A stretch of DNA of 64,000 nucleotides. It comes from Clostridia bacterium (GTDB lineage: Bacteria > Bacillota > Clostridia > Christensenellales > Aristaeellaceae). The notes below the pieces were generated by a model. It did not search any database. It was not told the origin of the DNA and worked only from the letters and a program-made list of their open reading frames with translations. Both the position numbers and the translations under genes were made by a program. The stretch is from contig JAFXRG010000022.1 in the NCBI GenBank assembly GCA_017526525.1, positions 1 to 64,000 of the forward strand. Direction: 5' to 3'. Each line of letters starts with the position of its first letter. Position 1 is the first letter of the stretch. Positions 1-64,000 of the stretch are shown in pieces.

Positions 1-302
1 AGGTGCTGGCGATTGGATATGATTTTCTTCGGGTGATGGCAGCCGGGTTGCCCATGCTGTATCTGCTTTTTGTTTACAGAACTACCCTGCAAGGCTTGGG
101 CGATACAGTGATGCCGATGATTTCCGGCTTTTTGGAATTGGTGCTGCGTGTTGGAGCAGCGCTGCTTCTTCCTGCGATTCTGGGATATTGGGGAGTTTAT
201 CTGGCAGAGATTGCAGCATGGATTGGTGCGGGAGCTTTTCTGATTATGGTCTGTTATCATCGACTGCACAGGCTGACAAATACCGTGGAAGGAACAAAAT
301 GA
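1..302 (+). CDS. MATE family efflux transporter, C-terminal part
   Basis: The window opens inside this gene; about 99 codons remain before the TGA at 300-302. The residues form hydrophobic helices and include the segment LYLLFVYRTTLQGLGDT, typical of the C-terminal half of MATE (multidrug and toxin extrusion) cation antiporters of the inner membrane. The true start lies upstream of the window, and the GTG at position 3 is only an internal codon. Substrate cannot be inferred. A second, full-length MATE gene lies at 28113-29498. Confidence 0.75.
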   Translation, partial: VLAIGYDFLRVMAAGLPMLYLLFVYRTTLQGLGDTVMPMISGFLELVLRVGAALLLPAILGYWGVYLAEIAAWIGAGAFLIMVCYHRLHRLTNTVEGTK

Positions 303-817
303 CGCGATATTGTTCCCTAAGATTTACGCACCTTTCCGGTTTGATGGCTCCCTTTTGGAAAGATATTTCGGAGTTATACGGGCTAACGGTTATTCATTCC
401 ATTCGCCGCCCAAGTAGATACCGTTTTGCTACCTTTGAGGGAAGTAAGACAAAATATGTATGGAAGGGCAGGACAAACGTACAACCGTTGTACTGCCAGA
501 GTGAGCTTTGGGCCTTATGTACCAACGGTTTCAGAGGGTCAGAAGACGAGAGATAAAAGGGAAGACGATGCAGTTGGCCACAGAAGGGAAGAACAGGCGA
601 GATACAGGAGATCCTCATTCACGCAATCTCGCGTTTACAGGAAAAATATACAAGAAAGAAAAGGCGTTTTCAAGTCGTGTCCAGCAACAGGACTGTCGGA
701 CGCCGGAAAACTTCATCTTTTTTTGTTGGTTATTTGTTGGATATAATGATGTATAATAACCATCGTGGCCCTAAGGAACGGCGGGGACATCAGGAAGGGA
801 AGAAGGAGGAACGGATT
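303..817. other. 515-bp gene-free stretch
   Basis: I see no convincing gene here. Three overlapping open frames exist but show no recognisable protein features and no good ribosome binding sites. A 15-bp palindrome, GTACAAC-C-GTTGTAC, lies at 479-493. Two overlapping TATAAT boxes at 742-747 and 752-757 lie 60-75 bases upstream of the HD gene and could serve as its -10 region; no good -35 box pairs with them at 17 bp. The stretch may contain decayed coding sequence. Confidence 0.4.
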
Positions 818-1699
818 TTGCCAAGCGTACAGGTACATGATTATGCGATGGAACGGCGGCTCCGCCAGGCAGACCCGGCGCTGCACAAACGCTTTACCGA
901 CGCTGTGTTTGCCCTGCAATACAATCTGTCCAGATATCGGCTGATCTTTCCGGAATACACGGATCATTCCAACCTTCATTGCCTGGACGTGATAGATTTC
1001 TGCAATCAGCTGATCGGGAACCAGATCGACCGGCTGAACACGGATGAACTCTATATCCTGCTGACGGCATGCTATTTACACGATACCGGAATGGGAATTA
1101 CCATGAAGGATTACCGGGAGTTTTCCGAACGCATCGATTTCGGGGATTATTTCAAAAACCACAGCCGGGAGGATATTTCCAATATTATCCGGGATTTTCA
1201 CCATGAGTTTTCCGGCTGGTTTATTCAAAAATACGCGGAGCTTTTTGAGTTCCCGTCCGCAGAGCATCTGTGGGCGATCCAAATGGTTTCCAGGGGACAC
1301 CGAAAAACTGACCTGATGGATGAACACGAATACCCGCTTGCACTGCAGATGCCGGGCGGGAACCGTGTATGCCTTCCCTATCTCACGGCGCTCATCCGGC
1401 TGGCGGACGAGATCGACGTGGCTGCCGAGCGCAATCCGATCCTGCTGTATGATATCGAAGCTTTAACGGACGAAAAGCAGATCATGGAGAATAAGAAGGT
1501 GAAGGCTGTCCGTTCGCTGCAGGTAACGGAGAAGCGCTTTATCCTGACCGTAGATACCGCGGAGGAAGAAGTTCTGAAGCAAATCGGGATCATGGCGGAG
1601 AAGATGAAACGAACGCTCAGCGAGTGCCGGGCCGCTGTGTGCGGCCGGACGCCCTATGTGATCACGCAGGAAGACGTGTTGATTCAAAAAGCCGAATAA
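818..1699 (+). CDS. HD-domain metal-dependent phosphohydrolase-like protein (293 aa)
   Basis: The start is placed at the TTG at 818 because AGGAGG (804-809) lies eight bases before it; longer in-frame starts at 677 and 748 have no such site. The HD-type metal-binding pattern is visible: DHSNLHCLDV, then YLHDTGMG (the HD pair), SRGHRK, and RLADEID with the final aspartate. The family usually hydrolyses nucleotides or cyclic nucleotides, but the substrate here is unknown. The gene lies 103 bp upstream of the original start of the LMW tyrosine phosphatase gene, so the two may once have been one operon. Confidence 0.7.
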   Translation: MPSVQVHDYAMERRLRQADPALHKRFTDAVFALQYNLSRYRLIFPEYTDHSNLHCLDVIDFCNQLIGNQIDRLNTDELYILLTACYLHDTGMGITMKDYREFSERIDFGDYFKNHSREDISNIIRDFHHEFSGWFIQKYAELFEFPSAEHLWAIQMVSRGHRKTDLMDEHEYPLALQMPGGNRVCLPYLTALIRLADEIDVAAERNPILLYDIEALTDEKQIMENKKVKAVRSLQVTEKRFILTVDTAEEEVLKQIGIMAEKMKRTLSECRAAVCGRTPYVITQEDVLIQKAE

Positions 1700-1802
1700 A
1701 CAAGGTAAAATACAAGGATATACGTACTTATGTGATTGTATCCAATCGGCAAAACGTGGCTTTGTGTCGCCTTGTGTGGCTTTGAAGGAGGGGTGAAGGC
1801 CG

Positions 1803-1844
1803 ATGATCAAAGTTTTGTTTGTGTGCCACGGGAATATCTGCTGA
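1803..1844 (+). pseudogene. Orphaned 5' end of LMW protein tyrosine phosphatase gene, cut off by the IME
   Basis: An ATG preceded by GAAGGAGG (1783-1790) opens a frame reading MIKVLFVCHGNIC and then stops at TGA. This is the start of a low-molecular-weight protein tyrosine phosphatase up to the catalytic P-loop (CX5R). The rest of the gene lies at 8254-8706, beyond the inserted element. Here it can give only a 13-residue peptide. Confidence 0.85.
1824..1841 (+). repeat. attL core of the IME
   Basis: TGCCACGGGAATATCTGC matches the right copy at 8272-8289 in 17 of 18 bases, with 14 uninterrupted. It is exactly the six codons for CHGNIC of the phosphatase catalytic loop. The crossover must lie within this stretch. 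Confidence 0.85.
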
Positions 1845-1895
1845 TTTTTAAAATGTGCTTAATATTTAAGGCGAATTTGGCATTGATGATTTTTG

Positions 1896-1923
1896 TCCCA
1901 CGATTTGTCCCACGATTTCAGGA
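1896..1923 (+). repeat. IME subterminal repeat, left copy
   Basis: A 28-bp sequence containing CCACGATTTGTCCCACGATT matches the right subterminal copy at 8107-8134 with three mismatches, in the same orientation. It contains two CCACGATTT units in tandem. Its position just inside the element suggests integrase or excisionase arm binding sites, which is inference. Confidence 0.6.
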
Positions 1924-1963
1924 TAGAAATCTGGAATGATGAAACCAGTGACCTACAGCATTG

Positions 1964-1990
1964 AAGGACAGCGGAGAAGCTGTCCTTTTC
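1964..1990 (+). terminator. Rho-independent terminator reading into the IME
   Basis: AAGGACAGC and GCTGTCCTT form a nine-base stem (1964-1972, 1979-1987) followed by TTTC. It would stop transcripts coming from the host HD/phosphatase side and so insulate the element. Confidence 0.6.
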
Positions 1991-1994
1991 ACAT

Positions 1995-2024
1995 GAAAAA
2001 AGGAAGAACTCCCGAAGAAGTTCT
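1995..2024 (-). terminator. Terminator of the leftward 63-aa gene
   Basis: On the minus strand AGAACT-TC-TTCG-GG-AGTTCT (2024-2005) is followed by a T-rich run at 2003-1995. It lies 15 bases after the stop codon of the 63-aa gene. Confidence 0.65.
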
Positions 2025-2038
2025 CTTTGTTGCGTCTC

Positions 2039-2230
2039 TTACGCTTGCTCAGCAACGGGTTCAGCGGCCTTACGGAAAGTGCCGTTGTACAGCTGGCGGG
2101 CAACGATCACGGCGTTCAGCACGTTGCCGGTGGGCTTGGCGCCTTTGCGGAAACCGGCGCGGATGACTTCGACCGGAACCTTGGTGATCTTGGCGGCAGT
2201 GGCGGTGGCGCTGTAATAGTTCTTCTTCAT
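2039..2230 (-). CDS. Small basic protein of the IME (63 aa), function unknown
   Basis: The minus-strand ATG is preceded by a strong GAGGAGG site about eight bases upstream, and the gene ends in its own terminator, so it is very likely expressed. The protein starts MKKNYYSATATAAK and is Lys/Arg/Ala rich, with net positive charge and no cysteine or membrane segment. I do not recognise a family. Basic charge and position near the left end would fit a nucleic-acid-binding accessory such as a recombination directionality factor, but no helix-turn-helix is evident, so this is speculation. Confidence 0.6.
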   Translation of the reverse strand: MKKNYYSATATAAKITKVPVEVIRAGFRKGAKPTGNVLNAVIVARQLYNGTFRKAAEPVAEQA

Positions 2231-2297
2231 GATGATTTCCTCCTCAAGGAAATATTATTCAGAAGACCACCCGGAAGAACCCGAAGGTTTCTTTCTT

Positions 2298-2324
2298 TTG
2301 TTTTGGGTGCGTATATGGTAGAAT
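2298..2324 (+). promoter_or_regulatory. Possible promoter for the secreted cargo gene
   Basis: TTGTTT (2298-2303) and TAGAAT (2319-2324) are separated by 15 bp, with a TG one base upstream of the -10 (extended -10 form). The gene starts 120 bases downstream. The spacing is short, so this is a weak call. Confidence 0.35.
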
Positions 2325-2443
2325 TGCAAGTGATGACTGGAAAGGGTCATCGCGAAATATCTTTGAATTTAACGGGGCAAAGCACTCTCGCATGAAACAA
2401 AGCAACCGGATCAGCCGTTAATTCCTGTGGGAGGGTTTGAATC

Positions 2444-3709
2444 ATGATCAGACGATTTATTTTCATCCTTTTTTCAATGATCCTGTTCATAATGCCGCTG
2501 ATCGGTGTAGCTGAAGAAGACCTGGTTGAGCTGGACAGCGAACATCTGAAATGGCTGGAGTACCGGTGCTCGCTTCCGGACGGCGGACTGGTCCTGACCG
2601 GCGGAATGGGTTTGTCCGGAGCCGGAAAAGAAACAGGCGCATATGTGCTGTGCCTGAATGCGGACCGGACAGTGCGCTGGGAGTATACAGACCGTGAAAA
2701 AAACGGATACACATCGGCGGAGGAAGCAACCGTGCTCCCGGACGGGACAATCGCGGTTGTCGTCTGGGATTATCCCCGAAAGATCGCGGTTAAGTTCTTT
2801 ACGCCCAAGGGGAAGCGCGCGAGAAAAAAACTCGACCTGACAAAACAGTGCGGGACCGGGCTGATATACGATATCACGCCTTCTTTCATCGTGCAGTTTG
2901 AATACCTGGGCAACGCCGCTGATCCGGAGGATTTCCGCTATGAAACGACGCTGTATGACTGGCAGGGAAAAGAGATCGCCCGGTATGACGGGCTTATCGT
3001 GTACGGTGGATACGGCTTTTCAGTCAACGGAAGCGAAGAACTGGTGGCCTTTGGGCAGGATACCTTCTACAACAGTCATGCGGTGCTCATGAAAATCAAT
3101 TGGGAACAGGGCAGCGTCCTGTGGGAAACGGTACTGGATTACCGGCAGCCGGAAACTGATACGGCTGTGCTGGATGACGTTACGGTAACAGAAGACGGCG
3201 GCTATGCCGCACGGGTTCAGGAAAGAAAGCCCGCGGCGGACGATTCATATGAGGATACAAACTACCTGGCCAGGTTTGACGCGGAAGGACGCCTGCTGTG
3301 GATCAGGGACATGGAAAGCCTGTATCGTAACGGGCGCCTGACAAACCTGTTTTCCTGCGGCGGTTATCTTGTTATGCTATTCGAAAGCGGGGAAAACGAA
3401 AGCTGGAGCAAGGGTGAACCCGTCCGTTTCCTTTGGACTGATCCGGACGGAAACAAACTGGGAACCACAGAACTCACACTGAGGCCGGAGGATTTCCGGC
3501 TGACCCGGGACCGGCAGTATCCGGAAGAAGAAGGCGTACACAGATACCCTGTGCTCGCAATAGACCGGATGATCCGCATGGAGGACGGGCTATGGGCGTT
3601 CGCGACGCTTTACATCGCGGAAAAACATGACGGTGACGACGCAATTCTATACCCTTCGGAAGACCAGGAGTTCACCATCATCAGGATTCCGGAATATAAA
3701 CAACCATAG
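2444..3709 (+). CDS. Secreted protein, predicted beta-propeller-like (421 aa), IME cargo
   Basis: The ATG follows GGGAGGG by seven bases. The N-terminus has a signal peptide: basic MIRR, about 18 hydrophobic residues, then a likely cleavage near GVAEE. The mature part contains repeated blocks of the type LPDG...V-hydrophobic...W and NADRTVRWEY, FDAEGRLLWIRD, which resemble PQQ-like or Kelch-like propeller blades. No catalytic motif is seen. It is the only obvious cargo gene of the IME. Its style, exported and Gly/Glu/Asp-rich, matches secreted proteins of the host backbone, so it may have been captured from a related genome. Confidence 0.7.
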   Translation: MIRRFIFILFSMILFIMPLIGVAEEDLVELDSEHLKWLEYRCSLPDGGLVLTGGMGLSGAGKETGAYVLCLNADRTVRWEYTDREKNGYTSAEEATVLPDGTIAVVVWDYPRKIAVKFFTPKGKRARKKLDLTKQCGTGLIYDITPSFIVQFEYLGNAADPEDFRYETTLYDWQGKEIARYDGLIVYGGYGFSVNGSEELVAFGQDTFYNSHAVLMKINWEQGSVLWETVLDYRQPETDTAVLDDVTVTEDGGYAARVQERKPAADDSYEDTNYLARFDAEGRLLWIRDMESLYRNGRLTNLFSCGGYLVMLFESGENESWSKGEPVRFLWTDPDGNKLGTTELTLRPEDFRLTRDRQYPEEEGVHRYPVLAIDRMIRMEDGLWAFATLYIAEKHDGDDAILYPSEDQEFTIIRIPEYKQP

Positions 3710-3741
3710 ACAGGAAAACCGGAAGTTAATATTACAAAGAC

Positions 3742-3775
3742 ATCACCTTGGAGCGCCGGTTCTGGGGTGATTTTC
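3742..3775 (+). terminator. Terminator after the secreted cargo gene
   Basis: ATCACC (3742-3747) and GGTGAT (3766-3771) bracket a GC-rich inner part, followed by TTTTCC. It lies 32 bases after the cargo stop codon. Confidence 0.5.
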
Positions 3776-3782
3776 CATATCA

Positions 3783-3812
3783 GAAAACAGGAACTCCCGG
3801 CGTGGGAGTTCC
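3783..3812 (-). terminator. Terminator of the leftward IME cluster
   Basis: GGAACTCCC (3790-3798) and GGGAGTTCC (3804-3812) make a perfect nine-base stem; on the minus strand it is followed by TGTTTTC. It lies just after the stop codon of the 203-aa gene. Confidence 0.7.
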
Positions 3813-3819
3813 GAATTGA

Positions 3820-4431
3820 TCAAGTGCAGACCTGATAGCATAGTCCTTTGTGACCGTCGTAGGTGTTTTCGAACAGAACCAGACCGCCGTTAGACGGAAA
3901 GCCGCTTTCAGTGGTGAAGTAAAAGCTGTCGCCGTAGTCGCAGAAGAGATTGACGGTTTCATCTGCCCACTGGAAACAGCTCCGCATGGCTTTGCTGAAC
4001 GCACGGCGCTTGTGTTTGTCACCTATGACCTGCCGGATAGTTTGCCCGGCGCGGGATGAGTCGATACGTGCTTGTGCAGCAGGTTCATGATACAGATACT
4101 TCACAGGCTGTCTGGTGACAAGTACGTGCTGAACCAGATGGATAGGGAGCTTTGCGGATTGCTGGATACCGTGAACGGATCCGTCCGCAAAGGTATTCAG
4201 CCAGGTAAACCGGACGCTGAGATGATCACACCCGCCGCTGCGCAGTGTTCTCATCTCGATAAAGCTGCCGATATCCTTGTCGAAGACGGTTTTATCCGTT
4301 TCCATCGCCAGCTTCAGCGCGTCCGGAGAGACCAGAAAACGGCCATGATGACCGTGATCTCTTGAATATGTGGAAAATGAGAAGAAATCGCCGTCGAATG
4401 ACAGCTTAAGTAATAGGCTGGTCATCGTCAT
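3820..4431 (-). CDS. IME protein of unknown function (203 aa)
   Basis: The start is put at the ATG (4431) reading MTMTSLLLKLSFDGD, because AAAGGA lies just upstream; a longer frame to 4473 lacks a site. The first half holds many aromatic and His residues (FFSFSTYSRDHGHHGRF). I recognise no family. It overlaps the end of the preceding leftward gene by 26 bp, which implies translational coupling, and is followed by a strong terminator. It is the last gene of a leftward cluster pointing away from the relaxase. Such clusters in mobilizable elements may carry transfer accessory or host-protection functions; nothing in the sequence decides this. Confidence 0.65.
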   Translation of the reverse strand: MTMTSLLLKLSFDGDFFSFSTYSRDHGHHGRFLVSPDALKLAMETDKTVFDKDIGSFIEMRTLRSGGCDHLSVRFTWLNTFADGSVHGIQQSAKLPIHLVQHVLVTRQPVKYLYHEPAAQARIDSSRAGQTIRQVIGDKHKRRAFSKAMRSCFQWADETVNLFCDYGDSFYFTTESGFPSNGGLVLFENTYDGHKGLCYQVCT

Positions 4432-4663
4432 CACCAATCCTTTCTGTTTTGGTCGGGAAAAGGTCAGGCTCAACGCCGATAATGGTGTACTGACCTGGGA
4501 CGGTAAAGGTTTCGCCTATATTGGCGTGATACTGGACGAAAGCGTCCTGCATTTCCTTCTGGGAAGGAAAAGTGATGTGGAGATTGACGGAAGCATCAGG
4601 ATCGACGTGGTGGGGGTCGTAGGAGATCATGTCAATATGGAGTGTCCACATCTCTTTCAGCAT
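4406..4663 (-). CDS. IME acidic small protein (85 aa)
   Basis: The minus-strand ATG at 4663 follows AAAGGACG by about ten bases. The protein is acidic (C-terminus rich in Asp: ERIGDDDDQ) and has no membrane segment or cysteine. It has no recognised family. It overlaps both neighbours in the leftward cluster (4632-4663 and 4406-4431), an arrangement that supports a real, coupled operon. Confidence 0.6.
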   Translation of the reverse strand: MLKEMWTLHIDMISYDPHHVDPDASVNLHITFPSQKEMQDAFVQYHANIGETFTVPGQYTIIGVEPDLFPTKTERIGDDDDQPIT

Positions 4664-4883
4664 GAGCGGTCACCGTCCTTTCTTTGTTTTGGCAGTAAAC
4701 ATAGTTGGTCTCGAAGGATTCTTCGTAAATCATTTCATCGAGCAAGGCACTGACGCGGGCTTTTGCCCAGCGGGCACCAAATGGCATTGTGACTGCTTTG
4801 CTGGCTATGCCATGCAAAGTCGCTAAGTCAATAGTGATATCGTGGGCTTGGTACGCGGAGAGCCGAAGCCAGGTGCAAAGCAC
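4632..4883 (-). CDS. IME small protein, start uncertain (51-83 aa)
   Basis: The frame opens at a GTG (4883) but would then run through the candidate oriT and overlap the relaxase start. An ATG at 4787, giving a 51-aa protein starting MPFGARWAKARV, is an equally possible start. Neither has a convincing ribosome binding site. The C-terminal part is charged (CQNKERTVTAHAERD). It overlaps the next leftward gene. The divergent arrangement from the relaxase would fit an auxiliary DNA-binding protein at oriT, which is inference only. Confidence 0.4.
   Translation of the reverse strand: MLCTWLRLSAYQAHDITIDLATLHGIASKAVTMPFGARWAKARVSALLDEMIYEESFETNYVYCQNKERTVTAHAERDVDTPY
4796..4840. other. Candidate oriT just upstream of the relaxase
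   Basis: An imperfect inverted repeat, CTTTGC-TGGC (4796-4805) with GCCA-T-GCAAAG (4809-4819) and loop TAT, is followed 12 bases later by TAGTGATAT (4832-4840), immediately before the relaxase. In pMV158-type (MobV) plasmids the relaxase recognises a stem-loop followed by a TAGTG-containing nick region directly upstream of mob, so layout and motif both fit. Confidence 0.45.
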
Positions 4884-6317
4884 CGGGCAAATGGCATGAT
4901 GATTGCGAAGGAAGCTGGGTACGAAAGAGCGACCCGAAGCGAGACTATAGATCGGTCACGATCGCATCTGAATGAGTATACCGGGTATCGAAGCGGAAAA
5001 GAATTTTGGGAACAGATGGAAGCGGATGCTGCTGCATATCGTGTTCAGGTTCCGGGGAAAACGAAGTCGGGTGAGCCGATCATTCGTGAGAAGGGACTGC
5101 AGCATAATGCCGTCATAGGATGGGCGGCGATTTATAATCCTCCGGCTGAAGTTTGTATGTCATGGGATCGTGATACATACGAGAAATTTTTCAATGACTG
5201 TCGTGAATGTATGTCATTGATCTCTCCGATTTTTCGGAAAGATAATCGTATCATGAGTGCGGTTCACTGGGATGAAGGCGTGCCGCCGGAGGAAGGTCAT
5301 CTTCCCGACCTACATGCTCATGATCTGGGTGTCTGTAAAGACCAGGATGGTCGTTATTGTGGAAACCTAATTGATGCAAAGTTGCTGGTTAAGATCAACA
5401 GCATGTTCCCCAAAATGATGCGTGAGCGCGGCTGGGAGATGGACGACCTCGACACAACTGACTTCGAACGCGCCAAGGGTGATGAGGAATATCGACAGGA
5501 GCGAAACGAAAAAAGGAAGAGGTCTGGTCTGTCCGTGAATTCACATTTGCGCCAGAAATCATATCAGATGGCAGAGGACGCTTCGCGGTTAATTGAAGAT
5601 GCAATTCAAATGCATGATACTGTTGTCCAAAAGGATCAGGAGATAGAAACCAAACGAACGAAGCTTGAAGATTTTCATTCAAGGTGGAGCGACTGGTATA
5701 AAGGTTTCTATAAGGAAATGGCCGGAGAAGAGTATCCGGAGGACAGAATTTCTTTGGAGAGTATTCCACGAGCCGGGAAGAAATTCAAAGAGCGACTGAA
5801 ACGGGAAGCGGAAGTTGAAATTGAAAAATCGAAGGAACAAATGCTTCAGGAAGCCAGGTCACAGATCGAAAATGAACGTCAGAGGATGGAGAATTCGATC
5901 AGAGAAAAACTTGACCATGAACGTACGGAAATGGAAGCTGAATTTGCTGAACGTGAAAAGGTTCAAGAGGTAGAAAATGATAAACGAAAATCAGAACTTG
6001 ATGCTCGGGAAGCCGAGATCGAGATGAGAGATAAACAGCTTCAAGCTGTCATGGACGCCGCGGAAAAGAACCTTAAGAAAACCGAATTGTTGAAAACATG
6101 GAAAGATGATCTGGAATGGGAAGAAGCCACAAGGAGGATTAGGGTTGGCGGACGAACCGTTCATGATATCATTCTGGAACAGAGGGAAAAACGTCATCCT
6201 GAAGCGGTGGATCATAAGGAACATCTTGAAGGAGAATTGTCGGCACTTTATGCGCAGCGTAGACAATGGAATGGAACTCTGGATCAGATTTCCGGAGAAA
6301 GACAAGGTGGAGAATGA
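4842..6317 (+). CDS. MobV / Mob_Pre family relaxase (491 aa)
   Basis: Relaxases of this family nick oriT and lead the strand into a recipient through another element's secretion channel. The N-terminal 220 residues carry the family marks: IDRSRSHLN (normally DINPSRSHLN), then AVHWDEGVP, followed after a short insert by LHAHDLG, equivalent to the HxDE...HxH metal site. An upstream His (GAKHR) may be the catalytic His of motif I, which favours the GTG start at 4842 over the ATG at 4896. Residues from about 270 to 430 form a long charged coiled coil (EIEKSKEQMLQEARS and similar), usual for Mob_Pre C-termini. The insert inside the HxH motif is unlike pMV158 MobM, so this is a divergent branch. 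Confidence 0.8.
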   Translation: MGLVRGEPKPGAKHRANGMMIAKEAGYERATRSETIDRSRSHLNEYTGYRSGKEFWEQMEADAAAYRVQVPGKTKSGEPIIREKGLQHNAVIGWAAIYNPPAEVCMSWDRDTYEKFFNDCRECMSLISPIFRKDNRIMSAVHWDEGVPPEEGHLPDLHAHDLGVCKDQDGRYCGNLIDAKLLVKINSMFPKMMRERGWEMDDLDTTDFERAKGDEEYRQERNEKRKRSGLSVNSHLRQKSYQMAEDASRLIEDAIQMHDTVVQKDQEIETKRTKLEDFHSRWSDWYKGFYKEMAGEEYPEDRISLESIPRAGKKFKERLKREAEVEIEKSKEQMLQEARSQIENERQRMENSIREKLDHERTEMEAEFAEREKVQEVENDKRKSELDAREAEIEMRDKQLQAVMDAAEKNLKKTELLKTWKDDLEWEEATRRIRVGGRTVHDIILEQREKRHPEAVDHKEHLEGELSALYAQRRQWNGTLDQISGERQGGE

Positions 6318-6699
6318 AACTCACCAGTCCGGTCAAGGGCCCGAAGGGCTCGTGAAACCCTTGACCGTGACGGTGATAAAAGTACAAAATAAGAAGCAGC
6401 GGGCGGGAGCAACAGAGATGTGCTTCCGCCCTCTTGTCTGCCGTTTTCTTGTCCGGCAATAAGCATAAATTACTTATGTTCAGCATTCAAATTACCCACG
6501 ATCAGCATCATCATGTCCCATTTATAATAATTATATAAAGAGCTTTACATAAGAAATTATAAAAGAAATTTTCTTCACATTAAAACATTCACAGAAAACC
6601 GAAATGTATATTTCTATTTCAGTCAGAAAGTGGTACAATCATTACCGCTGTAGGCACTGGTTATGCGTAATAACGAGAAAGGAGTTATGAGTCACAGCA
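6318..6699. other. 382-bp gap between relaxase and integrase
   Basis: No gene is convincing here. The first part holds a terminator-like hairpin (6401-6431). The stretch 6465-6660 is AT-rich with several A/T runs, including AATAATTATATAAAGAG, and probably contains the integrase promoter, but no single well-spaced -35/-10 pair stands out. Confidence 0.4.
6401..6436 (+). terminator. Terminator downstream of the relaxase
   Basis: GGGCGGGAGCA (6401-6411) pairs with TGCTTCCGCCC (6421-6431) in 10 of 11 positions plus a G-T wobble; TCTTGTCTG follows. The T-run is weak. Confidence 0.5.
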
Positions 6700-6707
6700 A
6701 TGGCTGA
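6687..6707 (+). other. Possible leader minigene overlapping the integrase start
   Basis: The best ribosome binding site (GAAAGGAG, 6677-6684) is two bases from an ATG at 6687 that reads MSHSNG and stops at TGA 6705-6707, eight bases inside the integrase gene. The integrase ATG at 6700 is 15 bases from the same site, longer than usual. The minigene may therefore set or limit integrase translation. Confidence 0.35.
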
Positions 6708-8073
6708 CAACAAAAAGGAGAGGAAGGATCCTAAAGGACGCACGTTACGAAAAGGAGAGTCCTTCACCTACAAACGCGGAAGACTGGTGTATCGTTTCAA
6801 AGAAACAATAGATCATAAGACGGTTGAATTCACATCCTATACCCTGACTCCCAAGGATCCAATTCCGAAGGGCGTGCGTCAGCATAAGGGTGAGTCCCTT
6901 CGCGATAAGGAAGTAGAGTATGACATCAGCAAGCAGAATGCCATTGATCACAAGGGCGGCGGCATGACAGTGCTTGAGCTGATGCAGAAGTTCTCTGCGA
7001 TCCGGTCAAAGGATGTGCGTGAGACGACTCGCAAAGGATATCAGACACAGCTGAACCTGATGCAGGAAAATAAGACCGCCATCCAGATGGCGTCCAAGAG
7101 GATCAGAGATGTGAATGCCGTGGACGCGGAAGAGTGGATGATGGATCTTCATAAGGTTGAAGGACGGTCATATTCTTCCCTGCATACCTTGAAGGGAATG
7201 CTTCATCAGAGCTTTATCATGGCGAAGAAGGCGAGATGGGTCATTGACAACCCTTTTGACTTTTCCATGAAAAAGAAGGCGTATGGTGGAACGAAGACCA
7301 GGGAAGCCCTGAGCCGTCATGATACGGAACGTTTCCTGGATTTCGTACAGCGTGATAAGCATTTCAGCCGGTATTTCGACGGGTTCTTCATTTTGTTCAA
7401 TACTGGGTTGAGAATTTCTGAGTTCTGCGGGCTGACTCCGGACGATATTGATTTTAATCAGCATGTGATTCGTGTCCGCAGACAGCTTCTGCGTGTATAC
7501 AACGAAGAAAACAGTATCAATCAGCTTTATATCGAAGAGCCGAAAACTGCGAATGGTACCCGGATCGTTCCTATGTCAGCAGGTGTGGAGCAGGCGTTCC
7601 GTCATGTGATTGATAATAGGAAAGCGATCAAAGAGACCATCGTGTGGGATGAACTGCATCAGAACAGTGCCACCTGTTTCCTCTGGCTGGATAAAAATGA
7701 TCAGTATGAGGTTGCGCAACACTGGCAGAATCACCTTCGCTGGGCAAGGGACAAGTTTAATAAAATCTACAAAGATGAACTGCCTCCCATCAGTCCTCAT
7801 GTCCTCAGACATACGTTCTGCTCGAACTGCGCGTCTGCCGGAATGTCTCCTAAGACGTTGCAGATGATCATGGGTCATTCATCTATTGAGTTTACACTGA
7901 ACGTGTATACGCATATCGAAGACGAGGACATTGTGCAGAGCTTCCAGTATCTGTCCGAGAGGGGCAAGGTTGGCTTTGGTGACTATACCGCGTCTCAGAT
8001 TGTCCCGGATGACGATGAGGATGAAGGTGAAGTCGATTTGAACGAGGAAGCCGATGATGACGATGAAGAATGA
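6700..8073 (+). CDS. Tyrosine recombinase (integrase) of the IME (457 aa)
   Basis: It catalyses site-specific integration and excision of the element. Catalytic residues of the phage_integrase fold are visible: Arg in NTGLRISEFCGL, Lys-containing hairpin EEPKTANGTR, HVLRHTF (HxxR), MGHSS (His) and the tyrosine in NVYTHIED. An N-terminal arm-binding domain and a SAM-like core-binding domain (about 85-190) precede it, as in Tn916-family integrases. The C-terminus is unusual: about 25 residues, nearly all Asp and Glu. The gene ends 199 bp before attR. Its target appears to be the catalytic-loop codons of an LMW-PTP gene. Confidence 0.9.
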   Translation: MADNKKERKDPKGRTLRKGESFTYKRGRLVYRFKETIDHKTVEFTSYTLTPKDPIPKGVRQHKGESLRDKEVEYDISKQNAIDHKGGGMTVLELMQKFSAIRSKDVRETTRKGYQTQLNLMQENKTAIQMASKRIRDVNAVDAEEWMMDLHKVEGRSYSSLHTLKGMLHQSFIMAKKARWVIDNPFDFSMKKKAYGGTKTREALSRHDTERFLDFVQRDKHFSRYFDGFFILFNTGLRISEFCGLTPDDIDFNQHVIRVRRQLLRVYNEENSINQLYIEEPKTANGTRIVPMSAGVEQAFRHVIDNRKAIKETIVWDELHQNSATCFLWLDKNDQYEVAQHWQNHLRWARDKFNKIYKDELPPISPHVLRHTFCSNCASAGMSPKTLQMIMGHSSIEFTLNVYTHIEDEDIVQSFQYLSERGKVGFGDYTASQIVPDDDEDEGEVDLNEEADDDDEE

Positions 8074-8106
8074 GCCCAAAATCAATCGTGGGACGGGGTT
8101 CCATTT

Positions 8107-8134
8107 TTCCACGATTTGTCCAACGATTTCCGGA
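8107..8134 (+). repeat. IME subterminal repeat, right copy
   Basis: This is the partner of 1896-1923, with 25 of 28 bases identical and the same orientation. A third related unit, ATCGTGGGAC, lies inverted at 8084-8093. It sits directly after the integrase gene. Confidence 0.6.
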
Positions 8135-8144
8135 GTAAAAAATC

Positions 8145-8250
8145 TGCTCATAAATGAGTATGATTTTTTGGACAGACTACAAAATGGTAGAAAAGTATAC
8201 CTTTTTCAGGGAAAATGCCGGAAAAAATACTCATAAATGAGGGTGATTTT
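8145..8250 (+). repeat. Two direct repeats containing the palindrome CTCATAAATGAG
   Basis: A 23-bp sequence occurs at 8145-8167 and again at 8228-8250 with three mismatches. Each copy holds the palindrome CTCAT-AA-ATGAG (8147-8158, 8230-8241). The second copy directly precedes the new start of the phosphatase gene, so a protein binding here could control excision or expression of that gene. Confidence 0.55.
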
Positions 8251-8253
8251 GGA

Positions 8254-8706
8254 GTGAAAATTCTCTTTATCTGCCACGGGAATATTTGCCGAAGCGCGGC
8301 GGCAGAGGTGGTTCTGAAGCAGATGGCAGGGGAAGCGGGAAGACGGGACCTGCGGATTGCTTCGGCGGCAACAACCCGGGAGGAAATCGGAAACGATATT
8401 TATCCCCCGATGAAAAAAGCGCTGAACAGCAGCGGATACGCATGCATTCCGCACGCGGCCCGGCAGACGGTACGGGCGGATTATGCTGCGTGGGATTATA
8501 TTATCGGGATGGATGACGAAAACATGATGGATCTGAAGTATATTTACGGTGGCGATCCGGAGGGAAAGCTGTCCATGCTGATGGACTGGGCCGGACGGCC
8601 GGGCCGGGAGATTGACGATCCGTGGTATACAAGGGATTTTGCCGGCGTACTGAAGCAGATTGAGGAAGGATGCCGGGGAATCATGGAGAAGACTGCGCAT
8701 GAATAA
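8254..8706 (+). CDS. Low-molecular-weight protein tyrosine phosphatase, 5' end supplied by the IME (150 aa)
   Basis: The enzyme removes phosphate from protein tyrosine (or arginine) residues. The P-loop CHGNICRS (CX5R then Ser) is at the N-terminus, and DPWY near the C-terminus carries the general-acid Asp. The GTG at 8254 is chosen as start because GAGGGTG lies eight bases upstream and the product (VKILFICHGNIC) matches the family N-terminus; an ATG at 8215 would add 13 unrelated residues. All bases before about 8272 come from the inserted element, which thus encodes a mimic of the lost N-terminus. The stop overlaps the next gene by 8 bp. Confidence 0.88.
   Translation: MKILFICHGNICRSAAAEVVLKQMAGEAGRRDLRIASAATTREEIGNDIYPPMKKALNSSGYACIPHAARQTVRADYAAWDYIIGMDDENMMDLKYIYGGDPEGKLSMLMDWAGRPGREIDDPWYTRDFAGVLKQIEEGCRGIMEKTAHE
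8272..8289 (+). repeat. attR core of the IME
   Basis: TGCCACGGGAATATTTGC is the right-hand counterpart of 1824-1841 and again encodes CHGNIC in the phosphatase frame. It marks the right edge of the element. Confidence 0.85.
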
Positions 8707-9193
8707 AGCATTGGAAAAGGCCCGGGAACTGCTGGCGGAACGTACGCCGCTGAAAACGGACTGCGGAAAAGTATGCGGCGCACGGTGCTGCCAGTCCATG
8801 GAAGGCGAGGAAACCGGGATGCTGCTGTTTCCCGGAGAGGAAGCGCTTTACCGGGAACAGGACGGATGGACGCTGCGGGAAACACCGGCCGGATGGCTGG
8901 CCATTTGCCCCGGACGCTGCAGGCGGGACGAACGGCCGCTGGCCTGCCGTATTTTCCCCCTGCTGCCGGTGATCCGGAACGGCCAGATCCGGGTTGCTTC
9001 GGATCAGCGGGCGAAAGCCGTGTGCCCTCTTCTGCGACAGGGGATACGGGGAATGGATCCGGATTTTACCGACGCGGTGCGGGAAGCCGGACGAATGCTG
9101 GCAGAAGAGCCGGAAAGCCGGGAATTCCTTGTGAGAATGACAGAAGAGCAGGATGAAATAAAAGCCCTCCGGGACAAGCTCGGAGGGCTCTGA
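8699..9193 (+). CDS. YkgJ-like cysteine-cluster protein (164 aa)
   Basis: The ATG at 8699 overlaps the end of the phosphatase gene, indicating translational coupling. The protein has the cysteine pattern of YkgJ-type clusters: CGKVCGARCCQ near residue 25, CPGRC near 75 and RPLACRIFPL after it, which probably bind zinc or an iron-sulfur centre. The biochemical role of the family is not established. The last codons double as the terminator hairpin of the convergent gene. Confidence 0.75.
   Translation: MNKALEKARELLAERTPLKTDCGKVCGARCCQSMEGEETGMLLFPGEEALYREQDGWTLRETPAGWLAICPGRCRRDERPLACRIFPLLPVIRNGQIRVASDQRAKAVCPLLRQGIRGMDPDFTDAVREAGRMLAEEPESREFLVRMTEEQDEIKALRDKLGGL
9154..9189 (-). terminator. 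Terminator of the SpoIIE-type phosphatase gene, lying inside the convergent coding region
   Basis: On the minus strand AGCCCTCCG...CGGAGGGCT (9189-9163) is followed by TTTTATTTC. It is built from the last codons of the YkgJ-like gene on the plus strand. Confidence 0.75.
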
Positions 9194-9202
9194 CGGGAAA
9201 CA

Positions 9203-11380
9203 TCATGCGGAAGGCCGGGATCCTTTGTATGTCAGGCACAGCATAGTCAGATCATCAAACTGTTCCGCATCTTTGACAAATGCATCCACAGACTGGCGGA
9301 CGCCTTTCAGAACATCTTCCGGAGGAGCGTCCTTTACTTCGTTCAGGGCTGTGAGCATCCGGTCTGTTCCGAACAGCTCCTTATCAGCGTTTGTTGCTTC
9401 CGGAACACCGTCCGTATAGACGAAAAGCCTGTCGCCCGGGTTCAGCTGCAGCTCATACTGACTGAATCTGATATTCCGCATTCCGCCGACGACAAATCCA
9501 TGCTTGTCCCGGAACAGTTCGAAACGGCCGCCGGCCCGCATCAGGGCGGGGTATTCATGGCCGGCGTTGGCCGCGGTCAGCTTTCCGGTGGAAGTTTCCA
9601 GAATGCCCAGCCAGACGGTTACAAACATATCCTCCTGGTTGTTGGAACAGAGGGCCTCATTGGTTGCCTTCAGGGTTTCAGCCGGGGAACGCCCCATGAG
9701 TGCGCAGTTCTGCAGGGTTACCTTGGCAATCATCATGAACAGCGCCGCGGGAATGCCCTTTCCGCTGACATCCGCAATCACGATGCCCAGATGATCGTCG
9801 TCGATCAGGAAGAAATCGTAGAAGTCGCCTCCGACCTCCTTGGCCGGATCCATGGAAGCGTACAGCTCAAATTCCGTGCGGTCCGGGAAGGCAGGGAAGA
9901 TATGGGGCAGCATGGAGGACTGGATGTTGGCGGCCGTATGCAGTTCCGCGCTGATCCACTCCTTTTCCGCGGTGGCGGTCCGGACCTGACGGATATAATC
10001 AACGGTTTTGTGGGTCAGGCGGGCGAAGGAATCCGCCAGGATTTCTATTTCGTCCCCCGTACGGTAGGCATCGTCCATTTTGAATTCAATCTGGTCGTCC
10101 CGCAGGCCGGCAATAGTCCGGGTCATGGTATTGAGCGGCCGGACAATCGTTTTTCCCTGAATCAGGGCCGCGATGCTCAGGACCAGAAGCAAAACGATCA
10201 GAATTATGGCAAGGGTCAGTTTCAGGCGAGCGTCTTTTTGACGGTACAGATCCCGGCTGTCCTGCTCAATTTCCTTAAAGTGACGAATCAGCGCATTGGC
10301 GGGGTCCGTGGTGGTGGTTTCGTTGAATACGGAAATCATGGCCCAGCCGACGGTTTCCACGGGGACGCCGGCCATGTAAAACGCTTCGTTATTCAGGTGA
10401 ACCAGGGAAACATCCGTCTTTCCTTTCAGCACGTTCCGGACAAACGCGGCCAGCTCTTCGTTTTTGGATTCCCGCAGATCCGGCGCGTTTTCACTGGTTT
10501 CCGTGCGGAATTCGCTGCCGTTCAGGGAGGAAGCAACCACATGGCCTTCCCGGTTGACCACCAGATGATAGCCGTTGTTTCCGTCGGATTCCCGCATGGA
10601 TTGCTGCATGCTGTTCAGGAACAGATCGGTTCCGATGACCGCGCGCAGCTGACCGTCCGGCCCGTAAACCGGGACGGCGCAGACCAGGCTGAGCTCCCCG
10701 GTGTTGGCATCCTCCTCCACATCCGTGAAAATCAGCTTTCCCGCTTCCACCGCCTGTTTATACCAGAAACGGGTGCGGGCATCGTAACTGATCGGGGAAC
10801 CGTCCTTGAACCAGCTGGCGGATTCGCGGCTGACGGAAAGGAAGGCGCCTTCGGGAATGGCAATATAGGCATTGTCCGTATCCAGGGAGCGGCACACGGA
10901 AATCATGAGACCGGACATGTTTGCGGTCAGGCTGATGGCGGAGTTTACATCCGGATCGGAAGGATCCACGCCGTCGGCAAAAATGACCTGGGAAACCAGC
11001 TGCCCGTTCAGGGAAGGATCCGGTCCCGAATAGGACCTGGCGGTGTAGAACTCCGGATGGGCATACATTTTTGTGGCGTAATCCTGCAGCAGGGTTACCC
11101 GGGCTTTGGCGCTCCGGAATATTTCATCCGTTGACAGCGCCTTGAGGCGGGTGGTCTGGTTCAGGGTGTTCAGGATGGTTTCCTTCATGACCGAAACCGT
11201 GGTATCCGCGATGGCTGTCTGCTGCCTGTTGCTGGTTTCGATACTCAGGTCGGAAAGCATTTTGTTCTGATAGCCGGTGATGGAGAAAAAAACCACGGCG
11301 CAGAGAAGGACGGTTATCAGGATCAGCAGGAACAGCTTGTTGATGATGCCGCCGCTGAAACGTTTCAAAAGCTTTTTCAA
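9203..11380 (-). CDS. Membrane sensor PP2C-type (SpoIIE/RsbU) serine phosphatase (725 aa)
   Basis: Order of parts: transmembrane helix (about 15-37), a large extracellular region with double-Cache features (ARTRFWYKQAVEAGKLIFTD, CAVPVYGPDGQLRAVIGTDL), a second helix (about 388-408), a HAMP linker (IVRPLNTMTRTIAGL) and a C-terminal PP2C domain with AKEVGGDFYDFF, IADVSGKGIPAALFM and FVYTDGVPEA, which hold the metal-binding Asp/Gly residues. Such proteins dephosphorylate anti-sigma-factor antagonists in response to an outside ligand. The start is a TTG (11380) with AAAGGCGG ten bases upstream. No antagonist or anti-sigma gene is adjacent, so its partner is elsewhere. Confidence 0.88.
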   Translation of the reverse strand: MKKLLKRFSGGIINKLFLLILITVLLCAVVFFSITGYQNKMLSDLSIETSNRQQTAIADTTVSVMKETILNTLNQTTRLKALSTDEIFRSAKARVTLLQDYATKMYAHPEFYTARSYSGPDPSLNGQLVSQVIFADGVDPSDPDVNSAISLTANMSGLMISVCRSLDTDNAYIAIPEGAFLSVSRESASWFKDGSPISYDARTRFWYKQAVEAGKLIFTDVEEDANTGELSLVCAVPVYGPDGQLRAVIGTDLFLNSMQQSMRESDGNNGYHLVVNREGHVVASSLNGSEFRTETSENAPDLRESKNEELAAFVRNVLKGKTDVSLVHLNNEAFYMAGVPVETVGWAMISVFNETTTTDPANALIRHFKEIEQDSRDLYRQKDARLKLTLAIILIVLLLVLSIAALIQGKTIVRPLNTMTRTIAGLRDDQIEFKMDDAYRTGDEIEILADSFARLTHKTVDYIRQVRTATAEKEWISAELHTAANIQSSMLPHIFPAFPDRTEFELYASMDPAKEVGGDFYDFFLIDDDHLGIVIADVSGKGIPAALFMMIAKVTLQNCALMGRSPAETLKATNEALCSNNQEDMFVTVWLGILETSTGKLTAANAGHEYPALMRAGGRFELFRDKHGFVVGGMRNIRFSQYELQLNPGDRLFVYTDGVPEATNADKELFGTDRMLTALNEVKDAPPEDVLKGVRQSVDAFVKDAEQFDDLTMLCLTYKGSRPSA

Positions 11381-11576
11381 AACCGGTTCGCCGCCTTTCC
11401 TGCAGATTTTCAGCCGATGACAAAGACATCATATCATGAATCATCAAAACTGAAAACGAAAAAGTTCGGAAAGATAATGCCGGAGCCGGAAATCATTGAA
11501 AAGAAAGGCTGAAAAGAGTATAATCAGAACCACAGACGGAAAGAACGACCGGGAAAAAACCGAACAGGAGGCGCCC

Positions 11577-12791
11577 ATGTTCGAGCAGGTCAGCGTGGAG
11601 AAAGTGATATACGGATCCGGGGAAAATCTGCTGATGCGCGGAAACGCGATGGCGATGCCGGAGGAGATCCGGGCCCTGTATGGACAGGCGCAGTGCGTCG
11701 TTCTTGATCCGCCCTTTATGACAGGGGAAAAGTTCATGCGCCGCCGCCCGTACGGGGAACAGGGCTGGAAGACCGGAGCCCCGGCGCCGCGGTATCCGGC
11801 CTACGAGGACCGCTACAGCGGAGAAAAGGAATACCTTCGCCTGCTGCGCCGCCTGGTGGGCGCGGCGCGGGAATTGCTGCGGGAAACGGGCGTTTTTTAT
11901 CTGCACCTGGACTGGCGTATGGCGGCCCAGGCCCGGATTATGTGCGACAAGGTTTTCGGCAAGACCCGGTTCCTGAATGAGATTATCTGGGCCTATGAAA
12001 GCGGCGGAAGATCCCGGAGGCATTTTTCCCGGAAGCATGACGTGATTCTGCTGTACGCCAAAGGACCGAAATATATCTTTGACCTGACCCGGGTGCCCCT
12101 GCCCCGGGGAGAGGGACGCAGGAACCATATGGCCCGGGGAAAGGACGAACAGGGCCGGATGTTTTCCTCCATTGTGTCCAACGGCAAGGAATACCGGTAC
12201 TATGACGACGAACCGGTTTATCCCGGAGATGTCTGGACGGATATCGGATTCCTGCAGCAGCGGGATCCGGAACGGACGGGTTACGCGACCCAGAAACCGC
12301 TGAAGCTGCTGGAACGAATGCTGCTGCCGGTGACGGCGCCGGGGGACCTGGTGGTGGATCTTTGCTGCGGCAGCGGCACCGCCCTTGAGGCGGCCCAGCG
12401 GCTGGAATGCCGCTTCGCAGGGATGGACGTGAACCCGGAGGCCGTAGCCATTGCCCTGTCCCGGCTGAAAACGGACAACCTGACCGTGATCTGCCCCTGC
12501 GGAAAGGAAAAAGCGGAGCTGCTGGCGGAGGAGGACGCGGAGAACGGACGGTTCCGGATGATGGGCCTGCTGGAGAACCATCCCCTGTTTCCGGCGCGGG
12601 CCACGCCCATGGACAACCTGGAAGCCTGGGAAACGGGACGGATTGAAAACAATGTATTTTACGCGGAGCAGAGCTTCCGCAGGAGCTTCCGGTATCCGGA
12701 GCTGGTGCAGAGCCTGCGGGCGGAACCGGGGCAGGTCCGGGCTGTTATGACCACGGACGCGGCGGGGATCCGGAGAGCCTACAGCCGGTGA
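11577..12791 (+). CDS. DNA N6-adenine/N4-cytosine methyltransferase, orphan (404 aa)
   Basis: The ATG at 11577 has CAGGAG upstream; a longer frame to 11496 lacks a site. Motif IV is DPPF (near residue 45) and the S-adenosylmethionine motif I is DLCCGSGT (near 265), so the order IV-then-I matches the beta class of amino-methyltransferases. YATQKPLKLLERML is the usual lead-in to motif I. No restriction endonuclease gene is adjacent. About 90 C-terminal residues after motif III are of unknown role. It lies 105 bp upstream of recA, and the conserved neighbourhood might suggest a regulatory or housekeeping methylase rather than a defence system. Confidence 0.85.
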   Translation: MFEQVSVEKVIYGSGENLLMRGNAMAMPEEIRALYGQAQCVVLDPPFMTGEKFMRRRPYGEQGWKTGAPAPRYPAYEDRYSGEKEYLRLLRRLVGAARELLRETGVFYLHLDWRMAAQARIMCDKVFGKTRFLNEIIWAYESGGRSRRHFSRKHDVILLYAKGPKYIFDLTRVPLPRGEGRRNHMARGKDEQGRMFSSIVSNGKEYRYYDDEPVYPGDVWTDIGFLQQRDPERTGYATQKPLKLLERMLLPVTAPGDLVVDLCCGSGTALEAAQRLECRFAGMDVNPEAVAIALSRLKTDNLTVICPCGKEKAELLAEEDAENGRFRMMGLLENHPLFPARATPMDNLEAWETGRIENNVFYAEQSFRRSFRYPELVQSLRAEPGQVRAVMTTDAAGIRRAYSR

Positions 12792-12806
12792 AATATTTTG
12801 TTCCCC

Positions 12807-12835
12807 TTGTGTTTTGGGGAGGGCAGTGATACGAT
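12807..12835 (+). promoter_or_regulatory. Probable recA promoter
   Basis: TTGTGT (12807-12812), 17-bp spacer, TACGAT (12830-12835), 61 bases before recA. I looked for a Gram-positive LexA box (CGAAC-N4-GTTCG) and found none, so SOS control is not evident here. Confidence 0.5.
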
Positions 12836-12896
12836 ACCATCAATGAAAGGATCGCCTCCGGGCGATGAGACATGAAGAGTGAAAGGATGAACGGCA

Positions 12897-14027
12897 ATGG
12901 CACCGAAAAAAACGGCAAAAGCTGAGAAGGATACACAGGTACAGAACCTGCAGGAAGAAAAACTGAAGGCGCTGGAGCACGCCCTGGCGGATCTGGACAA
13001 ACAGTTCGGCAAAGGCGCCGTGATGAAGCTGGGCGCCGATTCCGTGAACCGGGATATTCCGGTGATTTCCACCGGCTGCCTGACGCTGGACTACGCCCTC
13101 GGAGTGGGGGGAATTCCCCGGGGCCGCATTGTGGAGATTTACGGACCGGAATCCTCCGGTAAAACCACCGTGGCGCTGCACGTTGTAGCGGAAGCCCAGA
13201 AAGCCGGCGGCATCGCGGCCTTTGTGGACGCAGAGCACGCGCTGGATCCCCTGTACGCCCAAAAGCTGGGCGTCAATATTGAGGAGCTTTATGTTTCCCA
13301 GCCGGATACCGGCGAACAGGCGCTGGAGATTGCTGAAGCCCTGGTGCGCAGCGGCGCCCTGGATGTGGTGGTCATTGACTCCGTGGCCGCGCTGGTGCCG
13401 AAGGCGGAAATTGACGGCGAAATGGGAGACTCCTTTGTGGGCTTGCAGGCCCGGCTGATGAGCCAGGCCCTGCGCAAGCTGACCGGCGTGATCAGCAAGA
13501 CCGGGTGCGTGGCGATTTTTATCAACCAGCTGCGGGAAAAGGTCGGCGTCATGTACGGAAACCCCGAAACCACGCCCGGCGGACGCGCACTGAAATTCTA
13601 TTCCTCCGTGCGGCTGGATGTCCGCAAGAGCGAACAGCTGAAGAACGGCAGCGATGTAATCGGCAACCGCACCAAGGTGAAGGTTGTGAAAAACAAGGTG
13701 GCTCCGCCTTTCCGGGTTGCGGAGTTCGATATCATTTACGGAGAGGGAATCAGCACCGAGGGAACCCTGCTGGACCTGGCGGTGGAAAAGGATATTATCC
13801 ACAAGAGCGGCGCCTTCTTCTCCTACAACGATCAGCGCCTGGCCCAGGGACGGGACAATGCCCGCCAGTACCTGAAAGATCATCCGGAACTGACGGCGGA
13901 GATTGACCGGAAAATCCGGGCGGAGCTTTTTGCCCCGAAGGATCTGACCGCGGATGAAAAGGACGCGCTGGCGGCCCAGAGCGCGGAGGAAGAGGACGAC
14001 CTGGCGCTGCTGGATGAGGAACTGTAA
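12897..14027 (+). CDS. recA: RecA recombinase (376 aa)
   Basis: RecA forms ATP-dependent filaments on single-stranded DNA, carries out strand exchange and triggers LexA cleavage. Walker A is GPESSGKTT, Walker [11 protein letters not shown], and the loop regions [19 protein letters not shown] and [21 protein letters not shown] are intact. The ATG at 12897 follows GAAAGGA by nine bases. There is a Lys-rich start ([12 protein letters not shown]) and an acidic C-terminal tail, both common in clostridial RecA. Confidence 0.98.
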
Positions 14028-14055
14028 GGGAAAAAGGCAGAACGGAAACACATTG

Positions 14056-14082
14056 TTAGCACTCATGTCTCGTGAGTGCTAA
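14056..14082 (+). promoter_or_regulatory. CIRCE operator (HrcA binding site)
   Basis: TTAGCACTC-N9-GAGTGCTAA is a perfect match to the consensus CIRCE element. It ends eight bases before the -35 box of the htpG promoter, so HrcA should repress htpG. The same hairpin, followed by TTTTTT, could also end recA transcripts. Confidence 0.93.
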
Positions 14083-14089
14083 TTTTTTC

Positions 14090-14118
14090 TTGCAAATGGT
14101 GTTTTGGGGTGTTACAAT
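14090..14118 (+). promoter_or_regulatory. htpG promoter
   Basis: TTGCAA (14090-14095), 17-bp spacer, TACAAT (14113-14118). It is a good housekeeping sigma promoter placed directly after the CIRCE element and 57 bases before htpG. Confidence 0.8.
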
Positions 14119-14174
14119 ATTCGGGTAATAAGGAAAAGCGCCTTTTGGGGCGCAAATGGAAGGAAGATTCAGCA

Positions 14175-16076
14175 ATGGCTATTCAGAACGAAAAAGGTTC
14201 CGTATCGATTGACGCCCAGAATATAATGCCGGTGATCAAACGCTGGCTGTATTCCGACAAGGATATTTTTCTCAGGGAAGCGGTTTCCAACGCCTGCGAC
14301 GCGATTACCAAGTTCCGGATGCTGCATCCCGACAGCGAAGAGCCCATGTCGGTAAACGTGGCGGTGGACAAGGAAAAGAAAATTATCCGGATTTCCGATA
14401 CGGGAATCGGCATGACGGACGAAGAGGTCCGGAAATACATCAACCAGGTGGCTTTCTCCGGTGCCAGCGAATTCATGAAGCAGTTTGAAGACAAGCCGGA
14501 GGAAAAGGGCGACATCATCGGCCACTTCGGACTGGGCTTCTATTCCGTTTTCATGGTCAGCGAACGGGTGGAGATTGAGACCCTCAGCAGCGAGGGGAAT
14601 GCGGAACCCGTACACTGGGTCAGCGAGGACGGCATGGGTTTCGAAATTTCAGAAGGCAGCCGGAAGGAGCACGGCACGGATATCATTCTGCACGTGACGG
14701 ACGAGGAAAAGGAATTCCTGGAGGTCTGGAAGGTGCGGGAGGTTCTGAACCGGTACTGCGGATACATGGCCTATCCCGTGATGCTGGAGGATTTGAACGC
14801 CAAGCCCGTGGAGAAGGAAGTGCCCGTCGGCGACGAAAAGAACGAGGACGGAACCGCGAAGACCGAAAAAATCATGGAGGTTCCCAAGCCCCAGCAGATC
14901 AATGATACCGCGCCGCTGTGGCTGAAAAAGCCGGCGGACTGCACCGACGAGGAATACAAGAGCTTCTATCACAAGGTATTCATGGACTTTGAGGATCCGC
15001 TGTTCTGGATTCACCTGAACGTGGACTATCCCTTCAACCTGAAGGGTATTCTGTATTTCCCGAAGCTGAAGAACGACTTCGGAACCCACGAGGGACAGAT
15101 CAAACTGTTTGCGGGACAGGTGTTTGTGGCGGACAACATCAAGGAAGTGATTCCCGAATTCCTGATGCTGCTCAAGGGCGTCATCGACTGTCCCGACCTG
15201 CCCCTGAACGTGAGCCGGTCCTTCCTGCAGAACGACGGATACGTGAAGAAGATCAGCTCCCATATCACCAAAAAGGTGGCGGACAAGCTGAACAGCCTCA
15301 TGAATACCGAGCGGGAAACCTATGAAGGATACTGGGATGATATTGCTCCCTTCGTGAAATACGGCGCCATCAAGGACAGCAAGTTCTATGACCAGGTGAA
15401 GGGCGCGATCCTGCTGAAGAAGACGGACGGAAAGTATTCCACCGTGGCGGAATACAAGGCGGCCAACTTCGACAAAACGGATAAAAAGATCTACTACACC
15501 AACGACGAGAAGCGCCAGGCAGCTTCCGTGAAGCTGTATACGGACCGGGGCATTGAGGTTGCGGTCATGAATACCCTGATTGACGGGAACTTCATGTCCT
15601 TCATGGAATACCAGGGCAGCGAGGAGGACCGGGTGACCTTTGCCCGGGTGGACGCGGACATTGACGGCCTGAAGGAGGAATCCGAGGAAGGAAAGGACCT
15701 GGACGCGGAGAAGCTGCAGAACCTGTTCCGGGGCGCCCTGGGCAACGACAAGCTGGAAGTGAAGCTTGAGTCCCTGGGAGACGCGGGAATGACCGCCATG
15801 GTCACCGAGGACGAGCAGATGCGCCGGTACAAGGAGATGAGCCGGATTTACGGCCAGAGCTTCCCCATGCCCGACAGCTTTACGCTGGTGCTGAACCGCC
15901 GGAACGAAACCGTACAGGCCCTGGCGGAACGGGATCCGGAGGACGAAACCACCAAAATGCTCTGCAGCCAGGTGTACGACCTGGCCCGGATGGCAGCCCA
16001 GCCGCTGGAGGCGGAGGAGATTACCGCTTTCCTTGAACGGAGCCGGAAGATTCTGAACATGGTTGTGAAAGGATAA
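14175..16076 (+). CDS. htpG: HtpG (Hsp90) molecular chaperone (633 aa)
   Basis: Cytosolic ATP-dependent chaperone. The GHKL ATPase domain shows FLREAVSNACDAI, ISDTGIGMT and GHFGLGFYSVFMV; the middle domain has FPLKLKN-like IDCPDLPLNVSRSFLQND with the catalytic Arg. The ATG at 14175 follows GGAAGGAA by about 11 bases. In most bacteria htpG is not in the HrcA regulon, yet here a perfect CIRCE element and promoter lie directly upstream. A flavin reductase gene follows after four bases, so it may share the heat-shock transcript. Confidence 0.95.
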   Translation: MAIQNEKGSVSIDAQNIMPVIKRWLYSDKDIFLREAVSNACDAITKFRMLHPDSEEPMSVNVAVDKEKKIIRISDTGIGMTDEEVRKYINQVAFSGASEFMKQFEDKPEEKGDIIGHFGLGFYSVFMVSERVEIETLSSEGNAEPVHWVSEDGMGFEISEGSRKEHGTDIILHVTDEEKEFLEVWKVREVLNRYCGYMAYPVMLEDLNAKPVEKEVPVGDEKNEDGTAKTEKIMEVPKPQQINDTAPLWLKKPADCTDEEYKSFYHKVFMDFEDPLFWIHLNVDYPFNLKGILYFPKLKNDFGTHEGQIKLFAGQVFVADNIKEVIPEFLMLLKGVIDCPDLPLNVSRSFLQNDGYVKKISSHITKKVADKLNSLMNTERETYEGYWDDIAPFVKYGAIKDSKFYDQVKGAILLKKTDGKYSTVAEYKAANFDKTDKKIYYTNDEKRQAASVKLYTDRGIEVAVMNTLIDGNFMSFMEYQGSEEDRVTFARVDADIDGLKEESEEGKDLDAEKLQNLFRGALGNDKLEVKLESLGDAGMTAMVTEDEQMRRYKEMSRIYGQSFPMPDSFTLVLNRRNETVQALAERDPEDETTKMLCSQVYDLARMAAQPLEAEEITAFLERSRKILNMVVKG

Positions 16077-16080
16077 GCGT

Positions 16081-16689
16081 ATGAGCGAATATGTATCCCT
16101 GAAGCCGTCCACGCTGCTGAATCCGACGCCGGTGGTGCTGGTCAGCTGCGCGGAAAAGGGAAACCCGGAAAACCGGGACCTGGTGACCGTGGCCTGGGCG
16201 GGCACGGTGAACTCCGAGCCTCCCATGGTTTCGGTCAGTATCCGGAAGTCGCGGTATTCCCACGGCCTGATTTCCGGCAGCGGGGAATTTGTTGTAAACC
16301 TGGTGGATGAGCGAATGGCGAAAGCCACGGACTTCTGCGGGGTTCGCAGCGGACGGGATACAGACAAGGAAAAGGAAACGGGCCTGAAAACCGTTCCGGC
16401 GGAGGGCATGGAAACGGCGCCCCGGGTGGACGGAGCGCCGGTGAGCCTGAGCTGCAGGGTGCGGCAGGTGATCGAGCTGGGCAGTCACGACATGTTCATC
16501 GGTGAGGTGAAAGCCGTTTGCGTCCGGAAGGATCTGCTGGATGAAAAGAACGCCCTGCACCTGGAAAAGGCAGGACTGATCGCCTACAGCCACGGCCTGT
16601 ATCACAGGCTGGGCGGGGTGATGGGCTTTTTCGGATGGTCCGTAGCCAGGCCGGATGTGCTGAAAAAACGCATGGAAGAACTGAAATAA
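16081..16689 (+). CDS. Flavin reductase family protein (202 aa)
   Basis: FMN-binding split-barrel fold of the flavin reductase (DIM6/NTAB) type. Recognisable parts are LNPTPVVLVSC, TVAWAGTVNSEPPMVSVSIRKSRYSHGLI and GEFVVNLV in the flavin-binding half, and SHDMFIGEVKAV in the second half. Such proteins pass electrons from NAD(P)H to free flavin or act as small oxidoreductases. The gene starts four bases after htpG and ends at a terminator, so it is probably co-transcribed with the chaperone. Confidence 0.82.
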   Translation: MSEYVSLKPSTLLNPTPVVLVSCAEKGNPENRDLVTVAWAGTVNSEPPMVSVSIRKSRYSHGLISGSGEFVVNLVDERMAKATDFCGVRSGRDTDKEKETGLKTVPAEGMETAPRVDGAPVSLSCRVRQVIELGSHDMFIGEVKAVCVRKDLLDEKNALHLEKAGLIAYSHGLYHRLGGVMGFFGWSVARPDVLKKRMEELK

Positions 16690-16708
16690 CAGAAAACACA
16701 GAAGGAAA

Positions 16709-16728
16709 GGGAGCCGGAAACGGCTCCC
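16709..16728. terminator. Bidirectional terminator between the flavin reductase gene and recO
   Basis: GGGAGCC (16709-16715) pairs with GGCTCCC (16722-16728) around a six-base loop; short T and A runs flank it, so it can serve both converging genes. Confidence 0.65.
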
Positions 16729-17457
16729 TTATTCCTGAGGCAGAAAGGCGGCGGCCTTCAGGCGGCGGCCGAGTTTGGCCTCCACATAGGCCCGGAGTAC
16801 GGGGAAGGGGGCGACGGCCTCCGGGGTATCCACCCAGGAGGCGGAACCGACGGTCAGGGCCCGGCGCATCCAGCGGACCTGCTCCGGGGAAACGGAAACC
16901 TGGTTCGGCCGGCGGCAGTTTCCGCAGCAAAGGCCGCCTTCCTCCACGTCAAAAAAGAGGGGCGGCTCCTCCCCGAGGGATTTTCCGCAAAGCACACAGT
17001 GGTTCAGCCGGGGCTTGAAGCCCTGGCAGGCGGAAAAATGCAGCAGGAAACCGGACAGAAGCGGCTTCCAGGGCTGCGGGGAGAAAGCCAGGCGGGAAAG
17101 GGTATGCAGCAGGAGCATGAAAAGCTCCTGCTGTTCCTGTTCCGGCTCGGCGGCGGCTTCCGCCAGGCTCAGCAGCCAGGTGCCGCAGGTCAGGCGGGTA
17201 TAGTCCCCCCGGAGGGGATAGAAGGTTTCGATCAGGCGGACGGAGGTTACCAGCGTGCGGCCTCCGTTTTCAATGAGCATATAATCCCCCACGGAAAAAA
17301 GCTCCGCGGCGTTGAGGTTATGGGACTTGGGCTTGCGGCAGTTGCGGATGACGGCGTCGATCCGTCCCCGGGAGGGGCTCAGGAGGGTGACGATCCGGTC
17401 ATTGTCCCGGTAGTTGACCCGGCGCAGGACAATTGCGGTATTTTCAGTCTGGTTCAT
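16729..17457 (-). CDS. recO: DNA repair protein RecO (242 aa)
   Basis: RecO loads RecA on SSB-coated DNA together with RecR (RecF pathway). The OB-fold N-terminus shows TAIVLRRVNYRDNDRIVTLL and SRGRIDAVIRNCRKP. The zinc site typical of Gram-positive RecO is present as CVLCGKS and, about 25 residues on, CCGNCRR. Length is usual. It is transcribed towards the htpG cluster. recA, recO and ssb all lie within 15 kb in this window. Confidence 0.92.
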   Translation of the reverse strand: MNQTENTAIVLRRVNYRDNDRIVTLLSPSRGRIDAVIRNCRKPKSHNLNAAELFSVGDYMLIENGGRTLVTSVRLIETFYPLRGDYTRLTCGTWLLSLAEAAAEPEQEQQELFMLLLHTLSRLAFSPQPWKPLLSGFLLHFSACQGFKPRLNHCVLCGKSLGEEPPLFFDVEEGGLCCGNCRRPNQVSVSPEQVRWMRRALTVGSASWVDTPEAVAPFPVLRAYVEAKLGRRLKAAAFLPQE

Positions 17458-17491
17458 CCCGGACCTCCCGTAAAAATCAGCCGTTCAGGAG

Positions 17492-17520
17492 TTGGCGAAA
17501 ACTTTATGCTATGCTATCAT
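17492..17520 (+). promoter_or_regulatory. Probable promoter of the ECF sigma operon
   Basis: TTGGCG (17492-17497), 17-bp spacer, TATCAT (17515-17520), lying 67 bases before the sigma gene and divergent from recO. Confidence 0.45.
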
Positions 17521-17587
17521 AAGCATATACAGAAAGCAAGGGCGGGAAGGGTTTTTCCCTGTTCTGCACATATGGGAGGGACAGGCA

Positions 17588-18187
17588 TTGGACGAGCTTT
17601 TGCTCCGAAGGGCTCAGAAAGGGGATTCCGCTGCCTTCGGGGAGCTGATGACGCCGCTGGAGCAGCGAATCTGGCGCATTTGCTGGCATTATACCGGCGA
17701 CCGGGAAGCTGCTTCGGACTGCGGCCAGGAAACCATGCTCCGGGTCTGGCGGGGACTGGGAAACTGGCGCGGGGACAGCGCCTTTGAAACCTGGGTATAC
17801 CGGGTGGCGGCCAACTGCTGCACGGACTGGCTGCGAAAAAAGAAGCGGGACCGGAGCGAATCCATTGAGCCCCTTCGGGAAGCGGGGTTTGATCCGGCGG
17901 ATCCGAAGGCGGGAACGGAAGAGACGGTGGTGGCGGCCGAGGAGAAACGCCAGCTGCGGGAAATGATTGCCCGGCTTCCCGAGGACCAGCGGGAAGCGCT
18001 GGTTATGACCCAGCTGGAGGGGATCCCCTACGAAACGGCCGCGGAGCAGCTGGGGGTATCCGAAGGAACGGTCAAGAGCCGGGTGAACCGGGCCAAAGCC
18101 CGGCTGAAAGAATGGATGACCGGAGGCGGGGAACTTTCCCCGAAAAAAAACGTCCAACGGGATGAAGGAAGGGGGGATCGGCCGTGA
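17588..18187 (+). CDS. ECF-type RNA polymerase sigma factor (199 aa)
   Basis: The TTG at 17588 is taken as start because GGGAGGG lies seven bases upstream; an in-frame ATG at 17492 has no site and would add an unrelated leader. Region 2 is visible as DREAASDCGQETMLRVWRGL with FETWVYRVAANCCTDWLRKKKR, and region 4 as LPEDQREALVMTQLEGIPYE with LGVSEGTVKSRVNRAKARLK. It directs RNA polymerase to a small regulon. Its stop overlaps the next gene's start by four bases, the usual arrangement with an anti-sigma factor. Confidence 0.92.
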   Translation: MDELLLRRAQKGDSAAFGELMTPLEQRIWRICWHYTGDREAASDCGQETMLRVWRGLGNWRGDSAFETWVYRVAANCCTDWLRKKKRDRSESIEPLREAGFDPADPKAGTEETVVAAEEKRQLREMIARLPEDQREALVMTQLEGIPYETAAEQLGVSEGTVKSRVNRAKARLKEWMTGGGELSPKKNVQRDEGRGDRP

Positions 18188-19092
18188 GCGAAAAGGACAA
18201 TGAATTTGCTGCCCTGGACAAAATGCTGGCGCAAATGGCGGAAGAAACGCCGGACGTACCGGACGATTTCCATGCCCGCTGGACGGAAGCGGTGAAGGCG
18301 GAAGTAAATCAGAATAAAGCAGAAACCCGGAAAGCGGGAAACAGACAGTGGAGGTATATACTGAGCGCAGCGGCCGTGTTTGCCTTCCTGATCGGCGGTA
18401 CGCTGCTGACCCGGAACGATCCTTTTTTTGAAAGAACGAACCGCGGCGGAACCGCGGCAAAAACGCAGGTTTCCGAGACGGCAGGGGCGGTGTCCGCTTC
18501 CTCGGGAATGCTGATGACGGAAGAGCGGGAAACGGAAGAATCGGCGGAGGTTTACGGAACGGAGCCGGAGATGGTGTTCTCCATGAAGATGGATGCCGAC
18601 CGCGGGGAAGCCGGGAACGGAACAGGAAACGGAATTGCGGATTACAGCGCCGCGGCGGGCGGAGCGACGGAAGCGGCGATGGAGGAAGCCGGGCCGGAGG
18701 CACCGATGCTGATGGATGCGGCGGAGGCGCCGGAGCAGGCGGAGATGTTTGCGGAGGAAGAAGAAGCGGCGGCGCCGGAAGAGAAGACGGCGGCGACCGC
18801 GATGCCGACTGCGATGCCGACCGCGACGCCCGCCGCAACGGCGACTGCGATGCCGACCGCAGCGCCCGCCGCAACGGCGACTGCGATGCCGACCGCAGCG
18901 CCGGCGGCGGCAGAAACACCGGCCGGGGTACCGGCGGAGGAAAAACAGGCTTCCTTCCTGCAGGATCTCGGAATATTTACCCTGAAAACGCTGGCTGCCC
19001 TGGCGGCCTGTGCAGCGGCAGCCTTCCTGGCAGCGCTGATCAGCCGGGAAATCAAAAAGAAAAAAGAAGGGAAAAAGAACCATGATGTTTGA
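18184..19092 (+). CDS. Probable anti-sigma factor, membrane protein with low-complexity stalk (302 aa)
   Basis: The GTG at 18184 overlaps the sigma gene stop. The N-terminal cytoplasmic part (1-55) is short and has no ZAS zinc motif (HxxxCxxC). A transmembrane helix follows (about 58-76). After it comes an extracellular region rich in Ala, Glu, Pro and Thr with near-perfect repeats of ATAMPTAAPAA, and a second membrane helix near 275-295 ending in a Lys-rich tail. Pairing with the sigma gene gives the role; the long disordered stalk is unusual and may sense the envelope. It overlaps the GH2 gene by 11 bp. Confidence 0.7.
   Translation: MSEKDNEFAALDKMLAQMAEETPDVPDDFHARWTEAVKAEVNQNKAETRKAGNRQWRYILSAAAVFAFLIGGTLLTRNDPFFERTNRGGTAAKTQVSETAGAVSASSGMLMTEERETEESAEVYGTEPEMVFSMKMDADRGEAGNGTGNGIADYSAAAGGATEAAMEEAGPEAPMLMDAAEAPEQAEMFAEEEEAAAPEEKTAATAMPTAMPTATPAATATAMPTAAPAATATAMPTAAPAAAETPAGVPAEEKQASFLQDLGIFTLKTLAALAACAAAAFLAALISREIKKKKEGKKNHDV
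18790..18912 (+). repeat. Tandem 36-bp repeat inside the anti-sigma gene
   Basis: A 36-bp unit (12 codons, ATAMPTAAPAAT) occurs as one full copy at 18841-18876, flanked by a degenerate copy before it and a partial copy after it. Slippage would lengthen or shorten the stalk in frame. Confidence 0.75.
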
Positions 19093-22000
19093 TGAAAAAC
19101 GCCTGAAGGATCCGGGATATTTTCGGGAAGGACGGCTGGACGCGCATTCGGACCACGCGTACTACATCAGCGAGGAAGAACGGGCGGCGGGGAACTCCTG
19201 CCTGCGGATGAGCCTGAACGGACTCTGGAAATTTTTTCACGCGGTGAATCCCGGACAGGTGATTCCCGGCTTTGAACAGCCGGAATACGACTGCCGGGGA
19301 TGGGCGGACATGCAGGTGCCGGCCCATATTCAGCGGGAAGGATACGGAACGCCGCAGTACTGCAACGTGCAGTATCCCTGGAACGCGGACGAGACCCTAC
19401 TGCCGGGGGAAATTCCGGAGCGCTTCAATCCGGTGGCATGCTATGTAAAGCATTTTTATCTTCCGGAGGCCATGAAGGGAAAGCGTGTTTTCATTTCCTT
19501 CCAGGGCGCCGAAAGCTGCGTGGCGGTATGGCTGAACGGACAGTACATCGGTTTCTCTTCGGACAGCTTTACGCCGCATGAGTTTGAACTGACAGGCGCC
19601 CTGCGGGAGGGGGAAAACAAGCTGGCCTGCCGGGTATACCGTTTCTGCGCCGGCAGCTGGCTGGAGGATCAGGACTTCCTGCGCTTTTCGGGACTGTACC
19701 GGGAGGTTTTCCTTTACGCGGTGCCGGAGGCGCACGTATGGGATCTTCAGGTTCAGGCGGAACCGGACGCCGGGATGAAAACCGGAACGCTGTGTTGGAA
19801 GGCGCGGATCAGCGCTCCGGAAGGCACGGAGATGACCGTCCGGCTTTCGGAGGACGGAAAAGCGGAGGCGGAGGAAACCCGGACCGTTGCCGGCGATGCG
19901 GAGGTTTCCGGGGTGCTGAAGGTGACGGAACCGCGGCTGTGGTCCGCGGAGGATCCCCGGCTGTATGACCTGGAGATTCGGCTGAAGACGAAGACCGGCG
20001 CGGAGGAAATTGTGCCGGTGCGGACTGGTTTCCGGAAGATTGAAATTACGGACAGCGTGATCCGCATCAACGGCGTCCGGGTGGTGTTCAAAGGCGTGAA
20101 CCGGCACGACTTCTGCGGAGAGACCGGCCGGGCAGTGACGGAGGAGAAGCTCCGGCGGGACCTGATCCTGATGAAGCGAAACAACATCAACGCCATCCGG
20201 ACCAGCCACTATCCGAACAGCAGCGCGCTGTACCGCCTGTGCGACGAGCTGGGGCTGTACGTGATTGACGAAAACAACATGGAAAGCCATGGCATGTGGG
20301 ACATGCTGTGGAACGGACGGATCGGAAAGGACGAAATGTTCCCGGGATGCCGCGGGGAATGGGAACCGCTGCTGCTGGACCGGGTACGGTCCATGGTGGG
20401 CCGGGACCGGAACCACCCCAGCGTTGTGATCTGGTCCTGCGGCAACGAAAGCCTGACGGGAACCGTGATTCTGGCCATGAGCCGGGAAATGAAACGGCTG
20501 GATCCCACGCGGCCTGTTCATTACGAGGGTGATCACCAGGTGGACGGAATGGGCCTGAGCGATCTGCGGATTCCGGAGATTACGGACATTGAATCCATGA
20601 TGTACACGCCGGCGGACCGGGTCCGCGCCTTCCTGAAGGAGCACAGGGAAAAACCGTTCATTCTTTGTGAATACACCCACTCCATGGGAAATTCCAACGG
20701 CGCCATGCACAAGTATACCGAGCTGGCCTATGAGGAGGAGCTGTACCAGGGCGGCTTTATCTGGGACTTTATTGACCAGGGCATGACCGCCCGGGACCGT
20801 TTCGGAAACCCGACGATTCTCTACGGCGGGGACTGGGACGACCGGCCCAACGACGGCATTTTCTGCGGAAACGGCATTGTGTTTGCGGACGGCAAAGAGA
20901 CCCCGAAGCTGCAGGAGGTCCGTTACAACTATCAGAACATTGTGGTGAAGGCGGACGCGGAGCAGATGACGGTGATCAACCGGCATATGTTTACCTCCAC
21001 CTCGGCTTTCCGCTGCGAAGTGAAGCTGGAACGGGACGGACACGTTCTGCGCCGGGAAACCGTGGAAACCGACGTGCCGCCGCTGAGCGAAAAAACATAC
21101 CCGCTGCCCTTCGGAAAGCAGACGGTTCCCGGCGAATACGCGGTAACCGTGAGCTTCCTGCTGAAGGAGCCGGCGGAATGGGCGGAAGCCGGATATGAAA
21201 TTGCCTTCGGCCAGGGAACCTGGAAGATCGAAGGCCCGAAGGCCTGCCGGAAAACCGCGGAGCTTCAGGTTCATGAAAGCCCGTGGAACATCGGCATCCG
21301 GGGGGATTCCTTCGAGGTGCTTTTCAACCGGGGCCTGGGCACCGTGGATTCCTACCGGTGGGGCGGAAAAGAGATGCTGAAGGCACCGCTGACCCCCAAT
21401 TTCTGGCGGGCACCCACCAACAATGATTATGGCAACCGCATGCCGGTTCGCTACGCCCAGTGGAAAATTGCCTCCATGTACAACCATGCGGGGCTGGAGC
21501 GCGAGTCCGCGGAAAAGAACCGGGAGGTACGCCCGGCACGGGAAGCGGACGGATGCGTTTCCTTCTCCATGATTTATGACCTGCCCACCTCGCCGAAGGC
21601 ATCCTGTACGGTGGAATACCGGGTGCATCCCTGCGGCAGGGTGGATGTAAAGATGCATTACGACCCGGTGAAGGAACTGGGGGACATGCCTGAATTCGGA
21701 ATGCTGGCGAAGCTGGACGCGGATTACGACCGGGTGCGCTTCTTCGGCCTGGGGCCGGAGGAAAACTACACGGACAGGAGGGAAGGCGCCCGGCTGGGCA
21801 TCTGGGAATACACGGCGCGGGAAAACATGACCCCCTACCTGCTGCCCCAGGAATGCGGCAACCGCACCGGGGTGCGCTGGGCGGAGGTTACGAACGACCG
21901 GGGGCAGGGACTGAAGCTGTGGCTCAACGGCGGGGAATTTTCCGCGCTGCCCTGGTCGCCCCACGAGATTGAGAACGCGGCCCACGGATACGAGCTTCCG

Positions 22001-22144
22001 CCGGTCTGCTACACGGTGCTGAAGATGAGCAGCCGGCAGATGGGCGTCGGCGGGGACGACAGCTGGGGAGCCCGGACCCATCCGGAGTACCTGCTGGATG
22101 TTTCCCGGCCGGTGGAATTCAGCTTCTCTTTCCGGGGAATCTGA
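19082..22144 (+). CDS. Glycoside hydrolase family 2 beta-galactosidase (1020 aa)
   Basis: Cytosolic LacZ-type enzyme (no signal peptide) that hydrolyses terminal beta-galactosides. The catalytic acid is in WSCGNES (Glu about 456) and the nucleophile in ILCEYTHSMGNSNG (Glu about 530). The N-terminal sugar-binding domain (NVQYPW, GSWLEDQDFLRFSGLYREV) and C-terminal small-chain domain (GLGPEENYTDRREGARLG) are complete, and length matches E. coli LacZ. The gene overlaps the anti-sigma gene, so at least part of its expression is tied to the ECF operon, which is odd for a sugar enzyme. Confidence 0.93.
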   Translation: MMFDEKRLKDPGYFREGRLDAHSDHAYYISEEERAAGNSCLRMSLNGLWKFFHAVNPGQVIPGFEQPEYDCRGWADMQVPAHIQREGYGTPQYCNVQYPWNADETLLPGEIPERFNPVACYVKHFYLPEAMKGKRVFISFQGAESCVAVWLNGQYIGFSSDSFTPHEFELTGALREGENKLACRVYRFCAGSWLEDQDFLRFSGLYREVFLYAVPEAHVWDLQVQAEPDAGMKTGTLCWKARISAPEGTEMTVRLSEDGKAEAEETRTVAGDAEVSGVLKVTEPRLWSAEDPRLYDLEIRLKTKTGAEEIVPVRTGFRKIEITDSVIRINGVRVVFKGVNRHDFCGETGRAVTEEKLRRDLILMKRNNINAIRTSHYPNSSALYRLCDELGLYVIDENNMESHGMWDMLWNGRIGKDEMFPGCRGEWEPLLLDRVRSMVGRDRNHPSVVIWSCGNESLTGTVILAMSREMKRLDPTRPVHYEGDHQVDGMGLSDLRIPEITDIESMMYTPADRVRAFLKEHREKPFILCEYTHSMGNSNGAMHKYTELAYEEELYQGGFIWDFIDQGMTARDRFGNPTILYGGDWDDRPNDGIFCGNGIVFADGKETPKLQEVRYNYQNIVVKADAEQMTVINRHMFTSTSAFRCEVKLERDGHVLRRETVETDVPPLSEKTYPLPFGKQTVPGEYAVTVSFLLKEPAEWAEAGYEIAFGQGTWKIEGPKACRKTAELQVHESPWNIGIRGDSFEVLFNRGLGTVDSYRWGGKEMLKAPLTPNFWRAPTNNDYGNRMPVRYAQWKIASMYNHAGLERESAEKNREVRPAREADGCVSFSMIYDLPTSPKASCTVEYRVHPCGRVDVKMHYDPVKELGDMPEFGMLAKLDADYDRVRFFGLGPEENYTDRREGARLGIWEYTARENMTPYLLPQECGNRTGVRWAEVTNDRGQGLKLWLNGGEFSALPWSPHEIENAAHGYELPPVCYTVLKMSSRQMGVGGDDSWGARTHPEYLLDVSRPVEFSFSFRGI

Positions 22145-22156
22145 ACAACAAAAGAT

Positions 22157-22184
22157 CCCCGTCTTCCGGGAGCGGAAGACGGGG
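22157..22184. terminator. Bidirectional terminator between GH2 and L,D-transpeptidase genes
   Basis: CCCCGTCTTCC (22157-22167) pairs perfectly with GGAAGACGGGG (22174-22184). On the minus strand ATCTTTTG follows. It ends the leftward transpeptidase gene and the rightward GH2 gene. Confidence 0.75.
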
Positions 22185-22207
22185 GAAAACCGGGATCGCC
22201 GTCCGGA

Positions 22208-23635
22208 TCAGTCGTCCAGGATGATGACCCGCGTATGATACGGAAGATGCGTCCAGAGCCAGTAGCTGTTGACCGGGCAGTCCGCCGAGGTGAAAGGGCT
22301 GACCCGGACGCAGCCGTGGGAAGCTTTCTGCCCCAGGAGGGGCAGATTTTTGCTGTAATCCTTGACGCTGTACGCCGTATGCGGAATCCGGGCATAGCCG
22401 GTGGAATGGATGATATTGCCCCCCTGGTAGCGCAGGGGATAATCATAGCGGGCTCCGTCCTGGGCGAAGTCCCGGCTGAAATGCACATCCGTCAGGAACG
22501 CGCCCGGAGAGGTTTCCCTTTCGGGCTTTTTTTCCGTGGGCAGGCCGGTGGACACCGGAACGGAAGCCATGGGGTGCCCGTCCTGCCAGACGGTGAGGGT
22601 CTGGGTCCGCTTGTCCACCAGGACGGCATAGTGGGGCGCGGGTTCCGCAACGGTCAGGTCCCGCAGGGGATACCAGCCGGTGATATATTTTCCGGTGCTG
22701 TAATTGCCGGCGCGGATCCGGGCCCAGCCGTTTTCGGTTTCCAGGATTTCCAGCCCCTGGGTGGCGCAGCAGATAAGCCCTACCGCGGGACTGCGCTCCG
22801 TGGGCGCCTCCCGGACCTTGAAACGCAGGGAGGAACCGGTGCGGTTTACCACAACAGAGGGCTTCATCATGATTTCCCAGATTTCCTCATCGGTCATTCC
22901 CCGTTCGGGTACCACGGGCCCGGTGACGGCGGGGGCCGGCGTTTCCGGGGAAGTTTCCAGAACGGTGAGGGGACAGGTCCAGCCAAAGTCCGGGTTCTTT
23001 TTCGGATACAGGTGAACCGTGTATTCCCCGGGGGCCACCTTCCGGCGGTCCGTGCCGGTTCCGTTCCAGCGCAGCACATCCCGGTCCGGGTCCTTCAGGA
23101 GGGCGCTCCGGGTATAAACCAGGTTTCCTTCCCGGTCCAGAATATCCATGGCGACGATGCATTCCGCCGGAACCCAGCACTCCACAAACCAGCGGTCGCT
23201 CCGGTCCAGGTACAGGGTTTCGGAGGAGGGAAGGGCCAGCGCCAGGGCGGGCGCATACCCCCGGATCTGAAAGGAGACGGAGGCGGTATATGTTTCCCCG
23301 GCCCCGGAAAGGAGCACGGCGTCCCACCGGAAGGGGCCGCTCATCAGCAGCTCACCGCCGGCGCCCCGTCCATCCCAGGACAGGACGTTTTCCCCGCCGG
23401 AAACGGTTTCCCGCCGGTACAGCCAGGGATTGTCCAGGCTGTCATACAGGGTCAGGAGGAGATCGCCCGCGGCCGGGGCGGCCACAATGATCTCACAGCG
23501 GGCAAAGCCTTTCACTTCCTTCGGAAGGGAGAGGGAAAGGCCGCCCCCTTCCCCGGAAGCCGGCGCGGACGGGCAGAGAAGCAGCACAAGGGCGGAAAAG
23601 CAGCACAACAGCGAACGCAGGAGCCTCCCTTTCAC
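22208..23635 (-). CDS. Secreted L,D-transpeptidase (YkuD) with N-terminal repeat domains (475 aa)
   Basis: The signal peptide (MKGRLLRSLLCCFSALVLLL) leads to the cell surface. The middle holds two FlgD-like or Ig-like modules (ENVLSWDGRGAGGE and DVLRWNGTGTDRR) and an SH3-like part with TGSSLRFKVREAPTERSPAVG. The C-terminus is a YkuD domain with HSTGYARIP and SHGCVRV, holding the catalytic His and Cys. Such enzymes make 3-3 crosslinks in peptidoglycan or attach proteins to it. Confidence 0.9.
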   Translation of the reverse strand: MKGRLLRSLLCCFSALVLLLCPSAPASGEGGGLSLSLPKEVKGFARCEIIVAAPAAGDLLLTLYDSLDNPWLYRRETVSGGENVLSWDGRGAGGELLMSGPFRWDAVLLSGAGETYTASVSFQIRGYAPALALALPSSETLYLDRSDRWFVECWVPAECIVAMDILDREGNLVYTRSALLKDPDRDVLRWNGTGTDRRKVAPGEYTVHLYPKKNPDFGWTCPLTVLETSPETPAPAVTGPVVPERGMTDEEIWEIMMKPSVVVNRTGSSLRFKVREAPTERSPAVGLICCATQGLEILETENGWARIRAGNYSTGKYITGWYPLRDLTVAEPAPHYAVLVDKRTQTLTVWQDGHPMASVPVSTGLPTEKKPERETSPGAFLTDVHFSRDFAQDGARYDYPLRYQGGNIIHSTGYARIPHTAYSVKDYSKNLPLLGQKASHGCVRVSPFTSADCPVNSYWLWTHLPYHTRVIILDD

Positions 23636-23726
23636 GCAGTCATCCCCTTTCCCGTTTTTCAGTGTGATTCTATTATAAGCGCGCCGGGTGCGCCGTCAAC
23701 AGCCGCAAAGAAAAACGGCGCGCGCA

Positions 23727-23756
23727 TTGACGTGCAAACCGGATGTGTGATAAAAT
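23727..23756 (+). promoter_or_regulatory. Promoter of the SCIFF operon
   Basis: TTGACG (23727-23732), 18-bp spacer, TAAAAT (23751-23756), 35 bases before the SCIFF start. It is a strong housekeeping promoter. Confidence 0.75.
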
Positions 23757-23790
23757 ACAGGATGAAATCTTTGGATGGAGGATTATGATC

Positions 23791-23946
23791 ATGAAACATA
23801 TTCAGACCCTGAACACCCGTGATCTGTGCGAGAGCGCGAAGAACGGCGGCTGCGGCGAATGCCAGACGTCCTGCCAGTCCGCGTGCAAGACCAGCTGCGG
23901 TATCGCCAACCAGAAGTGCGAGAACAAGGAAGAGAAGGATAACTGA
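23791..23946 (+). CDS. scfA: SCIFF ranthipeptide precursor (51 aa)
   Basis: The six-cysteine-in-forty-five peptide is nearly universal in Clostridia and receives Cys-to-Thr thioether links. The start is the ATG at 23791, nine bases after GGAGG (23777-23781). The leader MKHIQTLNTRDL and the core CGECQTSCQSACKTSC followed by NQKCEN match the family closely. The six usual cysteines are at 21, 24, 28, 32, 36 and 43; this one has a seventh at position 13 within the leader. Its maturase follows after a terminator hairpin. The biological role of SCIFF is not firmly settled. Confidence 0.95.
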   Translation: MKHIQTLNTRDLCESAKNGGCGECQTSCQSACKTSCGIANQKCENKEEKDN

Positions 23947-23960
23947 TTCCAGTCTGTTCC

Positions 23961-23985
23961 TGCCGCCGTCAGGCGGCATTTTTTT
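23961..23985 (+). terminator. Attenuating terminator between SCIFF and its maturase
   Basis: TGCCGCC-GTCA-GGCGGCA (23961-23978) is followed by seven T. It lies 14 bases after the SCIFF stop and 17 before the maturase start, so most transcripts should end after the precursor, giving more peptide than enzyme. Confidence 0.85.
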
Positions 23986-24002
23986 GATACGGGGAGAAAA
24001 AA

Positions 24003-25379
24003 ATGATTCATCGTTTTCAAATGGACGGCCGGTATGTTGTGATCGACACCTGCTCCGGCAGCGTACACGCCGTGGACCGGATCGCCTGGGAGATGATCGG
24101 GGCGTATGAAACGGCGGGACGGGAGGAACTGATCGCCCGGATGCAGGAGCAGTTCGGGGAGGATCCCGCCGAACTGGCCGAATGCTACGACCAGATCACG
24201 GAACTGAAGGAAGCGGGAAAGCTGTTTTCGCCGGACACGTTCGAAAACATGGCCGGGGAGCTGAAAAGGCGGACCTCCGGCGTGGTAAAGGCCCTGTGCC
24301 TGCACGTTGCGCACACCTGCAACCTGAACTGCGCCTACTGCTTTGCCAGCCAGGGGAAATACCACGGGGAGCGGGCGCTCATGTCCTTCGAAACCGGAAA
24401 AGCGGCGCTGGATTTCCTGGTGGCGCATTCCGGAAACCGGCGGAACCTGGAAGTGGACTTCTTCGGCGGGGAACCGCTGATGAACTTTGACGTTGTGAAA
24501 CGGCTGGTTGCATACGCCCGGAGCATCGAGAAGGAGCACGGCAAGAACTTCCGCTTCACGCTGACGACCAACGGGCTGCTGATTGACGACGACGTGATTG
24601 ACTTCGCGAACCGGGAAATGAGCAACGTGGTGCTGAGCCTCGACGGGCGGAAGGAGATCCACGACCGGTACCGGGTGGACTACGCCGGAAACGGGAGCTG
24701 GGAGCGCATCGTGCCGAAGTTCCAGAAGCTGGTCAAGGCCAGGGGAGGGAAGAACTACTACATGCGCGGCACGTTCACGCACGCGAATCCGGACTTCCTC
24801 GAAGATATCCGGACGATGCTGGACCTGGGCTTCACGGAGTTGAGCATGGAGCCGGTCGTCTGCGCGGAAGGGGATCCGGAAGCGCTGACGCAGGAAGATC
24901 TCCCGATCGTCATGAAACAGTACGAGGACCTTGCCCGGCTGATGCTCGAACGGAAGAAGGAAGGGCGTCCCTTCACCTTCTACCACTACATGCTGGACCT
25001 GACGGGTGGGCCGTGCATCTACAAGCGGATATCCGGATGTGGATCCGGAACGGAATACATGGCGGTAACCCCGTGGGGAGACCTGTACCCCTGCCATCAG
25101 TTTGTCGGGGAGGAACATTTCCGGCTGGGAGACGTATGGAACGGCGTGACGAATGAAAAAGTGCAGGATGAATTTGCCGGGTGCAACGTCTACGCGCGGG
25201 AGGAATGCCGCGAATGCTGGGCCAAACTGTACTGCTCCGGCGGATGCGCGGCGAACGCCTACCACGCGACCGGGTCCGTGCGCGGCGTATACCGCTATGG
25301 CTGCGAACTGTTCCGCAAACGCATGGAATGCGCGATCATGCTGCAGGTGGCCGATCAAATGGACGAGGGCGAAGAATGA
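24003..25379 (+). CDS. scfB: SCIFF peptide maturase, radical SAM/SPASM enzyme (458 aa)
   Basis: It forms thioether crosslinks in the SCIFF precursor. The N-terminus (MIHRFQMDGRYVVIDTCSGSVH) resembles the RiPP-recognition part of this family. The radical SAM cluster motif is CNLNCAYC, followed by FFGGEPL and TNGLL. The C-terminal SPASM region holds CGSG, YPCHQFVG, CRECWAKLYCSGGCAAN and YGCELFRKRMEC, enough cysteines for two auxiliary clusters. GGGGAG precedes the ATG at 24003. The stop overlaps the decarboxylase start (ATGA), so the two are coupled. Confidence 0.95.
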   Translation: MIHRFQMDGRYVVIDTCSGSVHAVDRIAWEMIGAYETAGREELIARMQEQFGEDPAELAECYDQITELKEAGKLFSPDTFENMAGELKRRTSGVVKALCLHVAHTCNLNCAYCFASQGKYHGERALMSFETGKAALDFLVAHSGNRRNLEVDFFGGEPLMNFDVVKRLVAYARSIEKEHGKNFRFTLTTNGLLIDDDVIDFANREMSNVVLSLDGRKEIHDRYRVDYAGNGSWERIVPKFQKLVKARGGKNYYMRGTFTHANPDFLEDIRTMLDLGFTELSMEPVVCAEGDPEALTQEDLPIVMKQYEDLARLMLERKKEGRPFTFYHYMLDLTGGPCIYKRISGCGSGTEYMAVTPWGDLYPCHQFVGEEHFRLGDVWNGVTNEKVQDEFAGCNVYAREECRECWAKLYCSGGCAANAYHATGSVRGVYRYGCELFRKRMECAIMLQVADQMDEGEE

Positions 25380-26716
25380 AGACGCCGGTCTGCGACTTCC
25401 TGCGGGAATACAGCGCGTCCGGCACGGTGCGGATGCATATGCCGGGCCACAAGGGAAGGCCGGAAACGGGCTGCGACGCCCGCGACCTGACGGAGATCGA
25501 AGGGGCGGACGAGCTGTACAGGGCGCGGGGAATCATTCGGGAAAGCGAGGAAAACGCCGCCGCCCTGTTCGGAAGCGGGAGGACGGTTTACTCCGCGGAA
25601 GGGTCCTCGCTGTGCATCCGGGCAATGCTGTACCTGGCGTGCCTCCGGGCGGAGGAGAAAAAGATCCCGCGCAGGATCCTGGCCGGACGGAACGCGCACA
25701 AAACGCTGATGACCGCCGCGGCGCTGCTGGACATCGATATTGACTGGGTTTACCCGGAAGAGGAGGAAGGCCTCCTGTCCTGCAGGCTGACAGCGGAGAA
25801 AATCTCCCGGAAACTGAATGAAAAAGCGTATATGGCGGCGTATATCACGACGCCGGACTACCTCGGGCAGATGAGCCCGGTCCGCGTGATCGCGGAGGCC
25901 TGCCATGCGAAAGGCGTGCCGCTGCTGGCGGACAACGCGCACGGGGCATACCTGCGCTTCCTGGAGGAGGACCGGCATCCGATCACCGAAGGGGCGGACC
26001 TTTGCTGCGACTCCGCGCACAAGACGCTGCCCTGCCTGACGGGCGCCGCGTACCTGCATATCTCCGGCGCCGCGCCGGCCTCCTTCGCGGCGGACGCGGA
26101 GCGGGCCATGGCGCTGTTCGCGTCCACAAGCCCGTCCTACCTGATTCTTGAATCGCTGGATCGGGCGAACGCGATGCTTGCCGGAATGCTGCCCGGAAAA
26201 ATCCGGACCGCCGCGGCAAGGACGGCGGCGCTGCGGGAAACCCTCAGCGCACAGGGATGGGAGACGGCGGGCGACGAGACGATGAAGCTGACGCTGTGCC
26301 CGAAGCCTTACGGATACACCGGGACGGAAATTGCGGAGATCCTGCGGCGCAGCGGGATCGAGTGCGAATACGCCGACCCGGACCATACGGTACTGATGCC
26401 TTCCGCCGAAACCGGGGAGGAAGAATGGAACCGTGTACGCGCGGCGATCGGCGGGATTCCGCGGCGGAAAGCGATCCCGGAGGACATTCCCGTCCTGCGG
26501 CCGCCGGAGAAGGCGATGAGCATCCGGCAGGCCATGCTCTCCCCGGCGGAACGGATTCCGGCAGAGCTGGCATCCGGCAGGATCATGGCGGATCCGTGCG
26601 TGGGGTGCCCGCCGGCGGTGCCCGCGGTGGCGGCCGGGGAAAGAATCGGGGAAGACGCCGTACGGGTTTTCCGCTATTACGGTATCCGGGAATGTGCGGT
26701 CGTCCGGGAAGAATAA
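25376..26716 (+). CDS. Orn/Lys/Arg decarboxylase-family PLP enzyme (446 aa)
   Basis: Fold-type I PLP enzyme of the group-III decarboxylase family. RMHMPGHKG near the start and the Schiff-base lysine in SAHKTLPCLTGAAYLH are diagnostic; ADNAHGAYLRF supplies the PLP-ring Asp and neighbouring His. It lacks the N-terminal wing domain of long inducible decarboxylases, like the short Gram-positive SpeA/Cad-type enzymes. The substrate (arginine, lysine or ornithine) cannot be told. Its start overlaps the maturase stop. Confidence 0.85.
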   Translation: MKTPVCDFLREYSASGTVRMHMPGHKGRPETGCDARDLTEIEGADELYRARGIIRESEENAAALFGSGRTVYSAEGSSLCIRAMLYLACLRAEEKKIPRRILAGRNAHKTLMTAAALLDIDIDWVYPEEEEGLLSCRLTAEKISRKLNEKAYMAAYITTPDYLGQMSPVRVIAEACHAKGVPLLADNAHGAYLRFLEEDRHPITEGADLCCDSAHKTLPCLTGAAYLHISGAAPASFAADAERAMALFASTSPSYLILESLDRANAMLAGMLPGKIRTAAARTAALRETLSAQGWETAGDETMKLTLCPKPYGYTGTEIAEILRRSGIECEYADPDHTVLMPSAETGEEEWNRVRAAIGGIPRRKAIPEDIPVLRPPEKAMSIRQAMLSPAERIPAELASGRIMADPCVGCPPAVPAVAAGERIGEDAVRVFRYYGIRECAVVREE

Positions 26717-26756
26717 AAACCGGCGGATTGTATCCCAAAAAAACGCTTTGTTCCCC

Positions 26757-26785
26757 TTGCAAATCAACAGGTGTTCTGTTATAAT
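26757..26785 (+). promoter_or_regulatory. Promoter of the rpsF-ssb-rpsR operon
   Basis: TTGCAA (26757-26762), 17-bp spacer, consensus TATAAT (26780-26785), 63 bases before rpsF. Confidence 0.8.
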
Positions 26786-26792
26786 CCCTAAT

Positions 26793-26848
26793 CGGCACAT
26801 CCTTGCGCTGCGGAAAGCAGCGCCAAAAGTCCGTGAGGAGGTGAAAGA
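26793..26848 (+). promoter_or_regulatory. Probable S6:S18 autoregulatory leader
   Basis: The leader has a strong hairpin GCGCTGC-GGAAA-GCAGCGC (26805-26823), with CAC (26796-26798) able to pair with GTG (26833-26835), and an unpaired CCG right before the ribosome binding site GAGGAGG. This is the general layout of the S6:S18 leader by which the S6-S18 complex represses its own operon. Assigned by layout, not by a covariance search. Confidence 0.5.
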
Positions 26849-27310
26849 ATGATGAACAGGTATGAAATGATCTACATCATCGACACCGATCTGGAGGAAG
26901 CGGCCCGGAAAGAGCTGATTGAAAAGGTTTCCGCCCTGATCGAGAACAACGGTGGTGAGATCGAAAAGGTCGATGAAACATGGGGCAAGCGCCGCCTGGC
27001 CTATGCGATCGACTACAAGACCGAAGGCTGGTACGTGCTGGTGACCTTCAAGGCCCCCGCCGAACTGCCCCGCGAGCTCGAGCGTAACCTGCAGATCAAC
27101 GAGAGCGTGCTCCGTTATCTGGTGGTGAAGCTGGTTGAAAAGCGCTCTGCTGTAAAGCCCCGCGCCAACAAACCCGCTCCCATGGAAGCTCCTGCTGACG
27201 TGGAGGCCGCTCCCGCCGTCGAGGAAGCTCCCGCCGCGGAGGAAGCCGAAGCTCCCGCCGCTGAAGAAGCTCCCGCTGCCGAAGAAGCCGCTCCTGCTGA
27301 CGCGGAGTAA
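26849..27310 (+). CDS. rpsF: Ribosomal protein bS6 with acidic tail (153 aa)
   Basis: Small-subunit protein that pairs with bS18. The first 95 residues are a complete bS6 (RYEMIYIIDTDLEE, TWGKRRLAYAIDYKTEGWYVL, LRYLVVKLVEK). The remaining 50 or so residues form a low-complexity tail of Ala, Glu and Pro (repeats of EEAPAA). It heads the operon rpsF-ssb-rpsR. Confidence 0.97.
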   Translation: MMNRYEMIYIIDTDLEEAARKELIEKVSALIENNGGEIEKVDETWGKRRLAYAIDYKTEGWYVLVTFKAPAELPRELERNLQINESVLRYLVVKLVEKRSAVKPRANKPAPMEAPADVEAAPAVEEAPAAEEAEAPAAEEAPAAEEAAPADAE

Positions 27311-27333
27311 TGGCTGACTGAGAGGAAGACACC

Positions 27334-27759
27334 ATGAATAAGCTGACTATTATCGGAAACCTGACCCGTGATCCTGAACTGAGAACCACATCCGCCGGCA
27401 TCAACGTCTGCGACTTCACCGTTGCGGTGAACCGCCGCGTGCGCCGCGATGCCCAGAGCAGCCAGCCTGAAGCGGATTTCTTCCGCGTATCCGCCTGGCG
27501 CCAGCTGGGTGAAAACTGCGCCAAGTTCCTGGCCAAGGGACGCAAGGTGTGTGTTGTGGGCCCGGTCAGCGTACGCACTTATCAGTCCAGCGACGGGACC
27601 ACCCGCGCCAGCCTGGAAGTGACGGCTGAAGACGTGGAATTCCTTTCTTCCCGGAACGACGGAGAAGCGGGCGCCTACAGCGCTCCCGCTGCCGCACCTG
27701 CGGCAGAACCCCAGGCAGCCGGCTTCACTGCGGTGGAGACCGACGAACTGCCTTTCTAA
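27334..27759 (+). CDS. ssb: Single-stranded DNA-binding protein (141 aa)
   Basis: OB-fold SSB that coats single-stranded DNA in replication and repair. The N-terminus MNKLTIIGNLTRDPELR and the segments DFFRVSAWRQLGENCAKFL and YQSSDGTTRASLEVTAEDVEFL are typical. After an Ala/Pro-rich linker it ends in ETDELPF, the acidic-Phe tip that binds partners such as RecO and PriA. Located between rpsF and rpsR as in most Firmicutes. Confidence 0.97.
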   Translation: MNKLTIIGNLTRDPELRTTSAGINVCDFTVAVNRRVRRDAQSSQPEADFFRVSAWRQLGENCAKFLAKGRKVCVVGPVSVRTYQSSDGTTRASLEVTAEDVEFLSSRNDGEAGAYSAPAAAPAAEPQAAGFTAVETDELPF

Positions 27760-27784
27760 CGCTGAGTAAGGAGGTTAAAGCCCT

Positions 27785-28042
27785 ATGTCTGAAGATCGTG
27801 GCGAAAGAAGGCCGCGGCCCCGCGGAGGACGCCGTCCCCGCCGGAAGGTTTGCACCTTCTGTGTCGATAAGATTGAATTCATCGATTACAAGGATATCAA
27901 CCGTCTTCGCCGGTTCACCAATGAGCGCGGCAAGATTCTGCCCCGCCGGATGAGCGGCAACTGCGCCAAGCATCAGCGTCAGCTGAGCGAGGCCATCAAG
28001 CGCGCACGTGCCATCGCGCTGATGCCCTACACGGTGGATTGA
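27785..28042 (+). CDS. rpsR: Ribosomal protein bS18 (85 aa)
   Basis: Core motif [21 protein letters not shown] and [22 protein letters not shown] identify bS18, with cysteines of a zinc-binding (C+) form. RBS GGAGG precedes the ATG at 27785. It ends the operon at a strong terminator. Confidence 0.97.
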
Positions 28043-28059
28043 TTCCAGAAGAGTTCAAG

Positions 28060-28091
28060 AAAACCGTTCCGGACTTCCGGAACGGTTTTTC
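28060..28091 (+). terminator. Terminator of the rpsF-ssb-rpsR operon
   Basis: AAACCGTTCCGG and CCGGAACGGTTT pair around ACTT (28061-28088) with T residues after; its A-run on the other side lets it also serve the leftward MATE gene. Confidence 0.85.
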
Positions 28092-28112
28092 CATACGCTT
28101 TTTTACGGTCCA

Positions 28113-29498
28113 TTATTCGTTGACCACGTTCCGGGCCCAGAAGTCGGAACGTAGCATGAACAGGCCGACCACCAGCTTGATGACATCCACAAACTGGACG
28201 CAGAAATAAATCTGCAGGATATCCAGGTTCGTAAAACGGGTGAGGCAGAAGGCCAGCACCACGGTGACGGCCCAGGTATAAACCGCATCAAAGAAAAAGG
28301 TGATGACGGTGCGTCCACCGGAGCGGATGGTGAAATAGGTCACATGGGCAAAGGAGTGGATAGGCAGGGACAGGCCGGCGATGATCAGCAGGCGGCGGGT
28401 CAGGTCCCGGACCTCCGGCCCGATGTTGTACAGCAGGGGAATCAGGGGGGAACAGAGGATCATCAGCAGCCCGATGATGATATGCAGCACTTCGGTCAGG
28501 AAAATCAGCTTCCGGTCCACATCCCGGGCTTCCTCCATTTTGCCGGCGCCGAGCCGCTGGCCCACCATGATGGAAACGGCGCTGCCCATGGCGAACATGA
28601 TGACGCAGAACAGGTTCCAGGCGGTGCCGGAGATGTTCAGGGCCGCCACGGCGTTGAGGCCCCGGGAGGAATAGAACTGATTGATAAAGGTCATTCCCAG
28701 GGACCAGAGGATTTCATTGACCAGCAGGGGCAGGCCGGTGCGGGTGATCCGGCCGACCAGCCCGGCAGGCACCCGGAAGCTCCGGTAGGCATTCATCAGG
28801 AAGGGGTACCGGTCCGTATGCCGGTGGGAATGGGTAACCACCACCAGCAGCTCCACATACCGGGAGATAACCGTGGCGATGGCGGCGCCTTCCACCCCCA
28901 GGGCGGGAGCGCCCAGGTGGCCGTAAATCAGCACCCAGTTCAGGAACAGGTTGGTAAGAATGGCAATGATTCCGGCAATCATGGGGGCCCGGGTTTCCCC
29001 GGCTTCACGCAGGGTGCCGGTATAGACCTGGGCCAGGGCGAAGGGAATCAGTCCCCAGAGCATGACCCGGAGATATCCGTTGCTCAGGGAAAGGGTCAGG
29101 TCCAGGTCCCCGCCATTGCTTTCTCCCTGCAGGAAGGAAGAGAGGAAGCCGTTTCCGAAAAACAGATAAACCAGGATGGCGGCAGCGGAGCAGAGGACGC
29201 CGAAATACAGCTTGAAACGGAAGGTGTTCCGCATGCCGTCCATATCGCCCTTGCCGAAGAACTGCGCGCCGAAAATGCTGGCGCCGCTGAGCCCGCCGAA
29301 AATGGCGAGCATATGAACCATCAGGACCGAATTGGCGATGGAAGCGGCGGAAATGGCTTCCGTTCCCAGGCTGCCGACCATGACGTTATCCAGCAGGGAA
29401 ACAAAGGAAGAAATGAACTGCTGGATCACGATGGGAATCAGCAGGGACAGAACGCTTTTATAGAAAGCTTTTGTTCCGATATAGCGACGCAGAATCAT
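28113..29498 (-). CDS. MATE family efflux transporter (461 aa)
   Basis: Twelve-helix membrane antiporter of the MatE family. Typical segments are FISSFVSLLDNVMVGSLG near the start, GLSGASIFGAQFFGKGD, and the second-half repeat NLFCVIMFAMGSAVSIMVGQRLGAG. The start is the ATG at 29498 (MILRRYIGT), since GAGG lies six bases before it; longer frames cross the promoter. Substrate unknown. A promoter (29567-29540) lies between this gene and the prophage. Confidence 0.92.
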   Translation of the reverse strand: MILRRYIGTKAFYKSVLSLLIPIVIQQFISSFVSLLDNVMVGSLGTEAISAASIANSVLMVHMLAIFGGLSGASIFGAQFFGKGDMDGMRNTFRFKLYFGVLCSAAAILVYLFFGNGFLSSFLQGESNGGDLDLTLSLSNGYLRVMLWGLIPFALAQVYTGTLREAGETRAPMIAGIIAILTNLFLNWVLIYGHLGAPALGVEGAAIATVISRYVELLVVVTHSHRHTDRYPFLMNAYRSFRVPAGLVGRITRTGLPLLVNEILWSLGMTFINQFYSSRGLNAVAALNISGTAWNLFCVIMFAMGSAVSIMVGQRLGAGKMEEARDVDRKLIFLTEVLHIIIGLLMILCSPLIPLLYNIGPEVRDLTRRLLIIAGLSLPIHSFAHVTYFTIRSGGRTVITFFFDAVYTWAVTVVLAFCLTRFTNLDILQIYFCVQFVDVIKLVVGLFMLRSDFWARNVVNE

Positions 29499-29539
29499 AA
29501 ATGACCTCAACATTACGGAATAAAATGGAAACAGGAACC

Positions 29540-29567
29540 ATTGTACAACGAAGCAGGGGAAAGTCAA
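29540..29567 (-). promoter_or_regulatory. Promoter of the MATE gene
   Basis: On the minus strand TTGACT (29567-29562), 16-bp spacer, TACAAT (29545-29540). It lies 42 bases upstream of the MATE start and outside the prophage, so it is host sequence. Confidence 0.7.
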
Positions 29568-29607
29568 GGAGTGTATTTTTGATGTTGTCACCCTGTTTTC
29601 CGGCATG

Positions 29608-29623
29608 AATCCATGATATAATA
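29608..29623 (+). repeat. Prophage attL
   Basis: AATCCATGATATAATA matches 48810-48825 in 15 of 16 bases, 12 of them contiguous. It keeps a copy of an extended -10 box (TGATATAAT) pointing into the prophage. Confidence 0.7.
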
Positions 29624-29636
29624 CCGCAAAAGTTCA

Positions 29637-29671
29637 GGGGGAACGTTGTTTTTCAACGTTCCCCCACTTTT
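29637..29671. terminator. Terminator just inside attL
   Basis: GGGGGAACGTTG and CAACGTTCCCCC form a perfect 12-base stem around TTTTT (29637-29665), followed by ACTTTTTTG. It would block host transcripts from running antisense into the integrase gene and lies seven bases after the integrase stop codon on the other strand. Confidence 0.8.
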
Positions 29672-29677
29672 TTGTTA

Positions 29678-30697
29678 CTAACGTGATATTAGTTCAATTG
29701 CCTGTTTCAGTTCATCAATGGTTTTATGGGTGTAAACCCGTTCACCTACATCTTTGGATTTATGACCCATCATCATATCAATACACTTCTTATTTGCCCC
29801 GGCTGAATCCAACCTTGTTCTGAATGTGTGCCGGGTTTCATGGGGGTTATGCTTGATTCCGAATCTGGACAGGGTTTCTTTGAAAACTGCCCGGTATTGT
29901 TCTTCCGTCATGGGGTTTCCCTGTTGATCTGTCAGGAAGGTTTTTGAAGCTGCATTGAAGCGCTGTTCAATGAACTTCAATATAGCTGAATGAATCGGAA
30001 CAATCCGTTCTTTTCCGTTGCGGGTTTTGACCCCGCCTTTCATCGTCTGATTGGTTAAGTCTATGTTTGCTGTTTCCAGTGTACAGAATTCAAGGATTCG
30101 CCAACCGGAATACAACATAATCAGGATAGTATCTACCCATTCTTCCCCGGAATGATTCCAAAGGGTTTTGATTTCATCTTCCGTGAAGGGTGTTTTGTGG
30201 GATTCTTCAACCGGGGCGCTGGTTGTCAATTGGCTATACATCTTATTTATCACATCCAATTCCATTGCAAATCTATCAAGGTATCCCCAAAGATTCTTGA
30301 TTGCTGCCTGTGTGCTATATCCGTATCCACAATTGTCAATGGTATCCTGCATTTGGAAAGACCTGATTTCCCTGTATTTCAATCCTTCCAGTTTCTTCAT
30401 GTGCTTATAAGCAGATTTCAAGCTGCCTTGAAGGGACTTTCCCAACTTTGGAAAGATGGATTCTGACCACTTCTGGTACAATTCCTGAAGGGTAATGTTC
30501 CGCTTATCCACATCATAAGGATTCCGGTTATATTCAGCAAGGGCAATCATTCCTTCTTCCCGTGAAGCATAATAACCAATGGTCAGGTAGATTGGATACC
30601 CTTTGTCATTCCAACCAGTGGTTTTTCTGACTGTGTATGGTTTCCTTCTGTTCCCGGACAGCTTCACAACTGACCCATAACCATTCGGGTTTTTCAT
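29678..30697 (-). CDS. Prophage tyrosine integrase (339 aa)
   Basis: Site-specific recombinase for integration and excision. Catalytic residues: Arg in YSGWRILEFC, Lys in GGVKTRNGKER, HETRHTF (HxxRH), MMGHKS and the Tyr in ERVYTHKT. The N-terminus (GYGSVVKLSGNRRKPY) is the AP2-like arm-binding domain. The start is taken as the ATG at 30697; a longer frame begins at 30730. The 3' end is 54 bp from attL, the usual position. Its target would be the -10 region of the smc promoter. Confidence 0.92.
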   Translation of the reverse strand: MKNPNGYGSVVKLSGNRRKPYTVRKTTGWNDKGYPIYLTIGYYASREEGMIALAEYNRNPYDVDKRNITLQELYQKWSESIFPKLGKSLQGSLKSAYKHMKKLEGLKYREIRSFQMQDTIDNCGYGYSTQAAIKNLWGYLDRFAMELDVINKMYSQLTTSAPVEESHKTPFTEDEIKTLWNHSGEEWVDTILIMLYSGWRILEFCTLETANIDLTNQTMKGGVKTRNGKERIVPIHSAILKFIEQRFNAASKTFLTDQQGNPMTEEQYRAVFKETLSRFGIKHNPHETRHTFRTRLDSAGANKKCIDMMMGHKSKDVGERVYTHKTIDELKQAIELISR

Positions 30698-30733
30698 GCG
30701 CTTACCCGCCTTTCTTCCGGGTGGAAACACATG

Positions 30734-30994
30734 ACAACACTTCCGACAACACTAAAACAACACTTAGAATGTAGGTTTTTCAAGGTGGAAACACTTACAA
30801 CACTTGTTTTTCACTTCTTAGAATATCACATTTCAGGACAGGACTATTATAATATATAGAAAGGGGGATTTCTGTATACTCTAATAATGTAATATATAAA
30901 GAAATCAGAATTAAGTGTAGTAAGTGTTTCCTTGTTGAAAAATAAGGAAAGTAAGTGTTGTTCATCTGTTGTTTCACCTGTTGTCAAGTGTTGT
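30734..30994. repeat. Cluster of ACAACACTT sites in two opposed arrays
   Basis: Forward copies of ACAACACTT or close variants start at 30734, 30746, 30757, 30789 and 30797, the first three at 11-12 bp steps (one helical turn). Inverted copies (AAGTGTTGT or variants) start at 30913, 30922, 30953 and 30986. Between them, 30815-30912 is AT-rich and contains ATTATAATATATAG. No coding sequence is supported in 30698-31107. The arrays may be binding sites for integrase, excisionase or a regulator of the lysogeny genes. Confidence 0.65.
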
Positions 30995-31074
30995 TTTTGG
31001 TGACAACAAGGCGGTTTCTGTGATAAAATACACTTTGACCACCTTCCTTTCATCGTTTGGGGGATTTGGTCTTT

Positions 31075-31109
31075 CCCTGTCCTGTGTGGTAGCTGGACAG
31101 GGATTTTTT
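31075..31109 (+). terminator. Plus-strand terminator between the iterated sites and the lipoprotein gene
   Basis: CCCTGTCC (31075-31082) pairs with GGACAGGG (31095-31102), followed by ATTTTTTAA. It acts on the plus strand, although no gene is seen on that strand in the preceding 370 bases, so a short untranslated RNA may end here. Confidence 0.6.
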
Positions 31110-31284
31110 AATTTCCATTTTTGAAGTTCTGGATTCCCTGATTGATTTCATTCATGGTCTTCTGATCTACTGTGATTTTGGTATTCCTGATTTTTTCCGC
31201 TGACTTTTCAAAATCAGATTTCCCGCAAGCAGATAACAGAATCACTGAAATCAGAATCATCATAATAAGAAGGAACCGCTTCAA
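31108..31284 (-). CDS. Small prophage lipoprotein co-expressed with the repressor (58 aa)
   Basis: The frame opens at a TTG (31284-31282) that overlaps the repressor's TGA stop (31283-31281), with GAAAGGATG upstream; initiation is by re-start after the repressor. The peptide begins (M)KRFLLIMMILISVILLSAC-G, a classic lipobox (LSAC) after about 16 hydrophobic residues, then a charged 38-residue domain (KSDFEKSAEKIRNTKITVD) ending NFKNGN. It should be made in the lysogen and anchored outside the membrane. Lipoproteins in this position are known to exclude superinfecting phages in streptococcal phages such as TP-J34, so a superinfection-exclusion role is a fair inference. Confidence 0.75.
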   Translation of the reverse strand: MKRFLLIMMILISVILLSACGKSDFEKSAEKIRNTKITVDQKTMNEINQGIQNFKNGN

Positions 31285-31673
31285 GAATCATCATCCTTTC
31301 TGTACTTTGGAATTTCAGACAAGTCTTCCAGTTGGTTCAGCGCTTTCTTCTGACCATCAGAATTCAGCCCGGTGAACAATTCCAGCATTTTCACTGAATC
31401 CTTTCCCCACTGATCCTGAACAGCCTGAAGAAGCGCAACCTGTTTGGAAATGGTTTTGATTTCATCTTCATCTTCATCAAAACCCATCAGGTAGCATGGG
31501 GAAACATTGAAGATTTCAGCCATTGTCTTAATTGCTGACCGCTTGATGTTTTCCACCTTTCCTTTTTCGTATTTGACAATTGCTGACTTCTGAACACCTA
31601 TCTTTTCCCCTAATTCATCTTGTGTCATGCCTATGGATTCCCTTAGATACTTGATCCGTTCGCCCATCGTCAT
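31281..31673 (-). CDS. Prophage CI-like repressor, XRE family (130 aa)
   Basis: The N-terminal helix-turn-helix is clear: MGERIKYLRESIGMTQDELG, then EKIGVQKSAIVKYEKGK. The C-terminal part (60-130) is probably for oligomerisation and lacks the Ser/Lys pair of self-cleaving repressors, so induction would need an antirepressor or a protease. The ATG at 31673 follows GGGGGA; a longer frame to 31709 has no good site. It diverges from the early genes across a 226-bp control region. Confidence 0.85.
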   Translation of the reverse strand: MTMGERIKYLRESIGMTQDELGEKIGVQKSAIVKYEKGKVENIKRSAIKTMAEIFNVSPCYLMGFDEDEDEIKTISKQVALLQAVQDQWGKDSVKMLELFTGLNSDGQKKALNQLEDLSEIPKYRKDDDS

Positions 31674-31899
31674 GAAAGATTCCCCCTTTCTATAATGGTA
31701 GGTGTACAAAAGATTATAACTTTTTCAAGATACTTTTTCAAGAAAATCGAAAAAAGTTTCTTAAAAATCTAAAATTCTTCTTGACTTCCAATTAGGACAC
31801 CTTTATAATTGGTAGTGTCTTAGGAAGCAACTTCCCGGAAATCTACCACTAAACGGGAAAGATTCAAACCCCCGAACGATGAAAGGACGGTTGAAAACT
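31674..31899. promoter_or_regulatory. Divergent control region between repressor and early genes
   Basis: Rightward early promoter: TTGACT (31781-31786), 17 bp, TATAAT (31804-31809). Around the -10 box lies an operator-like inverted repeat, AGGACAC (31794-31800) and GTGTCTT (31815-31821). The same half-site makes a perfect repeat at 34000-34016. AT-rich tracts with TTTTTCAAGA-type repeats (31719-31745) cover the probable leftward repressor promoter. Confidence 0.7.
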
Positions 31900-32436
31900 A
31901 TGTTGTACGGTGCTGAACTTATCAAGTCTTTGGAAAACGAAAAAGCTATGCTTATGAAGTCCAGAGAAGAACGCAGAACCCGCATTGATGCTGGTTGGAC
32001 TGATGAAGATGATTGCTTCATTTCCATCCGGGTTGAAGAACGGGGTTGCAATCTTTGTGACCGGAAAATCAAGCTGATTCAGGATGGCGGTTGTCATTGG
32101 TTTGTGGAATACCAGTCCATTGACGGTGTTCCCGAAAGAAGTCACAACTGGTTCAGTAACAAATTCGGCGGTATGTCCTGCCGGGTGGAATTGGCAGATG
32201 GGCGGGTTATCTTCACTTCCGCTGATACGGAAAAGGGACTTGCTAAGAAGGGACTGAAAAAGGTTCTTGCCCTTCGCCCCGCATGGTTCGCTTTCCATTC
32301 TTCCAGCCGGGGAATGATGGGTGTTTATTCCGGGGATTATTACTTCTTCCCTTCCGATGTGAACTACGCAACCGGGGAACCCGCTTCAGTGGAACCGCTG
32401 GAAGTGAAACCCTACGATTATGAAAAGGCGGTGTGA
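31900..32436 (+). CDS. Prophage early protein, unknown (178 aa)
   Basis: First gene from the early promoter. The start is the ATG at 31900 (MLYGAELIKSLENE), since AAAGGACGG lies eight bases upstream. The protein begins with a helical charged stretch and later has many aromatic residues (HWFVEYQSIDG, YSGDYYFFPSD); CNLCDRK is a single CxxC. I do not recognise a family. As first early gene it may modulate host functions. Confidence 0.65.
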   Translation: MLYGAELIKSLENEKAMLMKSREERRTRIDAGWTDEDDCFISIRVEERGCNLCDRKIKLIQDGGCHWFVEYQSIDGVPERSHNWFSNKFGGMSCRVELADGRVIFTSADTEKGLAKKGLKKVLALRPAWFAFHSSSRGMMGVYSGDYYFFPSDVNYATGEPASVEPLEVKPYDYEKAV

Positions 32437-32440
32437 TCTG

Positions 32441-32674
32441 ATGAATAACACCAGAAGGAAAGCTATTCAGGCTATCATTGATAAGCTGGAAGACCTGAAG
32501 TCTGAAGTTGAAATGCTGAAGGATGAAGAACAGGAAGCCTTTGAAAACTTGCCTGAAGGGATTCAGGCAAGTGAACGGGGTGAAGCAATGGAAACCGCTG
32601 CTTACAACCTTGAAGAAGCTTATGACAATCTGGATTCCGTCATTGATTCCCTGACTGAATCCATTGAACAGTGA
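32441..32674 (+). CDS. Phage coiled-coil early protein (77 aa)
   Basis: Short acidic helical protein (RKAIQAIIDKLEDLKSEVEM, then EEAYDNLDSVIDSLTESIE) of a type often met in early regions of Firmicute phages; function unknown. The ATG at 32441 begins two bases after the previous stop codon, suggesting coupling. Confidence 0.65.
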   Translation: MNNTRRKAIQAIIDKLEDLKSEVEMLKDEEQEAFENLPEGIQASERGEAMETAAYNLEEAYDNLDSVIDSLTESIEQ

Positions 32675-32688
32675 AAGGGGCGCTGAAC

Positions 32689-32859
32689 ATGGATAAGCAA
32701 AGCAGATTCCTTGTTATGACCTATCATGAAACGTGGGGTGAAACCCCACATTATGTGTGGGCAACCAGCGCACAGGAAGCGCTTGATGAAGTCAAGACCA
32801 CCTACCCGGATGAAGAAATCATGGAAGTTTTCAAAGCTGTGAAAGGATGGAAGAAGTAA
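32689..32859 (+). CDS. Prophage small protein (56 aa)
   Basis: AAAGGGG precedes the ATG at 32689. The product (MDKQSRFLVMTYHETWGE...) has the size and fold pattern of small beta-alpha phage early proteins, but I recognise no family. Its stop overlaps the next start by one base. Confidence 0.55.
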   Translation: MDKQSRFLVMTYHETWGETPHYVWATSAQEALDEVKTTYPDEEIMEVFKAVKGWKK

Positions 32860-33194
32860 TGAAGATTCGTGAAAAGCTGAACCTGATGAAGAAGATTGAT
32901 GAAGATAACCGGAAGCATGTTGAAAAATTCATTCAGGCACACATGAAGATTTGGGTTGTGGACTTCGCTTTCATTGACCGGGACGGAATGAAGCGGGAAT
33001 GGGAACCCGCTGCTGATGATCCTGATTCGGAAATCAATTCCAACCGGAATGATTTTCAGATTCAGGTGAAAGCCCTGAACATCCGGGATGCACTGGATGC
33101 GGGTGAAAAGCTGCTGAAGGAAAAGCGGGAAGAATCCGGTTGGCTGGAATTCATCATTACTGATGTTGGAATCTGTAATATGAACATCTGGTAA
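32859..33194 (+). CDS. Prophage early protein, unknown (111 aa)
   Basis: The start is the ATG at 32859, overlapping the previous TAA (TAATG), with GAAAGGATGG eight bases upstream. The protein is charged and mostly helical (KIREKLNLMKKIDEDNRKHV) with a C-terminal hydrophobic strand. No family recognised. Confidence 0.55.
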   Translation: MKIREKLNLMKKIDEDNRKHVEKFIQAHMKIWVVDFAFIDRDGMKREWEPAADDPDSEINSNRNDFQIQVKALNIRDALDAGEKLLKEKREESGWLEFIITDVGICNMNIW

Positions 33195-33197
33195 TCA

Positions 33198-33267
33198 GGC
33201 GGGGCGCTTGCCCCTTCTGATATCTGGAAATCAGCAACGGTTTCCAGATATCAGGGGATAACCCTGA
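33198..33267 (+). other. Structured non-coding segment with nested inverted repeats
   Basis: GGGGC-GCTT-GCCCC (33201-33214) is followed by a perfect 13-base inverted repeat, TGATATCTGGAAA and TTTCCAGATATCA (33218-33253), and then TCAGGG-N5-CCCTGA (33251-33267), which shares three bases with the second stem so the two compete. The stretch to 33451 has no gene. It could be a small RNA, a leader, or a protein binding site. Confidence 0.5.
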
Positions 33268-33451
33268 ATTGCGTACCTTGACAAGTTCACACTTCCTGAA
33301 GACTGGTTGCGGTAGCTAAAAGCGTAAAATCCCAAAGAATCCGGGCGGTGATGGGAAACCAGATGAACCAAACGTTCTTCCGGTTGGATGGAATAGGGTT
33401 TAGCAAGCCTGAATGCAGAAATTGTCATTTTGAAGAATGAGGATTTTAAGT

Positions 33452-33799
33452 ATGAATGCTAATGCCGTGATTGCCTTGCAGACATGGTGGATGGATGAAC
33501 TGAAGCAAATTACCAATAAGGTAATGAAAGCGGAATCCAAAAGGCAGGAAAAAGAGAAATCCAAAAACTATGATCTGTTGGCAGAATATAAAAGTGAACA
33601 TGAAATACTGGATGCCTACGGTGTAGGCTATATCACTGAAAAGAAAAAGGATAAGTTGCTTGATTTGTGGGAAAAGCGGGAAAAGCTGGAAGGTGAAAAC
33701 CCACTGTATCAAATGAAATTGAATCTGTTATCAGAACTGTACCAGACAGCAAAACGAATTATTGAAGATGAACAAAGGGGAAGTGAAAACTTTGAATAA
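33452..33799 (+). CDS. Prophage protein, unknown (115 aa)
   Basis: The start is the ATG at 33452 (MNANAVIALQTWW) after GAGGA eight bases upstream; a longer frame begins at 33437. The protein is Lys/Glu rich and helical (KVMKAESKRQEKEKSKNYD), probably coiled coil. It overlaps the next gene. Function unknown. Confidence 0.55.
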   Translation: MNANAVIALQTWWMDELKQITNKVMKAESKRQEKEKSKNYDLLAEYKSEHEILDAYGVGYITEKKKDKLLDLWEKREKLEGENPLYQMKLNLLSELYQTAKRIIEDEQRGSENFE

Positions 33800-33998
33800 G
33801 AACATGTTACGTTCAGTAATGGTTCTGCATGATGATACGAATAATGACCTTGCTGAATACCTTGGAATTTCAGCTTCTACCCTGTCTTGTAAGATGAATG
33901 AAACCAATGGGGCTGAATTCACACAGGGTGAAATCAAGCGAATTAAGACCCGGTATCATCTGACAGCAGAACAGGTTGATAATATTTTTTTCTGCTGA
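33792..33998 (+). CDS. Phage helix-turn-helix regulator, Cro-like (68 aa)
   Basis: The segment NNDLAEYLGISASTLSCKMN is a helix-turn-helix, followed by FTQGEIKRIKTRYHLTAEQVDNIFF as in small phage HTH proteins. Start uncertain: a TTG at 33792 has AAAGGGG 11 bases upstream; GTG 33783 is too close to that site. It overlaps the preceding gene in a different frame. Likely an early gene switch. Confidence 0.65.
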   Translation: MNKNMLRSVMVLHDDTNNDLAEYLGISASTLSCKMNETNGAEFTQGEIKRIKTRYHLTAEQVDNIFFC

Positions 33999-33999
33999 T

Positions 34000-34016
34000 G
34001 TGTCTTTATAAGACAC
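34000..34016. promoter_or_regulatory. Operator-like inverted repeat GTGTCTT-TAT-AAGACAC
   Basis: A perfect 7-bp inverted repeat with the same half-site (GTGTCTT) that flanks the early promoter -10 box at 31794-31821. It lies between the Cro-like gene and the gene at 34048 and may bind the same regulator. Confidence 0.6.
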
Positions 34017-34047
34017 CAACAATAATGAAGTTGCGGGGTGCGACACT

Positions 34048-34266
34048 ATGAAAAGCACTAAGAAGATTGAATTTGCATGGATTGAACAGATTATTTCCTT
34101 TGAATCTTCCCTTGAAAAACAGATGTGGATTGATAAGCGGAATGACAAGCTGGAACAGAAACACTGTTCAATGAAAATCATGGATGAATGGATTGACCAT
34201 GATACTGACCGGGTATTCATCAGAATCCGTCTTCCTTACAACAGTAATGAAATGTATGAGGAGTGA
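34048..34266 (+). CDS. Prophage small protein (72 aa)
   Basis: GGGGTG precedes the ATG at 34048 by about eight bases. The product is charged (MKSTKKIEFAWIEQI...) and has no membrane segment; no family recognised. It ends seven bases before the XRE/excisionase-like gene. Confidence 0.55.
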   Translation: MKSTKKIEFAWIEQIISFESSLEKQMWIDKRNDKLEQKHCSMKIMDEWIDHDTDRVFIRIRLPYNSNEMYEE

Positions 34267-34273
34267 AAACAAA

Positions 34274-34678
34274 ATGAGTTTTTCCGAAAACCTGAAGTCC
34301 CTGATGAATGAACAGGGAATGACACAGAAACAGCTTTCCGGGTTGACCGGGATTGGCGCTTCTTCCATCAGTCAATACCTTTCCGGTGCAACCAGTATTC
34401 CGAAAGCCCCGGCGCTGAAGAAGATTGCTGATGCGCTTGATACATCTGTTGCTTATCTGCTGGGGGAAACTAAAGAACCGGATATCACAAAGGAAGGATT
34501 GCCCTGTAAGAAAATGACCATTGAAGAAGCTGCAAAGCGGTTAGGCAAAAGTGAACAGTTTATCCGGGTTTCCCTTCAACGGGGAACAGCCCCGTTTGGA
34601 TTCGCTACACAGATGAATTCCGGGAAATGGTGCTACCACATCAGCCCGAAAAAGTTTGCTGAATATCAGGGGGTATAA
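34274..34678 (+). CDS. XRE helix-turn-helix protein with C-terminal excisionase-like domain (134 aa)
   Basis: The N-terminal XRE domain is evident (LKSLMNEQGMTQKQLSGLTG, then GASSISQYLSG). From residue 80 a second DNA-binding unit begins, MTIEEAAKRLGKSEQFIRV followed by SGKWCYHISPKKF, which is the winged-helix pattern of excisionase/MerR-type proteins. GAGGAG lies nine bases before the ATG at 34274. It may link repression and excision control. Confidence 0.75.
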   Translation: MSFSENLKSLMNEQGMTQKQLSGLTGIGASSISQYLSGATSIPKAPALKKIADALDTSVAYLLGETKEPDITKEGLPCKKMTIEEAAKRLGKSEQFIRVSLQRGTAPFGFATQMNSGKWCYHISPKKFAEYQGV

Positions 34679-34682
34679 AGAA

Positions 34683-34862
34683 ATGCTGATACTGGTTCTT
34701 TGGATTGTTTGTGTTATGGGATTTTTAGCGCACATGGAAAACCCCAAACGGGATATCAACCGGGAAATCAAACACATGATCCGGGAAGCCCGGTATCATG
34801 AAGCCCATCCTGAACAGAAACGTTCAGTCAAATACATGAACGCTGGTTACTACAACAATTGA
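34683..34862 (+). CDS. Small prophage membrane protein (59 aa)
   Basis: Starts four bases after the preceding stop (ATG 34683, AGGGGG upstream). One N-terminal transmembrane helix (LILVLWIVCVMGFLA) is followed by a charged cytoplasmic tail (KRDINREIKHMIREARYHE). Function unknown. Confidence 0.55.
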   Translation: MLILVLWIVCVMGFLAHMENPKRDINREIKHMIREARYHEAHPEQKRSVKYMNAGYYNN

Positions 34863-34878
34863 ATAGGGGGTTTATAAA

Positions 34879-35187
34879 TTGATCCTGACAAAGAAACAGC
34901 AGTTCATTCCGCTTCCGTTGGGTGAACCGCTGACAGCCTGTGACCTTCAGAATACAGAAGATTGTTTGGTTGTGCTGACCTTCCGGGATAAGCCTGAAAT
35001 GATCCTGTGTCGGTGGGGCTGGAAGCGGAAAAGCGGGGAACATGCTTCCTATCAGGGATTCTGGACACTGGATAACAGCAACCTTCCGGTTTTCCCGTGG
35101 AACACCTACGGTACAAACTGGCAAGCCTACAAGGTTTATCTTCCCCGTGATATCCGGGACATTGCGGTATATGCCGGGGTGATCTGA
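34879..35187 (+). CDS. Prophage protein, unknown (102 aa)
   Basis: TTG start at 34879 with AGGGGG upstream. The protein is rich in Trp and aromatic residues (CRWGWKRKSG, YQGFWTLDN) and probably all-beta. Its last codon overlaps the helicase start (TGATGG), so it is coupled to it. No family recognised. Confidence 0.55.
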   Translation: MILTKKQQFIPLPLGEPLTACDLQNTEDCLVVLTFRDKPEMILCRWGWKRKSGEHASYQGFWTLDNSNLPVFPWNTYGTNWQAYKVYLPRDIRDIAVYAGVI

Positions 35188-36473
35188 TGGAACTGATGGA
35201 ACATCAGAAGAAAGCGCTTCAGGATTCCAAACTGCTGAACCGGGTTGCTTACTTTTGGGATATGGGGTTGGGGAAAACATTCATTGGTTCAGAAAAGCTG
35301 AAAGAACTGAAGGAAAAAATCAATATTGTGGTCTGTCAGAAAACAAAGATTTCTGACTGGATGCAACACTTTCAGACTAACTACCCGGATGAATTTTCCC
35401 TGTTCAACCTGACCAAACAGAAAGAACTTGAAACCTTCTGCTTCTGGATTGAATATGAAGCCCCTTCCCCAATGATTGGGTTTATCAACTATGACCTGAT
35501 TTTCAGAAGACCGGAACTGAAGAACCTTGCCGGATTTACCCTGATGTTGGATGAATCATCCCTGATACAGAATGACAAAGCCAAACGGTCAAAGTTCATC
35601 CTGAACCTTCATCCAGCAAATGTAATCCTGCTGTCAGGAACCCCGGTTTCCGGGAAGTATGAAAACCTTTGGTCACAGATTCACTTATTGGGTTGGAACA
35701 TATCAGAAAACCTGTACCAGAAACAGTATGTGAACTGGAAACTGACGGATGAAGATGAAGCGGGATTCAGGCATTGGATAGTTGACAGGGATAATCCATA
35801 TAAGAATGTGGAAAGGCTGAAGTTCAAGCTGCGGGAACATGGTGCTTTCTTTCTGAAAACAGAAGAATGTTTTACCTTGCCTGACCAAACATTCATTACT
35901 GTTCCGGTTCCAGTGATTAAGGAATACAAGACCTTCCGAAAGAAGAAACTGGTTCAGATTGGGGAAGAAACCCTGATTGGTGACCACATCTTCAAGGAAA
36001 GACTGTATGCCCGTCAGTTATGCGGACACTACAACAAAAACAAGCTGGATGCCTTTGTTGATCTGATGGAATCCACCAAAGAACGGCTGATTGTCTTCTA
36101 CAACTTCAATGCTGAACTGGATGCCCTGAAAATCCTGATTGAACAGGCAGGAAGACCGATAAGCATTATCAACGGTTCCACCAAAGACCTGACAGCCTAT
36201 GAAAATGAATCAGATTCCATAACCCTGATTCAATATCAAGCCGGGGCAATGGGACTGAATCTTCAGAAAGCAACCAGAATCATTTACTTCACCTTAACGG
36301 ATAAGTCAGAACTGTTTGAACAATCAAAGAAACGGATTCACAGGATAGGACAGAATCAGCCCTGTTTCTATTACCTGATGATCTGTAAGGACAGTGTTGA
36401 AGGGGTAATGCTGAAAACCTTGACGGAAAGGCGGGATTTTACAGATGAACTGTTCAAGGAATGCAAAATCTGA
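35187..36473 (+). CDS. SNF2-like DEAD/DEAH helicase of phage type (428 aa)
   Basis: Superfamily 2 ATPase used in phage replication or recombination. Walker A is WDMGLGKT, motif II LDES (in place of DEAH), motif III LLSGTPVSG, and motif VI QSKKRIHRIGQ with the arginine finger. Two RecA-like lobes are complete. It is the first recognisable replication gene after the regulatory block. Confidence 0.88.
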   Translation: MELMEHQKKALQDSKLLNRVAYFWDMGLGKTFIGSEKLKELKEKINIVVCQKTKISDWMQHFQTNYPDEFSLFNLTKQKELETFCFWIEYEAPSPMIGFINYDLIFRRPELKNLAGFTLMLDESSLIQNDKAKRSKFILNLHPANVILLSGTPVSGKYENLWSQIHLLGWNISENLYQKQYVNWKLTDEDEAGFRHWIVDRDNPYKNVERLKFKLREHGAFFLKTEECFTLPDQTFITVPVPVIKEYKTFRKKKLVQIGEETLIGDHIFKERLYARQLCGHYNKNKLDAFVDLMESTKERLIVFYNFNAELDALKILIEQAGRPISIINGSTKDLTAYENESDSITLIQYQAGAMGLNLQKATRIIYFTLTDKSELFEQSKKRIHRIGQNQPCFYYLMICKDSVEGVMLKTLTERRDFTDELFKECKI

Positions 36474-36672
36474 AACCATCTTCAGTAATGATTTTGCGCT
36501 GGAAAAGTTTGCTGAACAGCTTGTTTCAGGTTGGGTGCTGTCCAAAGACAAGCCTGTTACCCGGAAGGAATTCAGGGAATGGCTGAAGACCTTTAATATT
36601 CTTCTGAATTCAACCGCTGATGAATATTTCAAGCGGGTTGAAATAATTAAAAACAAGGGGGTTAACGAATGA
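36445..36672 (+). CDS. Prophage small protein (75 aa)
   Basis: Overlaps the helicase end by 29 bp in another frame; AAGGCGGG lies 11 bases before the ATG at 36445. The C-terminal 45 residues (KPVTRKEFREWLKTFN...) look like a small helical DNA-binding domain. No family assigned. Confidence 0.5.
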   Translation: MNCSRNAKSETIFSNDFALEKFAEQLVSGWVLSKDKPVTRKEFREWLKTFNILLNSTADEYFKRVEIIKNKGVNE

Positions 36673-37124
36673 AAGCCTGTAAAGACCTTTGCCCGGTGCT
36701 GAAGATTCAGCGCTGCTGTTTCCTGTGTGATAAGCGGGAAACCTGTAATGAAGCATGTGCGGAAGATTCAAATGACCTGTGTGAACTGCTGGTTGATATT
36801 CCCGATGGGAATTGTGAACAGCAAGCAGAACCGCTGCTTCAGAAGCTTGAAACGGTGATGCTTCAGAAAAAGGATTTGGAAGAAACGGAAAAAGCCCTGA
36901 AAGAAGCACTAAAAGCCCTGATGGAAGAACACAAGGAAACCGGGCTGAAGAACAACAGTCACATGAAAGTTTCCTATGTTGCTGGTTCTTCTACCACTGT
37001 GTTTGATACTGACCTGTTCAAGAAGACTGACCCGGCTACCTATTCCAAATTCTGTGTGAAGCCCAAAGAAACCAAAGCCTATATCAAGTGCGAATTGCTG
37101 AAGAAAGGTGGTGAAAAGAAATGA
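36669..37124 (+). CDS. Cysteine-rich phage protein (151 aa)
   Basis: Overlaps the preceding stop (ATGA). The first 45 residues hold nine cysteines (CKDLCPVL, CCFLCDKRETCNEAC), surely a zinc site. A coiled-coil stretch follows, then VSYVAGSSTTVFDTDLFKKTDP, a pattern seen in siphovirus early proteins near recombination genes. It probably helps recombination or DNA binding; this is context, not motif. Confidence 0.6.
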   Translation: MKACKDLCPVLKIQRCCFLCDKRETCNEACAEDSNDLCELLVDIPDGNCEQQAEPLLQKLETVMLQKKDLEETEKALKEALKALMEEHKETGLKNNSHMKVSYVAGSSTTVFDTDLFKKTDPATYSKFCVKPKETKAYIKCELLKKGGEKK

Positions 37125-37477
37125 AGAAGAACCGCATGAGTAAGAAGAACCGGAAGATGATTCACAATACCCTTGCTTTCAAAAGAAGGAAGGAAACACA
37201 GAAACATCAGCGGTTAGCCCGTGAAAACGGGGTGTTCAGTCCCCGCAAGCTTGCCCGGTCTGTTGGTATCTTTGTCGGAATGGTAACGGATGAAATCAAT
37301 CCGAAAGAAGCTGCTTTCAACTGGAAAGCCTATGTGGAAGCGGTTATCAAACATCCCAAAGAATTCCGTGCGATGATGAACCCGAAAAAGCACAAGCAGG
37401 ATTCTTCCGGGAAAATCAGCCGGGTAATCAGAAAGGTGAAAGCAAGTTCCACTTATGGTGAGGTGGAAAAGGCATGA
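37121..37477 (+). CDS. Prophage basic protein (118 aa)
   Basis: Overlaps the gene before and after by four bases each (ATGA type). Very basic N-terminus (MKKNRMSKKNRKMIHN) suggests nucleic acid binding. No family recognised. Confidence 0.55.
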   Translation: MKKNRMSKKNRKMIHNTLAFKRRKETQKHQRLARENGVFSPRKLARSVGIFVGMVTDEINPKEAAFNWKAYVEAVIKHPKEFRAMMNPKKHKQDSSGKISRVIRKVKASSTYGEVEKA

Positions 37478-37887
37478 CCCCGGAAAAGGCATTTGAAAAT
37501 CAGGTGAAGCGCTGGTTGAAAGGGCTTGGAATTTACCCCCTTGGAACAGCGGAAAACAAAATGGATGTTCCAGCTATTGGGTATTTTGAAAAGCGTTGGG
37601 GTGGTGGGTACGTTCAAAAGGGTTTGCCTGATTTGCACATTGTGGTTAACGGAATCAATGTTGACTGTGAACTGAAAGCGAATAATGGCAGACCCACATT
37701 GATTCAGGAATTCATGATTCATCAGATAAACCATTCTGGTTCAATTGCCGTGATTCTTTATCCAGATGGATTCCCTGAATTCCAAAATCTGATAAAGGGG
37801 GTGATTGGGTGCAATTCTCACATTCAAGGCTTGAATGCTTTGAAAGCTGCCCTTTCAAGTTCCAGATGCGCTATATCAACCAGATAA
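37474..37887 (+). CDS. VRR-NUC domain nuclease (137 aa)
   Basis: PD-(D/E)XK nuclease of the VRR-NUC type, proposed to act on Holliday junctions or flaps. The core GLPDLHIVVNGINVDCELKA gives the catalytic Asp and the ExK, followed by NGRPTLIQEF with the conserved Gln. The last 26 residues overlap the next gene in another frame. Normal phage recombination-cassette position. Confidence 0.85.
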   Translation: MTPEKAFENQVKRWLKGLGIYPLGTAENKMDVPAIGYFEKRWGGGYVQKGLPDLHIVVNGINVDCELKANNGRPTLIQEFMIHQINHSGSIAVILYPDGFPEFQNLIKGVIGCNSHIQGLNALKAALSSSRCAISTR

Positions 37888-39566
37888 CAACCATTCCTTC
37901 AGATGATCCTTCATCCTCGCTGATTTTAGGACATGCGCTTCATACCGGAATTGAACAGGGGGTTGAAGCCGGGGTGAATGAATATCTGAATGCCTACCCG
38001 GTCATTACAGACAGTCATATAAACGAACAAATCAAGCTTGAATACTGGATTCCCCGTATCCGGTCACTGATTGACCCTGAAGCGGAATTTGAAGTCCAGA
38101 TTCAAGACCCTGACTTCATCGGGTTTATTGATCTGCTGACCCCGGCGCTTGGATTTCATAATCAGCCAATGCCGAATCTGTATGACCTTGTTGATTTCAA
38201 GTATGCTTCCAGCGCTTCCCGGTATGAAGAATCTGAACAGCTTCACCTTTACAAATACTTCTTTGAAAAGCTGAATCCGGGCAAATTCATTCGGAATCTG
38301 ACTTATTGGGTAATTCCAAAAGTGAACATCAAGCAGAAAGGTAATGAAGACCTTTTGCAATTCCGGGACAGGATTGAAGCGGAACTTCAGAAAAAAGAAA
38401 TCCAGTTTGTGGAAGTGAAGTATGACCCAAACAAGGTGATTCAATTCCTGACCGGGTGTAAGCGCTGCATTGAAGCAAAAGAATATCCTGAAAAACACAG
38501 TTATCTTTGTAACTGGTGTGAATATCAAGACTATTGTGAAAGGGGCGAAACTTATATGTTGCTGCCGAAAAATGAAAGACGGGACTTGACCCAAATTAAG
38601 AAAAAGGTGCTTTGGATGTACGGTAAACCCTTCAGCGGGAAAACGTGGTTTGCTAACCGCTTCCCTGATCCGCTGATGCTGAACACAGATGGGAATATCA
38701 AATATGTGGATTCCCCCTTCCTTCCTATCCGGGATGAAGTGATTGTGAACGGGCGCTTGACTTCCGTGAAGCTTGCGTGGGAAGTCTTCAAGGATGTGAT
38801 TGATGAACTGGCAAAGAAGCAGAACAGCTTCAAAACCATCATTGTTGACCTTCTGGAAGACACTTATGAAATGTGCCGACTGTACATGTATAACCAGATG
38901 GGTATTACACATGAATCTGATGATTCTTTCCGGGCATGGGATAAAGTCAGAACTGAATTCCTTTCCACCATGCGGAAGCTGGTAAACCTTGATTATGAGA
39001 ATATAATCCTTATCTCACATGAGGATACCAGCCGGGACATTACAAAGAAGGGTGGTGATAAGGTAACCGCAATCAAGCCCAACATGCAGGATAAGGTTTC
39101 CAATAAGATTGCTGGTATGGTTGATCTGGTTACCCGGTTGGTTTCTGAAGGTGGAACCCGGAAGCTTTCTTTCAAGAATTCTGAAACCGTCTTTGGCGGT
39201 GGGCGCTTGATTGTGAAGGAAGATGAAATCAATGCGGATTATGATGAATTCATTGCCCTGTATGAAGAAGCGAATTCCAATGCTGCAAAGGCAATGAACA
39301 AGGAAGAAAAGCCCGATATGAACCCCGGTTCCGTTAAGGAAGTGGATACCGGAACAGGTACGATTGTCGGCGCTACCCCGGAAGAACAGAAACAGGAAGA
39401 AGCGGTTGAAGCTGCTGAACAGGAAGAACCTGAAGCGGTTCCCGTTCGCAAGCGGAAGACCAAAGAAGAAGCTATTGCAGAACAGGTGAAGGAACTGGAA
39501 GAAGCGGAAGAAACCCCGGCTGTTGAAGCCCCTGTGAGAAGAACCCGTAAAAAGCGGGAAGAATAA
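37809..39566 (+). CDS. Fusion of PD-(D/E)XK (RecB/Cas4-like) nuclease and Sak4-like AAA ATPase (585 aa)
   Basis: Two recombination functions in one chain. Residues 1-255: SRLECFESCPFKFQMRY at the start, catalytic DLVDFKYAS (D-x-K) with QLHLYKYF, and CNWCEYQDYCERG near 240, which with the early Cys suggests a Cas4/AddB-type iron-sulfur cluster. Residues 262-495: ATPase with Walker A YGKPFSGKTWF, KTIIVDLLE (Walker B) and the AAA_24/Sak4 pattern LNTDGNIKYV and ILISHEDTSRD. The last 80 residues are an acidic and basic low-complexity tail (EEPEAVPVRKRKTKEE). The GTG at 37809 follows AAAGGGGG. Confidence 0.85.
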   Translation: MQFSHSRLECFESCPFKFQMRYINQITTIPSDDPSSSLILGHALHTGIEQGVEAGVNEYLNAYPVITDSHINEQIKLEYWIPRIRSLIDPEAEFEVQIQDPDFIGFIDLLTPALGFHNQPMPNLYDLVDFKYASSASRYEESEQLHLYKYFFEKLNPGKFIRNLTYWVIPKVNIKQKGNEDLLQFRDRIEAELQKKEIQFVEVKYDPNKVIQFLTGCKRCIEAKEYPEKHSYLCNWCEYQDYCERGETYMLLPKNERRDLTQIKKKVLWMYGKPFSGKTWFANRFPDPLMLNTDGNIKYVDSPFLPIRDEVIVNGRLTSVKLAWEVFKDVIDELAKKQNSFKTIIVDLLEDTYEMCRLYMYNQMGITHESDDSFRAWDKVRTEFLSTMRKLVNLDYENIILISHEDTSRDITKKGGDKVTAIKPNMQDKVSNKIAGMVDLVTRLVSEGGTRKLSFKNSETVFGGGRLIVKEDEINADYDEFIALYEEANSNAAKAMNKEEKPDMNPGSVKEVDTGTGTIVGATPEEQKQEEAVEAAEQEEPEAVPVRKRKTKEEAIAEQVKELEEAEETPAVEAPVRRTRKKREE

Positions 39567-39607
39567 ATATAACCTATAAGTAATAATTGAAAGGATGGTA
39601 TTTTACA

Positions 39608-40063
39608 ATGGCTAATAATCTGTTTGCTGAATTTGACAAGGCGGTTGATGTTAAGGCGCTTGCGGAAGAAGTCAAGAATTCTTCTGATTCCCCGGTGTAT
39701 AAGGATGTTCCTGATGGTGAATATGAAATTGAAGTAGAAAAACTGGAACTGGTTGCCACTAAGGAAACCCACAAGCCTATGTTGTCCGGTTGGTTCAAGA
39801 TTGTTTCCGGTGATTTCAAGGGACAGCGGATTTTCATGAATCAGGTGATTGATGAACCCTTCAAGATTCACATTGCAAAAGAATTCCTGAAGGGGCTTTC
39901 TTCCGGGAAGGAAATTGAATTTGAAAGCTATACACAGTTTGGAAACCTGATTATGGATGTGCATGAAGAAATTGACGGGAAGTTTGAATATGGTCTGAAG
40001 TATTCCCACAACCGGAAAGGATACGCACAGTTTGAAATAACAGAAGTGTTTGAACTGGAATAA
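39608..40063 (+). CDS. Phage single-stranded DNA-binding protein, DUF669-like (151 aa)
   Basis: AAAGGATGG precedes the ATG at 39608. The pattern VPDGEYEIEVEKLELVATKETHKPMLSG, then GDFKGQRIFMNQVI is that of phage SSB-like DUF669 proteins placed beside Sak4. It would coat ssDNA during annealing. Confidence 0.75.
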   Translation: MANNLFAEFDKAVDVKALAEEVKNSSDSPVYKDVPDGEYEIEVEKLELVATKETHKPMLSGWFKIVSGDFKGQRIFMNQVIDEPFKIHIAKEFLKGLSSGKEIEFESYTQFGNLIMDVHEEIDGKFEYGLKYSHNRKGYAQFEITEVFELE

Positions 40064-40073
40064 CCAAAATACA

Positions 40074-40103
40074 GGGAAGGGGCAATCAAGCCCCTTCCCT
40101 TTG
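40074..40103 (+). terminator. Terminator after the phage SSB gene
   Basis: GGGAAGGGGC and GCCCCTTCCC pair perfectly (40074-40083, 40090-40099) around AATCAA, followed by TTTG. It lies ten bases after the SSB stop and just before the polymerase remnant. Confidence 0.7.
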
Positions 40104-40113
40104 CTGAAAGAAG

Positions 40114-41526
40114 GTGGTTTTCATTCTGTTCTATGACTTTGAAGTGTTCAAGTATGATTGGCTGGTTGTGGTTCTGGACATGACCAACCAGAAGGAACAC
40201 GATATAGTCAATGACCCGGAAGCGCTTGAAGCATTGTATCAGGCAAACCGGAAAGATATATGGGCTGGATTTAATTCAAGGCATTATGACCAATACATTT
40301 TCAAAGGGATTCTTTGCGGGTTTGATCCGAAAAAAATCAATGACTGGATTATCCTGAAGCAAAGACCCGGATATATGTATTCAAGCCTTTTAAGAAATTA
40401 CCCCCTGAATAACTATGATGTGATGAACAATGTTGACCGGGGTTTGAAAACCTTTGAAGGATTCATGGGGAATAACATCAAGGAAACATCTGTTCCATTC
40501 GACATTGACCGGAAACTGACCGCTGAAGAAATAGCTGAAACCGTGAAGTATTGCCGACATGATGTGGAACAGACCATTCAGGTTTTTCTTATCCGGGTTT
40601 ATTCCCTGATTGACTATTCCGGGACAAGGGATGAAACCATTGTTGAAAAGGTTGAAGTGTACGATGAAACCGGAATCAGCTATTTCCAGTTGGAAGGTGG
40701 ACATTTGGTAGCGGAAGAACCCTACCATGAAGCTTATTTCACTGTTGATGGTGTTCATCCGTTCAACTGGACAAAGATTCCCCTGATTCCCTTCAAGCGG
40801 GATGCGGATGAAATCCCCCTGATTCGGAATGTGAAATCCCTTCAGGATGGATTGAATGATATCCTGTCCAATTTTGAAAACAACATGGAAGAAGATTCCC
40901 GGAACACCATTCTGATTCTTGTGAACTATGATGGTGAAAACCTTGGAACCTTCAGGAAGAACCTTGCCAATTACGGCGCTGTCAAGGTGAAGACCGTTGA
41001 TGGCGCTCCCGGTGATCTGAAGACCCTTCAGATTGAAGTGAATGCGGAAAACTACAAAGCAATCTTGGAAATCTTCAAAAAGGCTATTATTGAAAACGCA
41101 ATGGGCTTTGATGCCAAAGATGATCGGTTAGGGGGACAACCCAACCAGATGAACATTCAGTCCATGTATAGTGACATTGATTTGGATGCTAATGACATGG
41201 AAACAGAATTTCAAGCAAGCTTTGAAGAACTGCTTTGGTTTGTCCGCTGTCATTTCAGCAATATTGGTGTTGGTGACTTTGATCTGGATAACCTTGAAAT
41301 CATCTTTAACCGTGATCTTCCGATGGTGGAAAGCGAAGTTATCAATAACATCCGCAACAGTATTGGTATCTTGTCTGATGAAACACTGGTTGCACAACAT
41401 CCGTGGGTTGATGATGTGCAAATGGAACTGAAGCGGAAAGCCAAACAGCAACAGGAAGAACATGATGCCCTGATGGGTAATGACCCGTTCAAGAAAGACC
41501 CTGATAAAAAGGGTGATGATGAATGA
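40114..41526 (+). pseudogene. In-frame chimera: phage DNA polymerase N-terminus joined to portal protein C-terminus (470 aa)
   Basis: Residues 1 to about 157 are the 3'-5' exonuclease part of a phage family A DNA polymerase (FYDFEVFKYDWLVVV, WAGFNSRHYDQYI, KYCRHDVEQTIQVF with motif Exo III). From about 160 the chain turns into the C-terminal two-thirds of an SPP1 gp6-like portal (VEVYDETGISYF, IPFKRDADEIPLI, ENAMGFDAKDDRLGG, SDETLVAQHPWVDD). The junction is near 40580-40600 and keeps the frame open. The polymerase domain, terminase genes and portal N-terminus are missing. GTG 40114 touches the ribosome binding site AAAGAAGG, so translation may really start at ATT 40123 or CTG 40126. Confidence 0.85.
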
Positions 41527-43331
41527 GTAAGACCCTTGAAGAACAGAAAGCCAAACAACAAGCCTATTGGATTGACCGAATGACTGACCTTGAAGCTTCC
41601 CTTCACAGGGATGCTGAAGAAGTGGTGGGTGATCTTGACCGGGCTTACCGGGCTGCTGAAAGGCAGATTGAATCAGATATTTCCCGCTGGTATGGTCGGT
41701 TTGGCGCTAACAATGGGGTTGTCAGTATGGCTGATGCCCGGAAGCTGCTGACTTCAGGTGAACTGAAAGAATTCAAGTGGACTTTGGAAGAATACCGGAA
41801 ACATGCCAAAGAAAATGCGGATGGTAGATGGGATAAGGAACTTGAAAACGCTTCCGCAAGATGGCACATTTCCCGGTTGGAAGCTATCAAATACCAGCTT
41901 CAGAATTCGGTTGAAGTGCTATACGGTAATCAACTGGATATGCTGGATGGGCTTTTGAAACAGACCTACCTTAATGGGTATGGTCAGACCGCTTTTACTA
42001 TTCAATCCGGTATTGGTATCGGATTTGATATAGCTGGAATCAATGACCGGGCTTTGAAAACTGTCCTGTACAGACCGTGGGCGCTGGACGGAAAGAACTT
42101 TTCCGAAAGAGTTTGGGAAAATAAACAAGCTTTGGTAGGTGAGTTACAGAAACAGCTTACACAAAACCTGATGCGGGGCGGTGATCTGAATTCGGTAATT
42201 GATTCCATTCAACAGAAGTTTGGTGTTTCCCGGTCAAATGCTGCAAGGCTGGTTTATACTGAAAACGCTTATGCTATATCCGTTGCAACCGGGGACAGTT
42301 ACCGGGCAACGGGTGTTGAAAGGTGCGTGTTCATTGCTGTTCTGGATGAAAGAACTTCTGATATCTGTCAATCAATGGATGGAACAGTGATTGAAGTGAA
42401 GGATTATCAGCCGGGGGTTACAGTTCCCCCGCTTCATCCGTGGTGCAGAAGCACAACCGCCCCTTACTATGCTGACATGCAAGGCATTGGGGAACGTGCT
42501 GCTCGTGATCCTGATACCGGGAAAACCTACTATGTTCCCCGTGACATGAAATACCCGGAATGGAAAGAAACCTTCATGACTGACCCTGAAACCGGGGAAG
42601 CTGGTTCCAAAGACGGATTGAAGGAAGTTCTGCCGGGTGCTATACTTAGTTTGGCTGATTGTAAAACTGCTGCTGATGTGGAAGCGCTGATGAAACAGCA
42701 GAACTGGTTCCATTCTAAGACCATCAACGGGAAAGTTTATGACAGCAATGAAGCGTTGTCCCTTGCCGGGTGTGATCTGGACATTGCAAAAGGTGTTTAT
42801 GAAGCACTGGATGATATTTACAAGAAGTTCCCTGAACTGATTGGAAAATTGAACAGTGTTACAACTGCTAACCTTTCCGGTTCCACCTATGCACAATGTT
42901 CCGTTGGTCTTGGAAATGGCGGTGTTACCCTGAATAAGAAGTGGTTTGAAAAGCTTGAAAAACTTGTGAAACAGTACAATATTGACCTGATGGGCGGTTT
43001 CCATCCAGCAGGAACAGATTGGAAATCCATTATTTCACATGAATTCGGTCATGCAATTGACGATTATCTAACCAATACCCTTCAAGCTGCTGGAATGCTG
43101 AACCGCTGGAAACCCAAATACCTTTCCGCTGACCTAAGACCTAAAGTCATGAAAGCTTGCGGGTTGAAAGTTTCAGATGCCCGGACTGCTGTTTCCGGTT
43201 ACGCTACCAAAGACCACTTTGAATGGTTTGCTGAATGCTTTGGTGAAGCAATGAATTCAGCTTCCCCCCGCCCGGTTGCCACTGAATGTATGAAACGATT
43301 GACAGAAATTATCAGAAAGGTGGTCAAATAA
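41523..43331 (+). CDS. MuF/SPP1 gp7-type minor head protein with C-terminal zinc metallopeptidase domain (602 aa)
   Basis: The N-terminal half is a phage minor capsid (MuF) protein: helical start (EEQKAKQQAYWIDRM), ARLVYTENAYAISVATGD and CVFIAVLDERTSDICQSMDG with PPLHPWCRST. The C-terminal 200 residues carry a zincin site, SHEFGHAIDDYL (His506, Glu507, His510), with EWFAECFGEAMN as the likely third ligand. MuF proteins with variable toxin domains are an established class of phage polymorphic effectors that ride in the capsid. The start overlaps the portal remnant stop (ATGA). Confidence 0.85.
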   Translation: MSKTLEEQKAKQQAYWIDRMTDLEASLHRDAEEVVGDLDRAYRAAERQIESDISRWYGRFGANNGVVSMADARKLLTSGELKEFKWTLEEYRKHAKENADGRWDKELENASARWHISRLEAIKYQLQNSVEVLYGNQLDMLDGLLKQTYLNGYGQTAFTIQSGIGIGFDIAGINDRALKTVLYRPWALDGKNFSERVWENKQALVGELQKQLTQNLMRGGDLNSVIDSIQQKFGVSRSNAARLVYTENAYAISVATGDSYRATGVERCVFIAVLDERTSDICQSMDGTVIEVKDYQPGVTVPPLHPWCRSTTAPYYADMQGIGERAARDPDTGKTYYVPRDMKYPEWKETFMTDPETGEAGSKDGLKEVLPGAILSLADCKTAADVEALMKQQNWFHSKTINGKVYDSNEALSLAGCDLDIAKGVYEALDDIYKKFPELIGKLNSVTTANLSGSTYAQCSVGLGNGGVTLNKKWFEKLEKLVKQYNIDLMGGFHPAGTDWKSIISHEFGHAIDDYLTNTLQAAGMLNRWKPKYLSADLRPKVMKACGLKVSDARTAVSGYATKDHFEWFAECFGEAMNSASPRPVATECMKRLTEIIRKVVK

Positions 43332-43332
43332 C

Positions 43333-43479
43333 ATGATGCCTGAATGGTTTGCTGAATGGGTTGAAATGGAAACTGACAATTGGCATTTGAAACCCGGCGC
43401 TCCTGAATGGGTACAAAAGGAATTTGCTGAATGGATGGGTGAACGCAATACTGAAAAGAACGGTATGTGTGTTGACTGA
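43333..43479 (+). CDS. Small acidic Trp-rich protein after the MuF effector, candidate immunity protein (48 aa)
   Basis: The ATG at 43333 lies one base after the MuF stop, with AAAGGTGG ten bases upstream. The product is short and acidic, with five tryptophans in a repeated pattern (PEWFAEWVEME, then PEWVQKEFAEWMGE). I recognise no family. A small acidic gene directly behind a polymorphic toxin is the normal place for its immunity protein, which is the reason for this suggestion. Confidence 0.6.
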   Translation: MMPEWFAEWVEMETDNWHLKPGAPEWVQKEFAEWMGERNTEKNGMCVD

Positions 43480-43493
43480 AAGGGGTGCTGATT

Positions 43494-43751
43494 ATGTCAT
43501 ATCCCCTTTCATCCGCAAGGCGAAACGCTGAAAAGGTTGCCGATAACATTTATGGATTCCACCTGAAACCGGAAGTTCTGGATGATGGTGAATTCTTCAT
43601 CTTCCAGTGGGAAGAAGAAACCGATGAAACCCCGCTTGCTGTTCATAAGAACATGGGCGGGATTTGTTTATATGATCCTGAAGCACATCCAGCTTTCAAG
43701 GATGCGGTAACCGTTTATCAGACTAAGAAAACCGGACAGTTCCCCACATAA
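43494..43751 (+). CDS. Small prophage protein, second candidate immunity or head accessory (85 aa)
   Basis: AAAGGGG lies about eight bases before the ATG at 43494. The protein is acidic and probably alpha/beta (GEFFIFQWEEETDETPL). It has no recognised family. It is the last gene before a terminator and a 387-bp gap, so it belongs with the MuF transcript. Confidence 0.6.
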   Translation: MSYPLSSARRNAEKVADNIYGFHLKPEVLDDGEFFIFQWEEETDETPLAVHKNMGGICLYDPEAHPAFKDAVTVYQTKKTGQFPT

Positions 43752-44138
43752 CAATATTTTTTTTTGTGAACGTGTTTCCGGTTTGTAAGGACAGGAAGTT
43801 TCATCTGCTTCCTGTCCTATTTTCATGATCTTTGTCAGGCACATCCTATAAGGATAAGCTAACCTTTTAGACCTCCGGGGTAGCTGCCCTACTCGCTTGT
43901 TGACCTTCATAGCGAATAACCGCTTTTGGTGCGGGGTGGTTATTGATTGTGATTTGTTCGGTATCGGGGACAAATTATGATCCGGGGTTAGACAGGTGCA
44001 AAGCTGGGCTAATGTGCCGTTTCCCTTGATAAACCCCCAAACGGGTTTATATATTTCCGCTTTCCGGTGCGATAACCGGACAATCAGAACCGGACTGAAC
44101 CGGGTAAACAAATGTGATTGAAGAAAGGATGGTTCCAC
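43752..44138. other. 387-bp structured gap before the capsid genes
   Basis: No gene is seen. The part holds a terminator (43788-43818), a nested stem AATAACC...GGTTATT with an inner CCGC/GCGG pair (43915-43944), and a hairpin ATAAACCC-CCAAAC-GGGTTTAT (44029-44050). It may carry the head-gene promoter, a structured leader, or remains of a lost gene. Confidence 0.45.
43788..43823 (+). terminator. Terminator after the MuF gene cluster
   Basis: AGGACAGGAAG (43788-43798) pairs perfectly with CTTCCTGTCCT (43808-43818), followed by ATTTTC. Confidence 0.7.
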
Positions 44139-44741
44139 ATGAAAAAGGAAGAACTGGTAAAACTTGGACTGACTGAAGAAGATGCTGAAAAGGTTGCAAA
44201 GGCTTCAGAAGAAGAACTGAAGGGTTTTGTTCCCAAAGTCCGGTTTGATGAAGTCAATGAAGCTAAGAAACATGCTGAAGAATCAGTCAAGGAACGGGAC
44301 AAGCAGATTGAAGGGCTGAAATCGTCTGCCGGGGATGCTGAAAAGCTGAAGGAACAGATTGAACAACTGCAAAAAGATAACAAGGAAAAGGATTCACTTC
44401 ATGCCAGTGAAATCAAGAACCTGAAGATTGATAATGCTGTTGAATCTGCCCTTCTTGCTGCTAAATGCAAAAACACCAAAGCTGCAAAGGCGCTTCTGGA
44501 TTTGTCCAAAGCCGAATTGGACGAAAACGGAACTGTCAAAGGAATTGCGGAACAGGTGAAGTCCCTTACAGAAGCAGATGATTCCAAATTCCTGTTTGAA
44601 TCATCCGGGAAACCTAATATCAAAGGTGCTAAGACGGGCGAAGATGGTTCTGATGGCAACGGTGGAAAACCGGATTTGTCAAAGATGAACTATGATGAAA
44701 TCTGTCAGTACCTTGCGGAAAATCCAGATGCAGAAATCTAA
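44139..44741 (+). CDS. Phage scaffold protein, GP20 type (200 aa)
   Basis: Helps assemble the capsid shell and is then lost. Coiled coil over residues 45-110 (KERDKQIEGLKSSAGDAEKL) and a Gly/Asp-rich C-terminal part are typical. AAAGGATGG precedes the ATG at 44139. It directly precedes the major capsid gene, as in SPP1-like phages. Confidence 0.82.
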   Translation: MKKEELVKLGLTEEDAEKVAKASEEELKGFVPKVRFDEVNEAKKHAEESVKERDKQIEGLKSSAGDAEKLKEQIEQLQKDNKEKDSLHASEIKNLKIDNAVESALLAAKCKNTKAAKALLDLSKAELDENGTVKGIAEQVKSLTEADDSKFLFESSGKPNIKGAKTGEDGSDGNGGKPDLSKMNYDEICQYLAENPDAEI

Positions 44742-44767
44742 AATTATCATGAAAGGATGAATTGGAT

Positions 44768-45961
44768 ATGCCTAATAGTAAGTTTGATTCTAAGTCTTTT
44801 AATCCGCAGGCTTTTAAGTATATGGTTGGTCGGATTCCGAATCTGAAAACCAATGAACTGAAGAAAAGTCGGGCGCTTGCGGGAAACCCTGATATCAGGG
44901 ATGTGTTTTCCAGTCAGAACGGTACGGCTTATGCCCGTATTGCTATGCGTGGTCTGCTGGATGGTGATGCTGTGAACTATGATGGTGCTACTAACATTAC
45001 CGCTACCAGCACTAAAACCTTTGAACAGGGTGTTGTTGTTATCGGTCGGGCTAAAGCTTGGACTGAAAAGGATTTCAGCTATGATATCACAGGCGGTGTG
45101 GACTTCATGCAGAATGTCGCACAGCAGGTGCGGGATTATGTAGATGAACTTGACCAGAATACCCTTCTGAAGATTCTGAACGGTATCTTCAAAATGACGG
45201 GTACAAAAAATGTTGAATTCGTCAACAATCATACCTATCAGATTGCGGATGTGATGGGTGCTACTACCCTGAACAGCGCTATCCAGAAGGCTTGCGGTGC
45301 GAACAAGAAAAAGTTCACGCTGACCATCATGCACAGTGTGGTAGCTACCAACCTTGAAAACCTGAAGGTTCTTACTTTCCTGACCTATACGGATAAGGAA
45401 GGGCTGACCCGTGAAATTGGTCTTGCCACTTGGAATGGCAGACTGGTTCTGATTGATGATGAAATGCCTACCTTTGGAACGGCTGCGGAAGGTGCTACCT
45501 ATTCTAAGACTACTGATACCGCTATTGATCCTTGGAAGACCTACTATACCCGTTCCGGGACTTCCCCGAATTATGTGTATACGGCTGTTGCTTCCCCTGT
45601 TGCTTCCAGTCTTGGTGACTACTATGAACCTTCTGTCTATGATACCAACTATGTGACCTATGTGCTTGGTGAAGGGTGCATTTCTTATGAAGATGTTGGT
45701 GCTAAGGTTCCTTATGAGATGGCAAGGGATGCTGCGACTAATGGTGGTCAGGATACCCTGTATGTCCGTCAGCGGAAAGTATTTGCCCCCTTTGGTATCA
45801 GCTATGAAAAAGCTTCTCAGGCTTCCAACAGCCCTACTGATGCTGAACTGGAAGATGGTGCTAACTGGACACTGGTTCATTCCGGTGAAGTCAATGCTTC
45901 TGACCGGACTTATATCAATCACAAGGCTATTCCGATTGCCCGTATCATTTCTAAGGGCTAA
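44768..45961 (+). CDS. Major capsid protein (397 aa)
   Basis: Expected HK97-fold coat protein of an SPP1-like siphovirus. Typical parts: MPNSKFDSKSFNPQAFKYMV at the start, EQGVVVIGRAKAWTEKDFS, HSVVATNLENLKVLTF, and ATWNGRLVLIDDEMP in the core; ends with INHKAIPIARIISKG. A Tyr/Pro/Ser-rich insert (about 255-305) may be a surface loop. The ATG at 44768 follows GAAAGGATG. It appears intact. Confidence 0.88.
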   Translation: MPNSKFDSKSFNPQAFKYMVGRIPNLKTNELKKSRALAGNPDIRDVFSSQNGTAYARIAMRGLLDGDAVNYDGATNITATSTKTFEQGVVVIGRAKAWTEKDFSYDITGGVDFMQNVAQQVRDYVDELDQNTLLKILNGIFKMTGTKNVEFVNNHTYQIADVMGATTLNSAIQKACGANKKKFTLTIMHSVVATNLENLKVLTFLTYTDKEGLTREIGLATWNGRLVLIDDEMPTFGTAAEGATYSKTTDTAIDPWKTYYTRSGTSPNYVYTAVASPVASSLGDYYEPSVYDTNYVTYVLGEGCISYEDVGAKVPYEMARDAATNGGQDTLYVRQRKVFAPFGISYEKASQASNSPTDAELEDGANWTLVHSGEVNASDRTYINHKAIPIARIISKG

Positions 45962-45981
45962 TTTTGAAGGGGGTGCGCTGA

Positions 45982-46536
45982 ATGGCTGATGATCTGAATG
46001 AAGAAGTCACTGAAGAAACCACTGTTAGTGGTTCTTTTGTGACAATGGCTGAAGATTCCACTTCCTTCAGCGCTTCCTTTCTTCAAGAAGTGGTGGATTT
46101 GATATCTGCAATGGGAATAACGCTGACTGATGGGGATGATTATTTACTTTCCTTTTCAGCGGGGTATGTGGAACAGGAAATCAAGAATGCCTGTAATGTT
46201 ACTGAAGTTCCTGAAGGGCTTTACAAAGTGGCAGTTGGGTTGATTGTTTCCCGGTTCCTGACAGCGAAAAAAGCAAAGTTCACTGAAGATGAAGTTGCTT
46301 CAATGGACTTTACCCCAATGTTGAAAGAACTGCATGAAGGGGATACCAAACAGGTTTGGGATACCGAAAGCGGTTCAAGCGCTATGAAAATACCGTGTTG
46401 GCTACCACAATGGGATATGGTACAAATGATATGTATGCTACATCCCTTGCTTATGAAGCTGCTAAAGCCAATGCGGAAATCAACCAGACCGCTTCCGACT
46501 ATGCTACCAAAATGGCTGAAGTCCAGAAGGAAATGA
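45982..46536 (+). pseudogene. Head-tail connector N-terminus, fused out of frame to tape measure DNA
   Basis: The first about 130 codons (VVDLISAMGITLTDGDDYLL, LYKVAVGLIVSRFL, MLKELHEGDTKQVWD) are a head-tail connector of the gp6/gp15 type. After about 46370 the frame reads through tape-measure DNA in the wrong phase (AMKIPCWLPQWDMV...) until a stop at 46534-46536. The stretch CGGTTCAAGCGC (46371-46382) fits both original genes, so it may mark the deletion point. Confidence 0.8.
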
Positions 46537-48008
46537 TTGATGCTGCTTCTGCCGGGAATAATGAACTTGCTGACCAAAAGTTTGCTGAACTGGAAACCCT
46601 GAAAGCTACCCTGAATAGTGAACTGGATTCTGTAAAGGCAACTTATACCGAAAAACTATCTGAAATCTTTTCCGGTATGGCTTCCCAATACCCTGAAGCT
46701 GCTTCCGCTTTGGAACAGGCTGCTTCTAAGTATGATGTTATGCGAATGTTCGCTGAACGGGCTGAACTGGATGCTTACAATGATGATGGTACATACAATG
46801 AAATGTTTGACCAACAGTATGAAGCATACAGTAAAGCCCTTGCAAAATCCGCATGGGACAGCGGTTTCTTTGCTGACCAATTCGGCGGTTTCAGCAACTT
46901 TGAATCTTTCTATGAATCCTTTGGAACCGGGGCTTTGGGTAATGTTGGTCTGTTTATGGATGAATACCAGAATCAGGTTATGGAAGAAATGAAGAACAAC
47001 CTTCAGACCGTTTCTGACAATCCGGTTCTTTCCAGTTGGCTTGCAAGTATGCTTTCTGATCCTTCCATTACTGAAAACATGGATGTTACCCAACTGTCCG
47101 GGGCGCTGGAAGGAATGTTCAAGCTGCTTGACTTCAAACAAGCTATGGATGCTGCCGGGGATAAACCGCAAGAATGGGGTAAATACGTTTCTGAAGGTTT
47201 GGGAAGCGGAATTGATGGTTCTGCTTCTGTTCCGGTTGGCGCTGGTTCCAGCATGGGTACATCAACCATTGATGCTATCAAAGCTGCTTTGGGTGTTGCT
47301 TCCCCGTCAACCTTCATGATTGATGCTGGTATCAACGTTGATGAAGGACTTGGATTGGGTATTTCTCAAAGTGCTTCCTTGCCTGTTGGCGCTGGTTCCG
47401 GTATGGCTGGACAGGTGGTATCTGTTGTGATTTCCACATTGGTTCCCCCGGCTCCCGGAATTGGTATGATGTTCAGCATGGGTTTGGCTTCCGGTATCCG
47501 TTCAGGTGCAAGCGCTGTTATAAGCGCTGCTATTGCGGTTGCCAATGCGGGTGTGAACGCTGCTAAAGGCGCTTTGGGTATTGCTTCCCCGTCAAAAGAA
47601 ACCTATTGGCAAGGTGAAATGATTATTGCGGGTTATGTCAATGCCTTGAAAGACGGTTCAAGCTTGATGAACAAGACTGTTACAACCGTCTTGGAAGGAA
47701 CCCAAAACACTTGGAATAATGGTGTGTGGGATTTGATTTCCGGTTTTGCTGGTATTGAAGCACAAGCCCTTCAGGATGAATTTGACCATGCCAAAGATGC
47801 AGTGAAAATCAATGAATCCGATATGAAGAAAATCAGAACCCTTGCGGAACGTGAAGTAATCAACCATTTCACTACTGCTGAAGTGCGGGTTGAAATGAAT
47901 AATACCAACACTATCAATTCTGATGCAGATATTGATTCCCTGATTGCTAAACTGGAAGATAAGGTAACTGAAAGACTTGAAGCGGTTGCGGAAGGGGTGT
48001 ATACCTGA
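46384..48008 (+). pseudogene. Tape measure protein, C-terminal remnant
   Basis: About 540 codons of the end of a tail tape measure protein are open: helical KANAEINQTASDYATKM, the Gly/Ala-rich membrane-like part with repeated ALGVASPSTFM and ALGIASPSKET motifs, and the coiled-coil end VEMNNTNTINSDADI. No natural start or upstream part remains; the first in-frame ATG is at 46410. Tail tube, chaperones and the N-terminal tape measure are missing. Confidence 0.82.
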
Positions 48009-48232
48009 TGGCTGGTTATGATGTTTATTTGGGGAAAACCCTTCTTCCTATTGCCCCGGAAAAGATTTCCATGAAAATCAACGGGAAGAATAAAACCTAT
48101 GATCTGATAAACGATGGTGAAATGAATATTCTGAAGCTTGCGGGATTGACAACCGTAAGCTTCACTATTCTTTTACCCGCTGTTCAATATCCGTTTGCCA
48201 CTTATACAAACGGATTCAAAGCCCCTTCCTAA
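48008..48232 (+). pseudogene. Baseplate/XkdP-like tail protein, N-terminal remnant (74 aa)
   Basis: MAGYDVYLGKTLLPIAPEKI, then NDGEMNILKLAGLTTVSFTILLP, matches the N-terminus of LysM-bearing XkdP-like tail proteins. It stops at TAA after GFKAPS, where the next gene's remains begin (about 48228). The rest, including LysM, is lost. It overlaps the tape measure stop as intact genes of this type do. Confidence 0.8.
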
Positions 48233-48704
48233 GGTTGGTCTTTGGGATATGCTTGATTATGGTGAAAAAATCAATGCTATCCTGAAAGGCGGTGGGGATG
48301 ATCCTGAACCGGAACCGGAACCTTCCCCGGAACCTGAACCAAAGCCTGAACCGGAACCCAAAGAAGATGAATATGCTGTTGCATGGGCTGAATCAGGTTC
48401 AACCGTGAACATTCGGAAGGGTAAAGGCACATCTTACAAACTGGTTGAAAGAATCCCCATTGGTGCAACCGTGCGGGTTATCAATCATGGTTCCGAATGG
48501 TCAAAGGTTGCTTACACTGATCCTGCCGGGGCTACATGGTATGGTTATGTTATGAACCAGTTCCTTCAGTTCCAAACACCTTCTGAAGATGATAAAGAAC
48601 CGGGAAAAACCTATCTGGTTTGCATTCCTTTTGACAGTCAGGAAGAAGCTTACAACCTGTTGTCAAATTATCCGCAAGGATGGATTGAAAGCTGTGTTGG
48701 CTAA
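48226..48704 (+). pseudogene. Endolysin C-terminal remnant with Pro-Glu linker and SH3 domain
   Basis: From VGLWDMLDYGEKINAIL on, the frame holds an acidic Pro-Glu linker (PEPEPEPSPEPEPK), an SH3-like cell-wall binding domain (STVNIRKGKGTSYKLVERIP, ATWYGYVMNQFLQF) and a last beta-alpha segment. This is the C-terminal half of a phage lysin; the catalytic domain is absent. No proper start codon belongs to it. It is the last prophage gene, in the usual lysis position. Confidence 0.78.
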
Positions 48705-48795
48705 GTTACTAACCTGTTACTAACCGTCAAAACCGGACAAGGTTGAATCAGTCTTTCAGGGGTTGAAACGGTTGAAATTATTGAACTTCTTGCGG

Positions 48796-48824
48796 TTGTG
48801 AATTGAAGAAATTCATGATATAAT
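48796..48824 (+). promoter_or_regulatory. Hybrid smc promoter: -35 from prophage, -10 from att core
   Basis: TTGTGA (48796-48801), 17-bp spacer, TATAAT (48819-48824) with TG one base before it. The -10 box lies inside attR and the -35 box lies in phage DNA. Before insertion the -35 region would have been TGTTTT (29594-29599), a poor match. Confidence 0.65.
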
Positions 48825-48825
48825 A
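48810..48825 (+). repeat. Prophage attR
   Basis: AATTCATGATATAATA, the right partner of 29608-29623 (15 of 16 bases). It lies 42 bp before smc. Confidence 0.7.
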
Positions 48826-48866
48826 AACTGTTCACGCAAAATGCACGGAACCCGGCTGGAGGAAGT

Positions 48867-51800
48867 ATGCGACTGAAGAAACTGGAGCTGTACGGATTCA
48901 AATCTTTTGCCCAGCGGACGGAGATTGTTTTTAATGAAGGCATTACGGCAATCGTCGGTCCCAATGGCTCCGGAAAAAGCAATATCGGCGACGCGGTGCG
49001 CTGGGTCCTGGGCGAACAGAGTGCCAAGACCCTGCGCGGCACCAGCATGCAGGACGTGATTTTCAACGGAACCCAGAAGCGGAAGCCCCTGAGCTACTGC
49101 GAGGTTTCCCTGATTTTTGACAACGAGGACCGTTCCCTGCCGATGGAATACTCGGAGGTGATGGTCACCCGCCGGGTATACCGCAGCGGGGAAAGCGAAT
49201 ACTTTCTGAACCGCGCCTCCTGCCGGCTGAAGGATGTGGTGGACCTGTTCCGGGACACCGGCATCGGCAAGGAAGGATATTCCATTATCGGCCAGGGGCG
49301 GATTGACGAGATTCTTTCCCGGAAGGGGGAGGACCGCCGGCTGGTTTTCGAGGAAGCCGCCGGGATTGTGAAATACAAGGCCCGGAAGGAAGAAGCGGAC
49401 AAGAAACTGAGCCGGACCATGGAAAACATGGCCCGGGTGGATGATATCCTGGAAGAACTGAAAAGGCAGCTGTCCCCCCTGGAGGACCAGGCGAAGAGCG
49501 CCCGGGTTTACATGCAGCTGGCAGCGGAACTTAAGGAACTGGACATGAACCTTTTCCTGGTCCGGTCCGACCGGATGGAAGCGAAGCTGAGGGACTACGA
49601 CCAGGAACTGCAGGGCATCCGGGCGGTGATGGACGAAACGGAAGCCGCCATTCACGAAAAAACACAGCAGCGGGACCAGCGGCAGAACGAAATTGCCGAG
49701 CTGGACACGAAAATTTCCGAAGCCCATGCGGCGCTGCTGAGCGGCATGGAAGCCGTGCACGAAGCGGCGGACGCGCTGCATGCCGTGGAAGAGAGGAAGC
49801 GCGCCCGGCAGGAAAACCGGGAGCGGATCCAGGGAGAAACCGGCGCCGCGGAGGAACGGCTGGAGGAGCTGAACCGGCTGGCGGAGGAAAGCGGAAGCGG
49901 CAGCGAAGCCCGCTCCGATACCCTGCAGGCGCAGACGGAGGAGCTGAACCGGGCGCGGGAAGCGGAAGACGAGGCCCGCAGGGAGCAGACGGAAAAGGAA
50001 GAAACCCTGGAAGCCCACAAGACCGCCATGATGGACGCCATCAACCGGCGGGCGGCGGCCCTGAGCGACCAGACCCGGCTGAAAACCATGCTGACCACCA
50101 TGGAGGATCGCCTGCAGGAGGTTACGGAATCCTGGGAAGGAATGAAACGGGCCGGGGAGGACCTGGACGATACCGTGAAGGAAGCCGCGGAAAAGCTGAA
50201 AAGCGAACAGGAACGGCAGAAACAGCTGGCGGACAGCGTACAGGAAGCCCGGAAACAGCTGGAGGAAGCCGATGCCTCCGTGATTCAGGCCCGGCGGGAT
50301 TACGACGAAAAACTGGCAGAGATGCGGGATATGGAATCCCGGCAGAAGCTGCTGGATGAAATGTCCCGGGAAATGGAAGGATACGCCAACTCCGTGCGCT
50401 CCGTGGTGCGCTACGCCCAGGAAGAGGGCATGGATAAGGTATACGGGCCGCTGAACCGTTTGCTGTCGGTTCCGCGGGAATATGAAACCGCCCTGGATAT
50501 GGTGCTGGGGAATGCCCAGCAGAACGTGGTGACCGAAGACGAGGAAACCGCCAAGATCCTGATTGAATACTTGCGGAACAACCGGCTGGGACGGGCTACC
50601 TTCCTGCCGGTGACCACGGTGAAGTCCCGGACCCTGACGGAAAAGGAACGGAGCGTGCTTAGCATGCCCGGATGCCTGGGAGTGGCTTCGGAGCTGGTAT
50701 CCTGCGACGAACACTACCGGGGCGTGGTGGAAAACCTGCTGGGACGCACGGTGGTGGCGGACAACCTGAACCACGGCATTGCAATTATGCGGAAAGGCGG
50801 GCATGAGTTCCGCCTGGTGACGCTGCAGGGAGACGTGATGCATTCCGGCGGATCCATGACCGGCGGCTCGGTATCCCGGAGCGTGAACCTGTTTTCCCGG
50901 GAACGGCAGCTGAAGGAGCTGACGGCGGCCCTGTCCGCGGGACAGGACGAACTGGAACGCCTGCTGAAGTGCATGCAGGACGGGCAGGCGGCCAAGGACA
51001 GCCTGAAAGCCCGGTCCGCGGAAGCCCTGGAAGAACTGCATCAGCAGGAAATTTCCGTGGCGCGGGAAACGGAACGGCTGCAGAACGCCGAGGAAGAGAA
51101 ACGGATGCATATGCTCCGGGTGACCGAAACGGAAGCGGCCCGGGAACAGCTGATGGAATCCATGATGCAGATCCGGGAGCAGCTTTCCATGGCGGACGAC
51201 CAGACGGAAAAATCGGAAGAAACCCGGGAAGAGATGGAAAAGGAAGCGGCCGCGCTGCAGAAAGCAGCGGCGGAAGCCCGGCAGGACGCCGAAGACAAGG
51301 CCGCGGAAACCCTGCGCCTGACCCTGGCGGTGAACGATTTGCAGCATGAGCTGGAAATCCTGCTGCGGGACAAGGCCCGGCTGGAGGAAGAGAGAAAACG
51401 CATCCGGACGGAACAGGAACGGCGCCGGGAAACCCTGGCGGAAATGGACCGGCAGGATACGGCGGACGAGGAGCAGGAAGCCCTGCTGCGGAAGGCGCTG
51501 GAAGAAGTGACCGCGGAACAGAGCGGCCGGGAACGGATCTCCGGCGAGCTGGAAACCAACCGGACCGGGAAGCAGGGTCTGCTGAAGGAACTGCTGGCGG
51601 ATATGGAAAGGCTGCATGAATCCTACAGCCGGGACAGCGACAAGGCCCACCGGCTGGAGCTGGGAAGGGCCCGGACGGACGGGGATCTGAAGGCGCTGCG
51701 GGACCGGATGTGGAACACTTATGAGGTGACCTATGCCGGAGCGGAGGAGTTCCGCCGGCCGGAGGGCATCAACCTGACCGAGGCGGACCGGCAGGCTGCG

Positions 51801-52433
51801 CAGCTGTCCGCCGAAATCCGGGCGCTGGGTCCGGTGAACGTGCACGCCGTGGAGGAATACGCCAGCACAAAGGCCCGCTACGACGAGATGTACGTGCAGC
51901 GGGAAGACCTGGAAAAGGCGGAGAAGGATCTGCGGGACCTGATCAGCCGGCTGCTGGAGCAGATGCGGGAAACCTTTGTGGAACGGTTCGGGCTGCTGCA
52001 GGGATTCTTCTCGGAGACCTTTGAACGGCTTTTCGGCGGCGGCCATGCGGAGCTGCAGCTGACGGATCCGAACGATCCCCTGAACTGCGGCATCGAAATC
52101 AACGCCCAGCCGCCGGGAAAGAAGCTGCAGCTGCTTTCGCTGCTGTCCGGCGGGGAAAAGACCCTGACGGCCATCGCGATTCTGTTTGCAACCCTGAAGC
52201 TGAAACCGACGCCCTTCTGTATTCTGGACGAGATTGAGGCGGCCCTGGATGACGCGAACATCGGATATTTCGCGGACTATCTGGCGGAATACTCAAAATC
52301 CACCCAGTTTGTGGTAATCACCCACCGGAAGGGAACCATGGAACGGGCCAACGGCCTGTTCGGCGTGGCCATGGAGGAGCAGGGGGTAAGCCGGATGGTA
52401 TCGGTTTCCCTGCAGGATTACAAGGACGAGTAA
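48867..52433 (+). CDS. smc: Chromosome segregation ATPase SMC (1188 aa)
   Basis: SMC forms V-shaped dimers that, with ScpAB, extrude DNA loops and separate chromosomes. Complete: Walker A GPNGSGKSN near the N-terminus, coiled coils (about 170-500 and 670-1020), a hinge around 515-665 with GMDKVYGPLNRLL and GGSMTGGSV, and at the C-terminus LSGGEKTL and FCILDEIEAALDD. GGAGG lies seven bases before the ATG at 48867. Its promoter is now partly made of prophage DNA. Confidence 0.97.
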   Translation: MRLKKLELYGFKSFAQRTEIVFNEGITAIVGPNGSGKSNIGDAVRWVLGEQSAKTLRGTSMQDVIFNGTQKRKPLSYCEVSLIFDNEDRSLPMEYSEVMVTRRVYRSGESEYFLNRASCRLKDVVDLFRDTGIGKEGYSIIGQGRIDEILSRKGEDRRLVFEEAAGIVKYKARKEEADKKLSRTMENMARVDDILEELKRQLSPLEDQAKSARVYMQLAAELKELDMNLFLVRSDRMEAKLRDYDQELQGIRAVMDETEAAIHEKTQQRDQRQNEIAELDTKISEAHAALLSGMEAVHEAADALHAVEERKRARQENRERIQGETGAAEERLEELNRLAEESGSGSEARSDTLQAQTEELNRAREAEDEARREQTEKEETLEAHKTAMMDAINRRAAALSDQTRLKTMLTTMEDRLQEVTESWEGMKRAGEDLDDTVKEAAEKLKSEQERQKQLADSVQEARKQLEEADASVIQARRDYDEKLAEMRDMESRQKLLDEMSREMEGYANSVRSVVRYAQEEGMDKVYGPLNRLLSVPREYETALDMVLGNAQQNVVTEDEETAKILIEYLRNNRLGRATFLPVTTVKSRTLTEKERSVLSMPGCLGVASELVSCDEHYRGVVENLLGRTVVADNLNHGIAIMRKGGHEFRLVTLQGDVMHSGGSMTGGSVSRSVNLFSRERQLKELTAALSAGQDELERLLKCMQDGQAAKDSLKARSAEALEELHQQEISVARETERLQNAEEEKRMHMLRVTETEAAREQLMESMMQIREQLSMADDQTEKSEETREEMEKEAAALQKAAAEARQDAEDKAAETLRLTLAVNDLQHELEILLRDKARLEEERKRIRTEQERRRETLAEMDRQDTADEEQEALLRKALEEVTAEQSGRERISGELETNRTGKQGLLKELLADMERLHESYSRDSDKAHRLELGRARTDGDLKALRDRMWNTYEVTYAGAEEFRRPEGINLTEADRQAAQLSAEIRALGPVNVHAVEEYASTKARYDEMYVQREDLEKAEKDLRDLISRLLEQMRETFVERFGLLQGFFSETFERLFGGGHAELQLTDPNDPLNCGIEINAQPPGKKLQLLSLLSGGEKTLTAIAILFATLKLKPTPFCILDEIEAALDDANIGYFADYLAEYSKSTQFVVITHRKGTMERANGLFGVAMEEQGVSRMVSVSLQDYKDE

Positions 52434-52459
52434 TCAAACCAGAAGGGGAGGAATCATCC

Positions 52460-53794
52460 ATGAAAAGGATTGCAGCACTTCTGACAATACTGGCCCTGCT
52501 GCTGGGTGCGGTTCCAGCCTGCGGGGAGGCCGCCGGCAAGGTACCGGACCTGTTTGAGATTTATGAGATCACGGAGAACGGAAAGACCTGGTCCGGAACC
52601 GCCGTGAACATCAAGCCTGGGGTGGCTGTTACCTCTCCTGTCATGCTGACGCAGGGATCCACACAGGCAGAAATCTGGGACGGAACGGAATTCCGGCCGC
52701 TGACCCTGGCCATTCTGACCGGGGAGGGCACGCTGCTGGTGATTCTGTATGAAACCGACGGGGAGGACGCCGCGATTCCCTATTATCCCTTTGCGGAAGC
52801 GGGACGGAATCCGACTGCGGACGAACTGGTGGTACGTTCCGGCGACAGCATGAAGAGCCGGATCAACCGGGCGGTGTATGACGCGGCGCTGATGGACTGG
52901 AAAGGGCGGGAAAGCCTGATCCTGACCCTGAACGGAGATACCGTTCCCGGCGCGCCGGTGCTGACGTCGGAAGGAACGCTGTTTGGCATCGTGATCGCAG
53001 AGTATGCGGAAGGGGATCACCGCTATGTGGCCCTGACCATTGATGAAATTTACAACTGCATCCAGGAAGCGAACCAGCTGCTGACCGACGCGGAGACGGT
53101 GGAAAACGGGCCGGAAGGGTATACCGTGGAAATGGCCGGCAACCTGGCTTCCTTTGACTGGTCCGCCATGAAGCTGCCGGAAAGGGCGGCGGGAGAAAAG
53201 CTCTACCACGTGCTGGCGGACGCGGAATCCAACTTTTTCACCTATACGGAAATCACAGGGAATGCGACGCGCCTGAATGCGCTGCTGACCCCCGGAAGAA
53301 CCTATCTTTCCGGAATGACGGTCTGCACCGGCGTGCCCACGGGACTGCCGGAGGAAGTGGCGGTAACCATCCTTCCTGAAGCGGAACCCATGACGGACAA
53401 CCATTTCCGGTCTGAAATCATGACCATCGCGGAAATGCCGGAGAACGCGAAGGAGGACACGATGCCCGTTCCGGCGGAAAAAATTACGGAAAGCCTGCTG
53501 CGCAGCAGCCGGGCCTGCTTCTACTCCGTCAGCAGCTATGAGGTGACGGAAAAGACGGAAAACAGCACGCTGCTGGTATCGCTGACCGCGCCGGACGGAA
53601 ACAACTACCGGTACGAGAGCGGATGGTATTACGATCCATCCATTCAGGAACGGGATGAATGGTATGTTTCCCTGGAGGAAACCGGACTGCTGGAAATGCT
53701 GAACGGCAGCGGATATCCGGAAGGCACCTACGTGCTGGAAATGTTTATTGACGGAAAACTGGCGGACAGCTACAGCTTTGAGCTGGCCAAATAA
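52460..53794 (+). CDS. Secreted protein with degenerate trypsin-like fold (444 aa)
   Basis: Signal peptide MKRIAALLTILALLLGAVPACG, possibly lipidated at the Cys. The next 180 residues follow the course of a trypsin-like (DegP-type) protease: SGTAVNIKPGVAVTSPVM where the catalytic His (normally TNAHV) should be, and NGDTVPGAPVLTSEGTLFG where GNSGGP should be. Neither His nor Ser is kept, so it is probably a non-enzymatic relative. The C-terminal part (about 300-444) has a separate Ig-like pattern. It follows smc by 26 bp. Confidence 0.65.
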   Translation: MKRIAALLTILALLLGAVPACGEAAGKVPDLFEIYEITENGKTWSGTAVNIKPGVAVTSPVMLTQGSTQAEIWDGTEFRPLTLAILTGEGTLLVILYETDGEDAAIPYYPFAEAGRNPTADELVVRSGDSMKSRINRAVYDAALMDWKGRESLILTLNGDTVPGAPVLTSEGTLFGIVIAEYAEGDHRYVALTIDEIYNCIQEANQLLTDAETVENGPEGYTVEMAGNLASFDWSAMKLPERAAGEKLYHVLADAESNFFTYTEITGNATRLNALLTPGRTYLSGMTVCTGVPTGLPEEVAVTILPEAEPMTDNHFRSEIMTIAEMPENAKEDTMPVPAEKITESLLRSSRACFYSVSSYEVTEKTENSTLLVSLTAPDGNNYRYESGWYYDPSIQERDEWYVSLEETGLLEMLNGSGYPEGTYVLEMFIDGKLADSYSFELAK

Positions 53795-53808
53795 GGGAGG
53801 CGGAGATT

Positions 53809-55074
53809 ATGCCGAATTTTTCCATGCGGGATGAGATTTTTTTCCGGGCTGCGGAACAGTTTCCCACACCCTTCCACCTGTACGATGAGCGGGGAATCCG
53901 GGAGCGGGCGCGGATCCTGAACCGGGCTTTCAGCTGGTGCCATGATTTCCGGGAATATTTTGCCGTCAAAGCCCTGCCGAATCCGACTGTGCTCCGGATC
54001 CTGAAGGAAGAAGGCTGCGGACTGGACTGCTCCTCCTCCACGGAGCTGACGCTGGCGAAGGCCTGCGGCTTTTCCGGAGAGGAAGTCATTCTTTCCGCCA
54101 ATGCCATGCCGCCGGAGGAATTTGCCCAGGCGCGGGCACTGAACGCTTTCATCAACCTGGATGATATTTCCGACATTGAGCTGCTGCGGACCCACGGCGG
54201 GTTTCCGGAATGCGTCTGCCTGCGGTACAATCCCGGCGGACATTTTTCCATCGGGAACACCATTATGGGCAATCCGGGGGAGGCCAAGTACGGCTTTACG
54301 CTGCCCCAGCTGAAGGAAGGGCTGGAAATCCTGAAGGCGGCCGGGGTGCGCGCTTTCGGGCTTCACGCGTTCCTGTCCTCCAACACAACAGACAACGCGT
54401 ATTACCCGAACCTGGCCAGGACCCTGCTGGAGCTGGGCAAGGAACTGGCCGCGGAATCCGGCATGCGGTTTGCTTTTGTGGATCTTTCCGGCGGAATCGG
54501 TATTCCTTACCGGCCGGAAGAAAAGGCGCCGGATGTACTGGCCATCGGGGAAAGCGTGCGGAAAGTGTATGACGAGCTGATTCCGGACCGGAGCGTCGGA
54601 ATCAAAACCGAGCTGGGCCGGTGGATGACGGGGCCCATGGGATGGCTGGTGACCCACGCGGTGCATGAAAAAAAGATTTACCGCCACTATATCGGCGTGG
54701 ACGCCTCGGCGGTCAACCTGATGCGGCCGGCCATGTACGGCGCCTATCACCATATTACGGTATGCGGAAAAAGAGACCTGCCGGCGGATCAGATCTATGA
54801 TATTACCGGCAGCCTCTGCGAAAACAACGATAAGTTTGCGATTGAACGGGCACTGCCCGAGATCCGGATCGGGGACCTGCTGGTGATCCACGATACCGGC
54901 GCCCACGGCTATTCCATGGGATACAACTACAACGGCCGGCTGCGGAGCGCGGAAATCCTGTACACCCGGGAAGGAGATTTCCGGATGATCCGGCGGGCGG
55001 AAACTGCGGCGGATTATTTCGCCACTCTGGACGTGGATCCGGCGGCGGAAGCGCTGGGCGTCCGCAGAAAGTAA
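53809..55074 (+). CDS. lysA: Diaminopimelate decarboxylase-like PLP enzyme (421 aa)
   Basis: Fold-type III PLP decarboxylase. YFAVKALPNP holds the Schiff-base Lys, and GEAKYGF and GSLCENNDKF hold the substrate-site parts. The family signatures HIGSQ and CESGD appear here as HAFLSSN and CENND, so it belongs to a divergent group; it most likely still makes lysine from meso-diaminopimelate, but another substrate is possible. It follows the secreted gene by 14 bp in the smc transcript. Confidence 0.78.
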   Translation: MPNFSMRDEIFFRAAEQFPTPFHLYDERGIRERARILNRAFSWCHDFREYFAVKALPNPTVLRILKEEGCGLDCSSSTELTLAKACGFSGEEVILSANAMPPEEFAQARALNAFINLDDISDIELLRTHGGFPECVCLRYNPGGHFSIGNTIMGNPGEAKYGFTLPQLKEGLEILKAAGVRAFGLHAFLSSNTTDNAYYPNLARTLLELGKELAAESGMRFAFVDLSGGIGIPYRPEEKAPDVLAIGESVRKVYDELIPDRSVGIKTELGRWMTGPMGWLVTHAVHEKKIYRHYIGVDASAVNLMRPAMYGAYHHITVCGKRDLPADQIYDITGSLCENNDKFAIERALPEIRIGDLLVIHDTGAHGYSMGYNYNGRLRSAEILYTREGDFRMIRRAETAADYFATLDVDPAAEALGVRRK

Positions 55075-55095
55075 CCGGTTTTCCCCGGAAGGGGT

Positions 55096-56262
55096 TTACA
55101 GAACAATATCTCCCGGCCGGAATCCGGGGGGAAGGGGTTCCTCCTCCGCAAAGGAGAAGTCCGGATCCTCCAGAACCGGCAGGAACGCTTCATAGGGGAT
55201 GCGTTCGAACTCAGAGCCGTAGCTGCTCTGGCCGAACCATCCCCCTTCCTTTGCCCGCAGGTTCAGATCCCGGGCAAACTTGGTATGATTGGAGCAGTCA
55301 TGCACGACAATGGGCCACTTTTCTTCCGCGGCCTCCCGCAGAAGGGAAAGGGTCAGATCCCGGCTGACGATGGGGCTCAGATATCCCAGCCGGCAGAAAT
55401 ACATGTTTTCCCCGAGATAGTTCGGAAGGTTATTGCCGTTCAGGTGCAGCTCCGCACAGTTCATGAAATCAATCCCAGCGGAAAGAATGCGCGCTTTCTT
55501 TTCCCGGAAAACCCGAATGAATTCCCGGGTCATGGGGGTTTCGATGCCCACCTGGGGAATATATTTTTTCGCGGTTTCCATGGCGCGGAGCACCGGATCG
55601 GAAGCATTGGTGGCGCCCAGATTGAAGCGGAGCTCGTCCAGGCCGGCGTCCCCCAGGGCCTTCAGCTGCTCCTCCGTGGCGCCGATCCCGTTGGTATACA
55701 TATGCTGATGGACGCCGGCGAGATGAAAGCGGCGGATGATTCCGTAATATTTTTCAATTTCCGTGAAGGGCTCCAGATAAACATAGGCGATGCCGGTCGG
55801 CCTGGACTGCAGGGAGAACAGCAGGGGCAGGTCCTCCTCCCGGTACCGGGTTCCGCCGATTTCCCACATGCCTTCCCCGATGGGCGGTATGCAGTCCAGC
55901 AGGCCGTAATCGTAGCAGAAGGGACAGGCGGCGTTGCAGCGGTTGGTTTTGCGGACGGCGGAGAGGCCGTTTCCCAGCAGGCAGCTGCGGCAGCCGGCCG
56001 GGAAACGGTTTTCCGGGCCGACGAACAGGGTACAGGCGGGAACGTCTTCCGTCCAGGGAATGCCTTCCGGATGGCCCGGCACAACCGCCTTCAGGCCGGG
56101 AACGGCCCGGAGCAGTTCCGCCCGGCGGGCGTCCACCGCCGTTTCAATCTGGGCAAAAACCGCCAGGGCGATTTCCTGCTGACGGCAGCCCAGCGGCTCC
56201 TCCTCCGGCAGGGAAGCAAAAAAACGGAACCAGTTCAGGGCATCTTTTTTGGAGATTTTCAT
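55096..56262 (-). CDS. Orphan radical SAM protein (388 aa)
   Basis: The ATG at 56262 (MKISKKDALNWF) follows GAAAGGAAG. The cluster motif CNAACPFCYD lies near residue 110, preceded by further cysteines (CRSCLLGNG). LDELRFNLGATN and ETPMTREF are usual for the barrel. There is no SPASM-type cysteine end and no peptide gene next to it, so the substrate is unknown. Confidence 0.8.
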   Translation of the reverse strand: MKISKKDALNWFRFFASLPEEEPLGCRQQEIALAVFAQIETAVDARRAELLRAVPGLKAVVPGHPEGIPWTEDVPACTLFVGPENRFPAGCRSCLLGNGLSAVRKTNRCNAACPFCYDYGLLDCIPPIGEGMWEIGGTRYREEDLPLLFSLQSRPTGIAYVYLEPFTEIEKYYGIIRRFHLAGVHQHMYTNGIGATEEQLKALGDAGLDELRFNLGATNASDPVLRAMETAKKYIPQVGIETPMTREFIRVFREKKARILSAGIDFMNCAELHLNGNNLPNYLGENMYFCRLGYLSPIVSRDLTLSLLREAAEEKWPIVVHDCSNHTKFARDLNLRAKEGGWFGQSSYGSEFERIPYEAFLPVLEDPDFSFAEEEPLPPGFRPGDIVL

Positions 56263-56384
56263 GGACAGACTTCCTTTCACGGATGTTTCGGAATTATTAC
56301 AAAATAGTTGACAACCCCGGTGGAAATATGGGAAAATGAACAGTACGGTTTTTCCGAATGATTGAATCCGGAGGGGTGCAGGGA

Positions 56385-57521
56385 ATGAAACGCAGGGTAT
56401 TTCTGATCATCATGGCGGCAATCCTGAGCATGACCGCGGCGGCCTTTGCGGTGGAACTGACCTGGAATCAGAGCTGCGTCAAAAAGACATCTCAGTCCAC
56501 AACGCTGTACGTTGACATCAACGGCGAGCTGACGGCAACCAGCGAACTGCCCGGGGGAACCTATATCCGGACCACCGGACAGAGCATGGAGGGGAAAACC
56601 GGCATTTCCTACAGCGCCAACAACAGCGATCCCCTTTACGGATATATTGACGGTTCCGTGATTGTTTCCGCGGCGCAGACGGTTACACTGCCCAACGGGG
56701 AGCCGGTGGTCGTGGGCGAGGCGCTGGTACGCAGCCGGCAGGCCCTGAACCTCTGGCTGGATATGAACTACGGGGTAACCCTGGACGGCCAGACCTATAC
56801 CGACGAAAACGGTGAGGAGCACGAAATCGGCAATGAAGCCGCGGCCGGGGATACCAATGCCCTGGGAGACGCCATCTGGGCCCGGGCAGTCAGCTCAGCC
56901 TTCGTTCACAACGGCGCGGACGTCCGGACGGTATGCCGGGACGACGACGGAAACGAGACGGAGGTCCAGGTGCGCTACCTGGGAATGATGCGTTCCGTAA
57001 TTCTCGTGAACGGCGAGGAACAGCTGGTGGATACCTGCCGGCTGGCCTGGGAATCGGAAGCGCCTGAAAGCCAGATGCTGGCCATGGTCCGATCCGAACT
57101 TTCCAACGTGCGGTTCCTGGAAAAGCCCTCCGGAAAAATCATGTGCCGGGTGCATGGCGGGCTTATGGTACAGGTGCTGAAAGTCGGCGCCCACTATACG
57201 CTGGTGGATATCAACCAGGACGGTATGCCCCTGGGATATATCCTCAACGACAGCCTGGAGTTTTATCCCAACGCCCCGATCAGCTATCAGACCGGGAAGG
57301 TCAGCGTCCGGGGAAAAATCACCGGGAGATTTGATCCCATTGCGGTGTATGCCGAGGACCGGAACGGCGCCCGGGTGGTCGGCCGGTTCAACGTGGGGTA
57401 CCCGCTGACGGTTTACGCCCGGAACGACAAATGGTCCGAGGTGGACGCCGGAGGATATCATGGGTATATCCTGAACCAGTATATTACCATGGACGGGGAA
57501 GTTACGGCGGCGGAACAATAA
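56385..57521 (+). CDS. Secreted protein with SH3-like repeats (378 aa)
   Basis: The ATG at 56385 follows GGAGGGG. Signal peptide MKRRVFLIIMAAILSMTAAAFA. It holds a first SH3-like segment, a CAP/Ig-like middle (SSAFVHNGADVRTVCRDDDG) and two further SH3-like units near the end (SGKIMCRVHGGLMVQVLKVG, and VVGRFNVGYPLTVYARNDKW followed by GYHGYILNQYI). It probably binds the cell wall. Confidence 0.7.
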   Translation: MKRRVFLIIMAAILSMTAAAFAVELTWNQSCVKKTSQSTTLYVDINGELTATSELPGGTYIRTTGQSMEGKTGISYSANNSDPLYGYIDGSVIVSAAQTVTLPNGEPVVVGEALVRSRQALNLWLDMNYGVTLDGQTYTDENGEEHEIGNEAAAGDTNALGDAIWARAVSSAFVHNGADVRTVCRDDDGNETEVQVRYLGMMRSVILVNGEEQLVDTCRLAWESEAPESQMLAMVRSELSNVRFLEKPSGKIMCRVHGGLMVQVLKVGAHYTLVDINQDGMPLGYILNDSLEFYPNAPISYQTGKVSVRGKITGRFDPIAVYAEDRNGARVVGRFNVGYPLTVYARNDKWSEVDAGGYHGYILNQYITMDGEVTAAEQ

Positions 57522-57541
57522 CCGGAGCCGCCGGATTCAGC

Positions 57542-58453
57542 CTATTCCGTGAAACCGATAATGTCCGCTACCCGCTGCTCGTTTTCCGCCAGCAGGGTGA
57601 GACGGGCATTTTTCTTTTGGGTTTTGTACATCAGGGCGGAGGAGGGTCCGCCGTCCAGGTTATAGACCCATTCGGTCACAAAATGCCGGGAGAAAAAACG
57701 GTTGAGCCGATGCAGGGAAAGGCCGTAGGCGTTATTGTTCCGGCGCACATGCAGCAGCAGGTAATTATTCCGGTTTACCCGGGCCAGGATGGTCCGGCGG
57801 TGATTCCGGTCCGCCAGGGGCCAGGTATCCGTTTCCGGCAGCAGGTCCACCCCGAAGGCCTGCATGGCGCAGGGCTCGAAGAAGGCCCAGGTCTGCCGGG
57901 GATCCGTCATCAGCACGGTTTCCGGATCCGCTCCCCGGTAAAGATCGATGCCGTTGCCGGAAAGGGCCAGGCCGTAGAAGGGAATGCCATTCAGGTAACG
58001 GAGCACCTCTCCGTCCGTGATGACCAGGGAACCCAGGGTGGTAAAATAATAATCCTCCGGGGTGCCGGGATAGCTTTCCGGAATATCGGGATAGCGTTCG
58101 GTGATATATCCGCTGGCGTTGGCGGCCAGCACGATTTCGGGGACGCTTTTGGCCAGCACCATGGGCTTTGCCAGGTCCGTTCCCCAGGGGGCGTTGACCT
58201 TGCGGATCTGGCGTTCCGGATCCTTCACCCAGATTTTGGTGAGGTAGCACTGGATGCTGTCCAGCGTAAAGCTTTCGATGGTATAAATCAGCGTATCCGA
58301 CTGATAGGAGGCAACCCGGCTTTTTTTGAAGGTATACTCCGCCGGGGGATATTCGGTAACATCCTCAAGGGTGGCGGCAGAAGAACCCTCCCCGGACGCG
58401 GCGGAGAGGCAGAAGAAGAGGGACAGCAGTATGCACAGAAAACGCCGGACCAA
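57542..58453 (-). CDS. Secreted phosphodiester glycosidase (NAGPA) family protein (303 aa)
   Basis: Signal peptide MVRRFLCILLSLFFCLSAASG. The NAGPA (DUF2233) fold is shown by IVLAANASGYI, GSLVITDGEVLRY and NLDGGPSSALMY, the last being the family signature near the active site. Such proteins act on exopolysaccharide or cell-wall phosphodiester sugars. Confidence 0.85.
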   Translation of the reverse strand: MVRRFLCILLSLFFCLSAASGEGSSAATLEDVTEYPPAEYTFKKSRVASYQSDTLIYTIESFTLDSIQCYLTKIWVKDPERQIRKVNAPWGTDLAKPMVLAKSVPEIVLAANASGYITERYPDIPESYPGTPEDYYFTTLGSLVITDGEVLRYLNGIPFYGLALSGNGIDLYRGADPETVLMTDPRQTWAFFEPCAMQAFGVDLLPETDTWPLADRNHRRTILARVNRNNYLLLHVRRNNNAYGLSLHRLNRFFSRHFVTEWVYNLDGGPSSALMYKTQKKNARLTLLAENEQRVADIIGFTE

Positions 58454-58459
58454 GGGGGA

Positions 58460-58660
58460 TCATTCCTCTCTTTTGCGTTCTTGTTCCTTTCGGGCGATGA
58501 GCCAGGCAGCGCCTATGATTCCCAGCCCCACCAGGAACAGGATGTTCCCGATCACCGAGATCAGGGAACCGGTTTGATTGTGAATATTCATTCCCACAAT
58601 GCTCAGCACCAGGCCGAGAATCCACAGGATTCCCCCGGGCAGCACAAGCTTTCTGTTCAT
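58460..58660 (-). CDS. Small membrane protein (66 aa)
   Basis: Two transmembrane helices (LPGGILWILGLVLSIVGM and ILFLVGLGIIGAAWLIA) and a basic C-terminal tail (RKEQERKREE). GGAGGTATCC lies upstream of the minus-strand ATG. Seven bases separate it from the glycosidase gene, so the two form an operon. Function unknown. Confidence 0.7.
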   Translation of the reverse strand: MNRKLVLPGGILWILGLVLSIVGMNIHNQTGSLISVIGNILFLVGLGIIGAAWLIARKEQERKREE

Positions 58661-58743
58661 CCGGATACCTCCGTTTTCATAAAGGATTCCGGTTCATTGT
58701 ACCCGTTTACGGGAGTGCCGTCAATGCGTCGCCGGCGGCGTGC

Positions 58744-58772
58744 TTGTCAGCGATGACGGAAATGTGTATAAT
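58744..58772 (+). promoter_or_regulatory. murA promoter
   Basis: TTGTCA (58744-58749), 17-bp spacer, TATAAT (58767-58772), 40 bases before murA. Confidence 0.8.
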
Positions 58773-58812
58773 ATTATGAAACGCTGTAATGCCCGGCAGG
58801 AGGTGAATGTGA

Positions 58813-60078
58813 TTGGGTAAAGAGCGGATGCTTGTGACCGGCGGTCACTCGCTGGAGGGACAGGTCCGGGTCAGCGGCGGCAAGAACACGGCCGTCGCGG
58901 TGATTCCTGCTACGCTTCTTTCCGATGAACCCTGTACGATTGAAAATCTGCCGGACATTGAGGATGTTCACGCGCTGGCCGATATTCTGCAGGAACTGGG
59001 AGCCAGGGTGGACTACGAGCCCGGCAAGATGATGCGGGTGGATCCGCGTCCGGCGGAGGGAACCTCCGTTTCCTATCACAACGCACAGCGGCTGCGGGCC
59101 AGCTATTATCTGCTGGGGGCCCTGCTGGGCCGGTGCGGCCACGCGAGGGTGCCCACACCCGGCGGCTGTGAAATCGGCACCCGGCCGGTGGACCAGCACC
59201 TGAAAGGCTTTCAGGCCATCGGCGCGGAGGCCGGGGAGATCGGCGGCGTGCTGAGCGCCGACTGCGACAACCTGACCGGCGGCGATGTCTTCTTTGATAT
59301 GGTTACGGTGGGCGCCACGGTGAACGTGATGCTGGCAGCCGTGAAGGCCAAGGGAAACACGGTGATTTACAACGCTGCCAAGGAGCCGCACATCGTTGAC
59401 CTGGCCAACTTCCTGAACAGTATGGGCGCCCGGGTCAAGGGCGCCGGAACCGACATTATCCGGATCCGGGGCGTACAGTATATGCACGGAAGCACCTACG
59501 CGGTGATTCCGGACCAGATTGAAACCGGCACCCTGATGATTGCCGCGGCCGCCACCGGCGGGGACGTGATTATCACCAACTGCATTCCTACCCATATGGA
59601 CGCGCTGAGCGCGAAGCTGCTGGAGATGGGTGTGAAGGTGACGGACCAGGATGACGCCATCCGGGTGCACGTGGTGGGTCCCCGGCGGGCCATTAACGTC
59701 AAGACCCAGGTTTATCCCGGATTCCCCACGGACCTGCAGCAGCCCATGAGCGCGCTGCTGACCACGGCCAGGGGAACCAGCATTGTGACGGAAACCATTT
59801 TTGAGCAGCGCTTCCGCCATCTGGATGAAATCCGCCGGATGGGCGCCCACGTGCGGGTAATGGGGCGTTCGGCCATTATTGAAGGTGTTCCGGAGCTTTA
59901 CAGCGCGCCGATGACGGCCACGGACCTGCGGGCAGGCGCTGCGCTGATCATTGCCAGCCTGATGGCCAGGGGCACCTCGGAAATCTATGAGCCAGGTTAC
60001 ATCGACCGCGGATATGAACATATTGAGGACAAGCTTCGTTCTCTTGGTGCGGAAATCAGGCGGGAGCCGGTTCTGTAA
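58813..60078 (+). CDS. murA: UDP-N-acetylglucosamine 1-carboxyvinyltransferase (421 aa)
   Basis: First committed enzyme of peptidoglycan synthesis; adds enolpyruvate to UDP-GlcNAc and is the fosfomycin target. GGKNTAVAVIPATLL holds the N-terminal Lys; the catalytic Cys is kept in PGGCEIGTRPVDQHLKGF. FPTDLQQPMSALL and IFEQRFRHLDE follow as usual. The TTG at 58813 follows AGGAGGTG. Confidence 0.95.
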   Translation: MGKERMLVTGGHSLEGQVRVSGGKNTAVAVIPATLLSDEPCTIENLPDIEDVHALADILQELGARVDYEPGKMMRVDPRPAEGTSVSYHNAQRLRASYYLLGALLGRCGHARVPTPGGCEIGTRPVDQHLKGFQAIGAEAGEIGGVLSADCDNLTGGDVFFDMVTVGATVNVMLAAVKAKGNTVIYNAAKEPHIVDLANFLNSMGARVKGAGTDIIRIRGVQYMHGSTYAVIPDQIETGTLMIAAAATGGDVIITNCIPTHMDALSAKLLEMGVKVTDQDDAIRVHVVGPRRAINVKTQVYPGFPTDLQQPMSALLTTARGTSIVTETIFEQRFRHLDEIRRMGAHVRVMGRSAIIEGVPELYSAPMTATDLRAGAALIIASLMARGTSEIYEPGYIDRGYEHIEDKLRSLGAEIRREPVL

Positions 60079-60095
60079 CCGGAAGGGAGAAGTTC

Positions 60096-60620
60096 ATGAA
60101 TAATCCGTTCGAGGTACTGGGTCTGAAGGGGTGGGCGGACCAGGATGAAATCCGGACCGCCTACCGGACACTGGTGAAACAGTGTCATCCGGACATGATT
60201 CAGGACCCTTTGCTCAAGGAGGAAGCGCAGACCCGTATGGTTCAGCTGAACCTGGCCTACGAGGAAGCCCTGCGGCTGGCCTCGCCGCGGGGGACCGCTC
60301 CGGCGAGTCCCCAGCCTTCCGTGGCGGAAGCCATTCTGATGGCGGAGCGGGCCCTGGCCCGGGACAATCCGGAGGCCGCCCTGCGCCAGCTGCTGCTCAG
60401 CGACAAGCGGGACGGAGACTGGTATTACACCCAGGGCAAGGTCCTGATGGCGATGGAGCAGTTTGAAAGCGCCCACCAGTCCTTCCGGGAGGCGGTTCGC
60501 CGAAGCCCCGAGAACAACGTATACCGCAGCGGAGCCCTGGCGGCCGTGGTGGCCCAGCGGGAGGCGGAAACGCTTCACGGGAAAATGAAAAAAGTGCTGA
60601 AAAGCTTTCGGAAAAAATAA
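60096..60620 (+). CDS. J-domain (DnaJ-like) protein (174 aa)
   Basis: N-terminal J domain (NNPFEVLGL, YRTLVKQCHPDMIQD with the HPD motif, LNLAYEEAL) that would stimulate a DnaK. The rest has a TPR-like helical pattern (MAEQ... ALRQLLLSDKRDGDWYYTQG). No zinc finger or client-binding domain of DnaJ. It follows murA by 17 bp. Confidence 0.85.
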   Translation: MNNPFEVLGLKGWADQDEIRTAYRTLVKQCHPDMIQDPLLKEEAQTRMVQLNLAYEEALRLASPRGTAPASPQPSVAEAILMAERALARDNPEAALRQLLLSDKRDGDWYYTQGKVLMAMEQFESAHQSFREAVRRSPENNVYRSGALAAVVAQREAETLHGKMKKVLKSFRKK

Positions 60621-60648
60621 GCCGTCCCGGCGAGGGACGGCTGTTTTA
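60620..60648 (+). terminator. Terminator of the murA operon
   Basis: AGCCGTCCC (60620-60628) pairs with GGGACGGCT (60634-60642), followed by GTTTTAATT. Confidence 0.85.
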
Positions 60649-60666
60649 ATTGATGGGGAAAATGCA

Positions 60667-61986
60667 TCAGCTTTTTCCGGCTTCGCTGTGCTGGGCGGTC
60701 AGGAAGTGCTTTCTGCCGACGGTCAGGAAAAGGAAGCCCAGAACAAAGAGCAGGATGATGCTCAGGATGCCGAAGCAGGCTTTTCCCGTTATACCGTAGA
60801 ACAGCTCATACAGCGCGGGGCCGATAACGCAGGCAAACTTTCCGAAAATATCCATAAAGCCGAAATATTCGCCGCTGCGTTCCGGCGGGATCAGCTGGCC
60901 GAAATAGCTGCGGCTGAGGGCCTGAATGCCGCCCTGCACGGTACCCACCAGCGTGGCCAGCACCCAGAAGAGAACCTGGCTGATGCCGACGGCCTTTTCC
61001 GCGGTGAGCCCAAGGGAACCGCTGAAGTCCACAATATAGCCCATCAGGAAGCCGATGATGGTGATGAAGGCATACATCAGCACCGAGAAGGTAATCAGCT
61101 TCAGGGCGCCGACCTTTTTGGACAGCCGGCCGAAGAGAATGCTGCAGGGCATGGCGACCACCTGGGTGACCACCAGGGCCAGAATCATTCCGATGGAACC
61201 GAGCCCCAGGGTGTCTCCGTACTTGGTGGCCATGGAAATGATGGTATCCACCCCGTCAATATAGAAGAAATAAGCCAGCAGGAAGAACAGGATTGCCCGG
61301 TTCCTGAAGATGCTCTTCAGGGTGGTGATGGTGTTTTTCCAGGCAGCTTTGCCCAGTTCCTTCGGCGGGGTATCCACATAGGATACCTGATGCACGTTTT
61401 TCATAAAGGGAATGGAGAAAACGAGCCACCAGACCGGAACGATCAGCACGGCGATGCGCATGCTCAGTTCGCTCATTTTCATGAGGAGCATAATGCCGAT
61501 GGAGATCAGGAAGGGAATGGTGCTGCCGCCGATATAGCCCATGGCGAATCCCCAGGAGCTGACCTCGTCCATTCTTTCCGGCCGGGTCACGTCCGTGAGG
61601 AAGCTGTCATAGAACATATTTGCGCCCCCGAAACCGATCCGGCTGATGATGAACCCGATCAGCATCAGCTTCCAGTCCCCGAAAATGCCCATGACCGCCG
61701 TAAAGGCAACCCCGGTGATCATGAAGCCCAGCCAGAGCTTTTTCTTCATTCCGCGGAAATCGGCAACGGCTCCGAGATACGGGGAGAGAACCGCCACCAG
61801 CAGATTGGCAAAGGAAACCGCCAGTCCGTACAGATAGTCCCCGGTGGTGCCTTTTCCGGCAATCTGGGAATACAGAATGGGGAAGATGGCCGCCATGATG
61901 TTGGTGGCATAAACGGAGTTGGCCCAGTCATAAAAAATCCAGGACCACTCCGATTTGGTAAAGCGTTTCTTTTTTCCGGAAGCCAA
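60667..61986 (-). CDS. MFS transporter, UMF1/Atg22-like (439 aa)
   Basis: Twelve-helix permease. WIFYDWANSVYATNIMAAIFP at the start and LSPYLGAVADFRGMKKK are typical of the UMF1 group, named after vacuole effluxer Atg22. GTVQGGIQALSRSYFGQLIPPERSGEYFGF is the second family landmark. Substrate unknown; relatives may export amino acids or peptides. A promoter lies at 62058-62031. Confidence 0.9.
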   Translation of the reverse strand: MASGKKKRFTKSEWSWIFYDWANSVYATNIMAAIFPILYSQIAGKGTTGDYLYGLAVSFANLLVAVLSPYLGAVADFRGMKKKLWLGFMITGVAFTAVMGIFGDWKLMLIGFIISRIGFGGANMFYDSFLTDVTRPERMDEVSSWGFAMGYIGGSTIPFLISIGIMLLMKMSELSMRIAVLIVPVWWLVFSIPFMKNVHQVSYVDTPPKELGKAAWKNTITTLKSIFRNRAILFFLLAYFFYIDGVDTIISMATKYGDTLGLGSIGMILALVVTQVVAMPCSILFGRLSKKVGALKLITFSVLMYAFITIIGFLMGYIVDFSGSLGLTAEKAVGISQVLFWVLATLVGTVQGGIQALSRSYFGQLIPPERSGEYFGFMDIFGKFACVIGPALYELFYGITGKACFGILSIILLFVLGFLFLTVGRKHFLTAQHSEAGKS

Positions 61987-62030
61987 GGAGATGACGCCCC
62001 CTTTTATCTTTCAGTTTTTTCCTGTATTCT

Positions 62031-62058
62031 ATTGTATCCCGCCCCGGGTTTTTGTCAA
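62031..62058 (-). promoter_or_regulatory. Promoter of the MFS gene
   Basis: On the minus strand TTGACA (62058-62053), 16-bp spacer, TACAAT (62036-62031). Confidence 0.75.
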
Positions 62059-62094
62059 TCACCTGTATTTTGGCATAGAGGAGCCAAAGCGGCT

Positions 62095-62123
62095 TTGCAT
62101 ATTTCCGGCAGGTGCGGTATAAT
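62095..62123 (+). promoter_or_regulatory. Promoter of the zinc-ribbon BI-1 gene
   Basis: TTGCAT (62095-62100), 17-bp spacer, TATAAT (62118-62123), 70 bases before the gene. Confidence 0.75.
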
Positions 62124-62193
62124 GCAGTAACGTTGCGGAAAAGTTCCGCAACAGCAAAGCTGCCTGTGGGAGCAGAGAAAGGACTGTATACTG

Positions 62194-63015
62194 ATGAAAT
62201 GCCCGAATTGTCAGACCGAAAATGAAAACAACGCCCAGTATTGTACCGCCTGCGGCGCAAGGCTGGAAAACGATTCCCAGCAGCTGGCCGGCGGCCTGAA
62301 GGCTGTGACCGGCGGCAGCCTTGTCTTCGGCAAGAAGGCCCGGGAAGCCCGGATGCGGGAAATTGTGGATCCCTCCCAGGAAATCTCCGTACAGGCTTAC
62401 AACGGCGTGATCGGCATTGTTCTTCTGTGGGGACTGGTCATCAACTATCTGCTCTGCAAGAATGTGGGCAGCTATACCAACATTTTCCCGAATATGAGCC
62501 CGCTGGCTTTTGTGATCGCCTATGTGGTGGTGGCCGCGATCGGAATCGGCATCACGGTGAAATCCCAGAACCCGTTTGTCAGCTTCCTAGGATATAACCT
62601 GGTGGTGGTTCCTTTCGGCATTGTGATTGCAACGCTGGTTGAAACCTACGGCGGGGTGGATTCGGCCCCGGTTACCCAGGCGTTCCTGTATACCGTGCTG
62701 ATTGCCGTGGCCATGGTGGCGACGGTGGTGGTGTTCCCCCGGGCGTTTGAGAAAATGGGCAGGGCCCTGGGCGTTGCCCTGCTGGCGCTGATCCTGTGCG
62801 AAGTGATTCTGCTGATCTTCCGCGTGCCCCAGATCTGGACCAGCTGGCTTGCCGCCGGACTGTTCAGCCTGTATCTGGGCTATGATATCTACCGCTCCCA
62901 GCAGTATCCGAAGACCATCAAGAACGCGGTGGCTTCCGCGCTGGATATTTATATGGACCTGGCAAACCTGTTCGTCCGGATTCTGCAGATTATCGGAAAC
63001 AGCAAGGACAACTGA
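62194..63015 (+). CDS. Zinc-ribbon plus Bax inhibitor-1-like membrane protein (273 aa)
   Basis: Residues 1-25 form a double CxxC zinc ribbon (MKCPNCQTENENNAQYCTAC). After a linker seven hydrophobic helices follow, ending in YLGYDIYRSQQYPKTIK and ALDIYMDLANLFVRILQIIG, the conserved BI-1/YccA C-terminus with its Asp residues. Bacterial BI-1 proteins (e.g. YetJ) are pH-sensitive calcium leak channels. The added zinc ribbon is unusual and may sense or bind a partner in the cytosol. Confidence 0.85.
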   Translation: MKCPNCQTENENNAQYCTACGARLENDSQQLAGGLKAVTGGSLVFGKKAREARMREIVDPSQEISVQAYNGVIGIVLLWGLVINYLLCKNVGSYTNIFPNMSPLAFVIAYVVVAAIGIGITVKSQNPFVSFLGYNLVVVPFGIVIATLVETYGGVDSAPVTQAFLYTVLIAVAMVATVVVFPRAFEKMGRALGVALLALILCEVILLIFRVPQIWTSWLAAGLFSLYLGYDIYRSQQYPKTIKNAVASALDIYMDLANLFVRILQIIGNSKDN

Positions 63016-63040
63016 TCCGCCGAAAACAATAAAAAAGAAT

Positions 63041-63078
63041 AAGCAGCGCCCCGGAACGCGTGTTCCGGGGCGCTGCTT
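63041..63078. terminator. Bidirectional terminator between BI-1 and Nudix genes
   Basis: AAGCAGCGCCCCGGAAC pairs perfectly with its complement 63062-63078 around GCGT (17-base stem). On the minus strand ATTCTTTTTT follows, so it mainly serves the Nudix gene. Confidence 0.85.
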
Positions 63079-63095
63079 TCTCCGCGGGGCCGGGA

Positions 63096-63662
63096 TCAGA
63101 TTCCGAGCAGCCGGGCGGCTTTGAGGATGCAGACCTGTGTTTTGGCATCGGAGATGCGGCCGGCCATGACCTCCTCCACCAGTTCCTTCAGGGGAACGGT
63201 ATGGACATCCAGGAACTCGTCCTCATCCAGATGGCGGTCTCCCCTGCGGAGGCCGCGGGCCATATACATGGTGATGTATTCATCGCTGTAGGCCGGAGCG
63301 GCATGAAAATCCCCGATATTGATCCATTCGTCTGCGGTATAGCCGGTTTCTTCCCGGAGCTCCCGCTGAGCGGCGGAAAGCCGGTCTTCACCGGCGGCGT
63401 CCAGCTTGCCGGCGGGAATTTCCAGAATAACCCGGTCGATGGGATAACGGTACTGCCGCTCCATGATCACGTCGCCGTTGTCCAGCACGGGAATCACGCA
63501 GACGGCACCGATATGCCGGATCAGTTCCCGGATGGCGGAATGCCCGTTGGGCAGGCGGACGGTATCACGTTTCACATGCAGGACGATGCCGTCGAAAATT
63601 TCCTCCGAACCGGTCCGGGTTTCCCGCAGGCGGCTGTTTTCTTCCTGAGTGCTGAAATTCAT
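63096..63662 (-). CDS. Nudix hydrolase, ADP-ribose pyrophosphatase type (188 aa)
   Basis: Cleaves ADP-ribose or related nucleotide sugars. The Nudix box is GKLDAAGEDRLSAAQRELRE followed by ETGY, with metal-binding Glu residues. The N-terminal beta part (FDGIVLHVKRDTVRLPNGHS) and VIMERQYRYPIDRVILEIPAG match the NudF group. It lies 18 bp downstream of the alaS-type gene on the same strand. Confidence 0.92.
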   Translation of the reverse strand: MNFSTQEENSRLRETRTGSEEIFDGIVLHVKRDTVRLPNGHSAIRELIRHIGAVCVIPVLDNGDVIMERQYRYPIDRVILEIPAGKLDAAGEDRLSAAQRELREETGYTADEWINIGDFHAAPAYSDEYITMYMARGLRRGDRHLDEDEFLDVHTVPLKELVEEVMAGRISDAKTQVCILKAARLLGI

Positions 63663-63680
63663 CTGATCAAACCCGCTTCC

Positions 63681-64000
63681 TTATGCTTTGGGCTGAATGA
63701 CTGCCTTGATCCGGCGGACGCCGGCGGAGGAGGATTCTTCCTTCTGGATTTTGAAGGAGCCCAGCTCTCCGGTGTTTTTCGCGTGGGGACCGCCGCAGAT
63801 TTCGAAGGAATACTCTCCCATTTTGTAGGTGCGGACCGTATCGCCGTATTTGTTTTCAAACAGGCCGATGGCGCCCTTGGCTTTTGCTTCCGGAACGGTC
63901 ATTTCCTCGCAGACCACGGGAACGGCGGCGTCGATGGCCACATTCACCAGGCGTTCCACTTCCTTCAGTTCCTCGGGGGTCATTTTCCGGCCGAAGCTGA
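63681..64000 (-). CDS. alaS: Alanyl-tRNA synthetase, C-terminal end of editing domain (partial)
   Basis: The gene runs off the window. What is visible ([18 protein letters not shown], then [17 protein letters not shown]) is the end of the tRNA-SAD editing domain, with CxxxH zinc ligands that clear Ser- or Gly-tRNA(Ala). The chain ends at [11 protein letters not shown], directly after the editing domain. A normal AlaRS goes on for another 200 or so residues (C-Ala domain), so this is either the shortened clostridial AlaRS form or a free-standing editing protein (AlaX). Confidence 0.8.

Follow-up and report, generated by a model that had tools for sequence, protein, structure and literature searches.

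An element carrying a Tn916-type tyrosine integrase has very probably inserted into the phosphate-binding loop (P-loop) codons of an LMW tyrosine phosphatase (LMW-PTP) gene, replacing its 5′ end and generating a chimeric full-length gene; from sequence comparisons, we put the probability of this reading at about 94%. The window, i.e., the whole stretch of DNA analyzed, comprises 64,000 nt from the Clostridia bacterium assembly GCA_017526525.1 (contig JAFXRG010000022.1, positions 1 to 64,000, forward strand). In it, a displaced LMW-PTP 5′ end (1803–1844) and a complete LMW-PTP gene (8254–8706) flank an integrase element of about 6.4 kb. According to the mechanism that we propose, the integrase would recombine the element into the gene within the P-loop codons (CHGN|ICRS). 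As a ribosome site, followed by a start codon and the first beta strand codons up to the catalytic cysteine, would be brought by the element just behind its integrase gene, insertion would replace the host 5′ end, yield a full-length chimeric gene and leave the original 5′ end stranded at the far side of the element. Catalysis by the integrase is presumed, as is reversibility of the reaction.

The Interrupted Phosphatase Locus

The displaced fragment (1803–1844, + strand; the putative attL) reads ATG..TGCCACGGGAATATCTGC and then TGA, that is, MIKVLFVCHGNIC with a stop codon immediately behind it and not two codons later, as the first-pass annotation had it. The GTG start, the GAGGGTG motif and the codons VKILFI which that annotation ascribed to the element on the right side are all present: the ribosome-site-like GAGGGTG at 8239–8245 (+), the GTG at 8254 and the translation VKILFICHGNICRSAAAE..., ending with a stop at 8706. 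An in-frame ATG at 8215 is an alternative start. By analogy with the L031/L063 pair and the 79 junctions described below, the start and the VKILFI codons (8254–8271, +) would be supplied by the element, and the body of the gene (8286–8706, +) by the host. The product is assigned to the LMW tyrosine phosphatases by its match to PF01451 (2.1e-27 over 8254–8703, above the cut-off) and by the P-loop CX5R(S/T), present as CHGNICRS. Upon joining both flanks by script, a single open frame (MIKVLFVCHGNICRSAAAEVV...) was obtained.

The core of the repeat does fall within the P-loop codons, but it is not the exact 18-bp copy of the CHGNIC codons initially described. The exact repeat is of 14 bp (TGCCACGGGAATAT; 1824–1837 and 8272–8285, both +), with a spacing of 6,448 bp, and reaches 17/18 once a mismatch is allowed. 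As 109 different 14-mers occur repeatedly within the window, the repeat taken alone is weak evidence; its weight comes from its position, both copies falling in the same codons of one gene and flanking the integrase gene, and from the relatives.

Upstream of the displaced fragment, positions 1740–1802 (+), the host gene's leader, displaced along with it, resemble over a short stretch the leaders of other element-bearing LMW-PTP loci, with local alignments of 28–34 nt to L032, L053, L058 and L047 (z 6.8 to 8.8). Owing to this likeness, the stretch was perhaps left by an earlier element. Among the four loci aligned, the first three have an integrase upstream, and L047 is a short contig.

The integrase gene (6700–8073, +) encodes both the arm-binding domain PF02920 (2.6e-11) and the catalytic domain PF00589 (6.3e-27), which makes it of Tn916 type. 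Residues R238, K282, H367, R370, H393 and Y403, which we take to be the catalytic positions of tyrosine integrases, are invariant in the 10-row alignment A1. Within the left end, CACGATTTG-type repeats are arrayed in tandem (1893–1935; repeat family D2); these, candidate arm sites of the integrase, are matched by a repeat inside the right end (8104–8134). A 29-nt repeat (family D7; 8139–8250) has copies at 8139–8167 and 8222–8250, within which the palindrome CTCATAAATGAG occurs at 8147 and 8230, the second copy overlapping the ribosome site.

Family searches assigned no family to the ORFs of 63 aa (2042–2230, −), 421 aa (2444–3709, +), 217 aa (3820–4473, −) and 85 aa (4406–4663, −). The 474-aa ORF (4893–6317, +) is possibly a relaxase, by a MobV-like motif only. 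For this ORF, phmmer against PDB had no match, those in Pfam and NCBIfam were all unrelated and below threshold, and no homologue appeared in 149 other genomes sampled from the family. The relaxase identity, and with it the first-pass label IME, found no support in these searches.

The Same Gene Follows Most Related Integrases

As relatives we took those 80 integrase loci that matched best across the genome collection; most of the genomes compared are metagenome bins, and cultured carriers in the set include Butyrivibrio hungatei DSM 14810 and Parablautia muri D42-62. In 70 of the 80, an LMW-PTP gene lies 163–543 bp downstream of the integrase (median 209), and in 79 a leader coding for about MIKILFVC follows the integrase, the sole exception (L175) having just 5 nt left after the integrase match. 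A regular expression for the leader matched 74/80 loci, compared with 0/80 on the reverse strand and none upstream, where at least 600 nt were available in 68/80. Of the 13 integrase matches scoring above 220 bits within the genus, 11 are upstream of an LMW-PTP gene, at 0.2 to 7.2 kb.

In a sample drawn from the gene side, such an integrase above 120 bits occupies 22 of 58 usable LMW-PTP loci (those whose upstream sequence reaches 1,200 nt or more), and none above this threshold was found in the other 36; within the genus, no integrase was detectable at 9 of the 20 loci whose upstream sequence spans 3 kb or more. The search of related genomes that the first-pass annotation had proposed hence confirms, as far as sequence comparison goes, an association between integrase and LMW-PTP much wider than the window alone, and an insertion type there held to be rare is common for this gene.

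These data also bear on gene duplication followed by decay, by which 1803–1844 would be what is left of another phosphatase gene, with the integrase between both copies by chance. Although some genomes (G004 and G037) do have two LMW-PTP matches, the fragment stops at the core, the integrase adjoins the same gene in the 70 loci mentioned, identity between elements ends at the core, and orphan LMW-PTP 5′ ends stranded in other genomes likewise cease to match there. We consider duplication extremely improbable and rejected it on the pairing of integrase and gene and on the identity ending at the core. The finding that had been named as contrary to insertion, i.e., the same fragment and upstream sequence in integrase-free relatives, did not turn up: a P-loop pattern scan matched 31 of 45 genus genomes, and two copies were present exclusively in that of the window.

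On a FastTree tree of 144 integrases, the LMW-PTP-targeting label requires 18 changes, versus a mean of 46.6 when shuffled, and is therefore clustered, yet not confined to one clade. That tree, which carries a long-branch warning, gives no support to a single origin of the phosphatase-targeting integrases.

The Crossover Falls Within the Catalytic Loop

Over 1,912 bp, up to the last core base, identity between L031 and L063 is 99.84%, and their host phosphatases are 49% identical. L192 and L206 show no difference over 722 nt plus 11 bases of the core and diverge afterwards. A step profile was drawn from 22 selected pairs (29 loci) with leaders at least 0.94 and gene bodies less than 0.8 identical. 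Core bases 1–11 are 0.91–1.00 identical and the subsequent wobble bases 0.50, 0.36, 0.64 and 0.27; in these selected pairs, core identity is thus maintained through TGCCACGGCAA and falls beyond it. Identity is only 0.68 at the base immediately preceding the core, and 0.77–0.86 at a few positions of the leader. In the window, this profile would place the crossover within about the first 11 bases of the right core copy (8272–8285). On this evidence, the active-site cysteine codon is of element origin, and the arginine codon of host origin.

Comparison among relatives strongly supports the initial proposal of an insertion into P-loop codons with the gene rebuilt by element DNA. The arrangement, element DNA in place of the host 5′ end with a full frame, is that of a 5′-end-replacing genomic island (dusA-like mode). 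At the level of sequence, the loci compared demonstrate the boundaries, crossover zone and donated codons, and their repeated use across many Clostridia. The conserved active-site codons may have been selected as target because most hosts have them.

The same pairs help to judge whether the phosphatase is cargo, integrase and phosphatase being one travelling unit with no host gene involved. Such a unit would fit the near-constant spacing between both genes, the phosphatase found after the integrase in 4 of 65 viral-collection loci (one within 600 nt, three at about 2.3 kb), and the phosphatase of the phage-record locus L342. However, the 22 leader-matched pairs share the leader and differ in gene body, and conversely, among 7 pairs whose bodies share at least 0.85 identity, 4 (L160/L177, L166/L218, L031/L033 and L044/L046) have leaders only 0.41–0.65 identical. 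Moreover, leader and core occur without a phosphatase in L167, L185, L228, L233 and L276, and a YkgJ-like next gene stays beside the phosphatase in 5 of 34 genus loci. On these grounds, we rejected cargo as very improbable.

Regarding viral sequences, the leader was found in 9 of the 65 viral-collection loci, 21 of these contigs ending within 700 nt. Five of 17 phage-record matches were examined: L342 has leader and phosphatase, and L339–L341 and L343 (the Tn916 record) have neither. The integrases of phages L339–L341 are 54–59% identical to that of L195, and no core was found within 1 kb of them. Outside viral records, an L031-type element in G043 (contig C2) has its right end at CACGGAA outside any phosphatase gene, and the integrase on contig C54 of the same genome likewise lacks a phosphatase.

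Second Core Copies and Candidate Empty Sites

A second core copy on the same contig and strand was detected in 18 of 56 genomes searched, 4.7–93 kb away; in 15 of the 18, the upstream copy consists of the core followed by non-phosphatase sequence. These copies mark other ends or stacked elements. DNA directly upstream of the uninterrupted phosphatase of G391 matches the left flank of G062 (93% over 1,534 nt, ending TGCCACGGCA). Both form a before/after pair with the remnant of an older element upstream, which is why this is not a pristine empty site. A pristine empty site was sought for the G074 and G053 elements and not found, and neither an empty site nor an excised circle of the window species was seen. 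In G145, phosphatase and leader are present, and the 18 kb inspected there contain no match to the integrase.

Expression of the Rebuilt Gene

Neither a consensus promoter nor a terminator was found upon scanning 7900–8300, and a scan of 1650–2000 gave one promoter-like site, at chance level. Of the earlier claim that the full gene is restored under element control, restoration is upheld; control is left unsupported by the former scan, read-through from the integrase gene being as likely. Expression would proceed by such read-through or from an unseen promoter.

The lack of a detected consensus promoter in the leader would also agree with a real integration which leaves the downstream gene dead or silent when occupied, the in-frame start being a by-product of the attachment sequence. 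We regard this as unlikely: the in-frame start is kept in 79/79 junctions, and the donated codons vary as coding sequence, the third positions far more than the first and second (entropy 0.66, 0.20 and 1.36 for positions 1, 2 and 3), as expected if a working protein is maintained.

A Docking Site Compared with Known Systems

In Clostridia of gut and rumen, LMW-PTP is a large and widespread docking site for mobile DNA, where core copies are 4.7 to 93 kb from one another; integrase, leader and TGCCACGGCAA provide an anchor for delimiting such elements across many genomes. That each insertion assembles a catalytic loop out of codons from both element and host is a clear case by which the choice of conserved coding targets by integrases becomes testable, and genetic tools for hard-to-manipulate Clostridia could use the site as a defined landing point. 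More tentatively, and with rather less than even odds, LMW-PTP in Clostridia may be a captive gene, its active site re-assembled time and again from two genomes by one element after another, all of a single integrase subfamily. Mobile DNA would thereby exchange its promoter, the start of translation, the first strand and the codon of the catalytic cysteine, only the rest would be inherited from the host, and occupancy would act as a switch on host tyrosine phosphorylation.

Replacement of a gene's 5′ end by an element is an already known mode, as in dusA, and it is LMW-PTP as the site that seems absent from print: the open-licence literature searched gave no report of it as an attachment site.

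Tn916 and a vanB-type (Tn1549-like) element have the same kind of integrase as the window (PF02920 plus PF00589); the Tn916 integrase is 44.6% identical to that of L195, and no core lies within 1 kb after the integrase of either element. Tn916 prefers AT-rich DNA at many sites (PMC3715440). The low target specificity and AT-rich sites of the Tn916 family proper are not found among the relatives, 70 of 80 being at a single gene.

SXT/R391 elements donate promoter and start to prfC. Like the LMW-PTP elements, they are site-specific and sit at the 5′ end of a coding gene of the host, and they differ in being gammaproteobacterial conjugative elements (PMC2654960 and PMC3715440). Streptococcus ICEs in the 5′ ends of rbgA, ftsK and ebfC sometimes replace the upstream sequence (PMC4701971); the LMW-PTP elements differ in that replacement takes place here. 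In PhiM247, a Lactobacillus crispatus prophage at the msrA 5′ end whose excision was measured, the attachment site likewise takes in the 5′ end of an enzyme gene of the host; gene and host are different, and the passages available describe no catalytic-loop swap (PMC10763512).

A close likeness is offered by the dusA-associated genomic islands and prophages, in which a tyrosine integrase directs insertion into the 5′ part of a protein gene and the element replaces the 5′ end (PMC4482086). Both systems share the tyrosine integrase, a supplied first beta strand and variable cargo. For dusA the original 5′ end is restored on excision, the latter being shown by PCR, and for LMW-PTP the joined flanks read in frame in silico. 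The targets differ, being tRNA dihydrouridine synthase in Proteobacteria and LMW-PTP in Clostridia; and whereas in dusA no known cofactor- or tRNA-binding residue was affected (PMC4482086), the crossover in LMW-PTP lies inside the catalytic loop itself.

The element and its target gene

A Tn916-type tyrosine integrase gene (window positions 6700-8073; PF00589 and PF02920) lies upstream of a complete low-molecular-weight tyrosine phosphatase (LMW-PTP) gene (8254-8706; PF01451). A stranded LMW-PTP 5′ end at 1803-1844 reads MIKVLFVCHGNIC and then a stop. Both include the exact 14-mer TGCCACGGGAATAT (the core), with copies at 1824 and 8272, 6,448 bp apart, and joining both flanks of the element results in one open reading frame. 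The first-pass annotation had described an 18-bp att core; codons of the P-loop, the phosphate-binding catalytic loop, are indeed shared at both ends, but the repeat is exact over 14 bp only and grows to 17/18 if one mismatch is allowed. Repeats of the type CACGATTTG are found just inside each element end (1893-1935 and 8104-8134), positioned as integrase arm sites would be. The other ORFs tested in the element matched no supporting family, and no consensus promoter or terminator was found in 7900-8300.

A short part of the displaced leader is similar to leaders (the element DNA between integrase gene and core, which supplies the start and first codons) of other element-bearing loci, with z up to 8.8, and this hints that an earlier element may already have replaced the 5′ end at this locus. 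Left of the displaced end, an HD-CE domain protein (677-1699; PF24391) is encoded by DNA which is 85% identical in genome G019 and has no match in the 34 phosphatase loci fetched from the genus; it was therefore perhaps cargo of an earlier element. The first 340-372 bp of the window (1-372) read as the end of a MATE-like gene and are 99% identical in G002, G016 and G012, the phosphatases of which are only about 80% identical to that of the window; the match may reflect a recent transfer or a mobile end.

Integrases of this family lie upstream of LMW-PTP genes

The coincidence of both genes was tested from the integrase, not from the phosphatase. The first-pass annotation had proposed to look in relatives for LMW-PTP genes with an integrase directly upstream; of the 13 genus integrase matches above 220 bits, 11 are upstream of an LMW-PTP, the two exceptions both being in G043, without a downstream LMW-PTP. 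For a wider scan, an alignment of the window integrase and nine relatives was run against 84,980 species genomes, and the best 80 of at least 572 confirmed stretches were kept. LMW-PTP starts 163-543 bp past the integrase match (median 209), on the same strand, in 70 of these best 80. The other 10 comprise two with leader and core but without phosphatase, two in which the contig ends within 700 nt, and six others; in each of these six the leader reads ATGATNAAA...TTYRTN and runs into TGC, and one to three positions of the 14-base core are altered. Judged by record title, the hosts of the 80 loci are in the main Lachnospiraceae and further Clostridia; one is an Enorma, and one is a bin that bears the label Gastranaerophilales.

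A leader regular expression extending through TGYCAY matched 74 of the best 80 loci; with the reverse strand as a control it matched 0 of 80, and it also had no match in the sequence preceding the integrase (at least 600 nt were searchable in 68/80). Among the six misses, a phosphatase is present in L145, L146 and L222 (loop CWGNICRS) and in L214 (CCGNICRS); L157 lacks a phosphatase, its leader carrying CWGN, and in L175 just 5 nt of contig remain. It follows from their inspection that the leader is present in 79 of the 80 and that the second loop residue is not always histidine. The L157 leader bears the core TGCTGGGGC, matching the CWGN-type loop of L145, L146 and L222 (CCGNICRS in L214); the integrases of these five loci may perhaps form a branch matched to a variant loop target. 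Two contigs break at the core, L186 stopping exactly at ...TGCCACGGCAA, inside it, and L043 beginning 2 nt ahead of it, as would be expected if strains differ in occupancy.

An in-frame start is present at all 79 junctions, the element right ends where leader and core run into the gene body (74 ATG, 5 GTG). In the donated codons of 61 distinct leaders, mean entropy is 1.36 at third, 0.66 at first and 0.20 at second positions, a third-position excess such as selection on the protein would give.

Other results count against the association. The core was absent within 1 kb in phages L339-L341, the integrases of which are 54-59% identical to that of L195, and in Tn916 and a vanB-type element. The leader was found in 9 of 65 viral-collection loci, 21 of these contigs ending within 700 nt. 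A copy of the L031-type element (L094, G043:C2) has its right end at CACGGAA, outside any phosphatase gene, which is likely a secondary insertion site. On the tree, integrases at the LMW-PTP gene are clustered, not one clade.

Occupancy seen from the gene

In a draw of 200 genomes from the family to which G088 belongs (titled Lachnospiraceae bacterium), 151 gave an LMW-PTP match. Seventy places were sampled, comprising the 30 best-matching loci and 40 hand-picked down the list with the upstream DNA not yet seen, and 58 had 1,200 nt or more of upstream sequence. In 22 of the 58 (9/24 best matches, 13/34 hand-picked) this sequence contains an integrase of the family that scores above 120 bits, and four more have weaker fragments; occupancy is 19/55 without G088, G050 and G065, already known via their integrase. 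Among 20 genus loci for which 3 kb or more of upstream sequence exists, a count leaving out the window locus and L061 (not a normal phosphatase start), the integrase is full in 8, partial in 3 and not detectable in 9.

At L035 and L040, a putative peptidase gene, so assigned from its protein sequence, is located just upstream of the phosphatase gene, and neither locus has an integrase of this kind. A different leader, MTQTRILFICH, is common to phosphatase types RSPMAE and RSAAAE/RSVAAE (L062, L050, L055 and L048, no integrase being detected at these four), hinting that a second element group may use the same site.

Stacked elements and a before/after pair

When 56 genomes were searched by pattern, 18 carried at least two leader-core copies on one contig and strand; the reversed pattern gave 0. 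Upstream copies were read in 15 of the 18, and the sequence after each is not that of a phosphatase. Translation meets a stop within the stretch examined except for two copies, the older one in G071 and one of the pair in G081, in which that stretch contains no stop. Spacing is smallest in G049 (4.7 kb) and largest in G053 (93.4 kb). Since three consecutive copies occur in G053 (L371, G053:C135:1-9000), G071 and G081 (L481, G081:C9), elements accumulate in tandem, several being stacked at a single phosphatase gene. One upstream copy in each of G083 and G081 comes after another integrase and is thus a junction where two adjacent elements meet, not simply a displaced end.

G391 and G062 form a before/after pair. 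In G391 the phosphatase gene is uninterrupted, and the stretch that immediately precedes it has a counterpart in G062 (93% over 1,534 nt) which enters the core, the match stopping at TGCCACGGCA; the G062 integrase-phosphatase junction lies 14.9 kb beyond. As an integrase fragment remains upstream in G391 and an additional leader-like copy in G062, this is not a pristine empty site. A second phosphatase match in G004 (C20:10304-10651) covers query residues 30-145 only, possibly a gene whose 5′ end was lost in element turnover.

Position of the crossover

Two genus genomes carry the same element at 99.84% identity; the shared 1,912 bp, which begin where one contig starts, end at the last core base, in phosphatases 49% identical. 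Loci L192 and L206 agree at every base for the 722 nt that lead up to the core and for its first 11 nt. Of the 79 junctions, 29 supplied 22 pairs whose leaders are 0.94 or more identical and whose gene bodies are less than 0.8 identical, a choice that selects for the identity drop itself, not for its place. Core bases 1-11 are identical at 0.91-1.00 in these pairs, and free codon positions past base 11 drop to 0.50, 0.36, 0.64 and 0.27; identity is 0.68 for the base directly before the core and 0.77-0.86 for certain other positions of the leader. Conversely, in seven pairs whose gene bodies reach an identity of 0.85 or more, leaders are just 0.41-0.65 identical in four (L160/L177, L166/L218, L031/L033, L044/L046) and 0.78 in one; two share the leader too. 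The cysteine codon thus derives from the element and the arginine codon from the host.

Comparison with known systems

Site-specific insertion at LMW-PTP is well supported by these data. Replacement of the 5′ end as a mode is already known from dusA: dusA islands replace the host gene 5′ end and likewise supply the first beta strand (PMC4482086). The SXT prfC site is a further 5′-end case (PMC2654960, PMC3715440); the ICEs that insert at 5′ ends in Streptococcus do not alter the N-terminus (PMC4701971). No published account of this target gene, integrase subfamily, Clostridia breadth or active-site-loop crossover was found in searches of the open-licence literature.
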